A stretch of DNA of 64,000 bases from Colwellia sp. (GTDB taxonomy: Bacteria; Pseudomonadota; Gammaproteobacteria; Enterobacterales; Alteromonadaceae): positions 222,102-286,101 of the forward strand of contig NZ_JABSPA010000001.1 of the NCBI RefSeq assembly GCF_013214175.1, written 5' to 3'. A model generated the notes under the pieces. It did not search any database. It saw only the letters and a program-made list of their open reading frames with translations, and had not been told where the DNA came from. Shown one piece after another: positions 1 through 64,000 of this stretch. The translations under genes and the position numbers were made by a program. Positions within the stretch are counted from its first letter, which is position 1. Each line of letters opens with the position of its first letter.

Positions 1-1
1 T

Positions 2-718
2 AACTTTTCACTAGGGCCAGCTATGTCTATCACTCAGGTAGAGCAAGGCTTTGAATATGGCAGGCAAGTAGTTAATGCGCAAGTCGCACAGGGGGTCGAG
101 TTATTATTGCTTGGTGAAATGGGTATTGCCAATACTAGCTCTGCTGCTGCGTTAATGTCAGCGCTGACTACATTTAGTGTCGAGCAATGTGTCGGTCGAG
201 GTACTGGCATTACGGATGAGCAATTAAATAAAAAAATAGCTTTGATAGAGAAAGCATTACAGCGAGTTAGTCTATCTTGTAAAGAGTCGAGTAGAGATTC
301 CGGGAAAGAGCCTGAGACTTTAAATAAATCTGAGGTACTAACTCTCTTATCTGAATTAGGCGGTTTCGAAATAGTACAAATGGTCTCTGCGATATTAACG
401 GCGGCAGCTAAAAGTATTCCGGTTGTTATTGATGGCTTTATCGTGAGCGTGGCCGCACTTGTTGCCCATCGCTTGGATAAAAATGTCGCCAACTACCTTA
501 TATTTTCACATGTCTCGCAAGAGAAAGCTCACCAAGATTTACTGTCTGAGCTATTAGCTGCACAAACATTAACTGAGCAAACTGGCCAAGCCTTATTAAA
601 TCTAGGTTTACGTTTGGGGGAGGGCACTGGTGCTGCACTTGCTTATCCTTTAATTAAAGCGGCGGCAAGTTTTTATAATAATATGGCCAGTTTTGAAAGT
701 GCAGGAGTTACTGTGTGA
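2..718 (+). CDS. cobT: Nicotinate-nucleotide--dimethylbenzimidazole phosphoribosyltransferase CobT (5'-truncated by window edge)
   Basis: Transfers phosphoribose from nicotinate mononucleotide to 5,6-dimethylbenzimidazole, giving alpha-ribazole phosphate for the lower ligand of cobalamin. The reading frame is open from base 2, and the residues before the first ATG (NFSLGPAMS) align with the internal GNIASAPAMS region of E. coli CobT, so the gene starts outside the window and the ATG at base 23 is internal. About 238 C-terminal residues are visible. Family landmarks are [14 protein letters not shown], the GGFEIVQMV segment, VVIDGFI, and the [14 protein letters not shown] motif near the end, which holds the catalytic Glu in characterised CobT. 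It overlaps cobS by 4 bases. This is the transferase called CobT, not the AAA+ cobaltochelatase subunit of the same name. Confidence 0.95.
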
Positions 719-1578
719 CTAAGCCAGAAAATGGACAGATAAAAGCACAGGTAAAAGAGTCTCAGATAGAGCAGTTGATAGCGCAAGCAAAGAGTCAGCT
801 GAATTTATTTTATTTGGCGCTAAGTTTTTTTACTCGTTTACCTGTGCCCCAATCAATGCACTATTCAGAGATATTACTCAATAAAGCTAACCGATATTTT
901 TCCTTAGTGGGCTTAGTAACAGGTTTACTTCTTGCGTTGATTTATGTCGGTTTTAGTAGTTTTTTACCCGTCAATATCGCTGTGTTGTTAATTATGGGCG
1001 TAAGTTTACTACTAACCGGCGCTTTTCATGAGGACGGTCTAGCCGATATGGCTGATGGCATAGGCGGCGCTTTTACTAGAGAAAAGCGACTAAGCATAAT
1101 GAAAGATAGTCGTATTGGTACATATGGCGCTGCTGCTTTAGTGATGGCTTTGCTGTTAAAATTTACCTTGCTAGTAGAGCTAACTCAGCAAGATAGTAAC
1201 CACTTACTTTTGGCACTAATTTTAGCGGCAAGTTTATCTAGGGCTGTTGCGGGTAGTTTAATTTCTAGCATGCCTTATGTCACAGATGACGATCTAAGTA
1301 AGAGTAAGCCCTTAGCTCAAGCACAATCTTCAACTGAATTATCTATCTTACTCTTGATAGGAATTGCGCCATTAATTTTTTATGCAAGCGAAGTGGTCTT
1401 TGCTTTGTTGCTGGTGTTATTGATTTTTCGTTGGTTATTTAAGCAGTGGCTTATGGACAAAATAGGTGGCTTTACCGGCGATTGTTTAGGCGCAGCACAG
1501 CAAATTTCCGAGTTACTTATTTATCTAACGCTGGTTTCCTTTATCAATAAAGATATCTTGTCAGGGGTAATCACTTGA
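715..1578 (+). CDS. cobS: Adenosylcobinamide-GDP ribazoletransferase (cobalamin synthase) CobS
   Basis: Integral membrane enzyme joining adenosylcobinamide-GDP to alpha-ribazole (phosphate) in the last assembly stage of cobalamin. The 287-residue length suits the family. The diagnostic stretch [15 protein letters not shown] followed by [13 protein letters not shown] is present around residues 105-145, and several hydrophobic helices fill the rest. It starts with GTG, overlapping the cobT stop as GTGA, with a CAGGAG ribosome site just upstream. It overlaps cobU by 4 bases (TTGA). The tight overlaps indicate translational coupling in one operon with cobT and cobU. The N-terminal 25 or so residues before [14 protein letters not shown] are a polar, Lys/Gln-rich extension. 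Confidence 0.95.
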
Positions 1579-2135
1579 TTCATTTTGTTTTAGGTGGGGC
1601 TCGCTCGGGTAAGTCGAAATTTGCCGAGCATCAAGTACTGGAGATGACAACAAGGCAAAATAAACAAGCCGTTTATATTGCTACGGCAACCGCCATTGAT
1701 GTGGAAATGGGCTGCAGAATAAAGCAGCATAAAAATGATAGAGCTGCTTGGGGTGATAGCTGGCAACTCATTGAATGCCCATTAGCGCTTGCCGAAAAAC
1801 TGACTGATCTTGATAGCAATAATGTATATTTATTAGATTGCTTAACTTTGTGGTTGAATAATCAACTTTATGCGGTGCATGGAGCAACTAACGGCGAACA
1901 AGGTCAGCACTTACAAACTGAGATAGATAGTTTAGTGGTGTCTTTAAGCTCAGTAAATGCTGAGGTTATTATTGTCAGCAATGAAATAGGTCTAGGGGTT
2001 ATCCCCATGGGCGAATCAACCCGCTTATATGTTGATTATTGTGGTTGGTTAAATCAAAAAGTTGCTGGCATTGCCGATAAGGTCACCTTGGTAACCGCGG
2101 GCATTCCGTTAACGATAAAAAATGTTAGTGGGTAA
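1575..2135 (+). CDS. cobU: Bifunctional adenosylcobinamide kinase / adenosylcobinamide-phosphate guanylyltransferase
   Basis: Phosphorylates adenosylcobinamide and then attaches GMP to give adenosylcobinamide-GDP, the CobS substrate. The P-loop GGARSGKSKFAE lies at residues 7-18. The YIATATAIDVEM segment and the C-terminal VSNEIGLGVIPMGE motif followed by R.Y.D..G..NQ are typical of CobU/CobP. At 186 residues it is full length. The start is TTG, overlapping the cobS stop, with CAGGGG upstream; no ATG lies near the P-loop, so the TTG start is credible. The coupled cobT-cobS-cobU run ends here and is followed by the repeat at 2145-2303. Confidence 0.94.
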   Translation: MIHFVLGGARSGKSKFAEHQVLEMTTRQNKQAVYIATATAIDVEMGCRIKQHKNDRAAWGDSWQLIECPLALAEKLTDLDSNNVYLLDCLTLWLNNQLYAVHGATNGEQGQHLQTEIDSLVVSLSSVNAEVIIVSNEIGLGVIPMGESTRLYVDYCGWLNQKVAGIADKVTLVTAGIPLTIKNVSG

Positions 2136-2144
2136 GTGATAATT

Positions 2145-2303
2145 ATACCAATTTAATTTAATTATCGCTTACTTGTGCTGGTTAAAATACCTCAAGGCGG
2201 TGTTTCTCTCAATCCCAATAGCCAGCTATTGCTCAATCAAGCGCCTTGCCCTGATTTATTTTTTCTGCGCACAACAAGATCACAAACTTAATGGAATTGG
2301 TAT
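2145..2303. repeat. MITE-like palindrome-ended repeat, family 1, copy A
   Basis: A 159-base element whose ends are inverted repeats: it begins ATACCAATTTAATT and ends AATGGAATTGGTAT. It matches the element at 10160-10317 over its whole length with roughly 80% identity by eye, including the long shared core TCTCAATCCCAATAGCCAGC followed by TATTGCTCAATC, which contains a short palindrome (CAATAGC..GCTATTG), and the shared stretch near AACAAGATCACAAACTTAAT. It has no coding capacity and sits between cobU and cobC. No clear target-site duplication can be read beyond a possible TA. It is most likely a non-autonomous transposable element or dispersed intergenic repeat. Confidence 0.85.
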
Positions 2304-2308
2304 TATTT

Positions 2309-3115
2309 ATGCTTGAAATAGAGTTAATAAGGCATGTAAAGGTAACTGGTAAACCGGCTTTATATGGTTGCACAGATATAGAGCCTATTGCTAATGATAA
2401 TCGTCGTTTACTTAAATACTTAGTTGCCCAACAAAAAACGACTACTGCTCACCAAGCTATTGTTTGCTCACCTCTAATACGTTGCCAAGTTTTAGCGCGA
2501 GAATTTTCCGAGGCTTGCCACTTACCGTTAGAGTTATCTCCGGATTTACAAGAGATGAACTTTGGCTGTTTTGATGGAGTTCCTTTTGATGACATTCCTT
2601 TTGATAATACTCCCTTTAGCGAAGCGAAAAACCGAAGCTCAAAGGGGCACAATCGAAAGCTAAATGAACAAAATCCTGAGCTTCATTGGTCACAACTTGA
2701 AGCCTTTTTTCATGCGCCAGCGGACATAGTGTTACCTAAGGCAGAGACCTTAGCCGTTTTTCATCAGAGAGTAATAAACGCCTGGCAGAATTTGCTAGCG
2801 CAACATATAGCTATTGCCGCTAAGAAAAAAGAATCGAAAACACCTCGACGGGTTTTAGTTATTGTCCATGGCGGTGTTATTCGCATGATCTTAGCGCATA
2901 TATTACAGCTTGATTGGCAACAAGCCAGTTGGCATCAAAAATTACAAATTGGTTATGGCAGCCTCTCTCGGGTTTGTGTTAGCCAGCCTTATCAAGATAA
3001 AAAGCAATGCCGGCAAGCAGACCAGCAACCGTACCAGAAAATACATCAACAACCAGATCAGCAATTACACCAGCAAGTGACGGCTATTGCCATACCGCTG
3101 CTCGAGGATTCTTAA
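2309..3115 (+). CDS. cobC: Histidine-phosphatase family protein, probable alpha-ribazole phosphatase CobC
   Basis: Predicted to remove phosphate from alpha-ribazole-5'-phosphate or adenosylcobalamin-5'-phosphate. The phosphoglycerate-mutase-like fold is shown by IELIRHV near the N-terminus, [16 protein letters not shown] and [12 protein letters not shown]. The usual RHG is RHV here; the phospho-accepting His is kept. I chose the ATG at 2309 because the upstream in-frame ATG (2291) lies inside the repeat end. Two oddities stand out: residues around 88-100 hold a [12 protein letters not shown] micro-repeat, and the last 35 residues are a Gln-rich tail that overlaps the upstream reading frame of cobQ. 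The assignment as CobC rests largely on its position between cobU and cobQ. Confidence 0.8.
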
Positions 3116-3164
3116 ATTGAAAGCCAAGCATTACAAGCAAGCCAGGCAAAGTAAGACTGATACT

Positions 3165-4733
3165 ATGAACAACCCTTTTGAGTTAGAAAAATCTGCTCAA
3201 GGCAAAACCTTGATGGTGCAAGGGACAACTTCCGATGCAGGAAAAACTACTTTAGTAGCAGGCCTTTGTCGCTTGTTTGCTGATTTACATATTAAGGTAG
3301 CACCATTTAAGCCGCAGAATATGGCGCTCAATAGTGCCGTTACCCCTTGTGGTGGCGAAATAGGCCGAGCGCAAGCACTACAAGCCAAGGCCGCGCGCTT
3401 ACCTTTAGATGTCGATTTCAATCCTATATTACTAAAGCCTAATAGTGATACTGGTGCACAAGTTATTGTCCATGGCAAAGCACTTAGCCATAACGCATCG
3501 TCGAATATGGAAGCTAGTGAGTATCAAGATTATAAAAAAGTGGCTATGCACGCTGTGCTTAGTTCACATCAGCGCTTAATAAAAAAATATGACTTGGTGG
3601 TAGTAGAAGGAGCGGGAAGCCCGGCAGAGATAAACTTACGTGAGGGTGATATTGCCAACATGGGCTTTGCCGAGGCCGTCGATTGCCCGGTGTTAATTAT
3701 TGCTGATATCGATAAGGGCGGAGTTTTTGCGCAATTGGTTGGTACCTTGATGTTGTTGTCACAGTCAGAGCAAGACCGAGTTGTTGGTTTTGTCATTAAT
3801 CGCTTTCGTGGCGATATTAAGTTACTTGAGTCAGGTTTGACCTGGCTGGAGCAAAAAACCAATAAACCCGTGTTAGGGGTTTTGCCTTATTTACACGGCT
3901 TAGATATATCTTCTGAAGATGCGCTGGTAACAAAGCAGTCATCAACACAAGGCACATCGTCTTCAGGCAAAGTGCGTATTGTGGTATTAGTTTACCCGCA
4001 TATAAGTAATCACACTGACTTTGATGCTTTGCGCCATCATAAAGATATTGATTGCCAATTTCTGTTCGCTAAGGGCGCTGAAGGTGATACTAGCCCTGAA
4101 AAAATAGCTATTCCTCCCTGTGATTTGATTATTTTACCTGGTAGTAAGAATGTTCGTAGTGATCTCAGTTTTTTACGCCAACGTGGCTGGCATAATGATA
4201 TTGCCAAACATCTGCGTTATGGCGGTAAAGTAATCGGCATTTGTGGTGGTTATCAAATGCTCGGTCAATTGATCGATGATCCCGATGGACTGGAAGGACA
4301 AGCGGGCAGCAGTAAAGGTCTCGGCTATTTTGCTATGAAGACAGTGTTAAAGCGGCAAAAGATCTTGCTTAATGTTTCAGGACTATTGCAACTAGCTGGA
4401 CAAAGCGTTGAAATCTGTGGTTATGAGATTCATGCCGGTGAGAGCACATTTATTAATGACGACGAAAAACCGCTTGATACGCTACTTGATATTCAAGGCG
4501 ATAAACAAGGGTTAATATCCGAAGATGGTCAAATAGCAGCTTGTTATTTACATGGTTTATTTGACCAACCGAATGCCTTAAAACTCTTTATGCATTGGCT
4601 TGGTCATGAGGTAAGTCAAGCGCCGAGTATTGAACTACTTGAGGAGCAAGCCATTGAACGTATCAGTCAAGCATGTCAAAAACATCTGGATATGGCAAAA
4701 ATAAAACAAATAATAACAGACTGGTACAAATAA
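3165..4733 (+). CDS. cobQ: Cobyric acid synthase CobQ
   Basis: Glutamine-dependent amidation of adenosylcobyrinic a,c-diamide at four side-chain carboxylates, giving cobyric acid. The N-terminal ATP-binding dethiobiotin-synthetase-like domain begins with [19 protein letters not shown] and continues with [11 protein letters not shown]. The C-terminal class I glutamine amidotransferase domain has the catalytic Cys in [11 protein letters not shown] and the His in CYLHGLFD. About 522 residues from the ATG at 3165; the frame is open back to 3087, but that part overlaps the cobC tail and precedes the conserved start. The gene closes the cob cluster. Confidence 0.95.
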
Positions 4734-4765
4734 CCACAAAAACATAATGGTTATTGTTTGCTGTA

Positions 4766-4779
4766 TTGATCTAAATCAA
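4766..4779 (+). promoter_or_regulatory. FNR/EtrA-type operator, perfect consensus
   Basis: TTGATCTAAATCAA matches the FNR consensus TTGAT-N4-ATCAA at every defined position. A good -10 hexamer, TAAAAT, follows at 4802-4807, so the site would be centred about 41 bases before the likely transcription start, the geometry of a class II FNR-activated promoter. The downstream gene is the DGC-domain protein at 4858. Binding is inferred from sequence only. Confidence 0.75.
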
Positions 4780-4857
4780 TTCTTAGTTATTTCTGCTTGT
4801 TAAAATGCTCTTATTGGTAATGTTGCCAGCTGAAAAAGGTAGCGGAGGAGTGGCTTA

Positions 4858-5271
4858 ATGTCGTACTTACAACAATCCCCTAAACTCAATAGTGATAAAA
4901 GTAAGAGTAAACCAATAGTTTATTCATGCTCTGGTTGCTCAAACCTTGCGCAGATGGCGCACAATATTTCTTTAAATCTTGATGGTGACGGTATTGCTGA
5001 GATGTCTTGTGTTTCAGGGGTTGTCGGTCAGGTTGAACCTATTCTTGCACTGGCTAAATCAGGTCGAGCTATTATTGCTATAGATGGCTGCGAGCTGGGT
5101 TGTACTAAAGCTTGCCTAGATAAAAGCGCTATCAAAACCGATCACTATTTTAAAATTAGCGACTTAGGCTTTGATAAACGTGATAAATGGCAAGATTCTC
5201 TTAGTGAGAATACCATTGCCATGAAAAGTATCTATCAAGGCCTGATGAAGGCGGGTATTGGCTTTACTTAA
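4858..5271 (+). CDS. DGC-domain putative zinc-binding protein
   Basis: A 137-residue cytoplasmic protein with the Cys pairs of the DGC family (putative zinc-binding, PF08859 as I recall): YSCSGCSN near residue 22, MSCVSGVVG near residue 49, and the family-naming DGC in AIDGCELGCTKACL near residue 80. The biochemical role of the family is not established; in other bacteria members are found near respiratory and metal-related genes. A strong ribosome site (GGAGGAG) precedes the ATG. It is a single-gene unit between a perfect FNR site and a bidirectional terminator, which suggests induction when oxygen is low. It is unlikely to belong to the cob operon, since it has its own promoter. Confidence 0.85.
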   Translation: MSYLQQSPKLNSDKSKSKPIVYSCSGCSNLAQMAHNISLNLDGDGIAEMSCVSGVVGQVEPILALAKSGRAIIAIDGCELGCTKACLDKSAIKTDHYFKISDLGFDKRDKWQDSLSENTIAMKSIYQGLMKAGIGFT

Positions 5272-5299
5272 AAGCCAATTAACAGTAAAAAATTATTAT

Positions 5300-5332
5300 A
5301 AAAAGCGGCTCAATTTAATTGAGCCGCTTTTT
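5300..5332. terminator. Bidirectional rho-independent terminator
   Basis: Perfect 15-base stem AAAAAGCGGCTCAAT with a three-base loop and the complementary arm, flanked by A and T tracts on the two sides. It serves the DGC gene on the plus strand and the DUF805-like gene on the minus strand. Confidence 0.92.
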
Positions 5333-5368
5333 TATTTTGCATTCGATTATATAGCGGTATAGTTCAAA

Positions 5369-6514
5369 CTAAGCGTCTTTATCTAAAAAAGGTGCGTACT
5401 GATTGTGTTTACCCAATACTGCTTGGCTGCCTTTAAGAGAGAAGCTATAACCACAAAGTGAAAATTTACCACGAAAAGCCAGTGCCTGTACTAGTTCTTG
5501 ACTATCAAGGGGAGAGAAACTAGCAAAGTATTCACTGCCGCTTTCAACCAAAACAGTTAAAGGACGTAAAGCACTACCTTTATTAAATTTAATACTTTGA
5601 CAGCTTTTATCACCCTTTGCGGATAGCTGTGACCATAGCTCACCATCAGGAACTTGATCAGCCTGCCAGTGAATAATAATTCCCTGATATTCAGATAAGT
5701 ATAAATTGAAGTTATCTGGCATCTCAAGCAAATGATTTTTAGTAGTAATGCTATTACTGGCGGTGTTTTTAGAGCTGTCTTGTGGTTCAGTCAACTCAGT
5801 GTTATTGCTACTTAACTGCTGTTGATTGATTGAATTAAATAAACTATTAACAAAGACCGCGATAAAAACCAGCGATACGCTGGCGATTACCCCAAGTTGT
5901 AATTTACGGTTACTAAGGAACTTCAAACGAATAAGTTCACCAATATCGACTTGTTTACTGTCAGTTACATCATCTGAGTGATAATTTTGCGCAGAGTTTT
6001 GTTCTGCTACAGTTTCATTGATATAAAGTTGCTCGCTAATGCCTGTTGCAACTAGGGTTGGTTCGATACGTTGATTATGAGTTGTCATACCAACAGATTC
6101 TTGTTGGTAAATACTTAGATCGACTGGGCCGTAATAACCCAAGATATATTTATCTTGGTGTTTTTTATTTTTACTTGGGTAAGTGAGTAATAAAGCGCTA
6201 CTGAGCGCCGGTAAAATTAACAAATAGAAGCTACTACTACTCTCAATAATTAAACTTAAGATTCCGGTAAGTAAAAAGAGCCCCGCGGGCACTAATTGCC
6301 AATTTTTATTTAGTTTAGCGTCGTGTAATCGTCGTTTAGTACTACAGATGAGTACAGTGGTTAATATTAATAAAAGTGCAAAACTAACCACTAAATAGCC
6401 GGAAAAAATTACCGAACAAAAAATAAAGCCGAGTAAAGCAAACATTGAGCTTGCCAAAAAACGACTGCGATCATCAAATCCTTCTAAACAAAAAACGGCT
6501 TGTAAAAATGGCAC
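5369..6514 (-). CDS. DUF805-like membrane protein with C-terminal extracytoplasmic domain
   Basis: About 381 residues. The N-terminal 130 residues contain several hydrophobic helices and the DUF805-like features FDDRSRF and KRRLHDAKLNKNW, then a YYGPVDLS segment. Around residues 210-235 a further helix (LGVIASVSLVFIAVFV) leads into a Ser/Asn/Thr-rich linker and a C-terminal domain of about 120 residues with two Cys, probably periplasmic. I prefer the GTG at 6514 because GGAG lies about six bases before it; a TTG at 6526 extends the frame. The function is unknown. It is transcribed alone, convergent with the DGC gene. Confidence 0.8.
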   Translation of the reverse strand: MPFLQAVFCLEGFDDRSRFLASSMFALLGFIFCSVIFSGYLVVSFALLLILTTVLICSTKRRLHDAKLNKNWQLVPAGLFLLTGILSLIIESSSSFYLLILPALSSALLLTYPSKNKKHQDKYILGYYGPVDLSIYQQESVGMTTHNQRIEPTLVATGISEQLYINETVAEQNSAQNYHSDDVTDSKQVDIGELIRLKFLSNRKLQLGVIASVSLVFIAVFVNSLFNSINQQQLSSNNTELTEPQDSSKNTASNSITTKNHLLEMPDNFNLYLSEYQGIIIHWQADQVPDGELWSQLSAKGDKSCQSIKFNKGSALRPLTVLVESGSEYFASFSPLDSQELVQALAFRGKFSLCGYSFSLKGSQAVLGKHNQYAPFLDKDA

Positions 6515-6666
6515 AAAAATCTCCAACAGATAGATTAAAACTTGGTGCTTGTTATTTATTAAGGTAACTTATTCTTTAACTAAACTAATGCTTTAAGGTA
6601 ACAGCGATTTAGTGGTTAGTATGACAATAAATTCCAGTGTGATTTTTTTACTAATAAAGGTCAGTA

Positions 6667-6969
6667 CTAATTTACTCGATATGCGGGTAAGTTAATTTGC
6701 TCGAGCTTTAAACCATAAAGGGTTAACACACCTTGGTTATTTGATTCACCATCGCCACTAAAATCAAAATCAAAAGTGCTATAAATATAGGGTCCATGCT
6801 GCTTAGTAAATTTTATCCGACTTGAGCGCCTTGCCAAAGAGATAAATTGTAACCCGGCTTCTTTGCAATAACGATTTACATGCTTTTTAGCGGCTTCTGA
6901 TACTTGTCTTAAGTAAACGAAATACCAGCAAAATAAACAAAAGACTAATAAATAATATATATTTTCCAT
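6667..6969 (-). CDS. DUF3301 domain-containing protein
   Basis: A 100-residue protein with one N-terminal membrane helix (YYLLVFCLFCWYFVYL) followed by a basic, probably cytoplasmic region containing EAGLQFISLARRSSRIKF and a YSTFDFDFSGDGE segment typical of DUF3301. It lies 12 bases downstream of the DUF3549 gene on the same strand, an arrangement I recognise from Shewanella and Vibrio, where the two sit beside yqcC and truC. The role is unknown. Confidence 0.85.
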   Translation of the reverse strand: MENIYYLLVFCLFCWYFVYLRQVSEAAKKHVNRYCKEAGLQFISLARRSSRIKFTKQHGPYIYSTFDFDFSGDGESNNQGVLTLYGLKLEQINLPAYRVN

Positions 6970-6981
6970 AAATAATAATAC

Positions 6982-8046
6982 CTAAGTTTGTCTAAACAAT
7001 TGCCCAATGGCTTGTGCTAGTGCCGGTGAGCGATTTTCACTGCGAATACAAAGAAAAACCACGGGCCTCATTAAAGGAATAGCCACTAAATCTTTAAATA
7101 TGCTAGCGAACATGGCTAAGTCGTCATTAGTGAGTAAGTGCTCGAAATAAGCCATCAGTGTTTTCTCATCAGCTAAAGCCTGCCAACAACGACTTGATAA
7201 AGTAATTAATAACTCACTACTGACTTGCTGCTGAGTCAAAATTTTTGCAACAACCGCTTTAACATGAATATGCTGACTATTGGCTGCTAGTGCACGTAAT
7301 AATGGTGCAGCTCTTACTGTTGCTTCTGGCTTTATTGAGGCACTTGCCAATGCGTTTGTTAATGAACTAACCAGCGCATCGATTAAAGCTACGGGGTATT
7401 GTTCATTCTCTAAGGCACTACACACTGGCGATAATACTTCCTCAGGTAAATGTGGCAGCGCTTTGACTAGCAGTTCGCTATGATTATCTTGCTTTATTCT
7501 GGCAATAAGATCAGTAATACCTTGTACACCAACCCCTTGCCAGTTATCTGCGTGATTTTCTTGGCTAAGGTAATGCTTAAAAGGTGAAAAATATTCACTG
7601 GGCGGCTGCTTCAAATCTACTTTGATTTTACTGTTTAAACTGGCTAATTTATATTGCGCAGGGGTAAATAGGTAAGGGTTAGACTTAAGTAACTCTTCTT
7701 GTTTTTTAGACGTTTCTTGCGTTAAATCAGCGCCTAGGGCATCGACAATAATCGAGATAAAGTGATTTCTTGCCCCTTGGTTTAATAAACCACGTTCATC
7801 AAGAGGTAACTTCAATAGCCATAAATAAGGCTGTGATGCTTGTTTTTGCCAAAAAGCAATAGCAATGCAAGCATGTCCCTGAGTCGGGGTAGGGTAAGGT
7901 AATTGGTTTAACTCAACCTTTTCAAATTGTTCTTTGGGTAATTTAGTGACTAGTCGCCCAATATCATAAAGACGATATTGTGAGCCAGAAATTTTAAGTA
8001 ATTCTGATAGGGTAGCTATGTTCTCTGCTGGAGCTGTGTCAGTCAT
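6982..8046 (-). CDS. DUF3549 family protein
   Basis: A 354-residue soluble protein with no signal peptide or membrane helix. It begins with TLSELLKISGSQYRLYDIGR and contains the PFEKV/PYP...AFWQ type segment near residues 40-70, as in DUF3549 proteins of related gammaproteobacteria. The C-terminal two thirds are helical and Ala/Leu-rich, suggesting a HEAT-like or other repeat-helical fold (my inference). It is the first gene of a two-gene unit with DUF3301 and is divergent from yqcC-truC; the conserved neighbourhood hints at a shared, unidentified process. Confidence 0.85.
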   Translation of the reverse strand: MTDTAPAENIATLSELLKISGSQYRLYDIGRLVTKLPKEQFEKVELNQLPYPTPTQGHACIAIAFWQKQASQPYLWLLKLPLDERGLLNQGARNHFISIIVDALGADLTQETSKKQEELLKSNPYLFTPAQYKLASLNSKIKVDLKQPPSEYFSPFKHYLSQENHADNWQGVGVQGITDLIARIKQDNHSELLVKALPHLPEEVLSPVCSALENEQYPVALIDALVSSLTNALASASIKPEATVRAAPLLRALAANSQHIHVKAVVAKILTQQQVSSELLITLSSRCWQALADEKTLMAYFEHLLTNDDLAMFASIFKDLVAIPLMRPVVFLCIRSENRSPALAQAIGQLFRQT

Positions 8047-8121
8047 AAATTCAATAGTATTGCCGCTTGTTATAGCGCCTTATTATAAGGATAATGACGC
8101 CATTAACATAGTAAAACTATT

Positions 8122-8175
8122 GACCTAATTATCGACCTAAGTTATTAACCTTAAATAATCTACCTTAACTAATCT
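8122..8175. repeat. Four imperfect 12-14 base tandem repeats
   Basis: Consecutive units GACCTAATTATC, GACCTAAGTTATTA, ACCTTAAATAATCT and ACCTTAACTAATCT fill the divergent promoter region between the DUF3549 gene and yqcC. The shared core is ACCT(T)AA followed by TAAT or TTAT. They could be regulator-binding repeats or replication-slippage products; nothing in the sequence decides between these. Confidence 0.6.
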
Positions 8176-8193
8176 AGCTAAAATAAACGACAG

Positions 8194-8538
8194 ATGATGA
8201 AAAAACACTTTGAACACACCGAAGAATTGCTTGCAGCGTTAACCACTGAGCTTAAATCTCTTAAGCTTTGGCAAATACAGCAACCAAGTGCAGCTGAGCT
8301 TGCTAGTAGTGCGCCTTTTTGCTGTGATACCTTAGCCTTTGAGCAATGGTTACAGTTTATATTTATTCCTCGAATAACTCAGTTGATAAATCAGCAACAA
8401 GCATTACCGGCGAAAATAGCGTTAAGGCCCATGGCAGAAGAATCCTTTAAGCATTTATCTGCTAAAGCTAAACCTCTGCTTGATATTATCCAAAATATAG
8501 ACCAAACATTAACAGCCCAAGGTGATTACAGTGAATGA
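8194..8538 (+). CDS. yqcC: YqcC family protein
   Basis: A 114-residue soluble protein of the YqcC family (DUF446). Features are an N-terminal helix with LLAALTTELKSLKLWQ, the PFCCDTLAFEQWLQFIFIPR core (residues about 48-67) and the ALPAKIALRPMAEE segment. The function is not established. As in E. coli, it lies immediately upstream of truC, here overlapping it, so the two are very likely co-transcribed and translationally coupled. Confidence 0.9.
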   Translation: MMKKHFEHTEELLAALTTELKSLKLWQIQQPSAAELASSAPFCCDTLAFEQWLQFIFIPRITQLINQQQALPAKIALRPMAEESFKHLSAKAKPLLDIIQNIDQTLTAQGDYSE

Positions 8539-9427
8539 TATTAATGCCGCTGATGTAAGTTCTAGCCTTAGTGATGATGAGGAAAAACCAGTACTTAATA
8601 TATTATACCAAGATGAATATATGGTGGCGGTTGATAAGCCAGCGGGCTTATTTGTTCATCGCAGCTTTATGGATAGAGATGAAATCTATTTTGCTTTGCA
8701 ATTAGTACGTGATCAAATAGGGCAATATGTTTATCCAGTGCACCGTTTAGATAGACCAACATCAGGAGTACTTCTTTTTGCTTTAACTAAAGAAGTTGCT
8801 AGGAAACTCAGTGAAGCCTTTGCTAATAAGTCTAGTCAAGCTGAGATTAAGTTAACGGCTACCGCTAACACTAATGCCGAGTCAGAACAGCAAGATGACC
8901 TCAACGAGCCTACGGTTATTCATAATGTCGATAACACTAGCTTAGCCATGGTAAAAACTTATTATGCCTTGGTACGTGGTCACCTAGCAGTGCCAGCTGG
9001 TTTTATTGATCACCCCTTAAAAGAAAAACTGGATAAGCTGGGTGACAAAAACGTTAGCCGTGATAAGCCGGCACAATCTGCGAAAAGTTATTATCAAGTG
9101 CAGCAGCAAGCGAGTTTGCCATTCAAAGTCGGTAAATTTGATAGCGTGCGTTATTCTTTAGTTGCAGTAAAACCGGTTACAGGCAGACGTCATCAAATTC
9201 GTCGTCATCTAGCCCATTTACGTCATCCTATTTTAGGGGATATTAACTATGGCGATAATAAACAAAATCCATTTTTTATTGATCACTTTGGTTTTAAGCG
9301 CTTAATGCTGCACGCTATGTCATTAGAGTTTAATCACCCGATTAGCGATATAAAAATTAAAATATCCGCGCCGTTCGATCACCAGTGGCAGCAGGTATTT
9401 ACTGAATTAAATTGGCCACAAAATTAA
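8531..9427 (+). CDS. truC: tRNA pseudouridine(65) synthase TruC
   Basis: Isomerises uridine 65 in some tRNAs to pseudouridine. An RluA-family core is evident: VDKPAGLFVH near residue 37, the catalytic-Asp motif VHRLDRPTSGVLLFAL near residue 70, and the C-terminal VTGRRHQIRRHLAHLRHPI. The GTG at 8531 is preceded by AAGGTG at suitable spacing; a GTG at 8522 is also possible. It is about 40 residues longer than E. coli TruC because of an acidic, low-complexity insertion (roughly residues 95-140) just before the KTYYALVRG strand. It overlaps the end of yqcC. Confidence 0.92.
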   Translation: MNDINAADVSSSLSDDEEKPVLNILYQDEYMVAVDKPAGLFVHRSFMDRDEIYFALQLVRDQIGQYVYPVHRLDRPTSGVLLFALTKEVARKLSEAFANKSSQAEIKLTATANTNAESEQQDDLNEPTVIHNVDNTSLAMVKTYYALVRGHLAVPAGFIDHPLKEKLDKLGDKNVSRDKPAQSAKSYYQVQQQASLPFKVGKFDSVRYSLVAVKPVTGRRHQIRRHLAHLRHPILGDINYGDNKQNPFFIDHFGFKRLMLHAMSLEFNHPISDIKIKISAPFDHQWQQVFTELNWPQN

Positions 9428-9551
9428 CGTAATTTGTTAATGGGATTCATCATTAGTAAGGTGATTTCTCGATAAGCAGCTAGCTATTCAGTTAAAGGAT
9501 TTGTTATTTTTGGCTTGCTAAAAAAGCGAAGCTAAACAGAACTAGTTAATA

Positions 9552-10130
9552 CTAGGTAAAGTAATAGTTTTTACTTGGCGTGATTATTTCCGGTAAAGGG
9601 ATATCCCAACTCTCTACCGGGATACTTTCAACAAGCTGACAATCATGGGCCAGCCCTAGTGGGTAAAGCTTACTTTGTTGCCAGTGGGCAAGGCTTCGGT
9701 CATAAAAACCTCCGCCCATACCTAGCCTGGCGCCAGTTTCATCAAAAGCTACTAGCGGAGTGCATATAATATCAAGCTCGGTTAATGGACAAACCTTAGT
9801 AACATCTAATTTAGGCTCTAAAATGCCAAAGGCATTGCTAACTAACTTACTATCTTGTTGGTAACGCAAAAAAAGTAAATTCCCAGGGCTAAAAGGGTGT
9901 ACAACCGGTAGGTAAAGCTCTTTTTGTTGTTGCCAACACCAATCAATAAAAGCTGCCGTACCTAGCTCGCCATCATTAGTTAAATAAACTGCAATTCGAT
10001 CAGCCGCTTGAATTTTACTATGATTAGATAAGCTTGTTGCCAGTGCAATGGAGGCATTATGCTGCTGTGTTACCGATAAGGTATTACGGCGTTGTCTAAT
10101 TGCTTTTCGTAATTGTGAACGTGCATTCAT
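9552..10130 (-). CDS. fthC: 5-formyltetrahydrofolate cyclo-ligase
   Basis: ATP-dependent conversion of 5-formyl-THF to 5,10-methenyl-THF. The protein is 192 residues, full length. An N-terminal basic segment SQLRKAIRQRRNTL is followed by the AVYLTNDGELGT region, and near residue 145 the family signature LGMGGGFYDRSLA. In many gammaproteobacteria the homologue (ygfA) follows zapA and the 6S RNA gene; here neither is seen upstream, and the 5' region is occupied by a MITE-like repeat instead. It appears to be a single-gene unit. Confidence 0.93.
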   Translation of the reverse strand: MNARSQLRKAIRQRRNTLSVTQQHNASIALATSLSNHSKIQAADRIAVYLTNDGELGTAAFIDWCWQQQKELYLPVVHPFSPGNLLFLRYQQDSKLVSNAFGILEPKLDVTKVCPLTELDIICTPLVAFDETGARLGMGGGFYDRSLAHWQQSKLYPLGLAHDCQLVESIPVESWDIPLPEIITPSKNYYFT

Positions 10131-10159
10131 AAGGGAATTATCTTTATCAGTTCTTGGTT

Positions 10160-10317
10160 ATACCAATTTCATTAAATTATTGCTCACTGTGCTGGTTAAA
10201 ATACTCCATGCCAGCGTTGCTCTCAATCCCAATAGCCAGCTATTGCTCAATCGAGCGCCTTGCCCTGATTTATTTTCCCTATGCACAACAAGATCACAAA
10301 CTTAATGAAACTGGTAT
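10160..10317. repeat. MITE-like palindrome-ended repeat, family 1, copy B
   Basis: A 158-base element beginning ATACCAATTTCATTAAAT and ending TTAATGAAACTGGTAT, so the ends form an inverted repeat of about 16 bases with one mismatch. It is in the same orientation as copy A (2145-2303) and aligns along its full length. It lies 5' of fthC and 3' of the peptide transporter gene. No transposase or open frame of its own is credible. Confidence 0.85.
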
Positions 10318-10337
10318 TATTAATAATTTTTAGGAAT

Positions 10338-10368
10338 AAAAAAAGCTGGGCGATTGCTCACCCAGCTT
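10338..10368 (-). terminator. Rho-independent terminator of the POT transporter gene
   Basis: Read on the minus strand: AAGCTGGG, a ten-base loop, CCCAGCTT, then a run of T. It lies 34 bases after the transporter stop codon. Confidence 0.88.
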
Positions 10369-10401
10369 AATACTATTCTTGTAACTTGTAACTCTTACGA
10401 A

Positions 10402-11841
10402 TTATCTGTGTGTTTCAGAAATACCTTCGTGAGTACCTGTCACTGAAATTTCTTCTTCAATCTTACTTTCTAAATCATGGCTGCTCTCACCTTCAGCGCC
10501 ATGCATCCATTCAACTAATTTACCTGCTGAAAGGTAGATGATAAGACCGGTAATTAAAGCACCAATACCAACACCCATAAAGATATTCGCGGCATTATTG
10601 ACCATCTCTTCACCTTCACCAACAAATGAGCCAATAAATGCAGCTAACCAGTTTGATAAGGCGGTAAAGAAGAACCAAATACCCATTAATAATGAGGTGA
10701 ATTTAAGTGGGGCTAATTTAGTTACCATAGACAAACCAATCGGTGATAAACATAACTCACCTAATGTATGGAAAAGGTAAGCGAATACTAAGAATAACAT
10801 GCTTACTTTCACTGCGACATCGCCGCCTTGAACCATGGTAGCCCATAACATCACGAAGAAACCTAGTGCTAAAAATAACATCGCCAGGGCGAATTTCTTC
10901 GGTGAAGTTGGCTCGTTTGAGCCCATTTTAACCCAAGTAGAGGCAACAAAAGGCGCTAACATAATAATGAACATCGCATTCAATGATTGAAATGATGAAG
11001 CGGCAATTTCAAAACCAAAGATAGTACGGTCGGTGAAGTCAGACGCATAAATGGTAAATAAACCACCGGCTTGTTCAAAGCCAGCCCAGAAAATCACCGA
11101 GAACATGCTCATAATTAAAATAACTTTCATGCGATCGATATCTTGAGGGGTTAACGGTGCATCTGCTTTCTGCTCACCTTTAGTGCGTTTAGCTGATGGC
11201 TCAACACCAATATCACCTAAATATTTATTCGCTAGGGTCAGCTGTAAGGTTAAACCAATTAACATACCACAACCGGCTAAGATAAAGCCGTAATGCCAGT
11301 TAACGGTTTCTCCAAGAACACCAACAGTAATAGGTGCTAAGAAAGCACCTAAGTTAATACCCATATAGAAAATAGTGAAAGCGCCGTCACGTCTGTGATC
11401 GCCTTCTTCATAAAGCTCACCGACTAAACTTGATACATTGGCTTTAAATAAGCCGTTACCAATAATTATAAGTGCTAAACCGAGATAAAATACCGTTTCT
11501 TCCATGCCGACAATCATCGACTTTGGAATGCCTAAGGTAAAGTAACCTAAGGAGAAAATTAGTCCGCCCCAAATAATAGCTTTACGTTGACCAATATAGT
11601 TATCGGCTAACCAACCACCTATTACCGGCGTTAAATAAACTGCCATGGTAAAAAAGCCATATAACCTTAATGCTTCTTGGTTAGTCCAGCCAAAACCACC
11701 GTCTTGTGTTGAGGCAATAAGATACAATACCAATAAGGCACGCATACCGTAATAACCGAAACGCTCCCACATTTCAGTACCAAATAAAAGGAAAAGTCCT
11801 TTCGGGTGGCCAAACAGCGTCCCCGCATTAGGTGTAGTCAT
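10402..11841 (-). CDS. Proton-dependent oligopeptide transporter (POT/PTR family)
   Basis: Major-facilitator protein of 479 residues importing di-/tripeptides with protons across the inner membrane. The POT signature ExxERFxYY appears as EMWERFGYYGMRALL near residues 19-33, and the second PTR motif is represented by TIFYMGINLGAFLAP near residue 155. About 14 hydrophobic segments can be traced, as in bacterial DtpA/DtpT types. The C-terminal 35 residues are acidic and cytoplasmic. AGGAT lies a few bases before the ATG. The unit is monocistronic, divergent from the polysaccharide cassette and closed by a good terminator. The exact peptide preference cannot be read from sequence. Confidence 0.92.
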   Translation of the reverse strand: MTTPNAGTLFGHPKGLFLLFGTEMWERFGYYGMRALLVLYLIASTQDGGFGWTNQEALRLYGFFTMAVYLTPVIGGWLADNYIGQRKAIIWGGLIFSLGYFTLGIPKSMIVGMEETVFYLGLALIIIGNGLFKANVSSLVGELYEEGDHRRDGAFTIFYMGINLGAFLAPITVGVLGETVNWHYGFILAGCGMLIGLTLQLTLANKYLGDIGVEPSAKRTKGEQKADAPLTPQDIDRMKVILIMSMFSVIFWAGFEQAGGLFTIYASDFTDRTIFGFEIAASSFQSLNAMFIIMLAPFVASTWVKMGSNEPTSPKKFALAMLFLALGFFVMLWATMVQGGDVAVKVSMLFLVFAYLFHTLGELCLSPIGLSMVTKLAPLKFTSLLMGIWFFFTALSNWLAAFIGSFVGEGEEMVNNAANIFMGVGIGALITGLIIYLSAGKLVEWMHGAEGESSHDLESKIEEEISVTGTHEGISETHR

Positions 11842-12230
11842 ATCATGATCCTAGATTTTATCTTTATAATTATGTGCGTTAGTTTTAACTGTGCTTTTTA
11901 CTGTAACAATTTTCAATTGCTTTTTTCAGTAAAGGGAGAGTTATACCTTTGTGAACTAATAAAGGCAAGTTTTGTTATAAAAGATTGTATACAAAGCTAT
12001 TGTAGCCGTAGAGAAATGTTTCCTAGTACTTCGTCCGCTAAATAATTAGCAAAAGCTAATTTAGCTTGACGACTTACTTGGTTAACATATTGTTTGCATA
12101 GCCGTATACTGCTAAACTTCGGCGTCACTAATTTAAGTGGTTAAGCTCGGGCTCTTTTCATTCAAGGATAGATTACAGCTCAGCTTAAATGTATTACCGC
12201 ACAGGCTATATAATAGGAATTTTTGCTAAA
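11842..12230. other. Divergent intergenic region between peptide transporter and polysaccharide cassette
   Basis: About 390 bases with no convincing gene. The short open frame at 11806-12045 has no ribosome site and no family resemblance. The only clear signal is the sigma-70-like promoter at 12082-12110. Confidence 0.6.
12082..12110 (+). promoter_or_regulatory. Sigma-70-like promoter of the polysaccharide cassette
   Basis: TTAACA (-35, 5 of 6) and TATACT (-10, 5 of 6) separated by 17 bases, about 120 bases before the SLBB gene. Read by eye; no start-site data. Confidence 0.55.
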
Positions 12231-14993
12231 ATGATAACCGCCATCAAACAGTTTGTTAAAAATCACCATACCAATAGCTATAATCTATTGGTAGTGGCAT
12301 CGCTAGTATTGACTTTTTCTCTAGCAACTTCCCCATTTAAAGCGTTTGCTTACGCTCAACCTACTCCAGCGCAAATCGAACAATTTAAAAATCTGCCACC
12401 AGCGCAACAAGAAGCACTGGCTAAGCAAATGGGCGTTGACATAAATAGCCTTAAGGGGCAAACGTCAGGTGGTTCAAGTGAACAGGTAAAGAATACCGAA
12501 ACTTACCCGCGCGGTACTCAGTTTGATGCTGATGGCAACCCTATTGTTGAAAATGATGACTTAGCCGAGTTCGAAAAAAGTGATGAGTTAAAACCATTTG
12601 GTTATGAAGTTTTTGCTAATGCACCGCAAACCTTCGCCCCAATGATGGATATTGCCATCCCTGCCGACTATATCATGGGGCCAGGTGATAAAGTTTCAGT
12701 ACAAATATTTGGCAAAGAAAAAGACGAGTTAGAATTAACGGTAAACCGTGAAGGGCAAATAGTTTTTCCATCACACGGACCCTTTACCGTGTCTGGTTTA
12801 TCTTTTGATGAAATGAAGCGTTTGTTAACCGCGCGCATTAAAGAAAAAGTGATTGGAATTGATGTAGTTGTCGGTATTGCCTCTCTGCGCTCAATGCGTG
12901 TTTTTGTTTTAGGGGATGCCTTTAAACCTGGTCCTTATACTTTAAGTTCCTTATCAAGCATTACTCATGCGATTTTTGCTGCCGGTGGTATCAGCGATAT
13001 CGGTAGTTTACGTAATATTCAGCTTAAACGCGCTGGTAAATTAGTGACGACGTTAGATTTGTATGACCTATTAATAAAGGGTGACTCAAGCTCTGATGTT
13101 TTATTGCAATCTGGCGATGTGGTTTTTGTTGCTCCTAAAGGCCATACCATTCGTGTTGAAGGTGAAGTACGACGCCCTGCTATTTATGAACTAAGCCAAG
13201 ATTCCAACTTTAATGATGTCTTGACCATGTCTGGTGGTTTATTGCCAACAGCGTTTGCTAAAACAACCCGAGTTGAACGTTATAACCAAGATGCCTTACG
13301 TACGGTAGTTAATATCGACTTAACCAAGGCCGGTGATTTAGCAAAAAAAGTCCAAGCAGGGGATGCGGTCTATGTGATGAAAGCCGCTGAAATGTTTGAG
13401 CAATCTATTACTGTTATTGGCGCAGTCACTCGTCCAGGTAAATATCAATGGCAAACTGGTCAGCGTATTACCGACATTTTTCCAAGTATCGATTCGCATT
13501 TATTACACTCGGCCGACCTTAATTATTCTCTTGTGGTACGTGAAGTTGATATCGCCCGTAACATTGAAATACTACAATTTGATTTAGCTAAGGCTATTTC
13601 AGCACCTAACTCTAAAGATAACCTTATACTTGAAGGTAATGATAAGATTTTAGTTTTTACTAATATTGTCAAGTTGGTGCAAAGCAAGGTTAGTTTAGAT
13701 GATTTAGCTTTTACCCAAGAAAATCTGGCAAAAAAAGAACAAGAGTGGGCGAAAGTTAAGTATAAAAGAAAGCAGTTTTGGTTAAAATACGGTGATGCAG
13801 AAAAAGCCGCTCTGCTTGATAATGAAGCTGCTGCTGAAGCTAAATTAATTGAGCAATCTATTGCGCAATTTAGTGGTGGAGAGCTAGAGGAAGAGGTTGA
13901 TATTAAAGAGTTAACTATTTTCTCACGTCAACGTTTGTTGTGGCCGATTATTGAACAGTTAAAGCGTCAAGGTAAGTCAGGGCAGCCGATACTTCTTGTT
14001 GAAGTTGATGGTGAAGTGAAATTCCCCGGATTTTATCCGTTGGCTACCAATGCTCGTGTTGCTGACTTAGTTGCGGCTGCGGGTGGTTTAACTGAGTCTG
14101 CTTATGTGGTGCGTGCGGAAGTGACTCGTAATCAAATCGTTAATCATATGGCTCAGCAAAGCTCTATTAGTGTGAACCTTGGTGCAGCGCTTGCCGGTGA
14201 AGAAAAAGATAATGTTTTATTAAGCTCAAAAGATCGACTCAATATTCATCAAATTCCTGCCTGGAGTGAAAATAATGTGGTTGAGCTGAGAGGTGAATTT
14301 GTCTTCCCCGGTAAATATACTGTACGTCGCGGCGAAAGTTTAGCAGACTTAATTGCTAAGGCTGGTGGTTTTACTCAGTTTGCTCATCAAGAAGGCTCTG
14401 TGTTTACTCGTGTACAGTTACGTGAAATTGAGCAACAAAATTTATTGAAATTGACTGCCGATTTACGTGTTGAGATGGCATCTAAATCCATGTCAGATAA
14501 AAACTATTCACAAGACTATGCTGATGTACAGCAAATGTTAGCGGATATGGCCAATGTTCAGCCGGTAGGTCGCTTAGTACTTGATTTACCGAAAGTAATT
14601 AACGATAAGTATTATGATGTTTTATTAGAAGGTGGCGATGTGCTTTATGTACCTACTAAGAAAAATTCTATCAACGTCGTTGGTCAAATACAGGTAACCT
14701 CATCACATATGTATGATGTTAATTTATCGGCACAAGATTACCTCGCACAAAGTGGCGGCAGTAAAAAACGTGCTGATGAAGACCGCATCTATATTATTTC
14801 AGCTAACGGCAGTATTAAAATGATGGACAGTGGCAATTGGTTTACCAGCGATGCCGGCGATAACTTAAAGCCTGGCGATACCATAGTGGTACCGCTTGAT
14901 GCTGAATACATGAATAACTTAGCCTTATGGTCTAGTGTCACTACCATAATCTATAACTCTGCCGTGGCAATCGCCGCTATCAGTGGCATCTAG
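12231..14993 (+). CDS. SLBB-domain polysaccharide export protein (Wza/GfcE-like, extended)
   Basis: A long (about 920 residues) exported protein for extracellular polysaccharide export. From the ATG at 12231 (AGGAAT upstream) it has a signal peptide ending near AFAYAQP. The poly-export domain is visible in IPADYIMGPGDKVSVQIFG followed by LTVNREGQIVFPSHGPF. Downstream are several SLBB-type beta-grasp repeats with recurring V.GEV..PG.Y patterns (for example VEGEVRRPAIYEL, VIGAVTRPGKYQW, VDGEVKFPGFYPL, LRGEFVFPGKYTV). The C-terminus carries a hydrophobic stretch (ALWSSVTTIIYNSAVAIA), like the transmembrane helix of Wza-type proteins. It is much longer than Wza (about 380), so it may span the periplasm alone. 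No Wzc kinase or Wzx/Wzy gene is beside it. A frame open back to 12189 offers an alternative start. Confidence 0.9.
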   Translation: MITAIKQFVKNHHTNSYNLLVVASLVLTFSLATSPFKAFAYAQPTPAQIEQFKNLPPAQQEALAKQMGVDINSLKGQTSGGSSEQVKNTETYPRGTQFDADGNPIVENDDLAEFEKSDELKPFGYEVFANAPQTFAPMMDIAIPADYIMGPGDKVSVQIFGKEKDELELTVNREGQIVFPSHGPFTVSGLSFDEMKRLLTARIKEKVIGIDVVVGIASLRSMRVFVLGDAFKPGPYTLSSLSSITHAIFAAGGISDIGSLRNIQLKRAGKLVTTLDLYDLLIKGDSSSDVLLQSGDVVFVAPKGHTIRVEGEVRRPAIYELSQDSNFNDVLTMSGGLLPTAFAKTTRVERYNQDALRTVVNIDLTKAGDLAKKVQAGDAVYVMKAAEMFEQSITVIGAVTRPGKYQWQTGQRITDIFPSIDSHLLHSADLNYSLVVREVDIARNIEILQFDLAKAISAPNSKDNLILEGNDKILVFTNIVKLVQSKVSLDDLAFTQENLAKKEQEWAKVKYKRKQFWLKYGDAEKAALLDNEAAAEAKLIEQSIAQFSGGELEEEVDIKELTIFSRQRLLWPIIEQLKRQGKSGQPILLVEVDGEVKFPGFYPLATNARVADLVAAAGGLTESAYVVRAEVTRNQIVNHMAQQSSISVNLGAALAGEEKDNVLLSSKDRLNIHQIPAWSENNVVELRGEFVFPGKYTVRRGESLADLIAKAGGFTQFAHQEGSVFTRVQLREIEQQNLLKLTADLRVEMASKSMSDKNYSQDYADVQQMLADMANVQPVGRLVLDLPKVINDKYYDVLLEGGDVLYVPTKKNSINVVGQIQVTSSHMYDVNLSAQDYLAQSGGSKKRADEDRIYIISANGSIKMMDSGNWFTSDAGDNLKPGDTIVVPLDAEYMNNLALWSSVTTIIYNSAVAIAAISGI

Positions 14994-15119
14994 CTGAAAC
15001 TGTATAATTTAAAATACTGCTAGGCTTAAATGCCTAGCAAGTTAGACTGTCAAATAAATCATTAGCAAAACGCTTTCTAAGCTTTACTAATAGCGTTAAT
15101 AAAAATAAATGGACCTAGT

Positions 15120-16400
15120 ATGTTGCACTCATTAAAAAACGTAAATTTAGGTATAATTGGCCTAGGTTATGTCGGTTTACCCTTAGCAGTAGAGTTTGGT
15201 AAAAAATACCCCACTTTGGGTTTTGATATTAATAACAAACGGATTGAAGAATTAAAGCAAGGCCATGATTTTACTTTAGAAGTCTCAACTGAAGAATTAG
15301 CCGACTCAGCACTTATTTCATATTCAGCTAATGTCGACGACTTAAAGAACTGCAATGTTTATATTGTCACTGTGCCAACACCTATTGATAATCATAAGCA
15401 ACCAGATTTAACGCCACTAGTCAAAGCGAGTGCTATGCTGGCGAAGGTGATGAATAAAGGCGATATCGTCATTTATGAATCAACTGTATATCCAGGTGCT
15501 ACCGAAGAAGTGTGTTTACCTGAAATTGAACGCAACTGTCAGTTGGTTTTTAACCGAGATTTTTTCGCTGGTTATAGTCCTGAGCGTATTAACCCTGGTG
15601 ATAAAGAACATAGGGTTACCAATATCTTAAAAGTGACCTCTGGTTCTACCCCTGAAATTGCTGATTTTATTGATGACCTTTATAAATCAATTATTACCGC
15701 AGGTACTTATAAAGCATCAAGTATCCAAGTCGCTGAGGCGGCAAAAGTGATTGAAAATACTCAACGAGATCTCAATATTGCTTTGATTAATGAGTTGGCG
15801 GTTATTTTTAATAAACTAAATATTGATACCGAAGAAGTATTAAAAGCGGCGGGTACCAAATGGAATTTTTTACCCTTTAGACCCGGTCTTGTCGGCGGTC
15901 ACTGTATTGGTGTTGATCCCTATTACTTAACCCATAAAGCCCAATCCATTGGCTATAATCCGGAAGTGATTTTAGCGGGTCGTCGTATTAATGACTCTAT
16001 GGGCGAATACGTGGTTTCACAATTAGTAAAAACCATGCTTAAAAGGAAGTTACCCGTTAATGGCGCTAATGTCTTAGTGATGGGCTTAACCTTTAAAGAA
16101 AATTGCCCTGATGTTCGCAATACAAAAATTGTTGATATCGTAACTGAACTTGGAGAATTTGATGTCAATGTCGATGTTTATGACCCTTGGGTAAATCCTG
16201 AAGAAGCAAAAAACCAATATGATATTGATTTAATTTCAGCGCCTAAACAAGCTCACTATGATGCGGTGATTTTTGCAGTTGCTCACCATCAATTTAAAGC
16301 TTTATCGGCTGATGAAATAAAAGCTATGATGAAAAAAGAGCATGTGATTTACGATCTAAAATATATGCTAGATAAAGAGTTAGCGGACATTCGCTTATAA
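15120..16400 (+). CDS. UDP-N-acetyl-hexosamine 6-dehydrogenase, TviB/WbpA-like
   Basis: A nucleotide-sugar dehydrogenase of 426 residues, oxidising C6 of a UDP-HexNAc (most likely UDP-GlcNAc) to the uronic acid with two NAD+. The Rossmann motif [18 protein letters not shown] lies at residues 10-27, the central [11 protein letters not shown] and [11 protein letters not shown] segments follow, and the catalytic Cys is in [14 protein letters not shown] near residue 260. The overall pattern fits the TviB group of Vi-antigen synthesis. It lies 126 bases after the SLBB gene and is followed by an epimerase expected to use its product; a hairpin separates the two. Confidence 0.92.
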
Positions 16401-16435
16401 TATTTTTTAACTGGCATTAAACTTATATATGACAT

Positions 16436-16475
16436 AAGCCTTCCTTAGCAGATCCTTCAGCGAAGGAGGGCTTTT
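16436..16475 (+). terminator. Intercistronic terminator-like hairpin (possible attenuator)
   Basis: AAGCCTTCCTT pairs with AAGGAGGGCTT (one mismatch) around a loop of about 16 bases and is followed by TTTTTA. It lies between the dehydrogenase and epimerase genes, so it may cut expression of the epimerase or mark the end of one transcript. Confidence 0.65.
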
Positions 16476-16495
16476 TAAAAAGGACTATTTAATAA

Positions 16496-17530
16496 ATGAA
16501 TAAGTTTCAAACCATTAAGCAAGAGCTTATCAATGCACCTAAAATTTGGCTTATCACCGGTTGTGCCGGATTTATAGGTTCAAACCTTTTAGAAACACTA
16601 CTGTTATTAAACCAAAAGATAGTGGGCTTAGATAACTTTGCAACCGGTCACCAACACAATTTAGATGAAGTGAAAACACAAGTATCTGCTGAACAATGGC
16701 AAAACTTTCATTTTGTTAAAGGTGATATTAGAGAGCTTAGTGATTGTAATAAAGCCTTAAATCATTATGAAAACGGTGTTGATTATATCCTCCATCAAGC
16801 GGCACTTGGCTCAGTGCCAAGATCTATTGCCGATCCTTTACTAACAAATTCAGCCAATATTACTGGTTTTCTAACTATGTTAACCGCCGCTAAAGAAAGC
16901 CAAGTTAAAAGCTTTGTTTATGCTGCTTCCAGCTCTACTTATGGTGACCACCCGGCGTTACCCAAAGTAGAAGATGTTATTGGTAAACCGCTATCTCCTT
17001 ATGCGGTAACTAAATATGTTAATGAGCTTTATGCTGATGTTTTCTATAAAACTTATGGCTTAAATTGTACCGGTTTACGTTATTTTAATGTTTTTGGAAA
17101 AAGGCAAGACCCTGATGGCGCTTACGCTGCGGTAATCCCTAAATGGACAGCGGCTATGATAGCGAATGAAGAAGTATTGATTAATGGCGATGGTGAAACC
17201 AGCCGTGATTTCTGTTTTATTGAAAATGTCGTGCAAGCTAATATTTTAGCCGCCACAGCAAATGATGCCGGTAAAAACCAAGTGTACAATGTTGCCTTAG
17301 GTGATAAAACAAGCCTCAACACTTTATTTGCTAGTTTAAAAATCGCTATACAAGCGAATGGCATCAACTATCAACAATCACCAACTTATCAAGATTTTAG
17401 AGCCGGAGATGTTAGACATTCACAAGCTGATATTTCTAAAGCAAAATCGTTGCTGGGCTTTGAGCCAGAATTTAAAATTCAACAAGGTATAGATAAAGCC
17501 ATGCCTTGGTACATTAATTTCTTGAGTTAA
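16496..17530 (+). CDS. UDP-N-acetylglucosamine(uronate) 4-epimerase, TviC/WbpP-like
   Basis: Extended short-chain dehydrogenase/reductase of 344 residues that inverts C4 of a UDP-HexNAc or its uronic acid. It has the glycine-rich NAD motif [16 protein letters not shown] (residues 18-33), the catalytic Ser region [12 protein letters not shown], and the YxxxK pair in [13 protein letters not shown]. The N-terminal extension before the Rossmann fold and the motif sequence fit TviC/WbpP. Together with the upstream dehydrogenase it would supply UDP-GalNAcA or a similar sugar for the exported polymer. A strong terminator follows. Confidence 0.92.
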
Positions 17531-17567
17531 TAAATTAACAAGAAGCTAAGTTAAGAATGAATTTAAT

Positions 17568-17599
17568 AAGCAGCACCTATTCGAGGTGCTGCTTTTTTT
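17568..17599 (+). terminator. Rho-independent terminator of the polysaccharide cassette
   Basis: An 11-base perfect stem (AAGCAGCACCT with its complement), a five-base loop, then seven T. Confidence 0.93.
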
Positions 17600-17620
17600 A
17601 TTCCTGCTAGAAAATTAGCG

Positions 17621-17649
17621 TTGTAATATAACTGTCACATAACTGACTT
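17621..17649 (+). promoter_or_regulatory. Pho box with three 7-base repeats
   Basis: TTGTAAT, CTGTCAC and CTGACTT are each separated by ATAA, giving an exact 11-base period; the consensus PhoB half-site is CTGTCAT. A TAAATT (-10 candidate) begins at 17663. It lies about 80 bases before pstC, so the pst genes are expected to respond to phosphate starvation through PhoB. Confidence 0.8.
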
Positions 17650-17729
17650 ATACTTTGCCCAGTAAATTTATCATCTTCTCTATATTAGATAAGCTAGTTG
17701 TTAGTTTATTGATAATAAGGTTAATTTAA

Positions 17730-20048
17730 GTGGCAGTTCTTATTAGTTCAACCCGAAGCCGTAGCATCAAAAATTCATTGGCAAAATGGCTAATAACCTT
17801 TGGTGGTATTAGTGTTTTGTTTACCCTAGTGTTGATTTTTTTATATTTGTTATACGTGGTCAAGCCTATTTTTGAGTCGGCTAAAATTGAATCGAAAGTT
17901 AATATCAGTCTTCAGTTAAAAGCTAATGAAAAAGTATTAGCGACAGGCGTAGATGAGTTACAAGAATTGGTTTATGAAATTACCGATACAGGTAATATTG
18001 ATTTCTATCATTTAAAAGCCAGCGACCCGCTAGCAAAAAAACAGTTTGCTGTTGGTGAACATTCTTTTTCTGCGCATTTGTTTGCCGATGATGACTTTAA
18101 GCAAGAGCGTGTTGTCAGTATAGCTAACTCCTTTACCGCCAATAAATTACTCCATACAGCCAGTGGTAAAACATTATTAGTTCAGCCTAGTTTTTATGCT
18201 GAATATAGTAATGACATTCGTAAAATAATCCCGCAAGTAAACTACCCATTAGGCCAAGGTTCATTGGTTATTGATGAACAGCAAATACCGCTGTCGCAAT
18301 TAGCCTTTGCCATGGATGAAGAACAAATTGTATTTGTTGCTTTTACCAAAGATAAGCGCTTAATAAAAACAAATTTTATTGCTGATGATGAATTTGGTTC
18401 TTCTAGTAATGGCGATGACGTTGAATATGAAACGAATTATCAACTCATTGATTATCCAGTTGATGTTGTTGACGAAATAAAGGTAACCCCAGATTTAAGT
18501 TTAGCTTTTGTTCGTAGTGGCTCAACAGTGCGTGTTTATTCGTTAACAGATGAGGAAGAGGTTAGCCTTAAAGCAACGATTACCCCGACACTAAACGATA
18601 ATACTTATCTTACTGCCATGGCACTACTTTCGGGCAGCAGCTCCGTATTACTAGGTGACAGTAGTGGTCAGATCAGTCAATGGTTTGAAGTCGCAACAGA
18701 TTCAGGTCGCCAATTTAAACAAATAAGAACTTTTGATGCTGATAATGAAAATACCAGCCAAACATCAAGCGCGATAACTGCTATTTATACTGAGCAGTTC
18801 CGCAAAAGCTTTTATACTATGACGACAAGTGGCATGGTCAATGTCTTTTATACCACTAGCTCGGCACACTTATGGCAAGGACAGTTAACCTCGAGCCAGC
18901 CTGCTGCCTTTGCCATAGCGCCGCGAGCAAATGGCCTAATAATTATTGGTAATGATCCACTCGATGCTAATAAAAGAAATTTACAAACTTTCAGTGTTCA
19001 TAACGAGCACCCAGAAGTTACTTGGCAAGCGTTATGGCAAGAAGTTTGGTATGAAGGTTATCCTGAGCCTGATTATATTTGGCAATCTAGCTCTGGCTCT
19101 GATGATTTTGAAGCTAAATTTTCTTTAGTGCCTATTTCTTTTGGCACCATTAAAGCGGCTTTATACGCCATGCTATTTGCGGTACCGGTTGCCTTAAGCG
19201 CAGCAATATATACCGCTTATTTTATGACGCCAAGCTTACGTAAAAAAGTCAAACCGACTATCGAAATGATGGAAGCATTACCTACCGTTATCCTAGGTTT
19301 TCTGGCGGGTTTATGGTTAGCGCCGTTGATGGAAGAGTATTTACCGGCAATATTCCTACTGTTTATTTTATTACCTTTGGCGACAGTGTTAACAGCTTTT
19401 TCTTGGCATAAACTTCCCAATAAGATCAAAGATAAATTACCTGAAAGCCTGGCGCCAATTTTATTAATCCCAGTGATCATGTTGACAACCTATGTGGCCT
19501 TTGCTTTATCACCACAGCTAGAGGCTATTCTCTTTAATGGCGATATGCGTCAATTCCTTACTAACGACCTAGGTATTAATTTTGACCAAAGGAATGCTTT
19601 AGTGGTCGGTATTGCCATGGGCTTTGCTGTTATTCCTACCATATTCACTATGGCTGAAGATGCAATTTTTAGTGTACCAGGACATTTAACTAATGGCTCA
19701 TTAGCGCTTGGTGCAACTCAATGGCAAACCTTAGTAGGGGTAGTGTTGTTAACCGCAAGTCCAGGTATCTTTTCCGCTGTTATGATGGGGCTTGGTCGCG
19801 CTGTTGGGGAAACTATGATTGTTTTGATGGCAACGGGTAATACGCCAATTTTAGATTGGAGTATTTTCCAAGGAATGAGAACTTTAGCAGCCAATATAGC
19901 CGTAGAAATGCCGGAGGCCGAAGTGGGCAGCTCCCATTACCGTATTTTGTTCTTAGCAGCGTTTGTACTCTTTATATTTACTTTTATATTCAATACCGCC
20001 GCAGAGTTTGTTCGCCAACGTTTACGAGAAAAGTACAGCTCAATGTAG
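17730..20048 (+). CDS. pstC: Phosphate ABC transporter permease PstC (long form)
   Basis: Inner-membrane permease subunit of the high-affinity phosphate importer. It has 772 residues against roughly 320 in E. coli; the extra length is a large N-terminal region (about residues 45-460) between the first membrane helix (LITFGGISVLFTLVLIFLYL) and the permease core, probably periplasmic and beta-rich. The core starts near SFGTIKAALYAMLFAVPVAL and includes the ATPase-contact motif NGSLALGATQWQTL. The GTG start has AAGG about ten bases before it. It lies behind a Pho box and before pstA, pstB and phoU. No pstS is present here. The 156-base gap to pstA is unusually wide and I see nothing in it. Confidence 0.93.
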   Translation: MAVLISSTRSRSIKNSLAKWLITFGGISVLFTLVLIFLYLLYVVKPIFESAKIESKVNISLQLKANEKVLATGVDELQELVYEITDTGNIDFYHLKASDPLAKKQFAVGEHSFSAHLFADDDFKQERVVSIANSFTANKLLHTASGKTLLVQPSFYAEYSNDIRKIIPQVNYPLGQGSLVIDEQQIPLSQLAFAMDEEQIVFVAFTKDKRLIKTNFIADDEFGSSSNGDDVEYETNYQLIDYPVDVVDEIKVTPDLSLAFVRSGSTVRVYSLTDEEEVSLKATITPTLNDNTYLTAMALLSGSSSVLLGDSSGQISQWFEVATDSGRQFKQIRTFDADNENTSQTSSAITAIYTEQFRKSFYTMTTSGMVNVFYTTSSAHLWQGQLTSSQPAAFAIAPRANGLIIIGNDPLDANKRNLQTFSVHNEHPEVTWQALWQEVWYEGYPEPDYIWQSSSGSDDFEAKFSLVPISFGTIKAALYAMLFAVPVALSAAIYTAYFMTPSLRKKVKPTIEMMEALPTVILGFLAGLWLAPLMEEYLPAIFLLFILLPLATVLTAFSWHKLPNKIKDKLPESLAPILLIPVIMLTTYVAFALSPQLEAILFNGDMRQFLTNDLGINFDQRNALVVGIAMGFAVIPTIFTMAEDAIFSVPGHLTNGSLALGATQWQTLVGVVLLTASPGIFSAVMMGLGRAVGETMIVLMATGNTPILDWSIFQGMRTLAANIAVEMPEAEVGSSHYRILFLAAFVLFIFTFIFNTAAEFVRQRLREKYSSM

Positions 20049-20204
20049 TCGTTAGTATCGAATTTAGAATATACACAATAATTTTTATAGAGGTCAGTGA
20101 CTATTCAACTTTAAGCTGTAGAGTTCAATTTAAAGGAAAATGTACGGAGTTGATAAGTATCAATGAGTACACTTGACACATAAGTTGGGCTTTACAGCAA
20201 CAAG

Positions 20205-21875
20205 ATGAAAAGTCACTCACCAATGATGAGTTACTTTATGAATAAATGGTTTAAATCAGGCGCCCCTTGGATCTGGTTATCTGCAGGTGGTGTAAGTATC
20301 AGTTTAATCTCAGTGTTGGGCTTATTATGGCTTATTGCCTCACGCGGCTTATCCTACTTTTGGCCGAGCGAGCTTTATCAATTTGATCTTCTGGATGAAA
20401 ATGGTGTAAAGAGTGTTGTTATTGGCGAAATCTACGATAGAGAAGAAATACCTGTTGGTCAATTAGCGCATTTAAATTTAGACCTTGATCCAGAGCAAGA
20501 AGTGTTAGAGCGCTTATTGATCAAAACGGGTAACCGAGAGTTGGTTAGTTTAGATTTTCGCTGGTTGCTAAGTCATAACATTACCAATACACAGAAACCC
20601 AAAGATTTAGTCGTTGTTGAACGCCGTACCCATGGTAACTTTTACGGTTATATTGACAGTATGGTTGTTGATGGCAATGAAGTTGACTCAAACCAGTTAG
20701 ATGAATTATTAACCAGGGTTGAAGGTTTTCAACAGCAAATTGATGAATTACAAAAATCAGATATTGGCGCAATAAACTATCAATTAGAACGTTTACGATT
20801 AAAAACACGTAAATATCAGTTACAAGATAAGTTAACGCCTGAGCGACAAGCAAAAATTGATAGTGAAGTAGTTAATTTAAATCAACGTTATGCCAAGCTA
20901 GAGCAAGAGTTGATGGGTTACCGAGAAGAAATATCCCGTGACCATATAGTGATGCGTGCTATGGATGGTCAACTTGTTACCATTAACTTTGAATACATTC
21001 TTAAGGTGACCTTTAATAATCAACTTAACCTTCTTGAAAAACTGAGTACTTTCTTTAGCCAGATTGGGGGATTCATCATTGAAGACCCGCGCGAAGCGAA
21101 TACCGAAGGCGGGGTGTTTCCTGCTATATTTGGTACTGTGCTTATGGTGTTGTTGATGACAGTCATCGTTTCACCTTTGGGCGTTATCGCGGCGATATAC
21201 CTACATGAATATGCGGGTAAAAATGCTTTTACTAAGCTGTTACGCATATCGGTTATTAACTTGGCCGGTGTGCCGTCTATCGTTTATGGCGTATTTGGTT
21301 TAGGCTTCTTTGTCTATATGGTGGGTGGTTCACTGGATCAATTGTTTTACTCAGAAAACCTACCTAGCCCAACTTTTGGTACACCAGGCGTATTATGGTC
21401 TTCACTAACACTGGCAATATTGACCTTACCTGTGGTAATAGTTTCCACCGAAGAAGGTTTGTCACGTATTCCATTGGAGATGCGTTACGGCTCATTGGCA
21501 CTGGGCGCAACGAAGGCTGAAACCTTATGGCGTATTATTTTACCTATCGCCAGTCCTGCTATTATGACCGGAATTATTTTAGCTATTGCCCGAGCCGCAG
21601 GGGAAGTAGCACCGCTAATGTTGGTCGGCGTTGTGAAAATGGCGCCTAATTTGCCCTTAGATGGTAACTTTCCCTTCTTACATTTAGATCGCAAGTTCAT
21701 GCATTTAGGTTTTCATATTTATGATGTTGGTTTCCAAAGCCCCAATGTAGAAGCGGCTCGACCGCTAGTATTTGCAACAGCGTTATTGTTGGTGACTATT
21801 ATCGTTGCCTTGAATATGACCGCCGTTTCAATACGTAATAGATTACGTGAAAAATATAAGATGTTAGAGCACTAA
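20205..21875 (+). CDS. pstA: Phosphate ABC transporter permease PstA (long form)
   Basis: Second permease subunit of the Pst importer, 556 residues against about 300 in E. coli. After the first helix (residues about 20-45) an inserted, probably periplasmic region of some 230 residues contains a clear coiled coil (roughly 165-250, rich in Gln, Leu, Glu and Arg). The permease core begins near GGVFPAIFGTVLMVLLMTVI and carries RYGSLALGATKAETLW, the EAA-type loop that contacts PstB. A start at the ATG at 20223 is also possible. That both permeases carry matching extracytoplasmic insertions suggests the two inserts interact. Confidence 0.93.
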   Translation: MKSHSPMMSYFMNKWFKSGAPWIWLSAGGVSISLISVLGLLWLIASRGLSYFWPSELYQFDLLDENGVKSVVIGEIYDREEIPVGQLAHLNLDLDPEQEVLERLLIKTGNRELVSLDFRWLLSHNITNTQKPKDLVVVERRTHGNFYGYIDSMVVDGNEVDSNQLDELLTRVEGFQQQIDELQKSDIGAINYQLERLRLKTRKYQLQDKLTPERQAKIDSEVVNLNQRYAKLEQELMGYREEISRDHIVMRAMDGQLVTINFEYILKVTFNNQLNLLEKLSTFFSQIGGFIIEDPREANTEGGVFPAIFGTVLMVLLMTVIVSPLGVIAAIYLHEYAGKNAFTKLLRISVINLAGVPSIVYGVFGLGFFVYMVGGSLDQLFYSENLPSPTFGTPGVLWSSLTLAILTLPVVIVSTEEGLSRIPLEMRYGSLALGATKAETLWRIILPIASPAIMTGIILAIARAAGEVAPLMLVGVVKMAPNLPLDGNFPFLHLDRKFMHLGFHIYDVGFQSPNVEAARPLVFATALLLVTIIVALNMTAVSIRNRLREKYKMLEH

Positions 21876-21996
21876 CTTTATCAAATAAATTTTATTAAAT
21901 AAAAATTCACAATGCGTCATTTGAAATGAGTAATTTTAATGACTCATTGTTTTACTAAACAATGAACAATGAAAAGTAATTAGAGAAAAACCTATT

Positions 21997-22836
21997 ATGA
22001 TTTCTATTAGCCCAAAAGCATTAGCTACTGGCTCAGATCCAGCCTTTTCAAAAAAGTTGGACTTAAATAATTTAGCCCCTGAGCAAGTTGCCCTAGATAT
22101 TAATAAATTAAATTTATTTTATGGTAAAAAGCAGGCGCTAAATAATATAACTATGTCGATTCCAAAAGGGCAGGTCACTGCGTTTATCGGCCCAAGTGGC
22201 TGTGGTAAGTCCACCTTGTTACGTTGTATTAACCGCATGAACGACTTAGTTGATGATTGTCATATCAGTGGAGAAATTAACTTACATGGCAATAACATCT
22301 ATAACAAACATGTTGATGTTGCTGAGTTAAGACGCAAAGTAGGTATGGTATTCCAGCGTCCTAATCCGTTTCCTAAAACTATTTATGAAAATGTTGTCTA
22401 TGGTTTACGCATTATGGGCGAAAATAATCGTAGAAGACTGGATGAGGCTGCGGAGCAATCATTACGCAGTGCCGCGCTTTGGAATGAAGTAAAAGACAGA
22501 TTACATGAAAGCGCTTTAGGTCTTTCTGGCGGTCAGCAGCAGCGTTTAGTGATTGCCCGTGCTATTGCTATTCAGCCTGAGGTGCTACTACTTGATGAGC
22601 CGACTTCAGCACTTGACCCTATTTCGACCTTGGTCATTGAAGAATTAATCAATGATCTTAAAAAGCAATTTACTGTCGTTATTGTTACGCATAATATGCA
22701 GCAAGCTGCACGAGTGTCTGATCAAACGGCATTTATGTATATGGGTGATTTAATAGAGTACAGTGACACCAATACTTTATTTACCACGCCGCTGAAAAAG
22801 AAAACTGAAGATTATATTACCGGCCGTTATGGCTAA
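21997..22836 (+). CDS. pstB: Phosphate ABC transporter ATP-binding protein PstB
   Basis: ATPase of the Pst importer, 279 residues. It has Walker [14 protein letters not shown] (near residue 68), the Q-loop [17 protein letters not shown], the signature [16 protein letters not shown], Walker [14 protein letters not shown] and the switch His in [14 protein letters not shown]. The short N-terminal tail of about 35 residues before the ABC domain is longer than in E. coli. It lies between pstA and phoU; a 9-base inverted repeat follows it. Confidence 0.96.
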
Positions 22837-22854
22837 ACCTCTGGTAGTAGCCTA

Positions 22855-22890
22855 CTAGTGATTTATTCTAAACTCACTAGTAATCACTAG
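22855..22890. other. Inverted repeat between pstB and phoU
   Basis: CTAGTGATT and AATCACTAG form a perfect 9-base stem around an 18-base loop that contains a third CACTAG copy. There is no T tract. It may stabilise mRNA or set unequal pstB/phoU expression. Confidence 0.5.
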
Positions 22891-22928
22891 ATAAAGTATG
22901 CAAGAACATACTCATAAAAGGACATCCA

Positions 22929-23630
22929 ATGGATAATTTACAAATAGGTCGTCATATTTCTGGCCAATTCAATGAAGATTTAGAACGCGTTATTAATAAT
23001 GTTATGCATATGGGCGGCTTGGTTGAGAAACAGTTAACTGATGCACTAGCTGCAGTGGACACTACTGATGTCACCTTGGCCAAGGAAGTCTTAAGCAATG
23101 ATTATCAAGTGAATGCCTATGAGGTGAGTATTGATGATGAGTGCACTCGTATCATTGCTAAACGCCAACCTGCAGCTGGTGATTTACGTTTAATTATGGC
23201 GATCGTTAAAACTATTACAGATCTAGAGCGTATTGGTGATGAAGCTGAGAAAATAGCCCGAGTTGCCCTGGAAAATTTTTCTTCCTCGCAGCAAGATTTA
23301 TTGGTGAATTTAGATAATTTAGGTCGACTAGTATTAGAGTTTTTACAAGCTAGTCTTGATGCTTTTACCCGTATGGATTGTGATGCAGCTATTAAAATCC
23401 ATCAAATGGATGACAAAATTAACCGTGAATATGAAGCACTGATCCGTCAATTAATGACCTATATGATGGAAGACCCACGTTCAATTCCGCAAATTATGAC
23501 GGTTATTTGGTCAGCTAGAGCGTTAGAGCGTATCGGTGATCGTTGTCAAAATATTTGTGAATACATTATTTACTTTGTTAAAGGCAAAGTTGTTCGCCAT
23601 ACGACAGCAGAAGACATGAAAAAACTCTAA
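22929..23630 (+). CDS. phoU: Phosphate signalling/transport accessory protein PhoU
   Basis: Cytoplasmic regulator linking Pst activity to PhoR signalling, 233 residues. It consists of two PhoU three-helix repeats, each with the metal-binding pattern E/D..R..DE: VKTITDLERIGDEAEKIAR near residue 100 and WSARALERIGDRCQNICEY near residue 200. An AAAAGGA ribosome site precedes the ATG. It is the last gene of the pst unit; phoB and phoR are not in the window. Confidence 0.95.
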   Translation: MDNLQIGRHISGQFNEDLERVINNVMHMGGLVEKQLTDALAAVDTTDVTLAKEVLSNDYQVNAYEVSIDDECTRIIAKRQPAAGDLRLIMAIVKTITDLERIGDEAEKIARVALENFSSSQQDLLVNLDNLGRLVLEFLQASLDAFTRMDCDAAIKIHQMDDKINREYEALIRQLMTYMMEDPRSIPQIMTVIWSARALERIGDRCQNICEYIIYFVKGKVVRHTTAEDMKKL

Positions 23631-23866
23631 ACAATCATTAATAAATCACCAAGCAATTTAAATCAAGGTGAATAATTAAAAACTTTAAATTCAATAGATT
23701 AGCTAAGTACTATATCAGTGCTTAGCAAATAAAAATTTACACTGTCGTTGTTAGCTAAGAAAGGCAACCATTTAAGCTGATATTAGCATTTAACATTAGA
23801 AGTTAAATGGGTTACTATCCGCGGCGAATAGCAATGACGAGAGTTATACTTACTGGAAACATACTT

Positions 23867-24547
23867 ATGGCCAGAAATACAATCTTAGGTGTATTTGCAA
23901 AATCACCAATAAAACCCTTAGAAAAACATATTCGAATAGTTGTAAAATGTAGTAAACAACTTATCCCCTTTTTTGATGCATGTGTTGCAAAAGACTGGAG
24001 TGAAGCGGCAAAAGTTCGTCGTAAACTGTCTAAGTTAGAGCAAGATGCAGATGCCTTAAAGCGTCAATTACGTTTAGAGTTACCAGGTGGTTTATTTATG
24101 CCAGTTGATAGGGCTGACTTACTTGAACTTCTTACCCAACAAGACAAAATAGCTAACAAAGCAAAGGATATCGCTGGTCGCGTATTAGGGCGTAAGCTTG
24201 AAGTACCTGAAAGTTTACAAGCTGAGTTTTCTGTTTACCTAGAGCGTTGTCTTGATGCTACCGAAAAAGCAGCAGAAGCCATTAACGAATTAGATGACTT
24301 ATTAGAAACCGGCTTTCGTGGTCGTGAAGTTGTATTGGTTGAAAAAATGATCAACCAGTTAGACGCTATCGAAGATGATACTGATGGCTTGCAAATTACT
24401 TTGCGTAAAAATTTATTAGCGATTGAAAAGGATTTGAATCCAGTTGATGTAATGTTCTTATATCAAATTATTGATTGGGTTGGTGACTTAGCCGACCTTG
24501 CTGAACGTGTAGGTGCACGTTTAGAAATACTTCTTGCTAGAAAATAA
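23867..24547 (+). CDS. DUF47/TIGR00153 PhoU-like protein
   Basis: A 226-residue all-helical protein, the family's usual size, when started at the ATG at 23867 (MARNTILGVFAKSPIKPLEKH); the frame is open to 23807. DUF47 proteins are distant PhoU relatives that accompany PiT-type phosphate transporters and probably regulate them. It has ALKRQLRLELPGGLFMPVDR and DWVGDLADLAERVGARLE, matching PhoU-like metal-site spacing. Only 10 bases separate it from the PiT gene, so the two form one operon. An imperfect inverted repeat (GCTAAG..CTTAGC, 23702-23726) lies upstream. Confidence 0.9.
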   Translation: MARNTILGVFAKSPIKPLEKHIRIVVKCSKQLIPFFDACVAKDWSEAAKVRRKLSKLEQDADALKRQLRLELPGGLFMPVDRADLLELLTQQDKIANKAKDIAGRVLGRKLEVPESLQAEFSVYLERCLDATEKAAEAINELDDLLETGFRGREVVLVEKMINQLDAIEDDTDGLQITLRKNLLAIEKDLNPVDVMFLYQIIDWVGDLADLAERVGARLEILLARK

Positions 24548-24557
24548 GGCTTAACTG

Positions 24558-25853
24558 ATGGAAATTATACTTAACTCAGGCGGCACATTTGTACTTATCG
24601 CCGCTGTTGTTGGCTTTTTTATGGCATGGGGCATCGGTGCCAACGATGTTGCCAATGCTATGGGAACCTCTGTTGGTTCTAAAGCTTTAACAATTAAACA
24701 AGCCATTATTATAGCAATGGTCTTTGAATTTGCTGGTGCTTACCTTGCCGGCGGTGAAGTAACATCAACCATACGTAAAGGTATCATTGATGCCAGTTAC
24801 TTTATTGATACGCCAGAGCTACTTGTTTATGGCATGATTTCAGCTCTATTTGCTGCTGCTACCTGGTTACTTATTGCTTCAGCTCTTGGCTGGCCAGTAT
24901 CTACTACTCATTCAATTGTTGGTGCTATTGTCGGTTTCGCTGCGGTAGGCGTAAGCACTGATGCTGTTGAGTGGGGTAAGGTACTTGGTATTGTTGGTAG
25001 TTGGGTAATCACGCCACTTATTTCAGGTATTATCGCTTTTATTATCTTTAACAGTGCACAAAAATTAATTTTTGATACGGATAAACCCTTGCAACAAGCT
25101 AAGCGCTGGGTTCCTGCGTATATGTTCTTGGCCGGTTTTGTATTATCACTGGTTACCATCAAAAAAGGTCTCAAGCACATAGGTTTAGAGAGTGTTGACC
25201 TTGGTATTGTCACACTTGAAATTAAAGGCGCGGGTGGTTATTACCTAGCAATTATTGTCGCGGTTATTGTAGCTATTATTGGTAAGGTATTTATCAGTCG
25301 TTTGAAGTTTGACGAAACGCTTGCCAAAGAAGCGCACTACGTCAATGTTGAAAAAGTATTTGCAGTATTAATGATAATTACCGCTTGTGCTATGGCTTTT
25401 GCTCACGGTTCAAATGATGTTGCGAACGCTATTGGCCCATTAGCTGCCGTTGTTAGTATTGTTGAAAATAATGGCGAAATTGCCGCTAAGTCAGCTATTG
25501 CTTGGTGGATATTACCACTAGGTGGTTTTGGTATTGTTGCCGGTCTAGCCTTATTTGGTCACAAAGTTATTGCTACTATCGGCCAAGGCATTACGCACTT
25601 AACGCCAAGCCGTGGTTTTGCTGCTGAATTAGCTGCTGCCAGTACTGTGGTTATTGCCTCGGGTGCAGGTTTACCTATCTCAACAACACAAACACTTGTT
25701 GGTGCTGTGTTAGGTGTAGGTATGGCACGTGGTATTGCGGCCATTAACTTAGGTGTGGTACGAAACATTGTTGTTTCTTGGGTTATCACCTTGCCTATAG
25801 GTGCTGGTCTATCAATTCTGTTCTTCTGGATTATGCAGGCAACTTTTAGCTAA
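24558..25853 (+). CDS. Inorganic phosphate transporter, PiT family
   Basis: Low-affinity phosphate (metal-phosphate) symporter of 431 residues in the inner membrane. The two inverted PiT signature repeats are clear: GANDVANAMGTSVGS near residue 27 and AHGSNDVANAIGPLAAV near residue 283. Further family blocks are GWPVSTTHSIVGAIVG and the matching GLPISTTQTLVGAVLG. About ten hydrophobic helices are present. It is preceded by its DUF47 partner and closed by a bidirectional terminator. Confidence 0.95.
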   Translation: MEIILNSGGTFVLIAAVVGFFMAWGIGANDVANAMGTSVGSKALTIKQAIIIAMVFEFAGAYLAGGEVTSTIRKGIIDASYFIDTPELLVYGMISALFAAATWLLIASALGWPVSTTHSIVGAIVGFAAVGVSTDAVEWGKVLGIVGSWVITPLISGIIAFIIFNSAQKLIFDTDKPLQQAKRWVPAYMFLAGFVLSLVTIKKGLKHIGLESVDLGIVTLEIKGAGGYYLAIIVAVIVAIIGKVFISRLKFDETLAKEAHYVNVEKVFAVLMIITACAMAFAHGSNDVANAIGPLAAVVSIVENNGEIAAKSAIAWWILPLGGFGIVAGLALFGHKVIATIGQGITHLTPSRGFAAELAAASTVVIASGAGLPISTTQTLVGAVLGVGMARGIAAINLGVVRNIVVSWVITLPIGAGLSILFFWIMQATFS

Positions 25854-25889
25854 GTCGTTACCTAACAGAGTATTACAGAAAATAGCATC

Positions 25890-25919
25890 AAAAAAGCCGC
25901 AATGAATTGCGGCTTTTTT
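25890..25919. terminator. Bidirectional terminator between the PiT and PpiC genes
   Basis: AAAAAAGCCGCAAT pairs with ATTGCGGCTTTTTT around a very short loop. A and T tracts on both sides allow use from either strand. Confidence 0.92.
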
Positions 25920-25970
25920 ATTGGCGTTATTTAAGCTTGGTCTTTTAACATACCTCACTTAACCCGCTAT

Positions 25971-26249
25971 TTAGCTACGTTCAGTTACTTCTAATAAGTG
26001 GTAACCAAACTGCGTTTTTACTGGACCTTGTACGGTATTTAAAGGTGCTGAAAAAACAACTTTATCAAACTCAGGAACCATTTGGCCAGGAGCAAAGCTA
26101 CCTAAATCACCACCTTGTGCATTAGAAGGGCAGTTTGAATGCTCTTTAGCTACTTCAGCAAAGTCTTTACCTGCTTCAATTTCAGCTTTTAATGCTAAAC
26201 ATTGTTCTTCTGTATCCACTAAAAGGTGGCGTGCACTTGCTTGAGACAT
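25971..26249 (-). CDS. ppiC: Parvulin-type peptidyl-prolyl cis-trans isomerase (PpiC-like)
   Basis: A 92-residue single-domain cytoplasmic parvulin, the size of E. coli PpiC. Landmarks are ARHLLVDTEEQC at the N-terminus (the His of the active site), KEHSNCPSNAQGGDLGSFAPGQ split over residues 40-62, MVPEFDKVVF, and the terminal TQFGYHLLEV with its active-site His. It stands alone, convergent with the PiT gene; its upstream region holds a 16-base direct repeat of AT-rich sequence. Confidence 0.95.
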   Translation of the reverse strand: MSQASARHLLVDTEEQCLALKAEIEAGKDFAEVAKEHSNCPSNAQGGDLGSFAPGQMVPEFDKVVFSAPLNTVQGPVKTQFGYHLLEVTERS

Positions 26250-26640
26250 ACTACTTTCCTGTTACTTTAAGTTTGAAATTATATTTTTTAAATAATTATA
26301 TTTTTTAAAAAATCATATAATTGATCGCATGTACAGTAACGTATCTTGCTGGCAAATGAAAGTAACAGAAATGAAACTGGCTGTTATCTGTTTGAACAAC
26401 TTAGATAATTAGCGAATATTATACAGTCGTTTAAAATGAGTAGGTAAGCTATAAGTAACGGGCCTAAATATAGTTTGGCAGTTTAAAACATCAATATGGG
26501 AAATCTGATATTTAGTCAAAGCCTATTTGAAGCTATACGTTAGAGTCTTTGTTCGTCTTAATTAGCACTTAAGCTTAAATATGGGTAGAATAGCAAAAAT
26601 TTTCGCCTCAAATATTGTCCAATGCAGTAAGGAATTCATT
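26250..26640. other. Intergenic region between ppiC and the DUF2058 gene
   Basis: About 390 bases without a gene. AATTATATTTTTTAAA occurs twice (26277-26292 and 26294-26309), a near-perfect tandem repeat in a very AT-rich stretch next to ppiC. The remaining sequence shows nothing clear beyond a ribosome site AAGGAA before the ATG at 26641. Confidence 0.55.
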
Positions 26641-27192
26641 ATGGCTTCTCTTCAAGAGCAGTTGCTTAAAGCCGGTTTAACCACTAAGCAAAAAACTCGT
26701 CAAGCAAACTCAGATAAACGTAAAAAAAACAAACAAAAGCGTAGCGGTGTTGAACATGGCGCTAGTTTGCAAGAGCAAGTAAAGCAAGACTTAGCACTAT
26801 CAAAAGCCGATAAATTGGCTAAAGATAGCGCCCTTAATGAAGTTAAAAAACAAGAGCTTGCCAGTAAAGAGCAAAAATTACGTATCAAACAAATTCTTGA
26901 GCATCACCAATTAACAGGTGTTAGTGGAGATAGTGACTATAACTACACTTTCAATAATAAAGTTAAAAAATTAGCGCTTAATACCATCACCCATAAAGCA
27001 CTGGTTAATGGTCGTTTGGCACTATGTGGCTTAAATGAAACTACTTATCTTGTTACCAGTGAAACGGCGGCTAAAATAGCCGACCTCGACACTACTATTG
27101 TGTTAGTGCAAAACGATAAGGTCGAGACTGAAGAAAGCGATGAAAATGATCCCTACGCTGATTATCAAATACCTGATGATTTAATGTGGTAG
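26641..27192 (+). CDS. DUF2058 domain-containing protein (YaiL-like)
   Basis: A 183-residue cytoplasmic protein. MASLQEQLLKAGLTTKQK at the N-terminus, a strongly basic Lys/Arg-rich segment (KRKKNKQKR, residues about 22-32) and the central domain with YNYTFNNKVKKL and ALCGLNETTYLVTSETAAKI are typical of YaiL/DUF2058 proteins. The basic, charged N-terminal half suggests nucleic-acid binding, but the function is unknown. The ATG at 26641 with AAGGAA upstream is preferred over an upstream ATG at 26581. The protein ends in an acidic tail. Confidence 0.9.
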   Translation: MASLQEQLLKAGLTTKQKTRQANSDKRKKNKQKRSGVEHGASLQEQVKQDLALSKADKLAKDSALNEVKKQELASKEQKLRIKQILEHHQLTGVSGDSDYNYTFNNKVKKLALNTITHKALVNGRLALCGLNETTYLVTSETAAKIADLDTTIVLVQNDKVETEESDENDPYADYQIPDDLMW

Positions 27193-27397
27193 TTGATTAT
27201 TTCGCTAAGTGTTTTGTGTGATTGAACTTAGCGAGATAAATAGCAGGAAAATATTAACCTGCTATTTATGTTAGAATGACCTTCAAATTTGGTGTGTTGA
27301 ACACCTAAAGTACTAATACCTATATTAATAGTTAACCTAAACAAAGTGTTAATTAAGACTATAGAAATTATTTTATTTATAAGAGTTACTAAATATT

Positions 27398-27772
27398 ATG
27401 TTGATGAAAGCTATCCGTTGGCCAATAGGGCAATTAATTTTAATACTAAACTTTATTTTTTCACCGCGTTCGCCAAAGCGTGCCATAGACGAGCAAGCTA
27501 AAATTGATGATAAGACGCAAAGCTTAAGCTTGTATCAACTACCCTCTTGTCCTTTTTGTGTAAAAGTACGCCGTACCATGAAACGAGAAGGTTTAAAGAT
27601 AGAGCTACGTAACATCAGTGGTAAAAATGATTTTAGTGAAGAGCTTACTCGTGAAGGCGGTAAACGCAAAGTACCCTGTTTACGTATTGAAAAATCCGAT
27701 GGTCAAGTGCAATGGTTATATGAGTCAAGTGATGTGGTTGCACATTTACAGACCTTAACTAAAGCTGCCTAA
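27398..27772 (+). CDS. Glutaredoxin-like protein with N-terminal membrane segment
   Basis: A 124-residue protein. A hydrophobic N-terminal helix (PIGQLILILNFIF, residues 9-21) is followed after a short linker by a glutaredoxin fold: SLYQLPSCPFCVKVRRTMKR with the CPFC redox pair near residue 52, the KVPCL cis-Pro region (the Thr/Val-Pro loop) and a C-terminal ESSDVVAHLQTL helix, as in GST N-terminal/glutaredoxin domains. It is probably a membrane-attached thiol-disulphide oxidoreductase facing the cytoplasm. It is a single gene followed by a terminator. Confidence 0.88.
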   Translation: MLMKAIRWPIGQLILILNFIFSPRSPKRAIDEQAKIDDKTQSLSLYQLPSCPFCVKVRRTMKREGLKIELRNISGKNDFSEELTREGGKRKVPCLRIEKSDGQVQWLYESSDVVAHLQTLTKAA

Positions 27773-27814
27773 TTAAATTTAAGCGGCCTAAGTTAAATTA
27801 AATTGTATATTAAG

Positions 27815-27847
27815 AAAGTGTGCCACTGTTGGCGCACTTTTTTGTTT
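27815..27847 (+). terminator. Rho-independent terminator of the glutaredoxin gene
   Basis: AAAGTGTGCC pairs with GGCGCACTTT (one G-T pair) around a six-base loop and is followed by T-rich sequence. Confidence 0.88.
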
Positions 27848-28143
27848 TTTAAGCGGTAAAGCAGCCGTTGTAAATGGCAATATAAATATATCCTCCTAAA
27901 CTAGCTTTATAATATCAATTTTTATTTTAGAAGCTTTAGACATTGTCCACATTGGCACATTTTTTGGCGTGTGTTGCAAAGCAGTCCTTAATAAAACCCT
28001 TTAAAATCTCTTTATGCTGAAGTTCGGCACATTAATTAAAATGTGAGGGGATTTTATCAAGGCAACTATGCAGAAAAATACTCAGAGTATTGCTTTCTCA
28101 GCAAGCTTATATTTAAATTACCAGTTAGGAATAATAAGTAGTA
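27848..28143. other. Upstream region of the lipoprotein-csrA pair
   Basis: Roughly 300 bases with no gene. CACATT-N6-AATGTG at 28028-28045 is a short inverted repeat. No convincing promoter hexamers or known operator could be assigned. Confidence 0.4.
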
Positions 28144-28539
28144 ATGAATAAGGCATTATTAAGTCTAGTATTAGTTGTATCATTAGCTTTATCTGCTTGT
28201 TCAACAAAACCATCTCATATTGGCACTGTAGTGGTCACAAATTCAGGCGATGAATACAGCTTAAGTGAAAAGACTACAGAGTCAGTTCATGTTGTTGGTG
28301 CATATTATGAATATCAATTTGTACGTAACAGTGAATCAGGCTTCAAAGGTTGTACAAAATTAATGAATAATGCAGCAAAGACTTATGCAAAAGGTTTAGC
28401 TAAGTCTGTTACTCCTATTACTTGGCAAACAATGCAGGCTGATGGCTACATTGACCATGGCAGAGACTTAATAACCGCCATTATGTATGTTAACTGTCAA
28501 TACACATTCACAATTATATCAACAGATTATAAATATTAA
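28144..28539 (+). CDS. Small predicted lipoprotein, function unknown
   Basis: 131 residues with a lipoprotein signal peptide: [15 protein letters not shown] gives a lipobox L-S-A-C with the lipidated Cys at residue 19. The mature part has two further Cys (KGCTKL and NCQYTF) that may pair. I recognise no family. It lies only 10 bases before csrA, so the two are probably co-transcribed, an unusual neighbour, since csrA in this group commonly follows alaS or an aspartokinase gene. Confidence 0.75.
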
Positions 28540-28549
28540 GGAACAAATA

Positions 28550-28750
28550 ATGCTAATTTTAACGAGAAGAGTCGGCGAAACATTAATGATCAATGACAAT
28601 ATTACCGTAACGGTATTAGGTGTTAAAGGTAGTCAAGTGCGCATAGGTATTAATGCACCTAGTGATGTTTCCGTACATCGTGAAGAGATTTATCAACGCA
28701 TTCAAGCTGAGAAAGCGAGTAATGAAAGTGAGAACAGCCCAATTACTTAG
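28550..28750 (+). CDS. csrA: Carbon storage regulator CsrA (translational regulator)
   Basis: RNA-binding post-transcriptional regulator recognising GGA motifs in mRNA leaders. It is 66 residues from the ATG at 28550, preceded by TTAAGGAA. The family sequence [17 protein letters not shown] at the N-terminus, the [13 protein letters not shown] core and [14 protein letters not shown] at the C-terminus are essentially canonical; Arg44-equivalent (VHREEIY) is present. A longer frame starts at 28487 but overlaps the lipoprotein gene. A terminator lies at 28869. Confidence 0.97.
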
Positions 28751-28868
28751 CAGTGCACCCGTCAGTTTATCAAGGATGTGTAAAGCAGAGCAGTTAAATT
28801 CCTGATTGAGTAGACTAGTAATATTTATCGAAATCTCAGAATAACGATAATGCCAATTGCTATTAATG

Positions 28869-28893
28869 AGCCAGCTTATTGCTGGCTTTTTTA
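28869..28893 (+). terminator. Rho-independent terminator after csrA
   Basis: AGCCAGC, loop TTATT, GCTGGCT, then a T run. Confidence 0.9.
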
Positions 28894-29017
28894 TGTCGAA
28901 TTGAGCAAGAGGGCTTTTATTAGCATAATCGCTGCAATCTTTATCTTTATTCTTTGAAATTTAATTAAGCTAATACCTTTCTTATTACTAGTTGTAAAAT
29001 TTAATAAGGTATTAGCT

Positions 29018-30025
29018 GTGTTGATAAAAACACCGAAAAGTTCAGATTTAAAAGAGAGTGAAGTCACCCCAGAAAATGTTTATTTAAATAGACGTGACTT
29101 ATTAAAAGGTTTAGGTTTTTTAGGTGCGGGTGCTTTACTGGCTAATTCTGCCAGTGCCAACGCTATAGATTGGTTTTCAAAAGAAGAAAAAGTTAAATTT
29201 AAAACAACGCCGTTAAAGTACCAAGCGGATGCAAACAGCAATAATTTAATCCTTACCCCTGAAAATAAAGTCACTACCCACAACAATTTTTATGAGTTTG
29301 GCGCGCAAAAACAGCAGCCAGCAGAATTATCACAAAGCTTTAAGGTCAATCCTTGGCAACTAACTATTTCGGGTGAATGTGATAATCCCATCACTTTAGA
29401 TTACGATGACCTAACCACCATGTTTGCCCTAGAAGAACGTATTTATCGTTTACGTTGTGTAGAAGCATGGTCAATGAATATCCCTTGGATTGGTTTCTCT
29501 TTAGCTGACTTATTAAAGAAAGTTGTGCCAAACTCGTCGGCCAAATATGTGTTTTTTGAGACTCTGCATGATCCGATACAAATGCCTGGGCAAGCTAATA
29601 GGCGCTTAGGTGGAGGTATTGCTTACCCTTATGTTGAAGGACTGCGGATTGATGAAGCGATGAATCCATTGACGTTATTGAGTGTCGGTTTATATGGTAA
29701 AACTTTACCACCACAAAATGGTGCGCCTATTCGTTTAGTGGTGCCATGGAAGTACGGCTTTAAAAGCATTAAGTCAATCGTGTCTATTAAGCTAGTAAGT
29801 GAGCAACCACAAACCACTTGGCATAAGCTGGCAGCTAATGAATATGGTTTTTACGCCAATGTTAACCCCAAGCATGATCATCCTAGGTGGAGTCAATCCA
29901 GTGAAAGGCATATAACTTCCGGTGGTTTATTTGCTCGTAACCGTATTAAAACTTTGCCTTTTAATGGTTATGGCGAGCAGGTGGCTCATTTGTATAAAGG
30001 TATGGATTTAAGGAAATATTATTAG
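29018..30025 (+). CDS. msrP: Protein-methionine-sulfoxide reductase catalytic subunit MsrP
   Basis: Periplasmic molybdopterin enzyme that repairs oxidised methionine in envelope proteins. The 335-residue precursor has a twin-arginine signal, [19 protein letters not shown], near residues 25-43. The molybdenum-ligand Cys lies in [15 protein letters not shown], and [18 protein letters not shown] and [13 protein letters not shown] are conserved YedY blocks. The start is GTG with AAGGT seven bases before it. It is followed by its membrane partner msrQ after 12 bases. Confidence 0.96.
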
Positions 30026-30037
30026 GTCCTCTTCCAT

Positions 30038-30667
30038 ATGAATAAAAAAATATCCACAGCGAAAAAAGTATTGATGTTGAAAGTCGTTATTCATCTGGTG
30101 GCTTTTTTACCTTTATTTAATTTATACTATCTTGCCTTTAATGACTTGCTCGGTGCTGATCCAGTTGAACGAGTGATTCACTTTACTGGCATTGGTGCCT
30201 TTAACTTGTTGTTGGTGACTCTTACTATTTCACCCATTGCCAAAAAATTTAAACAGGGATATTTACTGCAAGTAAGGCGCTTACTCGGCTTATATGCTTT
30301 TAGTTATGCCTTTATGCATGTATTAAATTTTTTAGCCTTTGATTTACAGTTTGCCTGGTGGTTATTTTTTAACGAAATTGTTAAACGCCCCTATATTACT
30401 ATTGGTATGCTGGCTTTTGTTTTAGTCGCGGCACTTGCGATTACGTCTTTAAACAGCCTCAAACGAAAGATGGGTAAGTCATGGCAAAACCTACATAACT
30501 TTAGTTATCTTATTGTTGTATTAGTGGCGACACACTTTTATTGGTCCGTTAAGTCTGAGCTTATTTCACCACTATTTTATTTTCTGTTAACTATGGTTTT
30601 GCTGGGCTTTCGCTATAAAAAAATCAAAGCATTGCTTGGCTCACTATTTAGTAAAAAATTAAACTAA
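30038..30667 (+). CDS. msrQ: Haem-binding membrane subunit MsrQ
   Basis: Integral b-type cytochrome passing electrons from the quinone pool to MsrP. It has 209 residues and about six helices. Conserved blocks are IHFTGIGAFNLLLVTLTISP, RRLLGLYAFSYAFMHVLNF and KRKMGKSWQNLHNFSYL, with the haem-ligand histidines in the last two and in VATHFYWSVK. Directly downstream of msrP in the usual order. Confidence 0.95.
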   Translation: MNKKISTAKKVLMLKVVIHLVAFLPLFNLYYLAFNDLLGADPVERVIHFTGIGAFNLLLVTLTISPIAKKFKQGYLLQVRRLLGLYAFSYAFMHVLNFLAFDLQFAWWLFFNEIVKRPYITIGMLAFVLVAALAITSLNSLKRKMGKSWQNLHNFSYLIVVLVATHFYWSVKSELISPLFYFLLTMVLLGFRYKKIKALLGSLFSKKLN

Positions 30668-30812
30668 TGCCACTTTATTAAATAGTGGTTTAAAACTTAA
30701 ACTTAGCTTATGTTATTAAACGTAATTTTATGACTGTTTATCGCCATAACCTTGTTGTTTTGCCAAAATAAATTTATGGTATCGGGCACTGTATGTCTCA
30801 ACCGGAATTAAG

Positions 30813-32351
30813 ATGTCTAAAAAAACATTACCGCGAAATTTAGTTATGAGTAAACTTACTCATAAGTTTATTAATAAGAAAAGTGCGTTTACCTTGTTTG
30901 CTACCAGTATGTTGTCACTTGGCTTAACGGCTTGTTTACCTAATGAAAAACAAGATACTAAAATTGTCATCAACAAAAACCCTTACCCAAGTACCTATCA
31001 AGCACTACCAGCACAAAGTACTTTATTGACCAATGCCACGATATTAACCGGTACCGGTGAGCGCTTAGATGACGCTGACATATTGTTAGTAAATGGCAAA
31101 GTTATGCAAGTAGGTAATAACTTATCTGCAGAGCAGGCGAAGGTTATTGATATGGCAGGTAAATGGATTACCCCTGGTATTATCGATGTTCATTCACATT
31201 TAGGTGTTTATCCTAATCCACAAGTAGAATCACATTCTGATGGTAACGAGATGACTTCTCCAAATACCTCAGAAGTTTGGGCTGAGCACAGTGTTTGGCC
31301 ACAAGATCCAGCCTTTGAAGCTGCCCGCGCGGGTGGTGTAACTACCCTACAGATTTTACCTGGCTCAGCTAACTTATTTGGTGGCCGCGGCGTAACTTTA
31401 CGCAATGTACCTAGTCATACCATGCAAGGCATGAAGTTTGCCGATGCACCATACGGTTTGAAAATGGCCTGTGGTGAAAACCCTAAACGTGTTTATGGTA
31501 GTCGCAAGGTTTTACCTTCAACTCGCATGGGCAATGTTGCCGGTTATCGAACCGCTTGGCTTGCCGCCACTGAATATAAACGTGAGTGGGATAAATACGA
31601 CAGCGATTACAGTGCCGGTAAAAATCCACAAGCACCAACACGAGATCTAGAGCTTGATACTTTGATGGGCGTGTTAGACGGCGAAATATTAATTCATAAC
31701 CATTGTTACAAAGCTGAAGAAATGGCAGTGATGATCGATCTTTCCAATGAATTTAATTATCACTCAGGTACTTTCCATCATGCAATTGAAGCTTATAAAA
31801 TTGCTGATTTATTAGCTGCTAATGGTAATTGTGCCGCTATGTGGCCAGATTGGTGGGGCTTTAAAATGGAAGCTTTTGACATGGTTGAAGAAAATGCAGC
31901 CATTGTTGATGCGGTGAAAAATTCTTGTGCTGTGGTTCATTCTGACTCAAGCACAACTATCCAACGTTTAAATCAAGAAGCGGCGAAAGTAATGTATCGC
32001 GCCAATGAAAATGGTTTCGCTTTAAAAGAAGAAGATGCGATTAAGTGGATTACCGCAAATGCGGCTAAATCATTAGGTATTAATGATGAAGTAGGCAGCC
32101 TAGTTGCCGGTAAAAATGCGGATGTTGTCGTTTGGAACATGAACCCATTTAGTGTTTATGCCCAAGCAGAGCAAGTATTTATTGATGGCGCTAAGGTTTA
32201 TGATCGATTTGATGATAAATACCAAGCGAAAAGTGATTTTTTACTTGGCCAAAACTTAAGTAATCATGTAAAAAACCAAGCTACTGAAGCCGTTACTGCA
32301 CCTGTAAGCAAGCCAGTTAACAAACCATCTACCACATCATCTACCAAGTAA
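30813..32351 (+). CDS. Amidohydrolase-family lipoprotein, probable metal-dependent hydrolase
   Basis: 512 residues. A lipoprotein-type signal (LGLTAC) places it in the envelope; the ATG at 30846 is an alternative start. An imidazolonepropionase/dihydroorotase-like amidohydrolase fold: the metal motif HxH in GIIDVHSHLG (near residue 128), LIHNHCYKAEEM, TFHHAIEAYK and the late Asp motif VVHSDSSTTIQRL. The C-terminal WVVWNMNPFSVY-like block is standard for the family. A Pro/Thr/Ser-rich tail ends the protein. It forms an operon with a second amidohydrolase 10 bases downstream. The substrate is not predictable from sequence. Confidence 0.88.
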   Translation: MSKKTLPRNLVMSKLTHKFINKKSAFTLFATSMLSLGLTACLPNEKQDTKIVINKNPYPSTYQALPAQSTLLTNATILTGTGERLDDADILLVNGKVMQVGNNLSAEQAKVIDMAGKWITPGIIDVHSHLGVYPNPQVESHSDGNEMTSPNTSEVWAEHSVWPQDPAFEAARAGGVTTLQILPGSANLFGGRGVTLRNVPSHTMQGMKFADAPYGLKMACGENPKRVYGSRKVLPSTRMGNVAGYRTAWLAATEYKREWDKYDSDYSAGKNPQAPTRDLELDTLMGVLDGEILIHNHCYKAEEMAVMIDLSNEFNYHSGTFHHAIEAYKIADLLAANGNCAAMWPDWWGFKMEAFDMVEENAAIVDAVKNSCAVVHSDSSTTIQRLNQEAAKVMYRANENGFALKEEDAIKWITANAAKSLGINDEVGSLVAGKNADVVVWNMNPFSVYAQAEQVFIDGAKVYDRFDDKYQAKSDFLLGQNLSNHVKNQATEAVTAPVSKPVNKPSTTSSTK

Positions 32352-32361
32352 AGGAACGACA

Positions 32362-33660
32362 ATGAAAAATACTTATTTACTAACGTCATTGCGCTGTGCC
32401 TTATTTGGTGCATTTGCTGTGACTACCAGCCAAGTACAAGCTGAATCTATTGCCATCACCAATGCCACTGTTTATACCGTTGCGGAACAAGGCATTTTAT
32501 CGCAAGCAACCGTTGTTATTGATGACGGAAAAATCATCGCGGTTTATAGTAAAGATGAAGTGCCAGAGTCACTTAGCACAGATACCTTGATTGATGCTAA
32601 AGGGCGTATTTTAACGCCGGGTTTTATTGCCTCTCAAAATTTACTAGGCCTAGTTGAAGTGGGCGCAGTTTCTGCAACACGTGATGGCTCGGATAAAAAA
32701 GCTGATTTAACTTTTGATGCTAGTTTAGCCTTTAACCCTAAATCGAGCTTAATTGCTTATGCACGTAAGGGCGGCGTTACCAGTAACTTGGTTATGCCAC
32801 ATGGCGGCGATAAGGTCTTCACTGGCCAAAGCTTTGTCGTTAATCTATCCGGTGAATTTGACAGTGTTATTGCCCAGAAAAACGCGGTAATGGTGTCATT
32901 GGGTAGTAGTCGTAAAGGCTCTCGAGCGTTAAAGCTACAGACATTAGCTAATGACCTTGAAGATGCTCAAAAATCCTTAGCTAAAGCAGAAAAAGCTGCA
33001 GCTAAGAATAAAAAGGCTAAAGGCAAAGATAAGAAAGAAGCGAAAGAGCCTTCTCGCTCGCAAAAAGTTATGTACGCTTTATTAGCTGGTGAAAAACCAT
33101 TATTGGCTTATGCAGATAGAGCCACTGATATTTTAGCTTTGTTAAAATTAAAGCAGCAATACAACCTAGATTTGGTGTTAGTAGGCGCGAGTGATGCGGT
33201 ATTAGTTAGCGATGAAATTGCTAAAGCTAATGTGACTGTGATGATGAGTGCTATTGATAACTTACCGAGCAGTTTTGATTCATTACATAACTCATTGGCT
33301 AATGTCGCTAAACTGACAAAAGCTGGCGTGAAGGTAATCATCAGTAATAGCGGTGAGAGTCATAACATTAATCAATTACGTTTTGATGCGGGTGTGGCTA
33401 TTGCCAATGGTCTAGCTGAAACTACCGCTTTAGCTGCAATTACCGCTAATGTTGCCGATACTTTTAAGTTAAATAGCGGCCGTATTGTTGTTGGTAAAAA
33501 TGCTGATTTAGTTTTATGGAGCAGTGACCCGTTTGAAATAAGTACTAAGGTTGATGCTATGTGGATTAACGGTAATGCTATGTCGTTAAGATCTCGTCAA
33601 GATGCATTACGTGAGCGTTATACTGCCGATACTGACATGCCACGCGCTTATACTAAATAG
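32362..33660 (+). CDS. Exported amidohydrolase-like protein lacking the HxH metal motif
   Basis: 432 residues with a Sec signal peptide ending near VQAESI. The fold is that of the amidohydrolase upstream: VIDDGKIIAVYS at the N-terminus, the ILTPGFIAS strand and the C-terminal GRIVVGKNADLVLWSSDPFE. Where the first metal-binding HxH is expected, the sequence reads GFIASQNLLGLVEVG, without histidines, so the enzyme may be inactive or act as a partner of the upstream protein. A Lys-rich, helical, low-complexity insertion lies at about residues 205-232. A strong terminator follows at 33808. Confidence 0.85.
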   Translation: MKNTYLLTSLRCALFGAFAVTTSQVQAESIAITNATVYTVAEQGILSQATVVIDDGKIIAVYSKDEVPESLSTDTLIDAKGRILTPGFIASQNLLGLVEVGAVSATRDGSDKKADLTFDASLAFNPKSSLIAYARKGGVTSNLVMPHGGDKVFTGQSFVVNLSGEFDSVIAQKNAVMVSLGSSRKGSRALKLQTLANDLEDAQKSLAKAEKAAAKNKKAKGKDKKEAKEPSRSQKVMYALLAGEKPLLAYADRATDILALLKLKQQYNLDLVLVGASDAVLVSDEIAKANVTVMMSAIDNLPSSFDSLHNSLANVAKLTKAGVKVIISNSGESHNINQLRFDAGVAIANGLAETTALAAITANVADTFKLNSGRIVVGKNADLVLWSSDPFEISTKVDAMWINGNAMSLRSRQDALRERYTADTDMPRAYTK

Positions 33661-33807
33661 TTTGCACTAGTTCGGTGAAGCACTGAGCTAACAGCTAAGT
33701 TGAAGCGCTAATGCAAAGCACTAAGCTAAAGCCCTCAGGGATTGATCGAGTCATTAACTTTAGTTTTTCTGCGTAGTACTATCTGCACAGCTCTTTGAAT
33801 TTTAATA

Positions 33808-33848
33808 AAAACCCGTATTTTAAGGAAACTTAACATACGGGTTTTTTA
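33808..33848 (+). terminator. Long rho-independent terminator of the amidohydrolase operon
   Basis: AAAACCCGTAT and ATACGGGTTTT form the stem; inside it TTAAG-GAAA-CTTAA extends the helix to a tetraloop with one mismatch. A T run follows. Confidence 0.93.
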
Positions 33849-34039
33849 TTTTTATCCTTGCTGCTTTTAAAGTAAGTTGTCTTGCTCAGTATTATCTTAA
33901 GCGCAATCGATATCGGCTCTGTAGGCGTTTGGTAATTGTCTGGTAAGTGTAAGTAAGAGAATAAGCTTGTATTTTAATTACCCTTCTTTATCATTGTGAT
34001 ACATCTTTACCTTAACTCACTAATTTTTAAGCAACTATT
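33849..34039. other. Upstream region of the patatin gene
   Basis: Together with 33661-33807 this is a gap of about 380 bases between genes. Apart from the terminator, I see no gene or clear regulatory site. Confidence 0.4.
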
Positions 34040-36247
34040 ATGCGCTTTGTTTTACTTTCTCTTTTACTCTTTAAGCTAACTACTTTAGCTTCTTCTGCCC
34101 ACGCCCGAGACAAAATTGGTTTGGTGTTAAGTGGCGGTGGCGCTAAAGGATCAGCGCATATTGGCGTACTTAAAGTATTAGAGCAGCATAATATTCCAGT
34201 AGACTATGTCGTTGGTACCAGTATAGGTGCGTATGTTGGCGGCATGTACGCCTTAGGTTATGAAGTTGATGACATTGAACGCATTATGCTTGGGCTGCAT
34301 TGGGATAATGGTTTTTCTGACTTTATTCCCAGAGAGGCACTGCCATATGCCAATAAGCAACACAGAGACAGGTACAATTTATCCATCAGGTTAGGTTACA
34401 GCGATGGCGAATTTAAAGTGCCGCATGGTTTGTTACTCGGCCAAAGTGCTTACCAAATATTACAACGTTCAACTGATACCGTTAGCTCTTTTGCGAGCTT
34501 TGATGACTTAGCTATTCCCTATAGAGCGGTAGCTTCAAATATCGCCACAGCAAAAATGGTAGTGCTCGATTCGGGCAGTATTAATCAGGCAATGAAGGCT
34601 TCCGCGTCAGTGCCTGGTATTGTCGCGGCAGTGGAAATTGATGGCGTTATGTTAGTGGATGGCGGTATCACCAATAATATGCCCATTGATGTGGTGAAAA
34701 AAATGGGCGCTGATATTGTTATTGCCGTTGATATAGGTTCGCCATTAGCGGATCAAAGTCAATTAACCAGTACCGTTTCTGTACTCAATCAGCTATCTAC
34801 CATACTGACTAATAATACCAGTTTGGCGCAAAAATCATTACTTAGTGATAACGATATATTATTGCGACCAGCCATTGATGACTTAAGTACCACCGATTGG
34901 TCTGTTATGCCCGAAGCATTAGTATTAGGTGAGCAAGTAGTGTTGGACAATTTAGATGTTTTGACAAAACTAGCTATTAATGATGTTGATTACCAAGCCT
35001 ATAAACAAAAAAAGCGCGCTAAAGCTAAACAATGGTTTACCGAGCTAGCTAACAACATTATTGAAATTCAATTTCAAAATAATTCAAAAGTAGAAAACGA
35101 CATTATTGCGCTACATTTTGCTGTTGAGTTAAATAAAGACCTTAGTAAAGATGAATTAGATTCAGCTATTAATAGGGTATACGCCTTAGATAAATTCGAA
35201 CAAGTGACGGTTGAATTTAACGATACGGAACAAGGCCGAGTTTTAATTTTACATACCAGAGCTAAATCTTGGGGACCTAACTATTTTGATTTTGGCTTTA
35301 ATTTAAAAACAGACTTTTCTAATCGCTCCATTACCTCCATCAATATGTCTTATTTAATGACTGACATTAATGATAAAGGCGGTCGCTGGTTAAATGAAGT
35401 CAGGATAGGTTGGGAAACCTTGCTAGCCAGTGAATTTTATCAACCCTTGACTAAATCGCACGATTTCTACAGTAGGGCTAGAGTTGCTTATGCACAAGAT
35501 AAGTGGGAAAAAACCAGTGCTCGTGAGGAGTTGAGCAAAGACCATTATTTAGCCACCATAGCCTTAGGATATAACTATTCATTTGACGGTATTATTGAAG
35601 TTGGTTTTATGGCTGAAACGGGAGATCTTTCTAAGGATGCTCCGGCGAGTGATGAGTTTGATTATGAGAGTTATGGCAGTTTTATTAAGTTTGGTTATGA
35701 TACTTTAAACAGTATTAATTTTCCTACCCAAGGTAATAAGTTAGTCATTGAGATGCAGTGGTTAAATGATAAATACTCGCCACATCTCAATGCCAGTGAA
35801 GACGATAAAGCACTTACCTTTACCTTAGATTGGCGCGGTGCTATTGGTCTTGGTGGTCATACTTTTGTTGGTATTACCTCTTTTGCTAGCATAGATAATG
35901 ACACCGACTTTAGTGTGCATGTTACCGAGCTAGGTGGATTTTTAAACCTGTCGGGTTACCAAGAGGATGCACTCATAGGTGTACATAAAGCCTTTGCAGC
36001 GGTTGTTTATCAATATGATTTAGGCCGTGATGTACCCGGTGGCTCAGGCTTACCTATTTATCTAGGTACCAGTATTGAGGCTGGTAATGTCTGGGGAGTA
36101 AATGAAACCGTTAAATACAGTGATTTAATTCATTCAGGCAGTATTTATTTAGGTACCGATACCAGTTTTGGTCCGGCAGTATTCGGCGTAGGTTTTGCTA
36201 CCGGTGGTGAATATTCATTGTTTCTATCCATAGGTAAAAACTGGTAA
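34040..36247 (+). CDS. Patatin-like phospholipase autotransporter, type Vd (PlpD-like)
   Basis: 735-residue outer-membrane protein with a secreted lipase domain. A Sec signal peptide ends near SSAHARD. The patatin domain has the oxyanion loop SGGGAKGSAHIGVLK, the nucleophile Ser in GTSIGAYVGGMYALG (about residue 63), and the catalytic Asp in VDGGITNNMPIDV. A POTRA-like region (about 330-410) is followed by a C-terminal Omp85-type beta-barrel (about 420-735) rich in alternating aromatic strands and ending in a typical terminal strand SLFLSIGKNW. The domain order matches PlpD of Pseudomonas. It is a single-gene unit. Confidence 0.92.
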   Translation: MRFVLLSLLLFKLTTLASSAHARDKIGLVLSGGGAKGSAHIGVLKVLEQHNIPVDYVVGTSIGAYVGGMYALGYEVDDIERIMLGLHWDNGFSDFIPREALPYANKQHRDRYNLSIRLGYSDGEFKVPHGLLLGQSAYQILQRSTDTVSSFASFDDLAIPYRAVASNIATAKMVVLDSGSINQAMKASASVPGIVAAVEIDGVMLVDGGITNNMPIDVVKKMGADIVIAVDIGSPLADQSQLTSTVSVLNQLSTILTNNTSLAQKSLLSDNDILLRPAIDDLSTTDWSVMPEALVLGEQVVLDNLDVLTKLAINDVDYQAYKQKKRAKAKQWFTELANNIIEIQFQNNSKVENDIIALHFAVELNKDLSKDELDSAINRVYALDKFEQVTVEFNDTEQGRVLILHTRAKSWGPNYFDFGFNLKTDFSNRSITSINMSYLMTDINDKGGRWLNEVRIGWETLLASEFYQPLTKSHDFYSRARVAYAQDKWEKTSAREELSKDHYLATIALGYNYSFDGIIEVGFMAETGDLSKDAPASDEFDYESYGSFIKFGYDTLNSINFPTQGNKLVIEMQWLNDKYSPHLNASEDDKALTFTLDWRGAIGLGGHTFVGITSFASIDNDTDFSVHVTELGGFLNLSGYQEDALIGVHKAFAAVVYQYDLGRDVPGGSGLPIYLGTSIEAGNVWGVNETVKYSDLIHSGSIYLGTDTSFGPAVFGVGFATGGEYSLFLSIGKNW

Positions 36248-36438
36248 TACAAATCTGCTAGTACAAATAAAGTTAGGCAAAGCCTGCTAGGTAAACTTTT
36301 ATGCTATCAAACAGTCTTTGCTTCTTATAGAATTTGGCTACTATAAGATTTTCCTGCGTAAGAAAGTTTATTCTTTTTGAGTTTAAAGCGGGAACATCGA
36401 GCTTTTTAATTCATAACCTAAGCAGATTAGTTTACCCC

Positions 36439-37380
36439 ATGACAAAAATACCACTAGATAATGATTTTGCTCAAGTTACTCCTATTAGCCTAAGTCAGGA
36501 TAATGTTGCTAACGATGGGAACACAGAGCTTCTTGACGGCGACGCTCTTGAAGGTTTGAGTATTAGCCATCCACACTGTCAGGCTCTGGTAAGTTTGTAT
36601 GGCGGGCAAGTATTAAGCTTTAAACCCACAGGTCATAAAGATGTTTTATGGTTAAGTAAAAAAGCTTATTATCAAACGGGTAAAGCCATTCGCGGTGGTA
36701 TTCCGCTGTGTTGGCCTTGGTTTGGCGCTAATGATAAACAAACTAGCGCTCAATCAAAGCAACTAAAATCAGTTAATCATGGTTTTGCTCGGCAACTGCC
36801 ATGGCAAGTTGACAGCATTGCCGCCGATGAAAGTGGCGTTACTCTAGTTTTAATTTTAGCGGGAGAGAATCAACATCCACTTTGGCCTAATGCCTATAAA
36901 TTAAAACAAACACTGTTCTTTGGTAAAAGCTTTAAACAGACATTAGCCATGAGCAATATCTCGTCACAAGATGCCCAATACTCTGCAGCCTTGCATAGCT
37001 ACTTTACCGTTAGTAATCCAAGCAACGTCATTATAAATGCGTTAACTGGACTTAATTACCATGACAAATTAACCGCGAGAGCAAGTATTCAGCAACAAAG
37101 CGTCAGTTGTATCGGTGAAATTGACCGTGAATATCATAGCTCTGAAAAAGTGACAATTGTTGATAGTAAATGGCAACGTAAAATTGACATCGTTAGCAGT
37201 AATTGCCAGCAATGGGTGTTATGGAATCCAGGTGTTGAGTTAGCGAATACTATGGCGGATATTCACCCTGATGGTGAGCAAGAATACGTATGTTTAGAAG
37301 CGGCAAATACTCGTTGGCAAGAATTAAGAGCAGGAGAGACTGTAACAATTTCCCAAGAAATAACAGTTACTAAGCTCTAA
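36439..37380 (+). CDS. D-hexose-6-phosphate mutarotase (YeaD-like)
   Basis: Interconverts the anomers of hexose 6-phosphates. About 313 residues from the ATG at 36439; the frame is open to a TTG at 36334, but the extra 35 residues show no family resemblance. Aldose-1-epimerase fold with LVSLYGGQVLSFKP, KAIRGGIPLCWPWFG, HGFARQLPW (catalytic His region), ALHSYFTVSNPS and the C-terminal YVCLEAANTRW containing the catalytic Glu. It is monocistronic by spacing and ends close to mutH, which is convergent. Confidence 0.92.
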   Translation: MTKIPLDNDFAQVTPISLSQDNVANDGNTELLDGDALEGLSISHPHCQALVSLYGGQVLSFKPTGHKDVLWLSKKAYYQTGKAIRGGIPLCWPWFGANDKQTSAQSKQLKSVNHGFARQLPWQVDSIAADESGVTLVLILAGENQHPLWPNAYKLKQTLFFGKSFKQTLAMSNISSQDAQYSAALHSYFTVSNPSNVIINALTGLNYHDKLTARASIQQQSVSCIGEIDREYHSSEKVTIVDSKWQRKIDIVSSNCQQWVLWNPGVELANTMADIHPDGEQEYVCLEAANTRWQELRAGETVTISQEITVTKL

Positions 37381-37426
37381 TTAAACGTTCATTCCTTTCC
37401 TGTTCAGCTTTAACTTCTTTGATAAC

Positions 37427-38095
37427 TTAGTTAATTCTTAAATAGCGGTGTAATAAGGCTTGAGTAAAATTTATCTTCAGGTAAAAACCCCGTGGTAAAG
37501 TCATAAAAGGTTTACCGTTACGATCAAAGGCTTGGGTTTTTACTTTGCTATTAGCTGCTTTGGGTCTTAACTGCATCACTTGCCCGTGTTTGCCATGAAT
37601 ATTCTCTACTTCACCCAGTACTATCATATCAGTAAGCTCTTGCCAGTCTTGCGCTAATAGCGCTTCTTCTTCAGCATTGGGTGACCATATAAAAGGCATC
37701 CCCACTAAACGCTCACTTAGCGGCACATCTTTAGGGGTGATTACTGGCACCCAGAGTACTCGCGCGAGTTTTTTACGCACATAACAATTATGCCAAGTGA
37801 CTCCAACCAGGCCTGTTAACGGCGCAACACTGACAAAGGTTGTTTCCAAGGGTTTAGCTTGTTCATTAATGGGTAATGACTTTAATTCGATGCCTAAGTG
37901 AGGGAAATCAGGCTCAGGCCGAGAGCCAGCACTAGCACCGAGAACATGCTCAAATAATAAACCTATCCACCCCTTGTTGCGGGTTAAATCCTTAGGAACG
38001 GCAATACCTGCTTGCTCGGCTATTTCACCTAAGGTTAAGCCGGCTAAATTTTGTGCACTTGCCATCAGTGCTTGTTCAGAGGAAGGTATGTTCAT
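37427..38095 (-). CDS. mutH: DNA mismatch repair endonuclease MutH
   Basis: Methyl-directed mismatch-repair nuclease that nicks the unmethylated GATC strand. 222 residues. The catalytic residues D-E-K are seen in [13 protein letters not shown] (near residue 65), preceded by [14 protein letters not shown]. Its presence implies that the organism uses Dam methylation with MutS/MutL. It is divergent from rppH, separated by about 140 bases, as in several related genomes. Confidence 0.96.
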
Positions 38096-38234
38096 AAAGG
38101 AAACAGATTAACCATGAAATAAACTTGATGGCTATTATTAATTAATTGCTAAAAAAATCAAAGTAATCATTTGCTCCACTGCCGTTAATATGGTTGAATT
38201 GATGCAAGAATTTTATATATTGTCAGGAGTTCCT

Positions 38235-38750
38235 GTGATCGATGCCGAAGGCTATCGCGCCAACGTCGGCATAGTAATAATTAACGACAGGGGACAAGTA
38301 TTTTGGGCAAGAAGGTTTGGGCAACATTCATGGCAATATCCACAAGGTGGTGTTGATGAAGGTGAGTCGGCTGAAGAAACCATGTTTCGAGAGTTACATG
38401 AAGAAGTTGGCTTAAAACCCGAAGACGTGAAAATTGTTGCTTCAACTAAGCACTGGCTAAAATATAGATTACCAAAGCGCTACATTAGGCATGACTCTAA
38501 ACCCGTTTGTATTGGTCAAAAGCAAAAATGGTTTTTATTAAAACTAACGGCCGCTGAATCTTCAGTCGATTTACTACATAGCCCACATCCTGAGTTTGAT
38601 GATTGGCGCTGGGTAAGTTACTGGTATCCAGTTAGGCAGGTAGTGTCTTTTAAACGTGATGTTTATCGCAAGGTCATGAAAGAGTTTGCCAGTTTTGCTT
38701 TACCGCTAACCTATGAACGACGACCAGAGCGGCGTAAACGTCGTGCTTAG
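38235..38750 (+). CDS. rppH: RNA pyrophosphohydrolase RppH
   Basis: Removes pyrophosphate from 5'-triphosphorylated mRNA and so starts RNase E-dependent decay. The Nudix box GX5EX7REUXEEXGU is intact in [20 protein letters not shown] followed by VGL. I chose the GTG at 38235, preceded by AGGAG at six bases, because the product then begins [14 protein letters not shown] as in E. coli RppH; an ATG at 38190 adds 15 unrelated residues. The C-terminus is strongly basic. In many gammaproteobacteria ptsP follows directly, as here, but a 266-base repeat now separates the two genes. Confidence 0.96.
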
Positions 38751-38785
38751 TGTCTATAAAAAAAGCTTAATTATTACTATGATTT

Positions 38786-39051
38786 ATACCAATACCATTA
38801 AATATATTACTAACTCAGAGCTACGCTAGGGAAGTTAGAACAAATAAAATTTGTGCTGGTTTAGTCATTCTAAATCAAACAAATTTGTGCTGTTATCATT
38901 TTCCTACCGAGCTCCCAAAGGGCGAGTTCAAAAGGTTTATATGCAGCGTTATTGATTTTGACAATGGAATAACCATTCTCTGCAATCAATGCCTTGCCTA
39001 GTAAACCTTTTAACCCTCGCTGAGTGGCAAATATATTAATGGACTTGGTAT
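38786..39051. repeat. MITE-like palindrome-ended element, family 2
   Basis: A 266-base intergenic element whose left end ATACCAATACCATTAAATAT and right end ATATTAATGGACTTGGTAT are inverted repeats of about 20 bases with few mismatches. Inside, AAATTTGTGCTG occurs twice (near 38848 and 38880). It encodes nothing credible. The outer ATACCA/TGGTAT tips match those of family 1, suggesting mobilisation by related transposases. It lies between the rppH stop and a terminator at 39073. Confidence 0.8.
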
Positions 39052-39072
39052 TCGATTCGCGTTAAGAATCCT

Positions 39073-39105
39073 AATAGCCCACTTTATTGTGGGCTATTTT
39101 TTTCT
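39073..39105 (+). terminator. Rho-independent terminator, probably the original rppH terminator
   Basis: AATAGCCCAC pairs with GTGGGCTATT around a six-base loop and is followed by a T run. It is now 320 bases from the rppH stop because of the intervening repeat. Confidence 0.85.
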
Positions 39106-39178
39106 ACATTTTCATTTGCACTCTGATATGTGTAATAAATGGTGTGCATCATTTTGTAATCAATCTTTGAGGAATTAA

Positions 39179-41545
39179 ATGTTAACTACCTTACGTCGAA
39201 TAGTATTGGAATTTAGCCAAGAAGCTGAACTACAAAATGCGCTTGAACGTATGGTATATCGCGTAAAAAAAGCGATGAAAACAGATTGTTGCTCAATTTA
39301 TTTAGCTGATTATCATCAGCAACATTTTTTATTAATGGCTTCTGATGGCTTAGCTAAAACGTCACAGGGACAAACTTGCATTGGTTTTTCTGAGGGCTTA
39401 GTTGGCCTTGTTGGTCAACGAGAAGAGCCACTTAATATTGCTGATGCCCAGCTGCATCAAGACTTTATTCACGCGCCAGAAGTTGAAGAAGACGACTTTA
39501 ATGCCTTTTTGGGTACGCCTATTATTCATCAACGTAAAGTGTTGGGTATTTTAGCTATTCAGCAAAAAGAGTCGCGTCATTTTACCGAAAATGATGAAGC
39601 CTTTTTAGTGACACTGTCGGCGCAATTAGCCAGTGCTTTGGCTAATGCCGAAATTAAAAGTTTACTCAGTCAGCAAGAAGAACAGAATCAAGGTGTTAAA
39701 CAATTACATGGTATTGCTGGCGCGCCAGGAATAGCCTTAGGTGAAATTATTGTCTGCCAACCGCAAGCGGATCTTGCTGCGGTTTCATTAAAAAAATCCC
39801 CTGATAGCCAAAAGCAGTTATTACGCTTTGAACAAGCGGTTGAAAAAACCCGTACAGAATTTAATGTCTTAAGCAGTAAGTTGAGTGAAGTTATTGATGA
39901 TGACAGCTTGGCTATTTTTGATGTCTACAAACAATTACTCGACCACGCTAATTTAGGCCAAGAAGTTGCAGCAAAAATATCACTAGGCTGGCGAGCAGAC
40001 AGTGCCTTAAAGTTAGTAATTGAACATTATATTAGTCAATTTGAAGCCATTGAAGATAGCTATTTTCGTGAGCGAGCCAGTGATATTCGTGACTTAGGCA
40101 CACGTTTATTAGTGAATATTCAGCAACAAGCGAAAGAAGAATTACTTTTACCCGAGCAATTTATTTTGCTGGCGCATGATGTCAGCGCCTCCATGGTGGC
40201 GCAATATCAGCATCAGGGGCTGTTAGGTGTTATTTCTTTATCTGGCTCTAATAATTCACACGCGGCCATTTTAGCGCGATCATTAGGTTTGCCAGCTATC
40301 ATGGGCGTTAATGCCATAGTGCTCAGTCAATTGCATCAGCAACAGGCAATACTTGATGGTTTTAGTGGTGAGCTATTTATCAACCCTGATGAAAGCTTAA
40401 TACAAGAGTATCAATATTTACTAAGCCAAGAAAAAGCCCTGACTGATAAAGTTATGGCAGTGGCACACCTGCCTTGTATTACCCAAGATGGTAGAGCCAT
40501 TGAAGTGTTACTTAATGCCGGTTTATCGGCCGGATTTGAACATAATGCACAACTAGGCGCGCTAGGTATTGGTTTGTATCGCACCGAAATACCCTTTATG
40601 AACCGACACTGTTTTCCATCAGAGCAAGAGCAAACTCAGTTATACCGCAAGGTATTAGAGGTATTTCCTAAGCATGGTGTCACCATGCGAACACTTGATG
40701 TTGGTGGCGATAAGTCACTACCTTATTTTCCCATTAATGAAGAAAACCCTTTCCTTGGCTGGCGTGGCATTCGCATTACCCTAGATCATCCGGAAATATT
40801 CCTGGTGCAAGTGCGTGCTATGTTACGGGCTAATCAAGGCTTAAATAATTTAGAAATCATGTTGCCGATGATTTCAGGTGTTGAAGAAGTTGATGAAGCC
40901 ATTCGGTTAATCAATCAGGCCTTCTTTGAGTTAAAATCTGAGCTGAAAACAGAGTTGACCACAGAAATAACCACTGAACTAATGTCAGCAAGCAATGCTG
41001 ATGGTCACTTAAGTCTCCAGCAAGCACAAATAAAAGCCAAAGCGGTTTCTGCGCAATTAGTACGACCTAAAATAGGTATTATGTTGGAGGTGCCTTCGGT
41101 TATATTCCAAATGGAAGCCCTAGCTAAACGTGTTGATTTTTTCTCTGTCGGTAGTAACGACTTAACTCAGTATTTATTAGCGGTCGATCGAAATAATAGT
41201 CAAGTGGCTAATTTATATGATGCCTTTCACCCTGCGGTGTTAAGTGCTTTAAACAGTCTAGCTCAGCAATCGGCGCAGTATTTAACTCCCATCAGCTTAT
41301 GTGGTGAGTTGGCGGCACAGCCAGCGGGGGCGATTTTATTATTGGCCATGGGCTATGACAAAGTTAGTATGAATGGACACAACGTACCACGAATTAAATG
41401 GGTTATTCGTCATATTTCTTTTGCACAAGCGCAAACAATTTTAGCTAAAGTTTTAACCTTAACAACGGCCAAACAAGTACATAGTTATCTAAATGAGCAG
41501 CTTGAAGCTTTAGGGTTAGGCGGCTTTATTCGCGCAGGTGGTTAG
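39179..41545 (+). CDS. ptsP: Phosphoenolpyruvate-protein phosphotransferase PtsP (EI-Ntr)
   Basis: First enzyme of the nitrogen-related PTS: takes phosphate from PEP and passes it to NPr. 788 residues. Order: N-terminal GAF domain (about 1-160, LEFSQEAELQNALERMV start), EI N-terminal domain with the phospho-His in SNNSHAAILARSLGLPAIMG (near residue 360), and the PEP-binding TIM barrel with GIGLYRTEIPFMNRHCF, RTLDVGGDKSLPYF, FSVGSNDLTQYLLAVDRNN and the Cys motif SLCGELAAQP. Within the barrel an insertion of about 35 residues (around 580-620) begins with the repetitive ELKSELKTELTTEITTEL. GAGGAA precedes the ATG. Confidence 0.95.
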   Translation: MLTTLRRIVLEFSQEAELQNALERMVYRVKKAMKTDCCSIYLADYHQQHFLLMASDGLAKTSQGQTCIGFSEGLVGLVGQREEPLNIADAQLHQDFIHAPEVEEDDFNAFLGTPIIHQRKVLGILAIQQKESRHFTENDEAFLVTLSAQLASALANAEIKSLLSQQEEQNQGVKQLHGIAGAPGIALGEIIVCQPQADLAAVSLKKSPDSQKQLLRFEQAVEKTRTEFNVLSSKLSEVIDDDSLAIFDVYKQLLDHANLGQEVAAKISLGWRADSALKLVIEHYISQFEAIEDSYFRERASDIRDLGTRLLVNIQQQAKEELLLPEQFILLAHDVSASMVAQYQHQGLLGVISLSGSNNSHAAILARSLGLPAIMGVNAIVLSQLHQQQAILDGFSGELFINPDESLIQEYQYLLSQEKALTDKVMAVAHLPCITQDGRAIEVLLNAGLSAGFEHNAQLGALGIGLYRTEIPFMNRHCFPSEQEQTQLYRKVLEVFPKHGVTMRTLDVGGDKSLPYFPINEENPFLGWRGIRITLDHPEIFLVQVRAMLRANQGLNNLEIMLPMISGVEEVDEAIRLINQAFFELKSELKTELTTEITTELMSASNADGHLSLQQAQIKAKAVSAQLVRPKIGIMLEVPSVIFQMEALAKRVDFFSVGSNDLTQYLLAVDRNNSQVANLYDAFHPAVLSALNSLAQQSAQYLTPISLCGELAAQPAGAILLLAMGYDKVSMNGHNVPRIKWVIRHISFAQAQTILAKVLTLTTAKQVHSYLNEQLEALGLGGFIRAGG

Positions 41546-41647
41546 TTTACCAACAGTAAATAATGAGTATCAAGCTAGTGGTCTGTTCGCTATTCCCTAG
41601 TCTTTTCAGTGTAATAATATTTAGGGGCGGGTTTTCCGCTAAGTAGA

Positions 41648-42442
41648 ATGATTTTAACAGTATTAATTTCTTGTGTTGCTTTAGGTAGTGTCGTTGGTTT
41701 TTTAGCGGGCTTGTTAGGCATAGGTGGTGGTCTTATTATTGTGCCAGCACTGGTATATTTACTGCCCATGGTTGGCGTTAGTAGCGAAATAGTGATGCCA
41801 ATGGCACTAGCCACTTCTTTAGGGGCGATTGTTATCACCTCGGCCAGTGCTGCATTTGCGCATCATAGTAAGAAAAATATACCTTGGTCATTAGCAAAAC
41901 CCTTAATGCTCTTAGTCGCTGTCGGGGCATTATTAGGTGCTTTTATTGCTGACTCTCTTTCGAGTGAGGCGTTAACTGGCTTTTTCTCTATTGTCGTGGT
42001 TTTATTGGCTGTTTACATGTTGCTTTCGATTAATGCCTCAAAAAAGAGGTCATTGCCAGCCACTTACGTGTTGCAAGCCATTAGTTTTATAACGGGGATT
42101 ATTGCTAGTTTAATGGGCATAGCTGGCGGCGCTATTTTAGTGCCTATGTTGAGTTTTTTCGGCGTATCTGTACGGCATAGTATAGGCTTAGCAACGGCTT
42201 GCGGAGTAATGGTGGCACTATTTGGCTCCCTTGGTTATATTATTACCGGTTTTAGTGTGCCAAATCTTCCGACGTGGAGCTTAGGTTATATTTATTTGCC
42301 GGCATTATTAGGTATTGTGATGAGCTCGGCGATATTTGCACCAATAGGGGTTAAATATGCCAGTAAATTACCGGTGAAAACCTTGAAGAAATTCTTTGCC
42401 GTTTTTCTTATTTGCGTCGCTATTAAAATGATGCTTGGTTAA
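41648..42442 (+). CDS. TauE/SafE-family sulfite/organosulfur exporter-like permease
   Basis: 264-residue inner-membrane protein of about eight helices. The duplicated TauE/SafE motif appears as VGFLAGLLGIGGGLIIVPAL (residues 13-32) and GIIASLMGIAGGAILVPML (near residue 155). The family exports or imports small sulfur-containing anions, but the substrate cannot be read. It lies between ptsP and lgt, a position where homologues are common in gammaproteobacteria. Confidence 0.92.
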   Translation: MILTVLISCVALGSVVGFLAGLLGIGGGLIIVPALVYLLPMVGVSSEIVMPMALATSLGAIVITSASAAFAHHSKKNIPWSLAKPLMLLVAVGALLGAFIADSLSSEALTGFFSIVVVLLAVYMLLSINASKKRSLPATYVLQAISFITGIIASLMGIAGGAILVPMLSFFGVSVRHSIGLATACGVMVALFGSLGYIITGFSVPNLPTWSLGYIYLPALLGIVMSSAIFAPIGVKYASKLPVKTLKKFFAVFLICVAIKMMLG

Positions 42443-42610
42443 CTTGTTTGAGTTGACATTGTTTTACTAGAGTCATTTTCAGTGAAGTACTTTAATAAAT
42501 AACCTTTTAGTCATAACAGGGTATAATCTCGGCCAATGAATAAATAGTTTTAACTTTCGAATATTTAACCTCTACCTTTTAACTTTCTACTTTGAGAAAA
42601 CGGACAAGCA

Positions 42611-43483
42611 ATGACAGATAAGTTTTTACAATTTCCGGTAATAGACCCGATCATATTTAGCATTGGCCCAGTATCATTACGCTGGTATGGCACCATGTAC
42701 TTAATTGGCTTCCTTGCAGCTATGTTTATGGCAAACAAAGCCGCCGATAGAAGTAACGGCTTATGGACACGCGAGCAAGTCAGTGACTTATTATTTTATG
42801 GTTTCTTAGGGGTCATTCTAGGTGGTCGAGTTGGCTATGTATTGTTTTATCAGTTCGAATACTTCCTGTCCGATCCATTATATTTACTGGAAATATGGCA
42901 AGGCGGCATGTCTTTTCACGGCGGTTTACTCGGGGTGACTTTAGCGGTATTAATTTTTGCCCGTAAGACCAATAAATCCTTTTTAACGGTTGGCGATTTC
43001 ATTGTGCCATTAGTGCCTATTGGCTTAGGCATGGGGCGATTAGGTAATTTTATTAATGCCGAACTTTGGGGACGTCAAACTGATGTGCCATGGGCTATGG
43101 TTTTCCCAACCGATGCATTACAAGTTCCACGCCATCCCTCACAGCTTTATGAATTCTTTTTAGAAGGCGTAGTACTGTTTATTATTTTGTATGTTGTTAC
43201 CCGTAAGCCGCGTAGTTTAGGTTTAGCTTCGGGCACCTTCTTAATTGGCTATGGCATATTTAGAAGTATTGTCGAATTCTTCCGTGAGCCTGATGCGCAT
43301 CTAGGCTTATATTTCTCCTTTATATCAAAAGGGCAAATTTTGAGTATTCCGATGATACTTATTGGACTGTTTATTATCTATTGGGGTTACAACCAGCAGC
43401 AAAAGTCGGCCATTAATGCGAGTAAAAAAATGACTAAAACTAGTCAGGAATCGGTCAGTAAATCAGCGAAAGGAAATAGCTAA
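42611..43483 (+). CDS. lgt: Phosphatidylglycerol--prolipoprotein diacylglyceryl transferase Lgt
   Basis: Adds the diacylglyceryl group to the lipobox Cys of prolipoproteins in the inner membrane. 290 residues with about seven helices. Signature segments are [43 protein letters not shown] with the conserved His, and [18 protein letters not shown] with the essential Arg. A polar Lys/Ser-rich tail ends the protein. The stop overlaps the thyA start (TAATG), so the two are coupled. Confidence 0.97.
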
Positions 43484-44334
43484 TGCGCGCATATTTAGAT
43501 CTATGTCAAAGAATTATAGAGCAGGGTACTTGGGTTGAAAATGAGCGCACGGGTAAGCGCTGTTTAACCGTTATAAATGCCGATTTGGAATATAACGTTG
43601 GTGATAACCAGTTCCCATTAATTACCACCCGTAAAAGCTTTTTTAAGTCGGCTATTGCGGAATTTATTGGTTATATTCGTGGCTATGATAATGCCAGTGA
43701 TTTTCGAAAACTTGGCACTAAAACTTGGGATGCCAATGCCAATTTAAATGAAGCTTGGCTTAATAACTCACACCGTAAAGGTGAAGATGATATGGGCCGA
43801 GTTTATGGTATTCAAGCGCGTGCCTGGGCAAAGCCAGATGGCGGCAGTATCGATCAACTGAAAAAAATTGTTGATAACCTAAAAAATGGTATCGATGATC
43901 GTGCTGAAATCATGACTTTTTACAACCCCGGTGAATTTGACTTAGGTTGTTTAAGACCTTGTATGCATACCCATAACTTCTCTTTACTTGGTGATACCTT
44001 GCACCTTACCAGCTTTCAGCGTTCGTGTGATGTACCGCTAGGCCTTAACTTTAACCAAGTACAAGTGTTTACCTTTTTAGCGTTAATGGCGCAAATTACT
44101 GGTAAAAAAGCCGGCATGGCCTATCACAAAATTGTTAACGCTCATATTTATGAAGACCAGTTATCGTTAATGCAAGATGTGCAGTTAAAACGTGAACCGA
44201 TGGCGTTGCCAAAACTTATTATCAACCCTGATATCAAATCGTTAGAAGATTTAGAGACTTGGGTAACTATGGATGATTTTAAGGTAGAAGGGTATGAATG
44301 CCACGAGGCGATTAAGTATCCATTTGCAGTTTAG
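43483..44334 (+). CDS. thyA: Thymidylate synthase ThyA
   Basis: Methylates dUMP to dTMP with 5,10-methylene-THF. 283 residues, the longer length also known from Vibrio. The nucleophile Cys is in [15 protein letters not shown] (near residue 160) and the phosphate-binding Arg and Ser in [18 protein letters not shown]. The usual PCH reads PCM here and the N-terminal folate region is diverged, which fits the Vibrio/Alteromonadales branch of ThyA. It is coupled to lgt and followed by a perfect terminator hairpin. Confidence 0.95.
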
Positions 44335-44438
44335 CTGTTAAAAAATATTCATTGAGCTGTGAGTCGAAACTCAAGAAATAGCTTAAGACAGAACTGAATA
44401 AAGAATTAAGTACAGAACTAAGTACAGAGTAAAACGAC

Positions 44439-44470
44439 AAAGGCCAGCTGATAACAGCTGGCCTTTTTTA
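44439..44470 (+). terminator. Rho-independent terminator of lgt-thyA
   Basis: Perfect 12-base stem AAAGGCCAGCTG with loop ATAA and its complement, then T residues. Confidence 0.94.
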
Positions 44471-44557
44471 TTGTGTACTTTTAGTGAGGGCATTTAGTTC
44501 GTACGTATAGTAATGCGCTTAACTTTTATGTTTAGTAAATAGGTCTAGCCAATACGT

Positions 44558-45217
44558 TTAACTAATTCGTTGAAATAGTGCGTATATATAAGGCCTTTCT
44601 TGCTTGAATGGATTGACGAAAATATATTCCTTGCTGTCGATAAGCTCAAATTTATCACCGAGTCTTGTTTGCATTTCATCCACTGAGTATTGATGCACAG
44701 CTAATCCCGCGCAATGTGTAGCTCCCGTGTTGGAGAATTCAGCCAAAAGCACATAGCTGCCACATTTAACGGTGCTTTTCAGGTTGTCAAAGTAGTTGTT
44801 GATTTGCTCTTCAGTCAATAGAAAATGCAAAACCGCACGGTCAATCCAGACATCAACAGCAAAGTTCTCATCAATACTCTTATTAACATTGTTATTAAAA
44901 GGCAGTCCTAAATCATGCTGTAAATATTGGCATTGAGTAGTGTTAAGTCTTTGGGATAGTGTTTCAAGTGCTTTGGCGCTAATATCATTTACTATCAAAT
45001 TAGCATCAGTTTTTATCAGTTCATCCACTAGCTTGGAAGTGCCGGCACCCGCTAAGAATAATGTTGAATTTGCAGATATAGCGGTATGCTCTAGAAAACT
45101 CAGCGTTTGTGAACAATCATCTTCAGACCAGCCTAGCTCCGCATCTTCTTTAGCTGAAAAAATATCATCCCAGTGCGCTTGCTTATCTTCATTAGCCTTC
45201 TTATTGGTATTAATCAT
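44558..45217 (-). CDS. Class I SAM-dependent methyltransferase
   Basis: About 219 residues. The SAM-binding motif I reads LFLAGAGTSKLVDELI (near residue 55), the acidic end of strand 2 is NDISAKALETLSQRL, and motif IV is VWIDRAVLHFLLTEEQ. The early HWDDIFSAKEDAELGWSE stretch is seen in small thiopurine-methyltransferase/TehB-like proteins. The substrate is unknown. The ATG at 45217 has GAGTGA upstream; a GTG at 45226 extends it by three residues. It stands alone, divergent from the K+ uptake operon. Confidence 0.85.
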   Translation of the reverse strand: MINTNKKANEDKQAHWDDIFSAKEDAELGWSEDDCSQTLSFLEHTAISANSTLFLAGAGTSKLVDELIKTDANLIVNDISAKALETLSQRLNTTQCQYLQHDLGLPFNNNVNKSIDENFAVDVWIDRAVLHFLLTEEQINNYFDNLKSTVKCGSYVLLAEFSNTGATHCAGLAVHQYSVDEMQTRLGDKFELIDSKEYIFVNPFKQERPYIYALFQRIS

Positions 45218-45430
45218 TGCTATCACTCATTAGAACCACTTACTTTCAGGACGTCTTTGGCTTAGGTTAACTGTCATCCTAAAGCAAAAGCGCATAATTG
45301 TCCGTAGGGGGGTGTTTAAGTGTCAGATTATTTATCGATCTTTTTCTAGTGAATGCCTAGTTAAGCTTTCCAAATAAATTGTACCCTCCGACTATATCGC
45401 ATGATAGAAAGAGAAATTAACACTGAATTA

Positions 45431-45452
45431 AACGTAAATTTAACGTAAATTT
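45431..45452 (+). promoter_or_regulatory. 11-base tandem repeat, probable KdpE-like/OmpR-family operator
   Basis: AACGTAAATTT occurs twice in exact tandem, with a weaker third unit (AGCGATGAAAG) after it, giving an 11-base period as in OmpR/PhoB-family binding sites. It lies 60-80 bases before the sensor kinase gene, with a TAGAAT -10 candidate at 45478. Autoregulation by the response regulator downstream is inferred. Confidence 0.6.
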
Positions 45453-45512
45453 AGCGATGAAAGCGTGAAAACTTTATTAGAATAGAAATTTAATTCACTA
45501 GAGGAGTAAAAC

Positions 45513-46556
45513 ATGGCGTTTATGAGTCGTGTTACGGAAAATAAAAAGTATGTTTATTTTTTTTCTATCGCAACAGTGGCATTATTTTCAGTGTTAGCCT
45601 ATCTGCTGTCACTTATTATCCTTCCTAAAAGTGGCGTGTTACTTTTATTACAATTAGCGGTTGTCGTTGTTTCTCTCTTTTCGAACAAAACCATCACAAC
45701 CTTGGCTGGTGTTTGTTGTGCGCTGATATTTAACTACTTTTTTACTAAGCCTCTTTATTCCTTTCACATGATAAATGCTGAAGACATTATTAATAGTATT
45801 GTCTTTATCATTGTCGCTATATTGATGAGCGAGCTTTCAATACGGTATAGAGATAAAAGTGAAGCACTAAAACAAGCTGAAATTCGTTCAAATATTTTAC
45901 TTTCGGTTTCTCATGATTTGAGAACACCTCTAGCAGGAATCATTGGTTCTTTAAGTACCTTTAAAGAATATAAAGCACAAATCAAAGAGCAAGATCAGCA
46001 GCAGTTAATTAATAGTGCCTTGGATGAGAGCCATAGGCTTCATGATTATGTTGAGAACCTATTGCAATTAACAAGATTAAAAAGCAAACAATGTAATGGG
46101 CTTTTTGTCTATCAGTCAATCTGGCCGGTAATTAAAAAAATTGAGGCTCGCTTTTCGGATAAACGGTTAATTATCCTGAAAATTAACAGTCTAAAACAGT
46201 TGAATATACAAGAGTCATTAATTGAGCAAGCAATTTACAATATTGTCGATAACGCACTTAAATATTCTCCTAAGGAAAAGCAAGTGATCGTTGAAGTTGA
46301 GAGTGATGAGCAATGGCTTTATGTGCGTATTAAAGATAGTGGCTTAGGTGTCTCTAAAAAAAATCGTCTCCAAATATTCGACCTTTTTTATTCCAGTCGT
46401 ATTGGCGACTCAGGAAAAGGCGGGGGAGGGATTGGTTTAACCGTTGTTAAAGGCATTGTTGATGCCCACAAAGGTAAGGTCGCTGTAATAGATTGTCAGC
46501 AAGGTTGTACCATTGAACTTGCATTACCATGGGAATATAGCAATGAACAAGCCTAG
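45513..46556 (+). CDS. KdpD-like sensor histidine kinase (C-terminal half only)
   Basis: 347 residues. Four closely packed helices (about residues 12-115) followed by FNYFFTKPLYSFHM and the INAEDIINSIVF segment match the DUF4118 membrane domain of KdpD. Next come the dimerisation domain with phospho-His in SHDLRTPLAGIIGSL (near residue 133) and the ATPase domain with IYNIVDNALKYS, DSGLGV and GKGGGGIGL. The long N-terminal KdpD and Usp domains of E. coli KdpD are absent and the start is clean (AGAGGAG before the ATG), so this is a naturally short form, not a fragment. It overlaps the regulator gene and precedes Trk/Ktr genes. Confidence 0.9.
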   Translation: MAFMSRVTENKKYVYFFSIATVALFSVLAYLLSLIILPKSGVLLLLQLAVVVVSLFSNKTITTLAGVCCALIFNYFFTKPLYSFHMINAEDIINSIVFIIVAILMSELSIRYRDKSEALKQAEIRSNILLSVSHDLRTPLAGIIGSLSTFKEYKAQIKEQDQQQLINSALDESHRLHDYVENLLQLTRLKSKQCNGLFVYQSIWPVIKKIEARFSDKRLIILKINSLKQLNIQESLIEQAIYNIVDNALKYSPKEKQVIVEVESDEQWLYVRIKDSGLGVSKKNRLQIFDLFYSSRIGDSGKGGGGIGLTVVKGIVDAHKGKVAVIDCQQGCTIELALPWEYSNEQA

Positions 46557-47223
46557 AATTTTACTTATTGATGATGAAGAGAAAATTCATCAATTTATTT
46601 CTATATCTTTAACAGCTGAAGGGTTTGAATATTTAGGTTGCAGAGATGCGAGTTCCGGCCTGGAATGTTTTCAGAATGATAAACCCAACCTCATTATATT
46701 GGACTTAGGTTTACCGGATATTGATGGTAGCGCGGTGTTAGCAATGATAAGAAAAATAGGCAATATACCTATTTTAGTGTTAACAGCTAGAGAGCAATCA
46801 GCAGAAAAAGTAAAACTGCTCAATGCGGGGGCAAATGATTACTTAAGTAAACCTTTTGAAATAAAAGAGTTAATTGCCAGAATAAAAGTTTTATTAAGAG
46901 ACATTCAATATGAGCCTATCCCGGCAGAATTGCACTTTGAAAACTTAATCATTAGAACCTTTGAACCAATGGTTTTTATTAAAAACACTTCAATACACTT
47001 AACAAAAAAAGAGCATCAATTATTGCTGTTGCTGGCAATTAATCCCGGGGTATTAATTTCTCAAAAGAAAATACTGGTTGCTATTTGGGGAGAATTCCAC
47101 AGTGGCGATAGTCACTATTTACGGGTTTTAATTACGCATTTAAGAAAAAAGCTTAAAGATGATGCCGAAGATCCTATCTACATTAAAACAGAGCCAGGCA
47201 TAGGTTACCGTTTTATTTGTTAA
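46543..47223 (+). CDS. KdpE-like response regulator (OmpR/PhoB family)
   Basis: 226 residues from the ATG at 46543, which overlaps the kinase stop by 14 bases. The receiver domain has the acidic pocket LLIDDEEK, phospho-Asp in LIILDLGLPDIDG (near residue 54), Thr in LVLTAREQ and Lys in NDYLSKPFEIKELIARI. The C-terminal winged helix includes HLTKKEHQLLLLLAINPG and SHYLRVLITHLRKKL, ending in EPGIGYRF as in KdpE. It probably controls the K+ uptake genes downstream and its own promoter. Confidence 0.92.
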   Translation: MNKPRILLIDDEEKIHQFISISLTAEGFEYLGCRDASSGLECFQNDKPNLIILDLGLPDIDGSAVLAMIRKIGNIPILVLTAREQSAEKVKLLNAGANDYLSKPFEIKELIARIKVLLRDIQYEPIPAELHFENLIIRTFEPMVFIKNTSIHLTKKEHQLLLLLAINPGVLISQKKILVAIWGEFHSGDSHYLRVLITHLRKKLKDDAEDPIYIKTEPGIGYRFIC

Positions 47224-47260
47224 TGTTAAATTTTTTATTATCCCATTTTGGAGACTAGTT

Positions 47261-47914
47261 ATGGCCCATTTCACAGTAATAGGCTTAGGCGTATTTGGTT
47301 TATCTGCTTGCTTAGAGCTAATTCACCTAGGACACACTGTTACCGGTATTGATAGTAACCCCAAGGTTGCCGATAAATATGTAGATAAACTCACTCAAAT
47401 AATTATTTGTGATTGTACCGATGAAAAAGTGCTTAGGGAAATAGGCCTTACCAATAGCGATACTGTGTTAGTAGCAATTGGTAAAGATATGCAATCAAGC
47501 ATACTTTGCACACTGTGTTTAAAAAATATAGGTGTTAAAGAAATATGGGTAAAGGCAAGCTCAATCCCTCATCATACTATTATTTCTAAACTCGGCGTTT
47601 CTCGTATTATCCACCCTGAAGAAGAAATGGGTATACGTGTAGCTCAAGCGCTAAATTATCCTATGGTTAATGATTATATTTCATTAGGAAATGATCTTTA
47701 TATTGTTGAAATAGATATTAAAGAAAACTTGCATGATTTTTATTTGGGCAAACTTTTAGCTGCAGAAAAAGACAAGATTAATCCGTTACTGGTAAAACGA
47801 GAAGGGCAGGTCATTAGCCAAGTCGATATGGAATTTCAGCTTAAAGTTAAAGATAAACTCATTTTATGTGGTAAACGTTCAACACTAGAAAATATAGCCC
47901 CGCGGTTAATTTAA
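47261..47914 (+). CDS. K+ uptake regulatory subunit, TrkA/KtrA-like RCK protein
   Basis: 217 residues: one RCK/TrkA-N Rossmann domain, starting FTVIGLGVFGLSACLELI with GxGxxG and the GIDSNPKVADKY strand, followed by a TrkA-C domain (about residues 135-217) ending VKDKLILCGKR. With a single RCK unit it resembles KtrA rather than the duplicated E. coli TrkA. It is followed 5 bases later by the membrane subunit, so the pair forms a complete Ktr-type system gated by nucleotide binding. Confidence 0.92.
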   Translation: MAHFTVIGLGVFGLSACLELIHLGHTVTGIDSNPKVADKYVDKLTQIIICDCTDEKVLREIGLTNSDTVLVAIGKDMQSSILCTLCLKNIGVKEIWVKASSIPHHTIISKLGVSRIIHPEEEMGIRVAQALNYPMVNDYISLGNDLYIVEIDIKENLHDFYLGKLLAAEKDKINPLLVKREGQVISQVDMEFQLKVKDKLILCGKRSTLENIAPRLI

Positions 47915-47919
47915 TCGAT

Positions 47920-49284
47920 ATGATGAAATGGCACCCCTCAAAAACCTTGATTGTAAGAAATAACAAGGTACATCAAAAAGTTAATGCTGCTCCGCCACTT
48001 ATTCTGGCCGGAAGCTTTATATGCTTAATTTTTATTGGCACGCTGCTTTTAATGTTGCCAATTTCGACAAACTTGCCAATCACTTGGGAACAAAGTCTGT
48101 TTACCGCTACATCAGCAGTTACTGTTACCGGTTTAGTTATTATTGATACGGGCACCTCGTTTACTCTATTTGGACAAACTATTATTGCCATACTTATACA
48201 GTGTGGAGGTATAGGGCTGATGACCTTTGCTGTTGTTACCCTTATTGCGCTTGGCGGGAAAATAGGTTTTTTACAGCAGGTTGTAGCCAAAGAAGCTTTT
48301 AATCAAACCGATGCCTCAACAATACTGAGCGTTGCTAAATCAGTTCTGTTGTTTTCACTGATAATAGAAATGATAGGTTTTGTGATTTTATCCATCTATT
48401 GGAGTAATGAACTTGGCTGGGCTGATAGTCTTTTTCATGGTTTTTTTTATACCGTTAGCGCATTTAACAATGCAGGCTTTGCTTTATCACCGCAAAGCCT
48501 GTCCAAATACGTTAGTGATCCCGTGGTGAATTTTACCATTAGTGCGCTACTTATTTCAGGAGGCTTGGGTTTCACAGTCTGGAGAGAAGCTATAAAGTCA
48601 AAATCGTGGGATAAACTAAGCCCTTATAGTAAGACCATGATATTAGCTACCATTGTCATTAATTTAGTTGCCTTTATCGTTATTTATTGTATCGAATATA
48701 ATAACCCTAACACGCTACAACCTCTTTCAGAATCAGGTAAGTTATTAGCCTCTTGGTTTCAAGCGGTAACTACAAGAACGGCGGGCTTTAATACTTTACC
48801 AATAGAGCAGCTAGAGGATGCTAGCACTGCGCTAATGTTACTACTCATGTTTATTGGCGGAGGCTCTTTAAGTACCGCTAGTGGCATTAAAGTGGTAACT
48901 TTCATTGTACTGATTTTAGCAACGTATAGTTATTTAAGAAGAGATAAAACCATAACTATATATAAGCGAGAAGTATCCCGAGAAACGGTTACCAAGGCAC
49001 TTGCCTTAACTATGATCTCTATTGCCGCAACCTGTATTGCTATATTTTTTCTGTTATTAACTGAGGATGCGCCATTTATTGATATTGTCTTTGAAGCTAT
49101 TTCTGCACTGGGTACCGTTGGCCTTTCTCGAGGTTTAACGTCTTCTTTATCCGGGCCTGGTGAATTTATTATTATCACGCTTATGTTTATTGGCAGGTTA
49201 GGCCCGTTAACATTAGCTTACTTTTTAGCAAGTCCTAGAATTAAGCGCTTAAGATATCCCGAAACACAGATAACAATAGGTTAG
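47920..49284 (+). CDS. K+ uptake membrane subunit, KtrB/TrkH-like
   Basis: 454 residues. The four pore loops with their filter glycines can be read: SAVTVTGLVI, SAFNNAGFALS, TTRTAGFNTLP and SALGTVGLSRG, each flanked by two helices as in TrkH/KtrB (M1-P-M2 fourfold). The mid-pore glycine/serine-rich gating loop GGGSLSTASGIKV is present. Its short length and its KtrA-like partner favour KtrB (often Na+-dependent). It closes the kinase-regulator-KtrA-KtrB operon; a strong hairpin follows the stop. Confidence 0.93.
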   Translation: MMKWHPSKTLIVRNNKVHQKVNAAPPLILAGSFICLIFIGTLLLMLPISTNLPITWEQSLFTATSAVTVTGLVIIDTGTSFTLFGQTIIAILIQCGGIGLMTFAVVTLIALGGKIGFLQQVVAKEAFNQTDASTILSVAKSVLLFSLIIEMIGFVILSIYWSNELGWADSLFHGFFYTVSAFNNAGFALSPQSLSKYVSDPVVNFTISALLISGGLGFTVWREAIKSKSWDKLSPYSKTMILATIVINLVAFIVIYCIEYNNPNTLQPLSESGKLLASWFQAVTTRTAGFNTLPIEQLEDASTALMLLLMFIGGGSLSTASGIKVVTFIVLILATYSYLRRDKTITIYKREVSRETVTKALALTMISIAATCIAIFFLLLTEDAPFIDIVFEAISALGTVGLSRGLTSSLSGPGEFIIITLMFIGRLGPLTLAYFLASPRIKRLRYPETQITIG

Positions 49285-49287
49285 CTT

Positions 49288-49328
49288 TATCCATATATTC
49301 CACTTGTCCAAGTTGAAATATATGGATA
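49288..49328. other. Strong inverted repeat after the K+ uptake operon
   Basis: TATCCATATATT pairs with AATATATGGATA over 12 bases, and ACTTG/CAAGT extends the stem inside. There is no T tract, so it is either an atypical 3' end or a protein-binding palindrome. Confidence 0.6.
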
Positions 49329-49589
49329 CAGCTACAAGAATACTGACAAGAACAGGGCGAGGATAATAGTTAATCGTGTTGTCGGTGCATTGGGCTAAGA
49401 CTTAACTAAGTCGTGCTAGCCGAACGTTCATGACTTTGCTAGTGATAATTTATCTTGTCAGAAAAAAACACATTGAGGTTAACTGCTCTGACTGTTTGAA
49501 TTTTAATATGGTTGATGTTGAGTTAAATCCAGGTAGAGCATGCTAAAAGGGGAAGGGTAACGCCAAATTTCTACTTTAAACCTCAAGTT
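49329..49589. other. Intergenic region after the K+ uptake operon
   Basis: With the hairpin this gap is about 305 bases. I see no gene, no T-tract terminator and no known operator. Confidence 0.4.
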
Positions 49590-50510
49590 TTAAACCTTAA
49601 ACGTATCCACTATCGCCTGTTCCACTATGCCTTTTAACCATCGATGTGCCATGTTTTGGTCTGCTTTTTTGGGCCAAACTAAGTAAAAATCTACCGCTTT
49701 GGTCGCAAAAGGTGGCTCAAGTACTTGCAGGTTAAATTTATCAACATATTGTTGAATTAACTTACGCGGAGCAATAGCTAAAACATCGCTTTGTTCAACC
49801 ACCATCATCATGCTGGTTAATGATTCATATTCACTATGCATCTTTCGCGGCTGTGCTAAGCGCTCAATACTCAAGGTATCTACCATAGATAAATTACTGC
49901 GGCGCATTTTTAGAAAAGCGTGTTTCTCATTAAAATACTGCTCAAGGGTAATGTTGCTATTTACCCTTGGATGACCACGTCTAGCGATACAGCACACTTC
50001 ATCTGTTAAGATCTTTTGATAGTTCAAGGACTGACTACTTGGCGGATAAATGTCGATTGCCAAATCAACTTGACCAAGCATAAATTCATCAAGTAATGTT
50101 TCTTCGTTGTTAGGCGGTTCTCGAAATATAATTTGCGGTTGAGTATCTTGAGTTAATGTCGATATTGCTGGTTGTAGCGTAAGGTTGAAAAGGTCATTGG
50201 CGTAAACGTAAAATTTTCGCTGACTTGTTTGTGCTGAAAATTCATCAAAGCCTGACACTAGTTGTTCTACAGCAGTAAGATGCGGCGTTAATTGTTGATA
50301 GAGTTGTTGGCTAAAGGCGGTTAGCTTTATTCCTCTACCCGCTCTTACAAATAGCTCTTCGGCAATATTACCCTTAAGACGATTAACCGCATTACTGACT
50401 GATGATTGAGTAAGGTCAAGCTCTTCAGCGGCCTTAGTGAATGACTCTGTTCGACAAACAGCCATAAAAATACGTAATAAGTTTAAATCAAAATGTTTAC
50501 TGTGCGCCAT
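49590..50510 (-). CDS. LysR-family transcriptional regulator
   Basis: About 306 residues. The N-terminal winged helix-turn-helix reads FTKAAEELDLTQSSVSNAVNRLK (two blocks, residues about 20-42), followed by a linker helix and a type 2 periplasmic-binding-like effector domain. GGAG lies seven bases before the ATG at 50510; an ATG at 50516 also fits the frame. It is divergent from the alkylsulfatase gene, the usual LysR layout, and therefore a candidate regulator of it; the effector is unknown. Confidence 0.92.
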   Translation of the reverse strand: MAHSKHFDLNLLRIFMAVCRTESFTKAAEELDLTQSSVSNAVNRLKGNIAEELFVRAGRGIKLTAFSQQLYQQLTPHLTAVEQLVSGFDEFSAQTSQRKFYVYANDLFNLTLQPAISTLTQDTQPQIIFREPPNNEETLLDEFMLGQVDLAIDIYPPSSQSLNYQKILTDEVCCIARRGHPRVNSNITLEQYFNEKHAFLKMRRSNLSMVDTLSIERLAQPRKMHSEYESLTSMMMVVEQSDVLAIAPRKLIQQYVDKFNLQVLEPPFATKAVDFYLVWPKKADQNMAHRWLKGIVEQAIVDTFKV

Positions 50511-50677
50511 AGCCATACTCCATTCATTTGACTCTATTCATTCACATTGTAAATAGTACAAGCCTATTATCCGCTATTTGTTGATAGATACAAGTTGATT
50601 AAACTGATTACAGATTCAAACGAGGTGTTGTAACCCTCATCACAACTTATTCTATTTTAACGATAAAGGTTAACATT

Positions 50678-52714
50678 ATGAAAAAAACAGCATTAGCATT
50701 AATTATCGCAGCCTTCTCAATTTCGGCGTTTTCAGCCGATCATAACCATGCACATTTAAGTAAGATTGGAGATAACGGTGGTAAAAATGCCACTAATGCA
50801 ACTATCGAATACAATAATGAATTTGCTAAAACCCTGAACTTTAAAGATGTACGTGCCTTTGAAAATAATAATCGTGGTTTAATTGCTGAATTTGACCAAG
50901 CAACAGGTGACATTATTCGCAATAGCTTTAATTTTATTAATGCCGATGTAGCGAATGCAGACAATGCCCCTGATTCAGTCAACCCTTCATTATGGCGTCA
51001 AGCGGTGTTAAACCAAGCCGCAACTGGTTTGTACGAAGTGGTACCGGGAAAAGTTTACCAAGTACGTGGTGCGGACTTAGCGTCAATCTCATTTATCCGT
51101 AGTGATAATGGTTGGATTGTTTATGATGTGCTACTTACCAAAGAGGCGGCAGCACAATCGCTGAAGTTCTTCCAAGAAAATGTACCAGAAGCAGGTAAGT
51201 TACCCATTGTCGCAATGATTTATTCTCATTCTCATGCAGATCACTTTGGCGGCTCTCGCGCTATTAAAGATGCTTTCCCGAATGTGAAAGTATACGGCTC
51301 AAAAAATATCACTAAAGAGATTGTTGATGAAAATGTTTTAGCGGGTAACGCTATGTCACGTCGTGCAGCATATCAATATGGCGCAACGTTAAATCGCCAT
51401 GAACACGGTATTGTTGATGCTGCGCTTTCAAAAGGTTTATCGAAAGGTGAAATTACCTATGTTCAACCTGATTATGAATTAAATCATAAGGAAGAGATTG
51501 AAACATTGGTTCTTGATGGTTTAGAAATGAAGTTTATGGATGCATCTGGTACCGAAGCTGAGTCTGAAATGGTTACCTATATTCCAAGTCTTAATGCACT
51601 GTGGGCAGGTGAGCTAACCTATCAAGGTATGCATAATGTTTATACCTTACGTGGCGCTAAAGTACGTGACTCTTTAAAATGGTCTAAAAAAATTAACGAA
51701 ATGTTAGTGACTTGGGGGGCGAAAACAGAGGTATTGTTTGCCTCGCATTCAGCACCTATTTGGGGAACTGAAGAAATAGGCGCTTACTTAAAAATGCAAC
51801 GTGATGCTTATGGTTTCACCCATAACCAAACACTACGTTTAGCCAACAATGGTTATGTTATGCAAGATTTGGGTGACAAAATCTACGAAGTAATGCCGAC
51901 AAGTATTCAGCAAAGCTGGCATACCAATGGTTATCACGGCTCATATTCACATAACTCTCGTGCAGTTTACAATATGTACCTAGGTTACTTTGATATGAAT
52001 CCAGCTAATTTAAACCCGCTACCAATAAAAGCAGAGTCAGCAAAATTTGTTGAATATATGGGCGGTAGCAAGTTGGTACTAGAAAAAGCACACGCTGATT
52101 ATGCTAAAGGTGAATACCGTTTTGTCGCAACAGCGTTAAACAAAGTTATTCAAGTTGAGCCAAATAATGCTGCAGCACGTAAATTATTAGCAGACTCTTA
52201 TGAGCAACTTGGTTATCAAGCTGAAAGTGCTGGCTGGAGAAATACTTACCTTACCGGTGCGCAAGAGTTACGTGTTGGTACTTTACCGGGTAATCCAAAA
52301 ACAGCCTCAGCAGATGTATTAGCTGAAATGACCATTGAAAATTTATTGGATTTTATGGCAGTACGAGTCGATTCGGTAAAAGCACAACACACACCGTTTA
52401 CCTTAAATGTTGTGTTACCTGATACGAAAGAAGTGTTTTTTGTTGAAATGTCTAACGGTAACTTAAGTAACATCAAGGTAGATAAAACGTTAGTAGCGGA
52501 TGCAACCTTGTATATTAACCGTAGCGATGTCACTAAAACCATCTTAAAACAAACGACATTAAAAGCGCTTTTTTCCAGTAAAAAAGCAGGCCTAGAAGGT
52601 CAGCAAGACGTGTTAAACAAATTACTCAGTGCCTTGGTTGAATTTGATGAAATCTTTGAAATTGTACCGCGCCCTGAAAAAGGACAAGAAGTAGATGCTC
52701 AGCTATACCACTAG
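50678..52714 (+). CDS. Secreted alkylsulfatase, metallo-beta-lactamase fold (SdsA1-like)
   Basis: 678 residues with a Sec signal peptide ending at AFSADH. It hydrolyses primary alkyl sulfates to alcohol and sulfate in characterised relatives. The dinuclear zinc site motif reads MIYSHSHADHFGGSRAI (near residue 185), with further ligands in ALWAGELTYQGMHNVYTL and FASHSAPIWG. The dimerisation domain follows (YGFTHNQTLRL, YHGSYSHNSRAVYNMYLGYF), and the last 130 residues form an SCP2-like lipid-binding domain. The length and domain order match SdsA1/BDS1. It is expressed from the region shared with the LysR gene and ends at a bidirectional terminator. Confidence 0.93.
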   Translation: MKKTALALIIAAFSISAFSADHNHAHLSKIGDNGGKNATNATIEYNNEFAKTLNFKDVRAFENNNRGLIAEFDQATGDIIRNSFNFINADVANADNAPDSVNPSLWRQAVLNQAATGLYEVVPGKVYQVRGADLASISFIRSDNGWIVYDVLLTKEAAAQSLKFFQENVPEAGKLPIVAMIYSHSHADHFGGSRAIKDAFPNVKVYGSKNITKEIVDENVLAGNAMSRRAAYQYGATLNRHEHGIVDAALSKGLSKGEITYVQPDYELNHKEEIETLVLDGLEMKFMDASGTEAESEMVTYIPSLNALWAGELTYQGMHNVYTLRGAKVRDSLKWSKKINEMLVTWGAKTEVLFASHSAPIWGTEEIGAYLKMQRDAYGFTHNQTLRLANNGYVMQDLGDKIYEVMPTSIQQSWHTNGYHGSYSHNSRAVYNMYLGYFDMNPANLNPLPIKAESAKFVEYMGGSKLVLEKAHADYAKGEYRFVATALNKVIQVEPNNAAARKLLADSYEQLGYQAESAGWRNTYLTGAQELRVGTLPGNPKTASADVLAEMTIENLLDFMAVRVDSVKAQHTPFTLNVVLPDTKEVFFVEMSNGNLSNIKVDKTLVADATLYINRSDVTKTILKQTTLKALFSSKKAGLEGQQDVLNKLLSALVEFDEIFEIVPRPEKGQEVDAQLYH

Positions 52715-52792
52715 AGCTATACCTTTAGGGAAGAGCTAGTACAGTAAAAGCATCGAAAGCTGATCATCACATATAGCAATTGTTAAGCTATA

Positions 52793-52818
52793 AAAAAGCC
52801 AGCTTATGCTGGCTTTTT
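52793..52818. terminator. Bidirectional terminator between the alkylsulfatase and TonB-receptor genes
   Basis: AAAAGCCAGC, loop TTAT, GCTGGCTTTT, with A and T tracts on the two sides. Confidence 0.9.
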
Positions 52819-52929
52819 CTATTCATCAGTATTGAGAAATTCACTCTTAATTATTCACTATTCATAGCGTAACCAACTTTACGGAGCATAACTAAGCTGG
52901 AATTAACTCAACTGGATTAACTCAAAAGC

Positions 52930-55110
52930 CTAGAAATCGTAACGCATTGAAACAGAGAAGCCACGACCCGCTTCAGTAACATCGGATAAAGTCGAAATAT
53001 CTTTGTGGCCAGCGCCGTTTAGATATCTTACGTATTCTTTATCGGTAATGTTAGTTATCGCTAAGTTAACTCTAAATTCATCGCTTACTTGGTAGCTAGT
53101 TAAGAAATCAACCGTGCCATAACCAGCAACTTCTGCATTACCTTCATTCACTTTTTCCATACGAGTCGCCCAGTTAACAATTAATTCAGCAAATAAATCA
53201 TCAACTTCATAACTAACTCCGGTAATGCCTGAAAGTGGCGAGATACTAGTTAGGTAATCACCGGTTTCATCATCTTTACCGTCCTGATAAGCGGCATTGG
53301 CAAATACTGAGAAGCTATCATTTAAGTGATAACGTACCGATGCTTCAATACCTTTAAGCGTCACGGAGTCAATATTTTGGTATTGATAAACAAGTACTTG
53401 TGCTTCTTGGCCAGTGTATGGATTAATACTGGTTTCAATATCAATTAACTCCGTAGATAAGAAGTTATCATACTTACTGTAATAAATTGCCGTTGAAAAG
53501 AAGAAATCACCGGTATGGCCACGTAAACCAATTTCAAAGTTATCACTTTCTTCTGGTGCTAAATCATCACTAGGGACAATTTTATAACCATACATTGAGT
53601 TATCATGTTCAATGTAAGCTAAGTCATAAGCGGGAACTTTAAAACCTTGGCCATATTGGGCAAAACCGGCAATGGTATCGGTAAATTTATACAAGCCGCC
53701 AATGCTTAATGACACATGGTTTTCATCAAAATCAGTAAAAGTCGTACCATCTTCTTTTAGAGCACCATTAGCATCCATTTCATACATATCAAAACGAGCT
53801 CCTGGGGTAATTAAAAGGCTGCCATCTAACAAAGAAATTTCGTCATTTAAGAAAAAACCAGCGCGAAAAACATCAGTTTCTGGGAATTTATCAGTTTCTT
53901 TTGGGTAACCTGGCTTAGGTGTACCTTCTACTGAGTACAGTTTCACTTCTGTACGACTAGAAGTTGATTGTTCAACATCTAAACCATAACCAATAGTGTG
54001 AGTTTCATTAAGTGCTAAACTTGCATTTGATAAGAAGCCGACAGTCTCTTGTTTATAAACCGAGGTTTTCCACATATCGCGAAGTTCTGCTGGCGAGTGC
54101 GGGTTGGCAGCAATATCTATCTGACCATATTCAACATCTTCTTGCTCACTGCTATTTACATATAGCGAGACATTGAGCATGTCATAAACGGCAGTTGCTG
54201 ACTCACTATGAAAGCGCAATTGAAAGGACTGGTTATCTTTTTCACTTTCACTGTTTTCATCAACAATGTTATAACCGTCAAGGTTTCTAAAGTAACCTAA
54301 TAGACCGTAAGCAACATCACCAGCAACGTCTTGATTCCAAATATCAGCAGTAAAGCTAAGGTAAGTGTCTTCATTGAAGTTGTATTTTGCTTTGTAGAAA
54401 ATACTCGTTGATTCAATGTCTAATGAAGGTTTAGTACCTGCATAGTTTTGTGTCTCTTCACCACTGCGATAGTTCAAGTTAAGTACTTGCTCGAAATCAT
54501 CGGTTGCTAGGGCAAAAGTGGTACCAATGTGGCTTTGTTTACCGTCATCGGTATAACCTGCCTTAACATTACCAGCAAAGGTTTCACCCTCTTCAAGGTA
54601 ATCACTAGCATCTTTAGTGGTGAAAACCACAATACCACCTAAGGCATCAGAGCCGTAAAGTGAAGATGATGCACCTTTAGCGACTTCTACTTGCTTTAAA
54701 GTCTCGGTTTCAATGAAGCCACGGCCAACAATGTCATTTAAACCATTAGCGCCATAACCTTCGTTCATGCGCATGCCGTCTTTGATCATCAAGACACGAT
54801 CGCCGCCCATACCACGGACGATAATATTTTGCGCGCCACCTGTACTGCCAGTTACTTGCACACTTGGATCATATTTAAATAACTGGTTCATATCAGTAAC
54901 CAGTTGTCTTTCAATGTCTTGCTCAGTAATTACCGAGATACTACCAGCAACATCCTTTAGCGGCTTTTCTGTTTTAGTTCCACTAATAACAATTCTTTCA
55001 AAGTCACTATGAACAGTGTCATAGATATTACCTTCAGCATAACTTGATGGTGCAAAAAAAATGGCTGTTGAAATGGCGGTGGCTAGCAGGGCGCGCTTGG
55101 GCATAAACAT
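52930..55110 (-). CDS. TonB-dependent outer-membrane receptor, haem/haemoglobin-type (HmuR-like)
   Basis: 726 residues with a Sec signal (cleavage near SSYAEG). The plug domain has VISGTKTEKPLKDV (TonB-box region), IIVRGMGGDRVLMIKDGMR and VEVAKGASSSLYGSDALGGI. A 22-strand barrel follows and ends VSMRYDF with a terminal Phe. The regions FAQYGQGFKVPAYDLAY and SDDLAPEESDNFEIGLRG are placed like the FRAP and NPNL boxes of haem receptors, though both are diverged. AGGAA precedes the ATG. It is divergent from ExbB-like, DUF2149 and CobN-like genes across a Fur-like site. Haem as ligand is inferred; a cobalamin-like corrinoid or another tetrapyrrole is possible. Confidence 0.88.
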   Translation of the reverse strand: MFMPKRALLATAISTAIFFAPSSYAEGNIYDTVHSDFERIVISGTKTEKPLKDVAGSISVITEQDIERQLVTDMNQLFKYDPSVQVTGSTGGAQNIIVRGMGGDRVLMIKDGMRMNEGYGANGLNDIVGRGFIETETLKQVEVAKGASSSLYGSDALGGIVVFTTKDASDYLEEGETFAGNVKAGYTDDGKQSHIGTTFALATDDFEQVLNLNYRSGEETQNYAGTKPSLDIESTSIFYKAKYNFNEDTYLSFTADIWNQDVAGDVAYGLLGYFRNLDGYNIVDENSESEKDNQSFQLRFHSESATAVYDMLNVSLYVNSSEQEDVEYGQIDIAANPHSPAELRDMWKTSVYKQETVGFLSNASLALNETHTIGYGLDVEQSTSSRTEVKLYSVEGTPKPGYPKETDKFPETDVFRAGFFLNDEISLLDGSLLITPGARFDMYEMDANGALKEDGTTFTDFDENHVSLSIGGLYKFTDTIAGFAQYGQGFKVPAYDLAYIEHDNSMYGYKIVPSDDLAPEESDNFEIGLRGHTGDFFFSTAIYYSKYDNFLSTELIDIETSINPYTGQEAQVLVYQYQNIDSVTLKGIEASVRYHLNDSFSVFANAAYQDGKDDETGDYLTSISPLSGITGVSYEVDDLFAELIVNWATRMEKVNEGNAEVAGYGTVDFLTSYQVSDEFRVNLAITNITDKEYVRYLNGAGHKDISTLSDVTEAGRGFSVSMRYDF

Positions 55111-55260
55111 GGTGTATTCCTAATAAGTATGCTTACCAAGTGTGTTAGTGCATGTTAACTAATAGAAAATTGTTACTTGCTACAACAGTTTGGTAATCAA
55201 TGGGGTTGTTATTAATTTATGGCGAGTACCATACAGATCATAAACGTAAATGTAAATCTA

Positions 55261-55279
55261 AATGGGAATAATTACTATT
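55261..55279. promoter_or_regulatory. Fur-box-like site in divergent promoter
   Basis: AATGGGAATAATTACTATT agrees with the Fur consensus AATGATAATNATTATCATT at 14 of 18 defined positions. It lies between the receptor gene (minus) and the ExbB-like gene (plus), so it could control both by iron. Confidence 0.5.
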
Positions 55280-55341
55280 TGAATTAAGGTTGCAGGAGTT
55301 GTACAATTGTTTAGCTTAAATTTTAGGAGAGACTTAGCACA

Positions 55342-55881
55342 GTGAATATTCAATCTTTAGAAGTTACCATGGCGCAAACATCAGAATTTTTGATGACGCC
55401 AGTTATTATTTTAATTTGTTCGTTAGTGGTTTATGCCATTTATGCCCTGGGAAGATTTTTCTCACAGTATTTAGTTAGAAAGCAAAATAAGTTGGCTTAT
55501 GTTCGCCAGATTTCCCAAGCAGACTTGCCGAAGGTGACCACACATAATGGTTACCCTATCCATAACTACTTTATTAATAATCCCCAAGCCAGTGAAGATG
55601 AATTAGAAGTGGTGGCGCTAAAGCAATTAGAAAATTTGCGCATAGTGACGCGAATTGCACCCATGCTAGGTTTGATTGCCACCATGATCCCGATGGGACC
55701 AGCACTGCAGGCATTAGCCGATGGTAATATCCAAGGTATTAGTGAAAGTTTGATTATTGCCTTTGCTGCCGTTATTTGGGGCATGGTTATTTCATCGCTA
55801 ACGTTTTGGCCTGCATCGGTGAAAAAACGCTGGTGTGCCGTTGAATTAATTAACATTCGAAAAATTAAAGGCAACGCATAA
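55342..55881 (+). CDS. MotA/TolQ/ExbB-family proton-channel protein (HmuU-like)
   Basis: 179 residues with three predicted helices: one near the N-terminus (FLMTPVIILICSLVVYAIYA) and a pair in the conserved channel region, APMLGLIATMIPMGPALQAL and IIAFAAVIWGMVISSLTFW. This is the MotA/TolQ/ExbB pattern, whose members pair with an ExbD-type protein to pass protons and do mechanical work. GTG start with AGGAGA upstream; an ATG at 55369 is an alternative. The stop overlaps the next start (TAATG), so it is coupled to the DUF2149 protein. Confidence 0.88.
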   Translation: MNIQSLEVTMAQTSEFLMTPVIILICSLVVYAIYALGRFFSQYLVRKQNKLAYVRQISQADLPKVTTHNGYPIHNYFINNPQASEDELEVVALKQLENLRIVTRIAPMLGLIATMIPMGPALQALADGNIQGISESLIIAFAAVIWGMVISSLTFWPASVKKRWCAVELINIRKIKGNA

Positions 55882-56225
55882 TGCGCTTTCTTGATGAAGA
55901 TGAAGAGCTAAATCCTATTCTTAGTGCGGTTAACTTGGTTGATGTTTTCTTGGTGATCATTGCCGCCTTGTTAATCGCTTTGGCGCAAAATCCTTTGAGC
56001 ACCTTTTCCAGTGAAGATGTCACGGTGATTAAAAATCCCGGTAAACCCAATATGGAAATCATTGTTAAAAAAGGCAAAGAAATTAAAAAATACAAATCAA
56101 CTGGCGAAGTAGGCTCAGGTGAAGGAATGCGTGCTGGTGTTGCTTATACCATGGCCGATGGCAGTTTTGTTTATGTTCCAGAAAATGGTACAGCTCAAAA
56201 AGATACTAAGCCTAACAAAAACTAG
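55881..56225 (+). CDS. DUF2149 protein, probable ExbD-like partner (HmuV-like)
   Basis: 114 residues with a single N-terminal helix preceded by a short acidic cytoplasmic tail. The helix starts NLVDVFLVIIAALLIALAQ: an Asp (residue 21) at the helix entry followed by hydrophobics, exactly the arrangement of the proton-carrying Asp in ExbD/TolR. The remaining 75 residues are a small periplasmic domain. DUF2149 genes are known to travel with ExbB-like and CobN-like genes. Assignment as the ExbD counterpart is my inference from topology and the Asp. Confidence 0.85.
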   Translation: MRFLDEDEELNPILSAVNLVDVFLVIIAALLIALAQNPLSTFSSEDVTVIKNPGKPNMEIIVKKGKEIKKYKSTGEVGSGEGMRAGVAYTMADGSFVYVPENGTAQKDTKPNKN

Positions 56226-56264
56226 ACCTAACAATAACGACGCCTAAATAGGTTCAAAAAAATA

Positions 56265-59200
56265 ATGATAAAAAAAATACTAAAACAACTACCGATACTA
56301 ACGGCTTTTGCACTGATGTGCTTGGCCAATGTCAGTATTGCTGCAGAAGCTACCAAGCTAGATAAACAGCCAACAAATACCAAAAGTAAGCCGCAAGTAT
56401 TACTGATGATGTCATCTCACGCGTCAAAGCCTAAAGGTGACTTATTACAATTATTAGCCAAAGATCAGCCATTTGAGTTAGTTAACTTTTCAACCAAGGG
56501 TAAATCGGACGAAGAAATTAAAGCGGCTTGGTCGAAAGCCAGCTTAATTATGCTTGATGGCATTAATCCTGCTTTGTCTAAATATATGTTTGGTAAATAC
56601 CAAGGTTATCCCGCTGAATTTTCGTCAGTGCCGGTTATCTCTATGGGTGATTTAGCAAACGCTACCATGAACCAAGGGCTATCTAGTGCACAAGCCAAAA
56701 ATATTGGCAGTTACTACAATAATGCTGGTCGTGATAATTATGGTAATTTGATGATTTACCTTGCCAATGACTTTTTAAAGCTATCGACCGTTAGCGCCAA
56801 AGCGCCCATTATTGTGCCAAATGTCGGTTTATACCATTATGATTTCCCCGGTCTGGTAACGAGTGATGAAGAAGCCTTTTTTGAACATTTAAATATTAGC
56901 GATAATCAACCGGTGATTGCCATTGGTATTCACCGTAGTGTCGTTGACTATGAACAACAACAAATTGTTGATGCGCTGATCAAAGGCCTTGAAGCCAAGG
57001 GCGCTAAAGCGCTAGCGTATTTCTTTGAAGGTGAAGACCAGCCAATGGACTTTATTGATTTATTGACTGTTGAAAGCTCTGGCAGTGTTGCAAATACCAT
57101 TACTGGGGAAAAGACGAAAAACCGTGTTGATTTATTGATCAACTACCGTTCATTGCATTTTGTTGCTAAACGTCGTGGCGAATTTGAAAAGCTCGGTGTA
57201 CCTGTTTTACATGCTCTTAATTACACCGAAGGTGACCAAGCTAGCTTTGAAGCGGATAATGCCGGTATTTCTCCGTCATTAACGCCATTTTTCTTAGTCA
57301 TGCCAGAAGATACCGGTAGTGCCGATCCAACAATTATCGCCGCTGATAATAATGGCGAGAAAAAGGTTATTGATTACCAATTAAATGCCTTAGTTGAGCG
57401 TGCCTATAATCACGCCAATCTTGCTCACATAAAAAACAGCGAGAAAAAAATAGCGACCTTTATTTGGAATTACCCTCCAGGTGAGAAAAATGTTGGTGCT
57501 GCCTTTTTAGATGTACCAACGTCAATTGAAAATATAGCTAAAGCAATGAAAGAAAAAGGCTATAACGTTGATGTTAAAGGCCATAAAGAAATCATTGAAT
57601 CAGCAGGTAAGTTATTACGTCCATATTACCGTGGTGAAGATGCTGAGCAGTTAATTGCCCTCGACTTAGCTGAATATATGCCATTAACCACTTACCTTAA
57701 TTGGTTCAATGCGTTACCTGAAAATGTCACTAAACCTATTGTTGCAAGGTGGGGCAAGCCAGAAGAAAGCGGCATGTTACGACAAGCTAAAATTAACGGC
57801 GAAACAATCCCGTCATTTGTTATCCCAAGAATGAACCTTGGTAATATGATTATTATGCCACAAGGTGTACGTGGTGAAGATGCCAAAGAACATGCAAACT
57901 TATACCACAGCACTAAAACACCTATTAATCACAGCTACCTAGCTATCTACTTATTTGCCCGTGAAACCTTCGGCGCAGATGCGTATATTCATTTGGGAAC
58001 TCATGGCAGTCAAGAATGGTTAACGGGTAAAGAACGTGGTTTATCAGTGTATGATGCGCCAAGTTTAGCCCTAGGTAACTTACCGGTATTTTATCCTTAT
58101 ATTATTGATAACGTTGGTGAAGCGATGCAGGCTAAACGTCGTGGTCGAGCGACTATGATAAGTCACTTAACGCCAGGGTTTGCTAAGGCAGGTTTATACA
58201 CTGAAGTAGCAACCTTAAGTGAAAAAATTAACAATTACTTAATGTTATCTGAAGGTAAAACTAAAGCGAATACTCAAGATGGCATAATAGTTATGGCACA
58301 AGAGCTAAATATGTTAAAAGATTTAGCTATTGAGCCAGAGACCATGGCAGCTGATTTTGATAAGTATATTGCTAAATTACAAGATCACTTAAATGCCTTG
58401 GCACAAATGAGCCAACCTTTAGGTGTGCATGTTTTTGGTGATTTGCCAAAAGACGCGCACTTATTTACTACCATGTTGCAAATGTTGGGTGATGACTTTA
58501 CTGCCCGTGCTGCAAAGTATGAGCAAGCCAATAACATGACAGTGCCTGCGACTGAGCAGTTTGATAAGCGTAATGTTAAAAAGCTACCGGCTCTTGAAGG
58601 TTTTCAATTATTAAAAGCCTATATAGAGCACCCTGAGACTGTAACTGATCTAGGTGAACAATTAGTTGCTGATCTAGCGATAGCGAAAACCTATTGGCAT
58701 AACTTCCAAGCCATAGCTGAAACACAAAACTTATTGTTTGCCCTCGATGCTAACTATATTCCTACCAGTTACGGTGGTGACCCAATTCGTAACCCAGAAG
58801 CTGCGCCAACCGGTCGTAACCTTATTGGTTTTAACCCAGCAAAAGTACCTTCAAAAGAAGCTTACGATGCTGGTGTTATCTTAATGAACCAAACCATTGA
58901 TGCTTATGTTGAAAAGCATGGTAAGTTTCCGCAAAAGTTAGCCTTTTCCTTGTGGTCATTAGAAACTATGCGTCATCAAGGAGCTTTAGAAGCACAAATC
59001 CTCCATGCTCTTGGTTTAAAACCTAAGTGGAACCATCAGGGCCATGTTGTTGGTACGGAAGTCATTCCTTATAGCGAACTTAAACGTCCACGTATCGATG
59101 TGGTTATCTCAACCACAGGTTTATATCGTGATGCTTTTCCTAATGTGATGTTATGGATAGCAAAAGCCATTGATAAAGTGGCTAAGATGAAAGAAGACAA

Positions 59201-60377
59201 TAATTTTGTTTATCGCCACGCAACAGCTTTAAAAGCAGAACTACTTGAAAAAGGCAAGTCAGAAGAAGATGCTGATTACTTATCTTCTATCCGTATTTTC
59301 TCTAATGAAACCGGCAACTATGGTACTGGCTTAGCGGGCAGCTCGTTAGCTTCGGATACTTGGGAAACTGATGATAAATTAGCAAACCTTTACCTTGACC
59401 GAATGGGTTTTGCTTATGGCTCAGATGAAAAGCGTTGGAGTGAAAATGTTGGTGATGCTTTAGGTGAAGGTCAGGGCTTATATTCAAAAGTACTTTCAGG
59501 TACTGAGGCTGTTATTTTCTCACGTTCAACCAACCTTTATGCCTTAATGACTAACGATGACCCGTTCCAATATTTTGGTGGTATCGGGCTAGCAGTACGC
59601 CATTTAGATGGTAAAACGCCGGAAATGTACGTATCAAACTTACGTAAAAAAGATCAGTTAAAAGTACAAACCTTAGCGGAGTTTGTTAACCAAGAAATGC
59701 GTAGTCGTTATTTCCATCCACGTTGGATTAAAGCCATGCAAGACTCTGGTTATGCCGGCGCAACGGTTATCTTAGATCGCATGAACAACATGTGGGGCTG
59801 GGAAGTGATGACGCCTGAAGCGATACGTGATGATCAATGGCAAGAGTTCTTCGAAGTATATGTTGAAGATAAATACCAAATGGATATGCGTGAATTCTTT
59901 GAAGAGCACAACGCTGAAAGCTTAGCGCAAATCATTGAACGTATGCTTGAAGCAGTTCGTAAAGGTTACTGGGATGCAGATGAAGCTACTATCAAGAAAA
60001 TGGTAGAAACTTATTCTGAACTTGCCACGCAATTTGATGTTGTTACTGACAATGTAAAATTCAATGAGTATATGGATACTGCAGCGGTTGGTTTTGGCAT
60101 GATGCCACTATCAGAAGCGCTGGCTCAAGCATTAGCGCAGCCACAAGTTCCGCCACCAGCAGAAGCAGCAAGCCAACCAACTGAACAAGTTTCTGGTCAA
60201 AAGCTGGAAGAGCAGGCTAAAGCTGAGCCGGTAGAAACCGATTACAGTACACTTTATTGGTTACTCGCTATTTTCTTTATTGGCTTGGTTAGTCACTTCG
60301 CTAAACCGACTAAAAAGGTAGTTTGGCTTAAGCCAAATACTGATGGTGCTAAGCAGGTGTTAGATAAAGCCGCGTAA
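56265..60377 (+). CDS. CobN-like chelatase, exported and membrane-anchored (HmuS-like)
   Basis: 1370 residues, homologous to the large subunit of cobaltochelatase/magnesium chelatase. Class landmarks are FIWNYPPGEKNVGAAFLDVP (about 400-420), the metal/porphyrin-site motif HLGTHGSQEWLTGKERGLS (about 575-593), SYGGDPIRNPEAAPTGRNL (about 840-858), VVISTTGLYRDAFPNVMLW and MNNMWGWEVMTP. Unlike cytoplasmic CobN it has a signal peptide (ILTAFALMCLANVSIAAEA) and, near residue 1340, a C-terminal helix (LYWLLAIFFIGLVSHFA) with a short basic tail, so the catalytic body should lie in the periplasm, tethered at its C-terminus. No AAA+ chelatase subunits are nearby. By analogy with Bacteroidetes HmuS it may remove iron from haem. 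Confidence 0.9.
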   Translation: MIKKILKQLPILTAFALMCLANVSIAAEATKLDKQPTNTKSKPQVLLMMSSHASKPKGDLLQLLAKDQPFELVNFSTKGKSDEEIKAAWSKASLIMLDGINPALSKYMFGKYQGYPAEFSSVPVISMGDLANATMNQGLSSAQAKNIGSYYNNAGRDNYGNLMIYLANDFLKLSTVSAKAPIIVPNVGLYHYDFPGLVTSDEEAFFEHLNISDNQPVIAIGIHRSVVDYEQQQIVDALIKGLEAKGAKALAYFFEGEDQPMDFIDLLTVESSGSVANTITGEKTKNRVDLLINYRSLHFVAKRRGEFEKLGVPVLHALNYTEGDQASFEADNAGISPSLTPFFLVMPEDTGSADPTIIAADNNGEKKVIDYQLNALVERAYNHANLAHIKNSEKKIATFIWNYPPGEKNVGAAFLDVPTSIENIAKAMKEKGYNVDVKGHKEIIESAGKLLRPYYRGEDAEQLIALDLAEYMPLTTYLNWFNALPENVTKPIVARWGKPEESGMLRQAKINGETIPSFVIPRMNLGNMIIMPQGVRGEDAKEHANLYHSTKTPINHSYLAIYLFARETFGADAYIHLGTHGSQEWLTGKERGLSVYDAPSLALGNLPVFYPYIIDNVGEAMQAKRRGRATMISHLTPGFAKAGLYTEVATLSEKINNYLMLSEGKTKANTQDGIIVMAQELNMLKDLAIEPETMAADFDKYIAKLQDHLNALAQMSQPLGVHVFGDLPKDAHLFTTMLQMLGDDFTARAAKYEQANNMTVPATEQFDKRNVKKLPALEGFQLLKAYIEHPETVTDLGEQLVADLAIAKTYWHNFQAIAETQNLLFALDANYIPTSYGGDPIRNPEAAPTGRNLIGFNPAKVPSKEAYDAGVILMNQTIDAYVEKHGKFPQKLAFSLWSLETMRHQGALEAQILHALGLKPKWNHQGHVVGTEVIPYSELKRPRIDVVISTTGLYRDAFPNVMLWIAKAIDKVAKMKEDNNFVYRHATALKAELLEKGKSEEDADYLSSIRIFSNETGNYGTGLAGSSLASDTWETDDKLANLYLDRMGFAYGSDEKRWSENVGDALGEGQGLYSKVLSGTEAVIFSRSTNLYALMTNDDPFQYFGGIGLAVRHLDGKTPEMYVSNLRKKDQLKVQTLAEFVNQEMRSRYFHPRWIKAMQDSGYAGATVILDRMNNMWGWEVMTPEAIRDDQWQEFFEVYVEDKYQMDMREFFEEHNAESLAQIIERMLEAVRKGYWDADEATIKKMVETYSELATQFDVVTDNVKFNEYMDTAAVGFGMMPLSEALAQALAQPQVPPPAEAASQPTEQVSGQKLEEQAKAEPVETDYSTLYWLLAIFFIGLVSHFAKPTKKVVWLKPNTDGAKQVLDKAA

Positions 60378-60438
60378 TAGCTAACTATCGCACAGGTTAA
60401 ACTGCAGCTTTATTGATTTAAAGCTGCGGAAAATACTA

Positions 60439-60474
60439 AAACCCCAATAAGTTTACTTATTGGGGTTTTTTGTT
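60439..60474 (+). terminator. Rho-independent terminator of the CobN-like operon
   Basis: AAAACCCCAATAAG pairs perfectly with CTTATTGGGGTTTT around loop TTTA, then T residues. Confidence 0.94.
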
Positions 60475-60608
60475 GTCATTTCCGAAGTTTATTGTCGGGA
60501 ATCCAAGTATCTAATAACTGGATCTTCGACTAGACACTTCGAAGATGACGACTGGCGCTACAGTACTTGTTACTGTCATTCCCGAGGTATCTGATCGGGG
60601 ATACAGCG
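60475..60608. repeat. Dispersed palindromic repeat (REP-like), one full and one half copy
   Basis: From 60475 to 60552 a 78-base palindrome has ends GTCATTTCCGAAGT and ACTTCGAAGATGAC (14-base inverted repeat, two mismatches) and inner arms GTCGGGAATCC / GGATCTTCGAC. At 60574-60608 the left half recurs as TGTCATTCCCGAGGTATC followed by TGATCGGGG. The TGTCATTCCCGA...TCGGGAATCC pattern is a widespread intergenic repeat of gammaproteobacteria. It fills most of the 328-base gap between the CobN-like and SRPBCC genes. Confidence 0.75.
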
Positions 60609-60714
60609 CTGAGAAATTGTTCTGCTATCCCAGCATAAAAAATAAACACTTGTTGTTTAAGTGTAACTCTGGTTGAATAAATTAAACGCCTGTTCGAATT
60701 ATTTGATGAGAATT

Positions 60715-61242
60715 ATGATAACCATTAATGTGACACAACAAGTTTTAGCCCCGGTAGCGCTAGTAAACCAAGCGTTATTAGAACATTCAAAGTTAGACCG
60801 TTTTTTTAATGCCAAAATAAAACAGGTCAAAGACGAAAATAACGGTGAATTAGTGGGTGGGAAGGGCGCTGTTCGTCAAATCTCTATCGGTAAAATAGTA
60901 TTCGAAGAGCGTATTATTAGCGCAACTAAGGACCATATTTGTTATCGCATCATCGGTAACTGGCCAGTATCAGATCATCAAGGCGATATTCGCCTGACTT
61001 CCTATATAGCCCCTCAAGTTAAGCCTCAAGTTACATCACCAGGTGTTGATATCGAAACTACCCAACTTGATTATGTTATTAGCTTTAATAGTCCTAAGTG
61101 GTTACCAGACTTTTTATTAAAGTTTTTTGTTGAGCGCGATATTGTTAATGCCATGAAAAAATTAGCCCTGCACTTTTCCGTCGAGAATTCTGCAACGGCA
61201 GGCGCTTTAAAGGTAGGATCTTCAACAGGGGAGTCTGCATGA
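60715..61242 (+). CDS. SRPBCC-family (START-like) protein
   Basis: About 175 residues. ITINVTQQVLAPVALVNQAL at the N-terminus, the central beta-strands with GKGAVRQISIGKIVFEERI and YRIIGNWPVSDHQGDIRL, and a long C-terminal helix form the SRPBCC ligand-binding fold (polyketide cyclase/lipid-transport-like). No catalytic residues can be named. The start is uncertain: ATGs at 60706 and 60715 and a TTG at 60673 are in frame. It overlaps the sterol-desaturase-family gene by 4 bases (ATGA), so they are coupled; a hydrophobic ligand is plausible. Confidence 0.8.
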   Translation: MITINVTQQVLAPVALVNQALLEHSKLDRFFNAKIKQVKDENNGELVGGKGAVRQISIGKIVFEERIISATKDHICYRIIGNWPVSDHQGDIRLTSYIAPQVKPQVTSPGVDIETTQLDYVISFNSPKWLPDFLLKFFVERDIVNAMKKLALHFSVENSATAGALKVGSSTGESA

Positions 61243-62087
61243 GCATTGAAATAATTTTGTTGGCATTAAGTCCAATATTTGTAGCCTTTATTATTTATGA
61301 GTTTGTTAAACATCGTAATCGTTATGACATTAAAGATAGTTTGACCAATACCGCCCTAGCACTTATGCATCAAGGCTCAGATGCCATCGCTTTATTATTG
61401 TTGATGCCGTTTTTTTATTGGTTACATCAGTTTGCCGTCTTTGATATTACACTGAGTATTACCACGGTTTTTATCGCATTTTTATTACAAGACTTTCTCT
61501 ATTATTGGTTTCATAAAGCGTCACATCATATCCATTGGTTGTGGGCGGCACACGTGGTGCATCACAGTTCGACTAAAATGAATTTCTCCACCGCCTTTCG
61601 GCAATCTTTAATGTATCCATTAGCAGGGATGTGGATTTTTTGGCTACCAATGATAATTATTGGTTTTGATCCCAATACTGTGTTTACCGTAGTGGCACTT
61701 AACTTGGCATTTCAGTTTTTTGTTCATACTGAAATTGTTGATAAACTGGGCTGGTTTGAAAAAGTATTTAATACCCCTTCACATCACAGAGTTCACCACT
61801 CAATTAACAAAGCCTATTTAGATAAAAACTTTGCCGGCGTATTGATTATTTGGGATAAGCTCTTTGGCACTTACGTGGAAGAAAACTCGGAAAAAAATGG
61901 CCTTTGTCGTTACGGTATCATTGGTCAAATTCAATCAAATAATCCATTCTTCATTAGCTTCCATCAATGGCTTTATATGTTTAAAACGGCAGGTAAGGCT
62001 CAAGGGTTCAAAGCCAAGCTGCGAGTATTATTTACTTATCCAACAAGTTCAGAAAAGAAAAGTATTGAGCTTGATAAAGCTGCATAA
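61239..62087 (+). CDS. Sterol desaturase/fatty acid hydroxylase superfamily protein
   Basis: 282-residue membrane protein with about four helices and the eight-His di-iron signature of the superfamily: FHKASHHIHW (HxxxHH type), AAHVVHHSSTKMN, and after the last helices HTEIVD and PSHHRVHHSINK. Such enzymes hydroxylate or desaturate lipids using O2. The lipid substrate is unknown. It is coupled to the SRPBCC gene and ends at a good terminator, so the two form one small operon. Confidence 0.9.
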   Translation: MSIEIILLALSPIFVAFIIYEFVKHRNRYDIKDSLTNTALALMHQGSDAIALLLLMPFFYWLHQFAVFDITLSITTVFIAFLLQDFLYYWFHKASHHIHWLWAAHVVHHSSTKMNFSTAFRQSLMYPLAGMWIFWLPMIIIGFDPNTVFTVVALNLAFQFFVHTEIVDKLGWFEKVFNTPSHHRVHHSINKAYLDKNFAGVLIIWDKLFGTYVEENSEKNGLCRYGIIGQIQSNNPFFISFHQWLYMFKTAGKAQGFKAKLRVLFTYPTSSEKKSIELDKAA

Positions 62088-62181
62088 CTATTTATTATTC
62101 GGCGAAATGAAGAACATTACATCTTAGTAACAAGGAGTGTACCAAGCAGTGTAATACGATGAGTAATTAAGTTAGATTAAT

Positions 62182-62220
62182 AAAAAGCCCCAATAATAAA
62201 AATTGTTGGGGCTTTTTATT
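62182..62220 (+). terminator. Rho-independent terminator of the desaturase-family operon
   Basis: AAAAAGCCCCAA pairs with TTGGGGCTTTTT around a 12-base loop. Confidence 0.92.
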
Positions 62221-62274
62221 GAGCTAAATCAAATTGATTGGCATCAGTTGTAATAGATTGTTAATAGGCTTCTA

Positions 62275-62293
62275 AATGGTATTGATTCGTATT
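62275..62293 (+). promoter_or_regulatory. Fur-box-like site upstream of FecA-like receptor
   Basis: AATGGTATTGATTCGTATT matches 13 of 18 defined positions of the Fur consensus, 83 bases before the GTG start. A perfect 13-base palindrome AATCAAATTGATT lies nearby at 62227-62239. Confidence 0.4.
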
Positions 62294-62375
62294 ATTCCTC
62301 GTGATTAAATGCGCGCAATATAAATTCATAACACCATATTTAAGACGATATTCAACAAATATTTGGAGTCAAAAA

Positions 62376-64000
62376 GTGTCAATTAAATCTTTCAAACCAA
62401 CGCTATTAAGCTTGGTTATTGCCAGTGCCTTATCTACTACAGCTTTCGCCGACGATGCTGTTAAGGACACTTCAGTAGATGAGCAGTTTACTATTTTTGG
62501 CAACAGTACCGCGGTGAATAATATTCCCGGCAGTGCTCATCAATTATCGCAAGCTGATTTAGAAAAGTTCGATTACACCGACATTATGCGTACCTTGACT
62601 TCAATTCCAGGGGTATATGTTTTAGAAGAAGACGGTTATGGCTTGCGCGCCAACATTGGTATGCGTGGTACTGGCCAAAATCGTAGTGAAAAAGTAACCA
62701 TTATGGAAGATGGCGTATTGGCGGCACCCGCACCATATGCTTCTCCGGCAGCTTATTATTTTCCTACTGCCGGCCGTATGCAGAAAGTAGAAGTACTTAA
62801 AGGTACTTCAAGTGCTATGTATGGTCCACGCACCACAGGTGGCGTAATTAATATGGTATCGCGTCAAATTCCTGAAGAAGAATTAGCTGGCCAGCTTAAT
62901 GTACAAGCGGGGCAAGATGGCTTTGCTAAAATACATGGCGTTATTGGCGGCAAAGGTGAAAACCTGAGTTCGGTATTTGAAGTGTTTCGTTACCAAGCCG
63001 ATGGCTATAAAGACATTAACCACAGTGACCAAGACACAGGTTTTGTTAAAAATGATATTTTGGCAAAGGTTCGTTATAACACCGATGATAATGCCACTTT
63101 TTATCAAGAGATTGAATTTAAAATTAAGTACTCTGATGAAGAGTCTAATGATACTTATATGGGTTTAACGGAAGCTGACTTTAACTCAGATCCTTATAGC
63201 CGCTATTCAGCATCACAAAAAGATAAGATGACTAACGAGCATCTGCAATTACAGTTAAGCCATGTCATTGATTTATCAAATCGCTTTAACTTAGGCACTA
63301 CTGTTTACCACAATGACTTTAGCCGTAATTGGTATAAAACCAGTAAAGTTGATGGTAAAAGCCTAGGAGATGGTGGTATTGAAATCGCCGCAGAGCATGA
63401 CAACATGGCGGCGGGGTCAATTGATGTAGATGTTAAAGCCAATAACCGTGATTATTTATCACAAGGCATTCAAACGGTATTGAATGCGGACTTTAACAGT
63501 CATCAAGTCAAGTTTGGTATTCGTTACCATAAAGATGAAATGGACAGATATCAATGGGTTGATGAGTATTCGTTAGATGCTGATTATAACATGACACTAA
63601 CAAATTCGGGTGAGCCAGGTACCGATTCAAACCGAATTGACAGTGCCAGCGCCTTAGCTTTATTTGTTCATGATGAATGGACTGTCGGCAAGTTTATTGT
63701 AAATGCCGGTCTTCGTTATGAAGACATGGTTATCGAACGTCAAGATTGGGGTAAAGATGATCCACAGCGTTCAGGTATAGCAAAATATAAGAAAAATGAA
63801 GTCGATGTTGTATTGCCATCATTAGCGCTTACTTATCATTTAACTGATGACTTAGTGTTATTAGGTGGTGTACAAAAAGGCTTTGCGCCACCATCACCAG
63901 GCAATGAAGACGCTACAAATGAAGAAAGTATTAACTATGAGCTAGGCGCAAGATACGCTAAAGGTGCTTTCAATGGCGAAGCGCTAGTTTTCTACTCTGA
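62376..64000 (+). CDS. TonB-dependent receptor, FecA-like (3'-truncated by window edge)
   Basis: A frame open from the GTG at 62376 (GGAG seven bases upstream) to the end of the window, 541 codons visible. The signal peptide is LLSLVIASALSTTAFADD. The plug domain has IMRTLTSIPGVYVLEEDGYG, LRANIGMRGTGQNRSEK, TIMEDGVLAAPAPYASPAAY and VEVLKGTSSAMYGPRTTGGV, a pattern typical of the FecA/ferric-siderophore branch. Barrel strands follow, including the conserved GFAPPSPGNEDATNEESINY region near the edge. A likely substrate is ferric citrate or a siderophore; the last part of the barrel is outside the window. The upstream region holds a Fur-like site. Confidence 0.92.
   Translation, partial: MSIKSFKPTLLSLVIASALSTTAFADDAVKDTSVDEQFTIFGNSTAVNNIPGSAHQLSQADLEKFDYTDIMRTLTSIPGVYVLEEDGYGLRANIGMRGTGQNRSEKVTIMEDGVLAAPAPYASPAAYYFPTAGRMQKVEVLKGTSSAMYGPRTTGGVINMVSRQIPEEELAGQLNVQAGQDGFAKIHGVIGGKGENLSSVFEVFRYQADGYKDINHSDQDTGFVKNDILAKVRYNTDDNATFYQEIEFKIKYSDEESNDTYMGLTEADFNSDPYSRYSASQKDKMTNEHLQLQLSHVIDLSNRFNLGTTVYHNDFSRNWYKTSKVDGKSLGDGGIEIAAEHDNMAAGSIDVDVKANNRDYLSQGIQTVLNADFNSHQVKFGIRYHKDEMDRYQWVDEYSLDADYNMTLTNSGEPGTDSNRIDSASALALFVHDEWTVGKFIVNAGLRYEDMVIERQDWGKDDPQRSGIAKYKKNEVDVVLPSLALTYHLTDDLVLLGGVQKGFAPPSPGNEDATNEESINYELGARYAKGAFNGEALVFYS

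Follow-up and report, generated by a model that had tools for sequence, protein, structure and literature searches.

CobN, from the aerobic pathway to cobalamin, and ChlH/BchH are cytoplasmic, metal-inserting chelatases driven by AAA+ ATPases. By sequence the same superfamily includes a protein encoded in the DNA analysed here, a stretch of 64,000 nucleotides from Colwellia sp. (contig NZ_JABSPA010000001.1, positions 222,102 to 286,101; hereafter the window), which carries an export signal. We consider it somewhat probable (about 0.6) that at this locus a periplasmic, membrane-anchored class I chelatase strips metal with the help of a dedicated proton-driven motor.

Genes and proteins of the locus

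An earlier note, made from the letters alone, had described one locus with a CobN-like chelatase, a TonB receptor and proteins of the ExbB-like and DUF2149 types. The ORF list and family searches confirmed all four ORFs at 52930-60377:

52930..55110, minus strand: TonB-dependent receptor of the haemoglobin/haem type (TIGR01786 and TIGR01785 over curated cut-offs; PF00593 and PF07715)
55260..55281, no strand assigned: Fur-like palindrome AAATGGGAATAATTACTATTTG in the divergent promoter region (conserved block in the intergenic alignment; named for its likeness to the Fur consensus)
55342..55881, plus strand: ExbB/TolQ-like protein (HmuU-like), GTG start (PF01618; Thr114 and Gly110 invariant over 110 alignment rows)
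55681..55683, plus strand: codon of Thr114 of the ExbB-like protein (alignment of 110 rows)
55881..56225, plus strand: DUF2149 protein (HmuV-like) with a single membrane helix at the N-terminus and a short domain in the periplasm (PF09919)
55941..55943, plus strand: codon of DUF2149 Asp21 within the membrane helix (Asp in all 109 rows of the alignment)
56265..60377, plus strand: exported CobN-like class I chelatase, 1370 aa (PF02514; best PDB match HmuS 9d26)
56265..56345, plus strand: signal peptide of the chelatase, approximate (hydropathy and the sequence MIKKILKQLPILTAFALMCLANVSIAA)
60189..60212, plus strand: juxtamembrane motif VSGQKLEE ([VI]xGxx[ML]), proposed coupling box, 19 residues N-terminal of the anchor (motif scans)
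60246..60302, plus strand: membrane anchor at the C-terminus of the chelatase, at about residues 1328-1346 (hydropathy)

The receptor scored 382 bits against TIGR01786 (curated cut-off 324) and 362 bits against TIGR01785 (317), the ExbB-like protein 28.4 bits against PF01618 (22.9), the DUF2149 protein 103 bits against PF09919 (27.1) and the chelatase 1016 bits against the CobN/Mg-chelatase family PF02514 (24.5). The ORF list of the locus shows no TonB gene, and no permease gene between receptor and chelatase.

A simple hydropathy scan, on which the topology is based, placed hydrophobic stretches of the chelatase at about residues 9-27 and at the C-terminal anchor, and bore out the exported, C-terminally anchored build proposed earlier. 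Cytoplasmic CobN, unlike the window chelatase, does not have this signal stretch and anchor; 27 anchorless CobN-family proteins were examined. The protein exceeded the cut-off of NF004644, the NCBIfam equivalog of CobN cobaltochelatase (1257.9 versus 1248 bits), a match that supplies a name only, and it is the single CobN-like gene product of its genome. The idea that AAA+ partners are absent stood for CobS, for which nothing in the genome passed the cut-off (best 21.5 bits versus 558.6; the model passes in one of 14 control genomes). Absence is less sure for ChlI: the best match was weak and partial (22 bits), and none of the 14 control genomes, a cyanobacterium included, passed that cut-off.

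The ExbB-like protein has the ExbB family domain and the pore threonine, Thr114, which we take to occupy the place of ExbB Thr148; where the family has a second conserved threonine (72%), the window protein has Val144. Asp21 of the DUF2149 protein presumably corresponds to ExbD Asp25, and the two aspartates were aligned in register in weak profile alignments. In the DUF2149 protein of Runella, which lies outside the 109-row set, Glu replaces the membrane Asp. PF09919 was the sole family match of the window protein, PF02472 (ExbD) giving none at E 0.001. Homology between DUF2149 and ExbD is not demonstrable from profile comparison (4.3% probability with hhalign; hmmsearch was also weak). In G443 a PF09919 match below the cut-off overlaps an ORF for a canonical ExbD (L090, 7818-8240). 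No DUF2149 relative turned up in one scan of viral contigs.

Comparison with HmuS and the iron setting

In the hmuYRSTUV operons of Bacteroidota, HmuS (PDB 9d26, 9p4s) is likewise an exported, anchored class I chelatase encoded together with ExbB-like and DUF2149 proteins and a TonB receptor, whereas no HmuY or HmuT gene was seen at the window locus. The label Hmu-like given earlier fits the gene set but not the chelatase family. Identity with HmuS was rejected: the two proteins share 25% identity and fall in separate clades, the axial haem ligands Met79 and His254 are replaced by Ile100 and Ser296, and cleft His1209 is replaced by Asp1099. Two other cleft residues, the superfamily-wide His538 and Glu577, are kept as His580 and Glu619. 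At the position of His254, which belongs to an HGR motif in HmuS, all nine clade-A rows have RxLH, and HGR is kept by three Bacteroidota HmuS proteins and by L068. In both trees a branch with SH-aLRT 100 separated exported from non-exported chelatases, and by its sequence the window chelatase is a member of another exported class I clade than HmuS; the test of the canonical-DUF2149 chelatases as a single clade was neutral (p-AU 0.21). The protein of Aureibacter, whose operon bears hmuY, likewise departs from Met79, with Arg at that position. Methionine density reached a maximum of 8 per 100 aa in the window protein and 9 in the reference HmuS of B. finegoldii, and a Met-rich insertion of about 120 residues was not evident in the reference either.

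The iron or haem setting suggested before fits both the family of the receptor and the conservation of the Fur-like box, and the most likely substrate is iron from haem supplied by the divergent receptor. AAATGGGAATAATTACTATTTG keeps 12 of the 13 columns that are invariant when 15 layout-A intergenic regions (window included) are aligned. Against a 19-mer Fur consensus the site scored 12/19, which is chance level (p=0.5), and a Zur consensus scan was likewise uninformative. We call the palindrome Fur-like from its conservation and from its fit to the 7-1-7 form of the Fur box. Because His254, Met79 and His1209 of HmuS are not kept, the active site gives no support to haem as the substrate.

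According to the accessible portions of the HmuS papers, the enzyme does not need ATP, membranes are more active than the soluble fraction, and purified HmuS alone stops after one or two turnovers. A motor acting on the enzyme would explain this stall and would give DUF2149 a function. Recombinant HmuS supplied with NADH and no partner is described there as forming some PPIX, so the motor would be dispensable for the chemistry; the NADH dependence points to reduction as a driver and counts against a motor. The available text of the P. gingivalis HmuS paper leaves room for an influence of HmuTUV on activity, and in the HmuS literature, as far as its accessible text extends, no tested role is reported for HmuT, HmuU or HmuV.

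Co-occurrence and a shared juxtamembrane motif

All 47 DUF2149 ORFs of Pseudomonadota lie within 600 bp of an ExbB gene, and 46 within 2.5 kb of a chelatase (the tally is of ORFs and includes one fragment, and region L090 gave none; by region it is 45/47). Among 61 relatives, own genome included, each of the 27 genomes with DUF2149 over the cut-off has a chelatase, 31 genomes have neither, and in three the chelatase stands alone, lacking anchor and motif in two of them and broken by a stop in the third; the association has a Fisher p of 2.6e-14, uncorrected for kinship. A published survey, using a 30% identity threshold, found hmuRTUV without hmuS in 981 species.

In the Methanosarcina phylum PF09919 was found in 92 of 294 genomes, and the set shared by bacteria and archaea occurs in methanogens. 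ExbB is nearby for 58 of 62 archaeal DUF2149 ORFs and a chelatase for 30; the 32 without a chelatase within 2.5 kb include some at contig ends, and a few of these chelatase-less pairs adjoin another anchored exported protein. Frequent occurrence of the pair without the chelatase, which the earlier note had named as evidence against coupling, was thus not observed in Pseudomonadota (1/47) and was partly observed in archaea (32/62). None of the 59 archaeal regions has a TonB receptor. Archaea have no outer membrane, and the presence of relatives of the pair there suggests that the motor acts on the enzyme itself and not on the usual transporter in the outer membrane.

About 20 residues N-terminal of the anchor, from Proteobacteria through methanogens, the chelatases carry the motif [VI]xGxx[ML]. 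It was present in 57 of 71 anchored chelatases, with 1.55 expected from shuffled linkers; these counts are of sequences, not events. Its distance to the helix is 15-26 residues with one exception, the archaeal match L254 (5 residues), so that a stricter count is 56. The count leaves out 11 chelatase ORFs of at least 600 aa with no detected C-terminal anchor (cut at a region end, cytoplasmic, frame-shifted, masked or, in L064, with a weak helix). The motif was found in the last 110 residues of none of the 27 anchorless CobN-family proteins. Among 644 region ORFs of at least 300 aa, 62 have the motif together with an anchor; 55 of these are chelatases and seven are other, unrelated proteins, five of which adjoin a motor pair without an exported chelatase. 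With DUF2149 classes set by hand (canonical at least 75 bits, diverged at most 54), the motif occurs in 57 of 60 canonical chelatases (exceptions L062, L068 and L292) and in 0 of 11 diverged ones; a cruder scripted split gave 49/51 versus 8/20. The three Bacteroidota HmuS proteins examined show it weakly or not at all. The V, G and M/L columns are fixed by the search pattern and only the neighbouring columns are independent; these carry 1.4-1.8 bits, compared with mostly 0.4-1.1 in the flanks.

A proposed motor for the chelatase and its alternatives

The mechanism that we propose starts from a proton-conducting complex that would consist of five ExbB-like and two DUF2149 subunits, numbers taken over by analogy from ExbBD, and in which Thr114 and Asp21 would lie on the proton path. 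The motor would grip the chelatase by its C-terminal helix and the VSGQKLEE box, as ExbBD grips the TonB helix and D-box. Each stroke would open or shift the chelatase domains, the porphyrin would bend, the metal would leave and the emptied ring would be released; the motor would thereby take the place of the AAA+ ATPases CobS/CobT or ChlI/ChlD of the cytoplasmic enzymes. Mechanical coupling of this kind, called undescribed in the earlier note, was indeed not described in the literature searched. Judging by its zinc and nickel contexts, the wider family also seems to act on other metals. A little short of an even chance, in our estimate, is the broader proposal that ExbB-DUF2149 is a further ExbB-family envelope motor of bacteria and archaea, driving C-terminally anchored extracytoplasmic proteins via [VI]xGxx[ML]. 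Its main client would be the exported chelatase, with pmf replacing ATP in pulling metals (iron, zinc, nickel) from tetrapyrroles or other chelates, and its archaeal clients would include binding-protein-like and beta-helix proteins.

The published view of HmuU/HmuV is that the pair is a spare ExbBD, energising the haem receptor with a TonB from elsewhere, and that the chelatase is a free-standing periplasmic enzyme. Such a role is stated for B. thetaiotaomicron and suggested for PA1924 of P. aeruginosa in the accessible text of the sources, and 35 of the 47 bacterial regions have a TonB receptor no more than 7 kb away. However, the archaeal sets have no receptor, and two gene runs (T. lovleyi pGLOV01 and region L051) have their own ExbB-ExbD-TonB beside the set. 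On these grounds a motor for TonB was rejected as the main reading, and the earlier linking of the pair to the chelatase instead of the receptor held. The window locus itself offers neither a TonB gene nor an ExbD-family match in its DUF2149 protein, and with five ExbD-family matches and four TonB_C matches above the cut-offs elsewhere in the genome, TonB does not depend on this pair. We regard receptor energising as unlikely.

Import across the inner membrane seems to us more doubtful: the pair would be part of a pmf-driven importer of metal or porphyrin, with HmuT, DUF2162 or a NicO-like permease, and the chelatase would merely pass its product on. T. lovleyi, L051 and 38 of the 59 archaeal regions do have a DUF2162-like protein, a Runella protein with weak NicO/DsbD matches occupies the same slot, and three Bacteroidota loci encode an unannotated membrane protein (HmuT). 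Against this, only 1 of 47 bacterial regions has a DUF2162-like gene, the window locus has no permease gene in the corresponding interval, and the smallest common set is ExbB, DUF2149 and chelatase. We know of no ExbB-type protein that acts as a solute carrier. It is very improbable that motif and helix form a sorting or processing signal, like sortase-like tails, unrelated to the motor. The tail does look tripartite (motif, helix, basic end), a build known from archaea and Gammaproteobacteria, but no NCBIfam sorting-tail model matched the window protein at E 0.001, the motif keeps its distance of 15-26 residues to the helix in all matches but one and is common to both domains of life, and it is gone where DUF2149 has diverged and present in other proteins beside motor pairs.

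If a proton-driven motor does act on the chelatase, an archaeal branch would be added to the ExbB/TolQ/MotA motors, to our knowledge the first Ton-like motor shown to work in archaea. The puzzling CobN genes that go with zinc in P. aeruginosa, with nickel in Runella and Azospirillum, and with methanogens would also make sense. The zinc-starvation operon PA1922-PA1925 of P. aeruginosa, as described in the accessible text, comprises a TonB receptor, a CobN-like gene, one gene with the annotation ExbD and one hypothetical gene, an order similar to that of layout-C loci; the likeness is one of gene annotation, and the setting there is Zur and zinc, whereas the site here is Fur-like. Clients other than TonB/TolA have been proposed in PMC12204202, where vWA-type force transducers stand beside TolQ-like motors; these are vWA proteins, and the available part of that text mentions neither a chelatase nor archaea. 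With ExbB-ExbD-TonB and TolQ-TolR-TolA the window locus has in common an ExbB-family protein and a single-helix partner with a membrane Asp, DUF2149 standing in for ExbD. TonB, in the sources as far as accessible, likewise has a membrane helix and a short box adjoining the membrane, the D-box that binds ExbD, which the motif resembles in position; the box letters differ, and the driven protein here would be an enzyme with a C-terminal anchor, hence of inverted topology.

Genes, promoter and metal setting of the locus

The four open reading frames that the earlier note had placed at this locus were confirmed at the following positions:

52930-55110, reverse strand: TonB receptor
55342-55881, forward strand: ExbB-like protein
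55881-56225, forward strand: DUF2149 protein
56265-60377, forward strand: CobN-like chelatase

Pfam and NCBIfam searches agreed with the claimed families, assigning the products to the haem/haemoglobin-type TonB receptors, the ExbB family, DUF2149 and the CobN/Mg-chelatase family, respectively. The claimed export and C-terminal anchoring of the chelatase was borne out by hydropathy: its N-terminus is predicted to be signal-like, and a hydrophobic anchor is predicted at its C-terminus. The genes on the forward strand are closely spaced: the stop codon of the ExbB-like gene is overlapped by the start of the DUF2149 gene, which is followed by 39 bases before the chelatase gene. The Fur-like site of the earlier note is a palindrome in the divergent promoter region, conserved across the 15 aligned regions sharing one gene order (layout A); we take it to resemble a Fur box. 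The gene set is real and belongs to a family of gene sets already known. The window also encodes another TonB-receptor-like frame (62301-63998), named from its sequence and running off the window end, and an alkyl sulfatase-like protein of metallo-beta-lactamase fold with a signal-like N-terminus (50678-52714).

Haem iron fits the window locus because of the receptor family, the Fur-like box and one FeoB match in the genome. In Runella slithyformis plasmid pRUNSL01 (region L350, 4281-14998) an ExbB-DUF2149-chelatase set with a TonB receptor lies between hypABF and hypCDE, which are hydrogenase genes. This locus also encodes a membrane protein with weak NicO and DsbD matches, and its gene content indicates a nickel setting. 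On an Azospirillum brasilense plasmid (L363, 4596-16554) the genes run in the order chelatase-ExbB-DUF2149; after them come ABC transporter genes and a TonB receptor, with nikR on the opposite strand. A similar operon of P. aeruginosa was reported to be under Zur (PMC4542158); that paper describes PA1922-PA1925 as an operon of zinc starvation and says that its role 'remains to be determined', and a later review interpreted it as zinc uptake (PMC8456098). Since hyp, nikR and Zur contexts occur elsewhere, the mechanism may serve several metals.

Relation of the chelatase to HmuS

With 61 chelatases aligned, identity between the window protein and HmuS of B. finegoldii was 25.4%. Its identification as HmuS was rejected: Met79, His254 and His1209 of HmuS are replaced by Ile100, Ser296 and Asp1099, respectively. 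His538 and Glu577 of HmuS are kept. His254 is the better HmuS marker, because Met79 is also absent from the Aureibacter HmuS. In the trees the window protein grouped with Pseudoalteromonas and related loci, and next with loci of a second gene order (layout C); the exported chelatases of archaea and those of Runella and T. lovleyi were more distant, and HmuS formed a separate long branch. Judged by these trees, the window protein is on a different branch from HmuS. Exported and non-exported chelatases were separated by a branch with SH-aLRT 100 in both quick trees (49+12 and 24+7 rows), and the exported proteins would form one clade if the root falls among the non-exported rows.

The clade of the window protein has a conserved RxLH (window chelatase residues 295-298) at the position of the haem ligand His254 of HmuS, and His298 could be an alternative ligand. 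A region from another genome of the same genus (L068, 1979-8285) encodes a second, HmuS-like chelatase, which keeps the HGR motif, groups with Bacteroidota and was perhaps acquired. Regions L063-L067, L070 and L092-L097 encode longer chelatases that form a branch, together with diverged DUF2149; GRHS replaces GTHG in the rows of this branch that were aligned. These chelatases lack the juxtamembrane motif [VI]xGxx[ML], found before the C-terminal anchor in the window protein (VSGQKLEE).

Partner of the ExbB-DUF2149 pair

Among 398 genomes of Pseudomonadota the DUF2149 profile PF09919 matched 17; among 61 relatives it matched 28, of which 27 scored over cut-off. We examined 47 regions around all these matches except the window's own, containing 47 DUF2149 frames, one of them a fragment. 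With our own profiles ExbB was found within 600 bp in 47/47 and a chelatase within 2.5 kb in 46/47. The exception, L069, encodes an exported Sel1-repeat protein directly upstream of the ExbB-like gene; this protein (8001-9559) has a C-terminal helix, lacks the motif, and has a second copy in genome G415. All 27 relatives with over-cut-off DUF2149 had a chelatase. A chelatase without DUF2149 occurred in three of the 61: two (G433, G162) have neither anchor nor motif, and the third (G430) is broken by a stop. Of ten plasmid records with DUF2149 matches we examined nine, and in eight of these a chelatase lay within 4 kb. The T. lovleyi plasmid was picked up by its chelatase. A Paracoccus plasmid had DUF2149 without ExbB or chelatase within the stretch examined.

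In the phylum of Methanosarcina PF09919 matched 92 of 294 genomes. The 59 archaeal regions contained 62 DUF2149 frames, 58 with ExbB nearby and 30 with a chelatase within 2.5 kb. The pairing assumed by the earlier note thus held in Pseudomonadota (46/47) and failed for 32 of the 62 archaeal frames, some of which lie at contig ends. The motor-adjacent archaeal chelatases mostly have signal-like N-termini and anchors, often with large extensions (exceptions: L307, L309). A CobN-family match was present in 28 of 30 DUF2149-bearing archaeal genomes versus 6 of 20 DUF2149-free ones; in these six no open frame is longer than 1358 aa, and the one CobN-family protein read per genome had neither anchor nor motif.

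All 109 aligned DUF2149 rows share Asp21, and all 110 ExbB-like rows share Thr114; the Runella DUF2149, outside the 109-row set, has Glu instead of Asp. At a second position about 72% of the ExbB-like rows have Thr, where the window protein has Val144. The DUF2149 Asp aligns with the ExbD Asp in a profile comparison of just 4.3% probability. In the profile search of the window genome the best CobS score, 21.5 bits, fell short of the cut-off; the ChlI model reached 22 bits at best, a weak test, since it stayed under cut-off in 14 of 14 control genomes.

For HmuS of Bacteroides thetaiotaomicron, described as a haem dechelatase of the periplasm, a cryo-EM structure has been published. The enzyme requires NADH and not ATP; the recombinant protein made 1-2 turnovers, and activity was higher in membranes than in the soluble fraction (PMC12583661). 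According to a figure legend the construct lacked the membrane helices, yet the PDB sequence begins with the N-terminal helix (PMC12583661). In P. gingivalis inner membranes stimulate HmuS activity, which HmuTUV may influence (PMC13227078). At title and abstract level we found no proposal of a proton-driven chelatase or of a DUF2149 function. In print, HmuU/HmuV are read as ExbBD serving the outer-membrane receptor (PMC12583661, PMC10100974). No TonB receptor was found in the 59 archaeal DUF2149 regions, and two bacterial loci carry both kinds of motor:

L353, 639-12048: Trichlorobacter lovleyi pGLOV01, DUF2149 set with canonical exbB-exbD-tonB and two TonB receptors

The order there is receptor, DUF2162, ExbB-like, DUF2149, chelatase, annotated exbB, exbD, tonB, second receptor; CobS and CobT are absent according to the plasmid paper (PMC3403914). 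L051 has the same combination, with two frames separating chelatase and exbB and TonB identified from sequence. With a canonical exbB-exbD-tonB alongside, a second pair dedicated to TonB would be redundant at both loci. Action of the ExbB-DUF2149 motor on the chelatase has better support than the reading in print; this support comes chiefly from the archaea and these two double gene runs. The manner in which it would act we infer.

The juxtamembrane motif

The proposed coupling box [VI]xGxx[ML] was present in 57 of 71 anchored chelatases, versus 1.55 expected from shuffled linkers, 15-26 residues ahead of the anchor in all matches but one. Grouped by hand on DUF2149 profile score, 57/60 chelatases with canonical (at least 75 bits) and 0/11 with diverged DUF2149 (at most 54 bits) had it.

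Variants of the motif
VTGQKL: Pseudoalteromonas
VKGYKM: Runella
VEGFEM: T. lovleyi
VQGQVM: Azospirillum
VEGLRL: Comamonadaceae
ISGMRL: Diaphorobacter

Two of three Bacteroidota HmuS proteins have only a GxxM/L remnant (KGGMVL, DKGTVM), and that of Aureibacter has none.

Among 644 frames of 300 or more aa in the regions, seven non-chelatase proteins had motif and anchor. Five are exported archaeal proteins, and the other two look like chance matches. In L309 a periplasmic-binding-protein-like exported protein neighbours a DUF2149 that has no chelatase within 2.5 kb; L307 also has such a protein, and the chelatases in the vicinity have no anchors in either region. This Peripla_BP_2 protein (L307, 5602-7272, family tested; L309, 5641-7272) immediately precedes ExbB-DUF2149 and has VAGHPM and a C-terminal helix. 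The exported NosD/beta-helix protein of L295 (4124-6070, family tested), L296 (7746-9674) and L297 (10081-12009) has VEGKRM and an anchor, and is flanked by two ExbB-DUF2149 pairs. In L287, L290 and L291 the exported protein beside DUF2149 is presumably S-layer-like and lacks the motif. For many chelatase-less archaeal DUF2149 frames no candidate client was seen in the regions examined.

The D-box of TonB is membrane-adjacent and binds ExbD by strand addition (PMC10907165). The chelatase motif resembles it in position and supposed role, but differs from it in letters.
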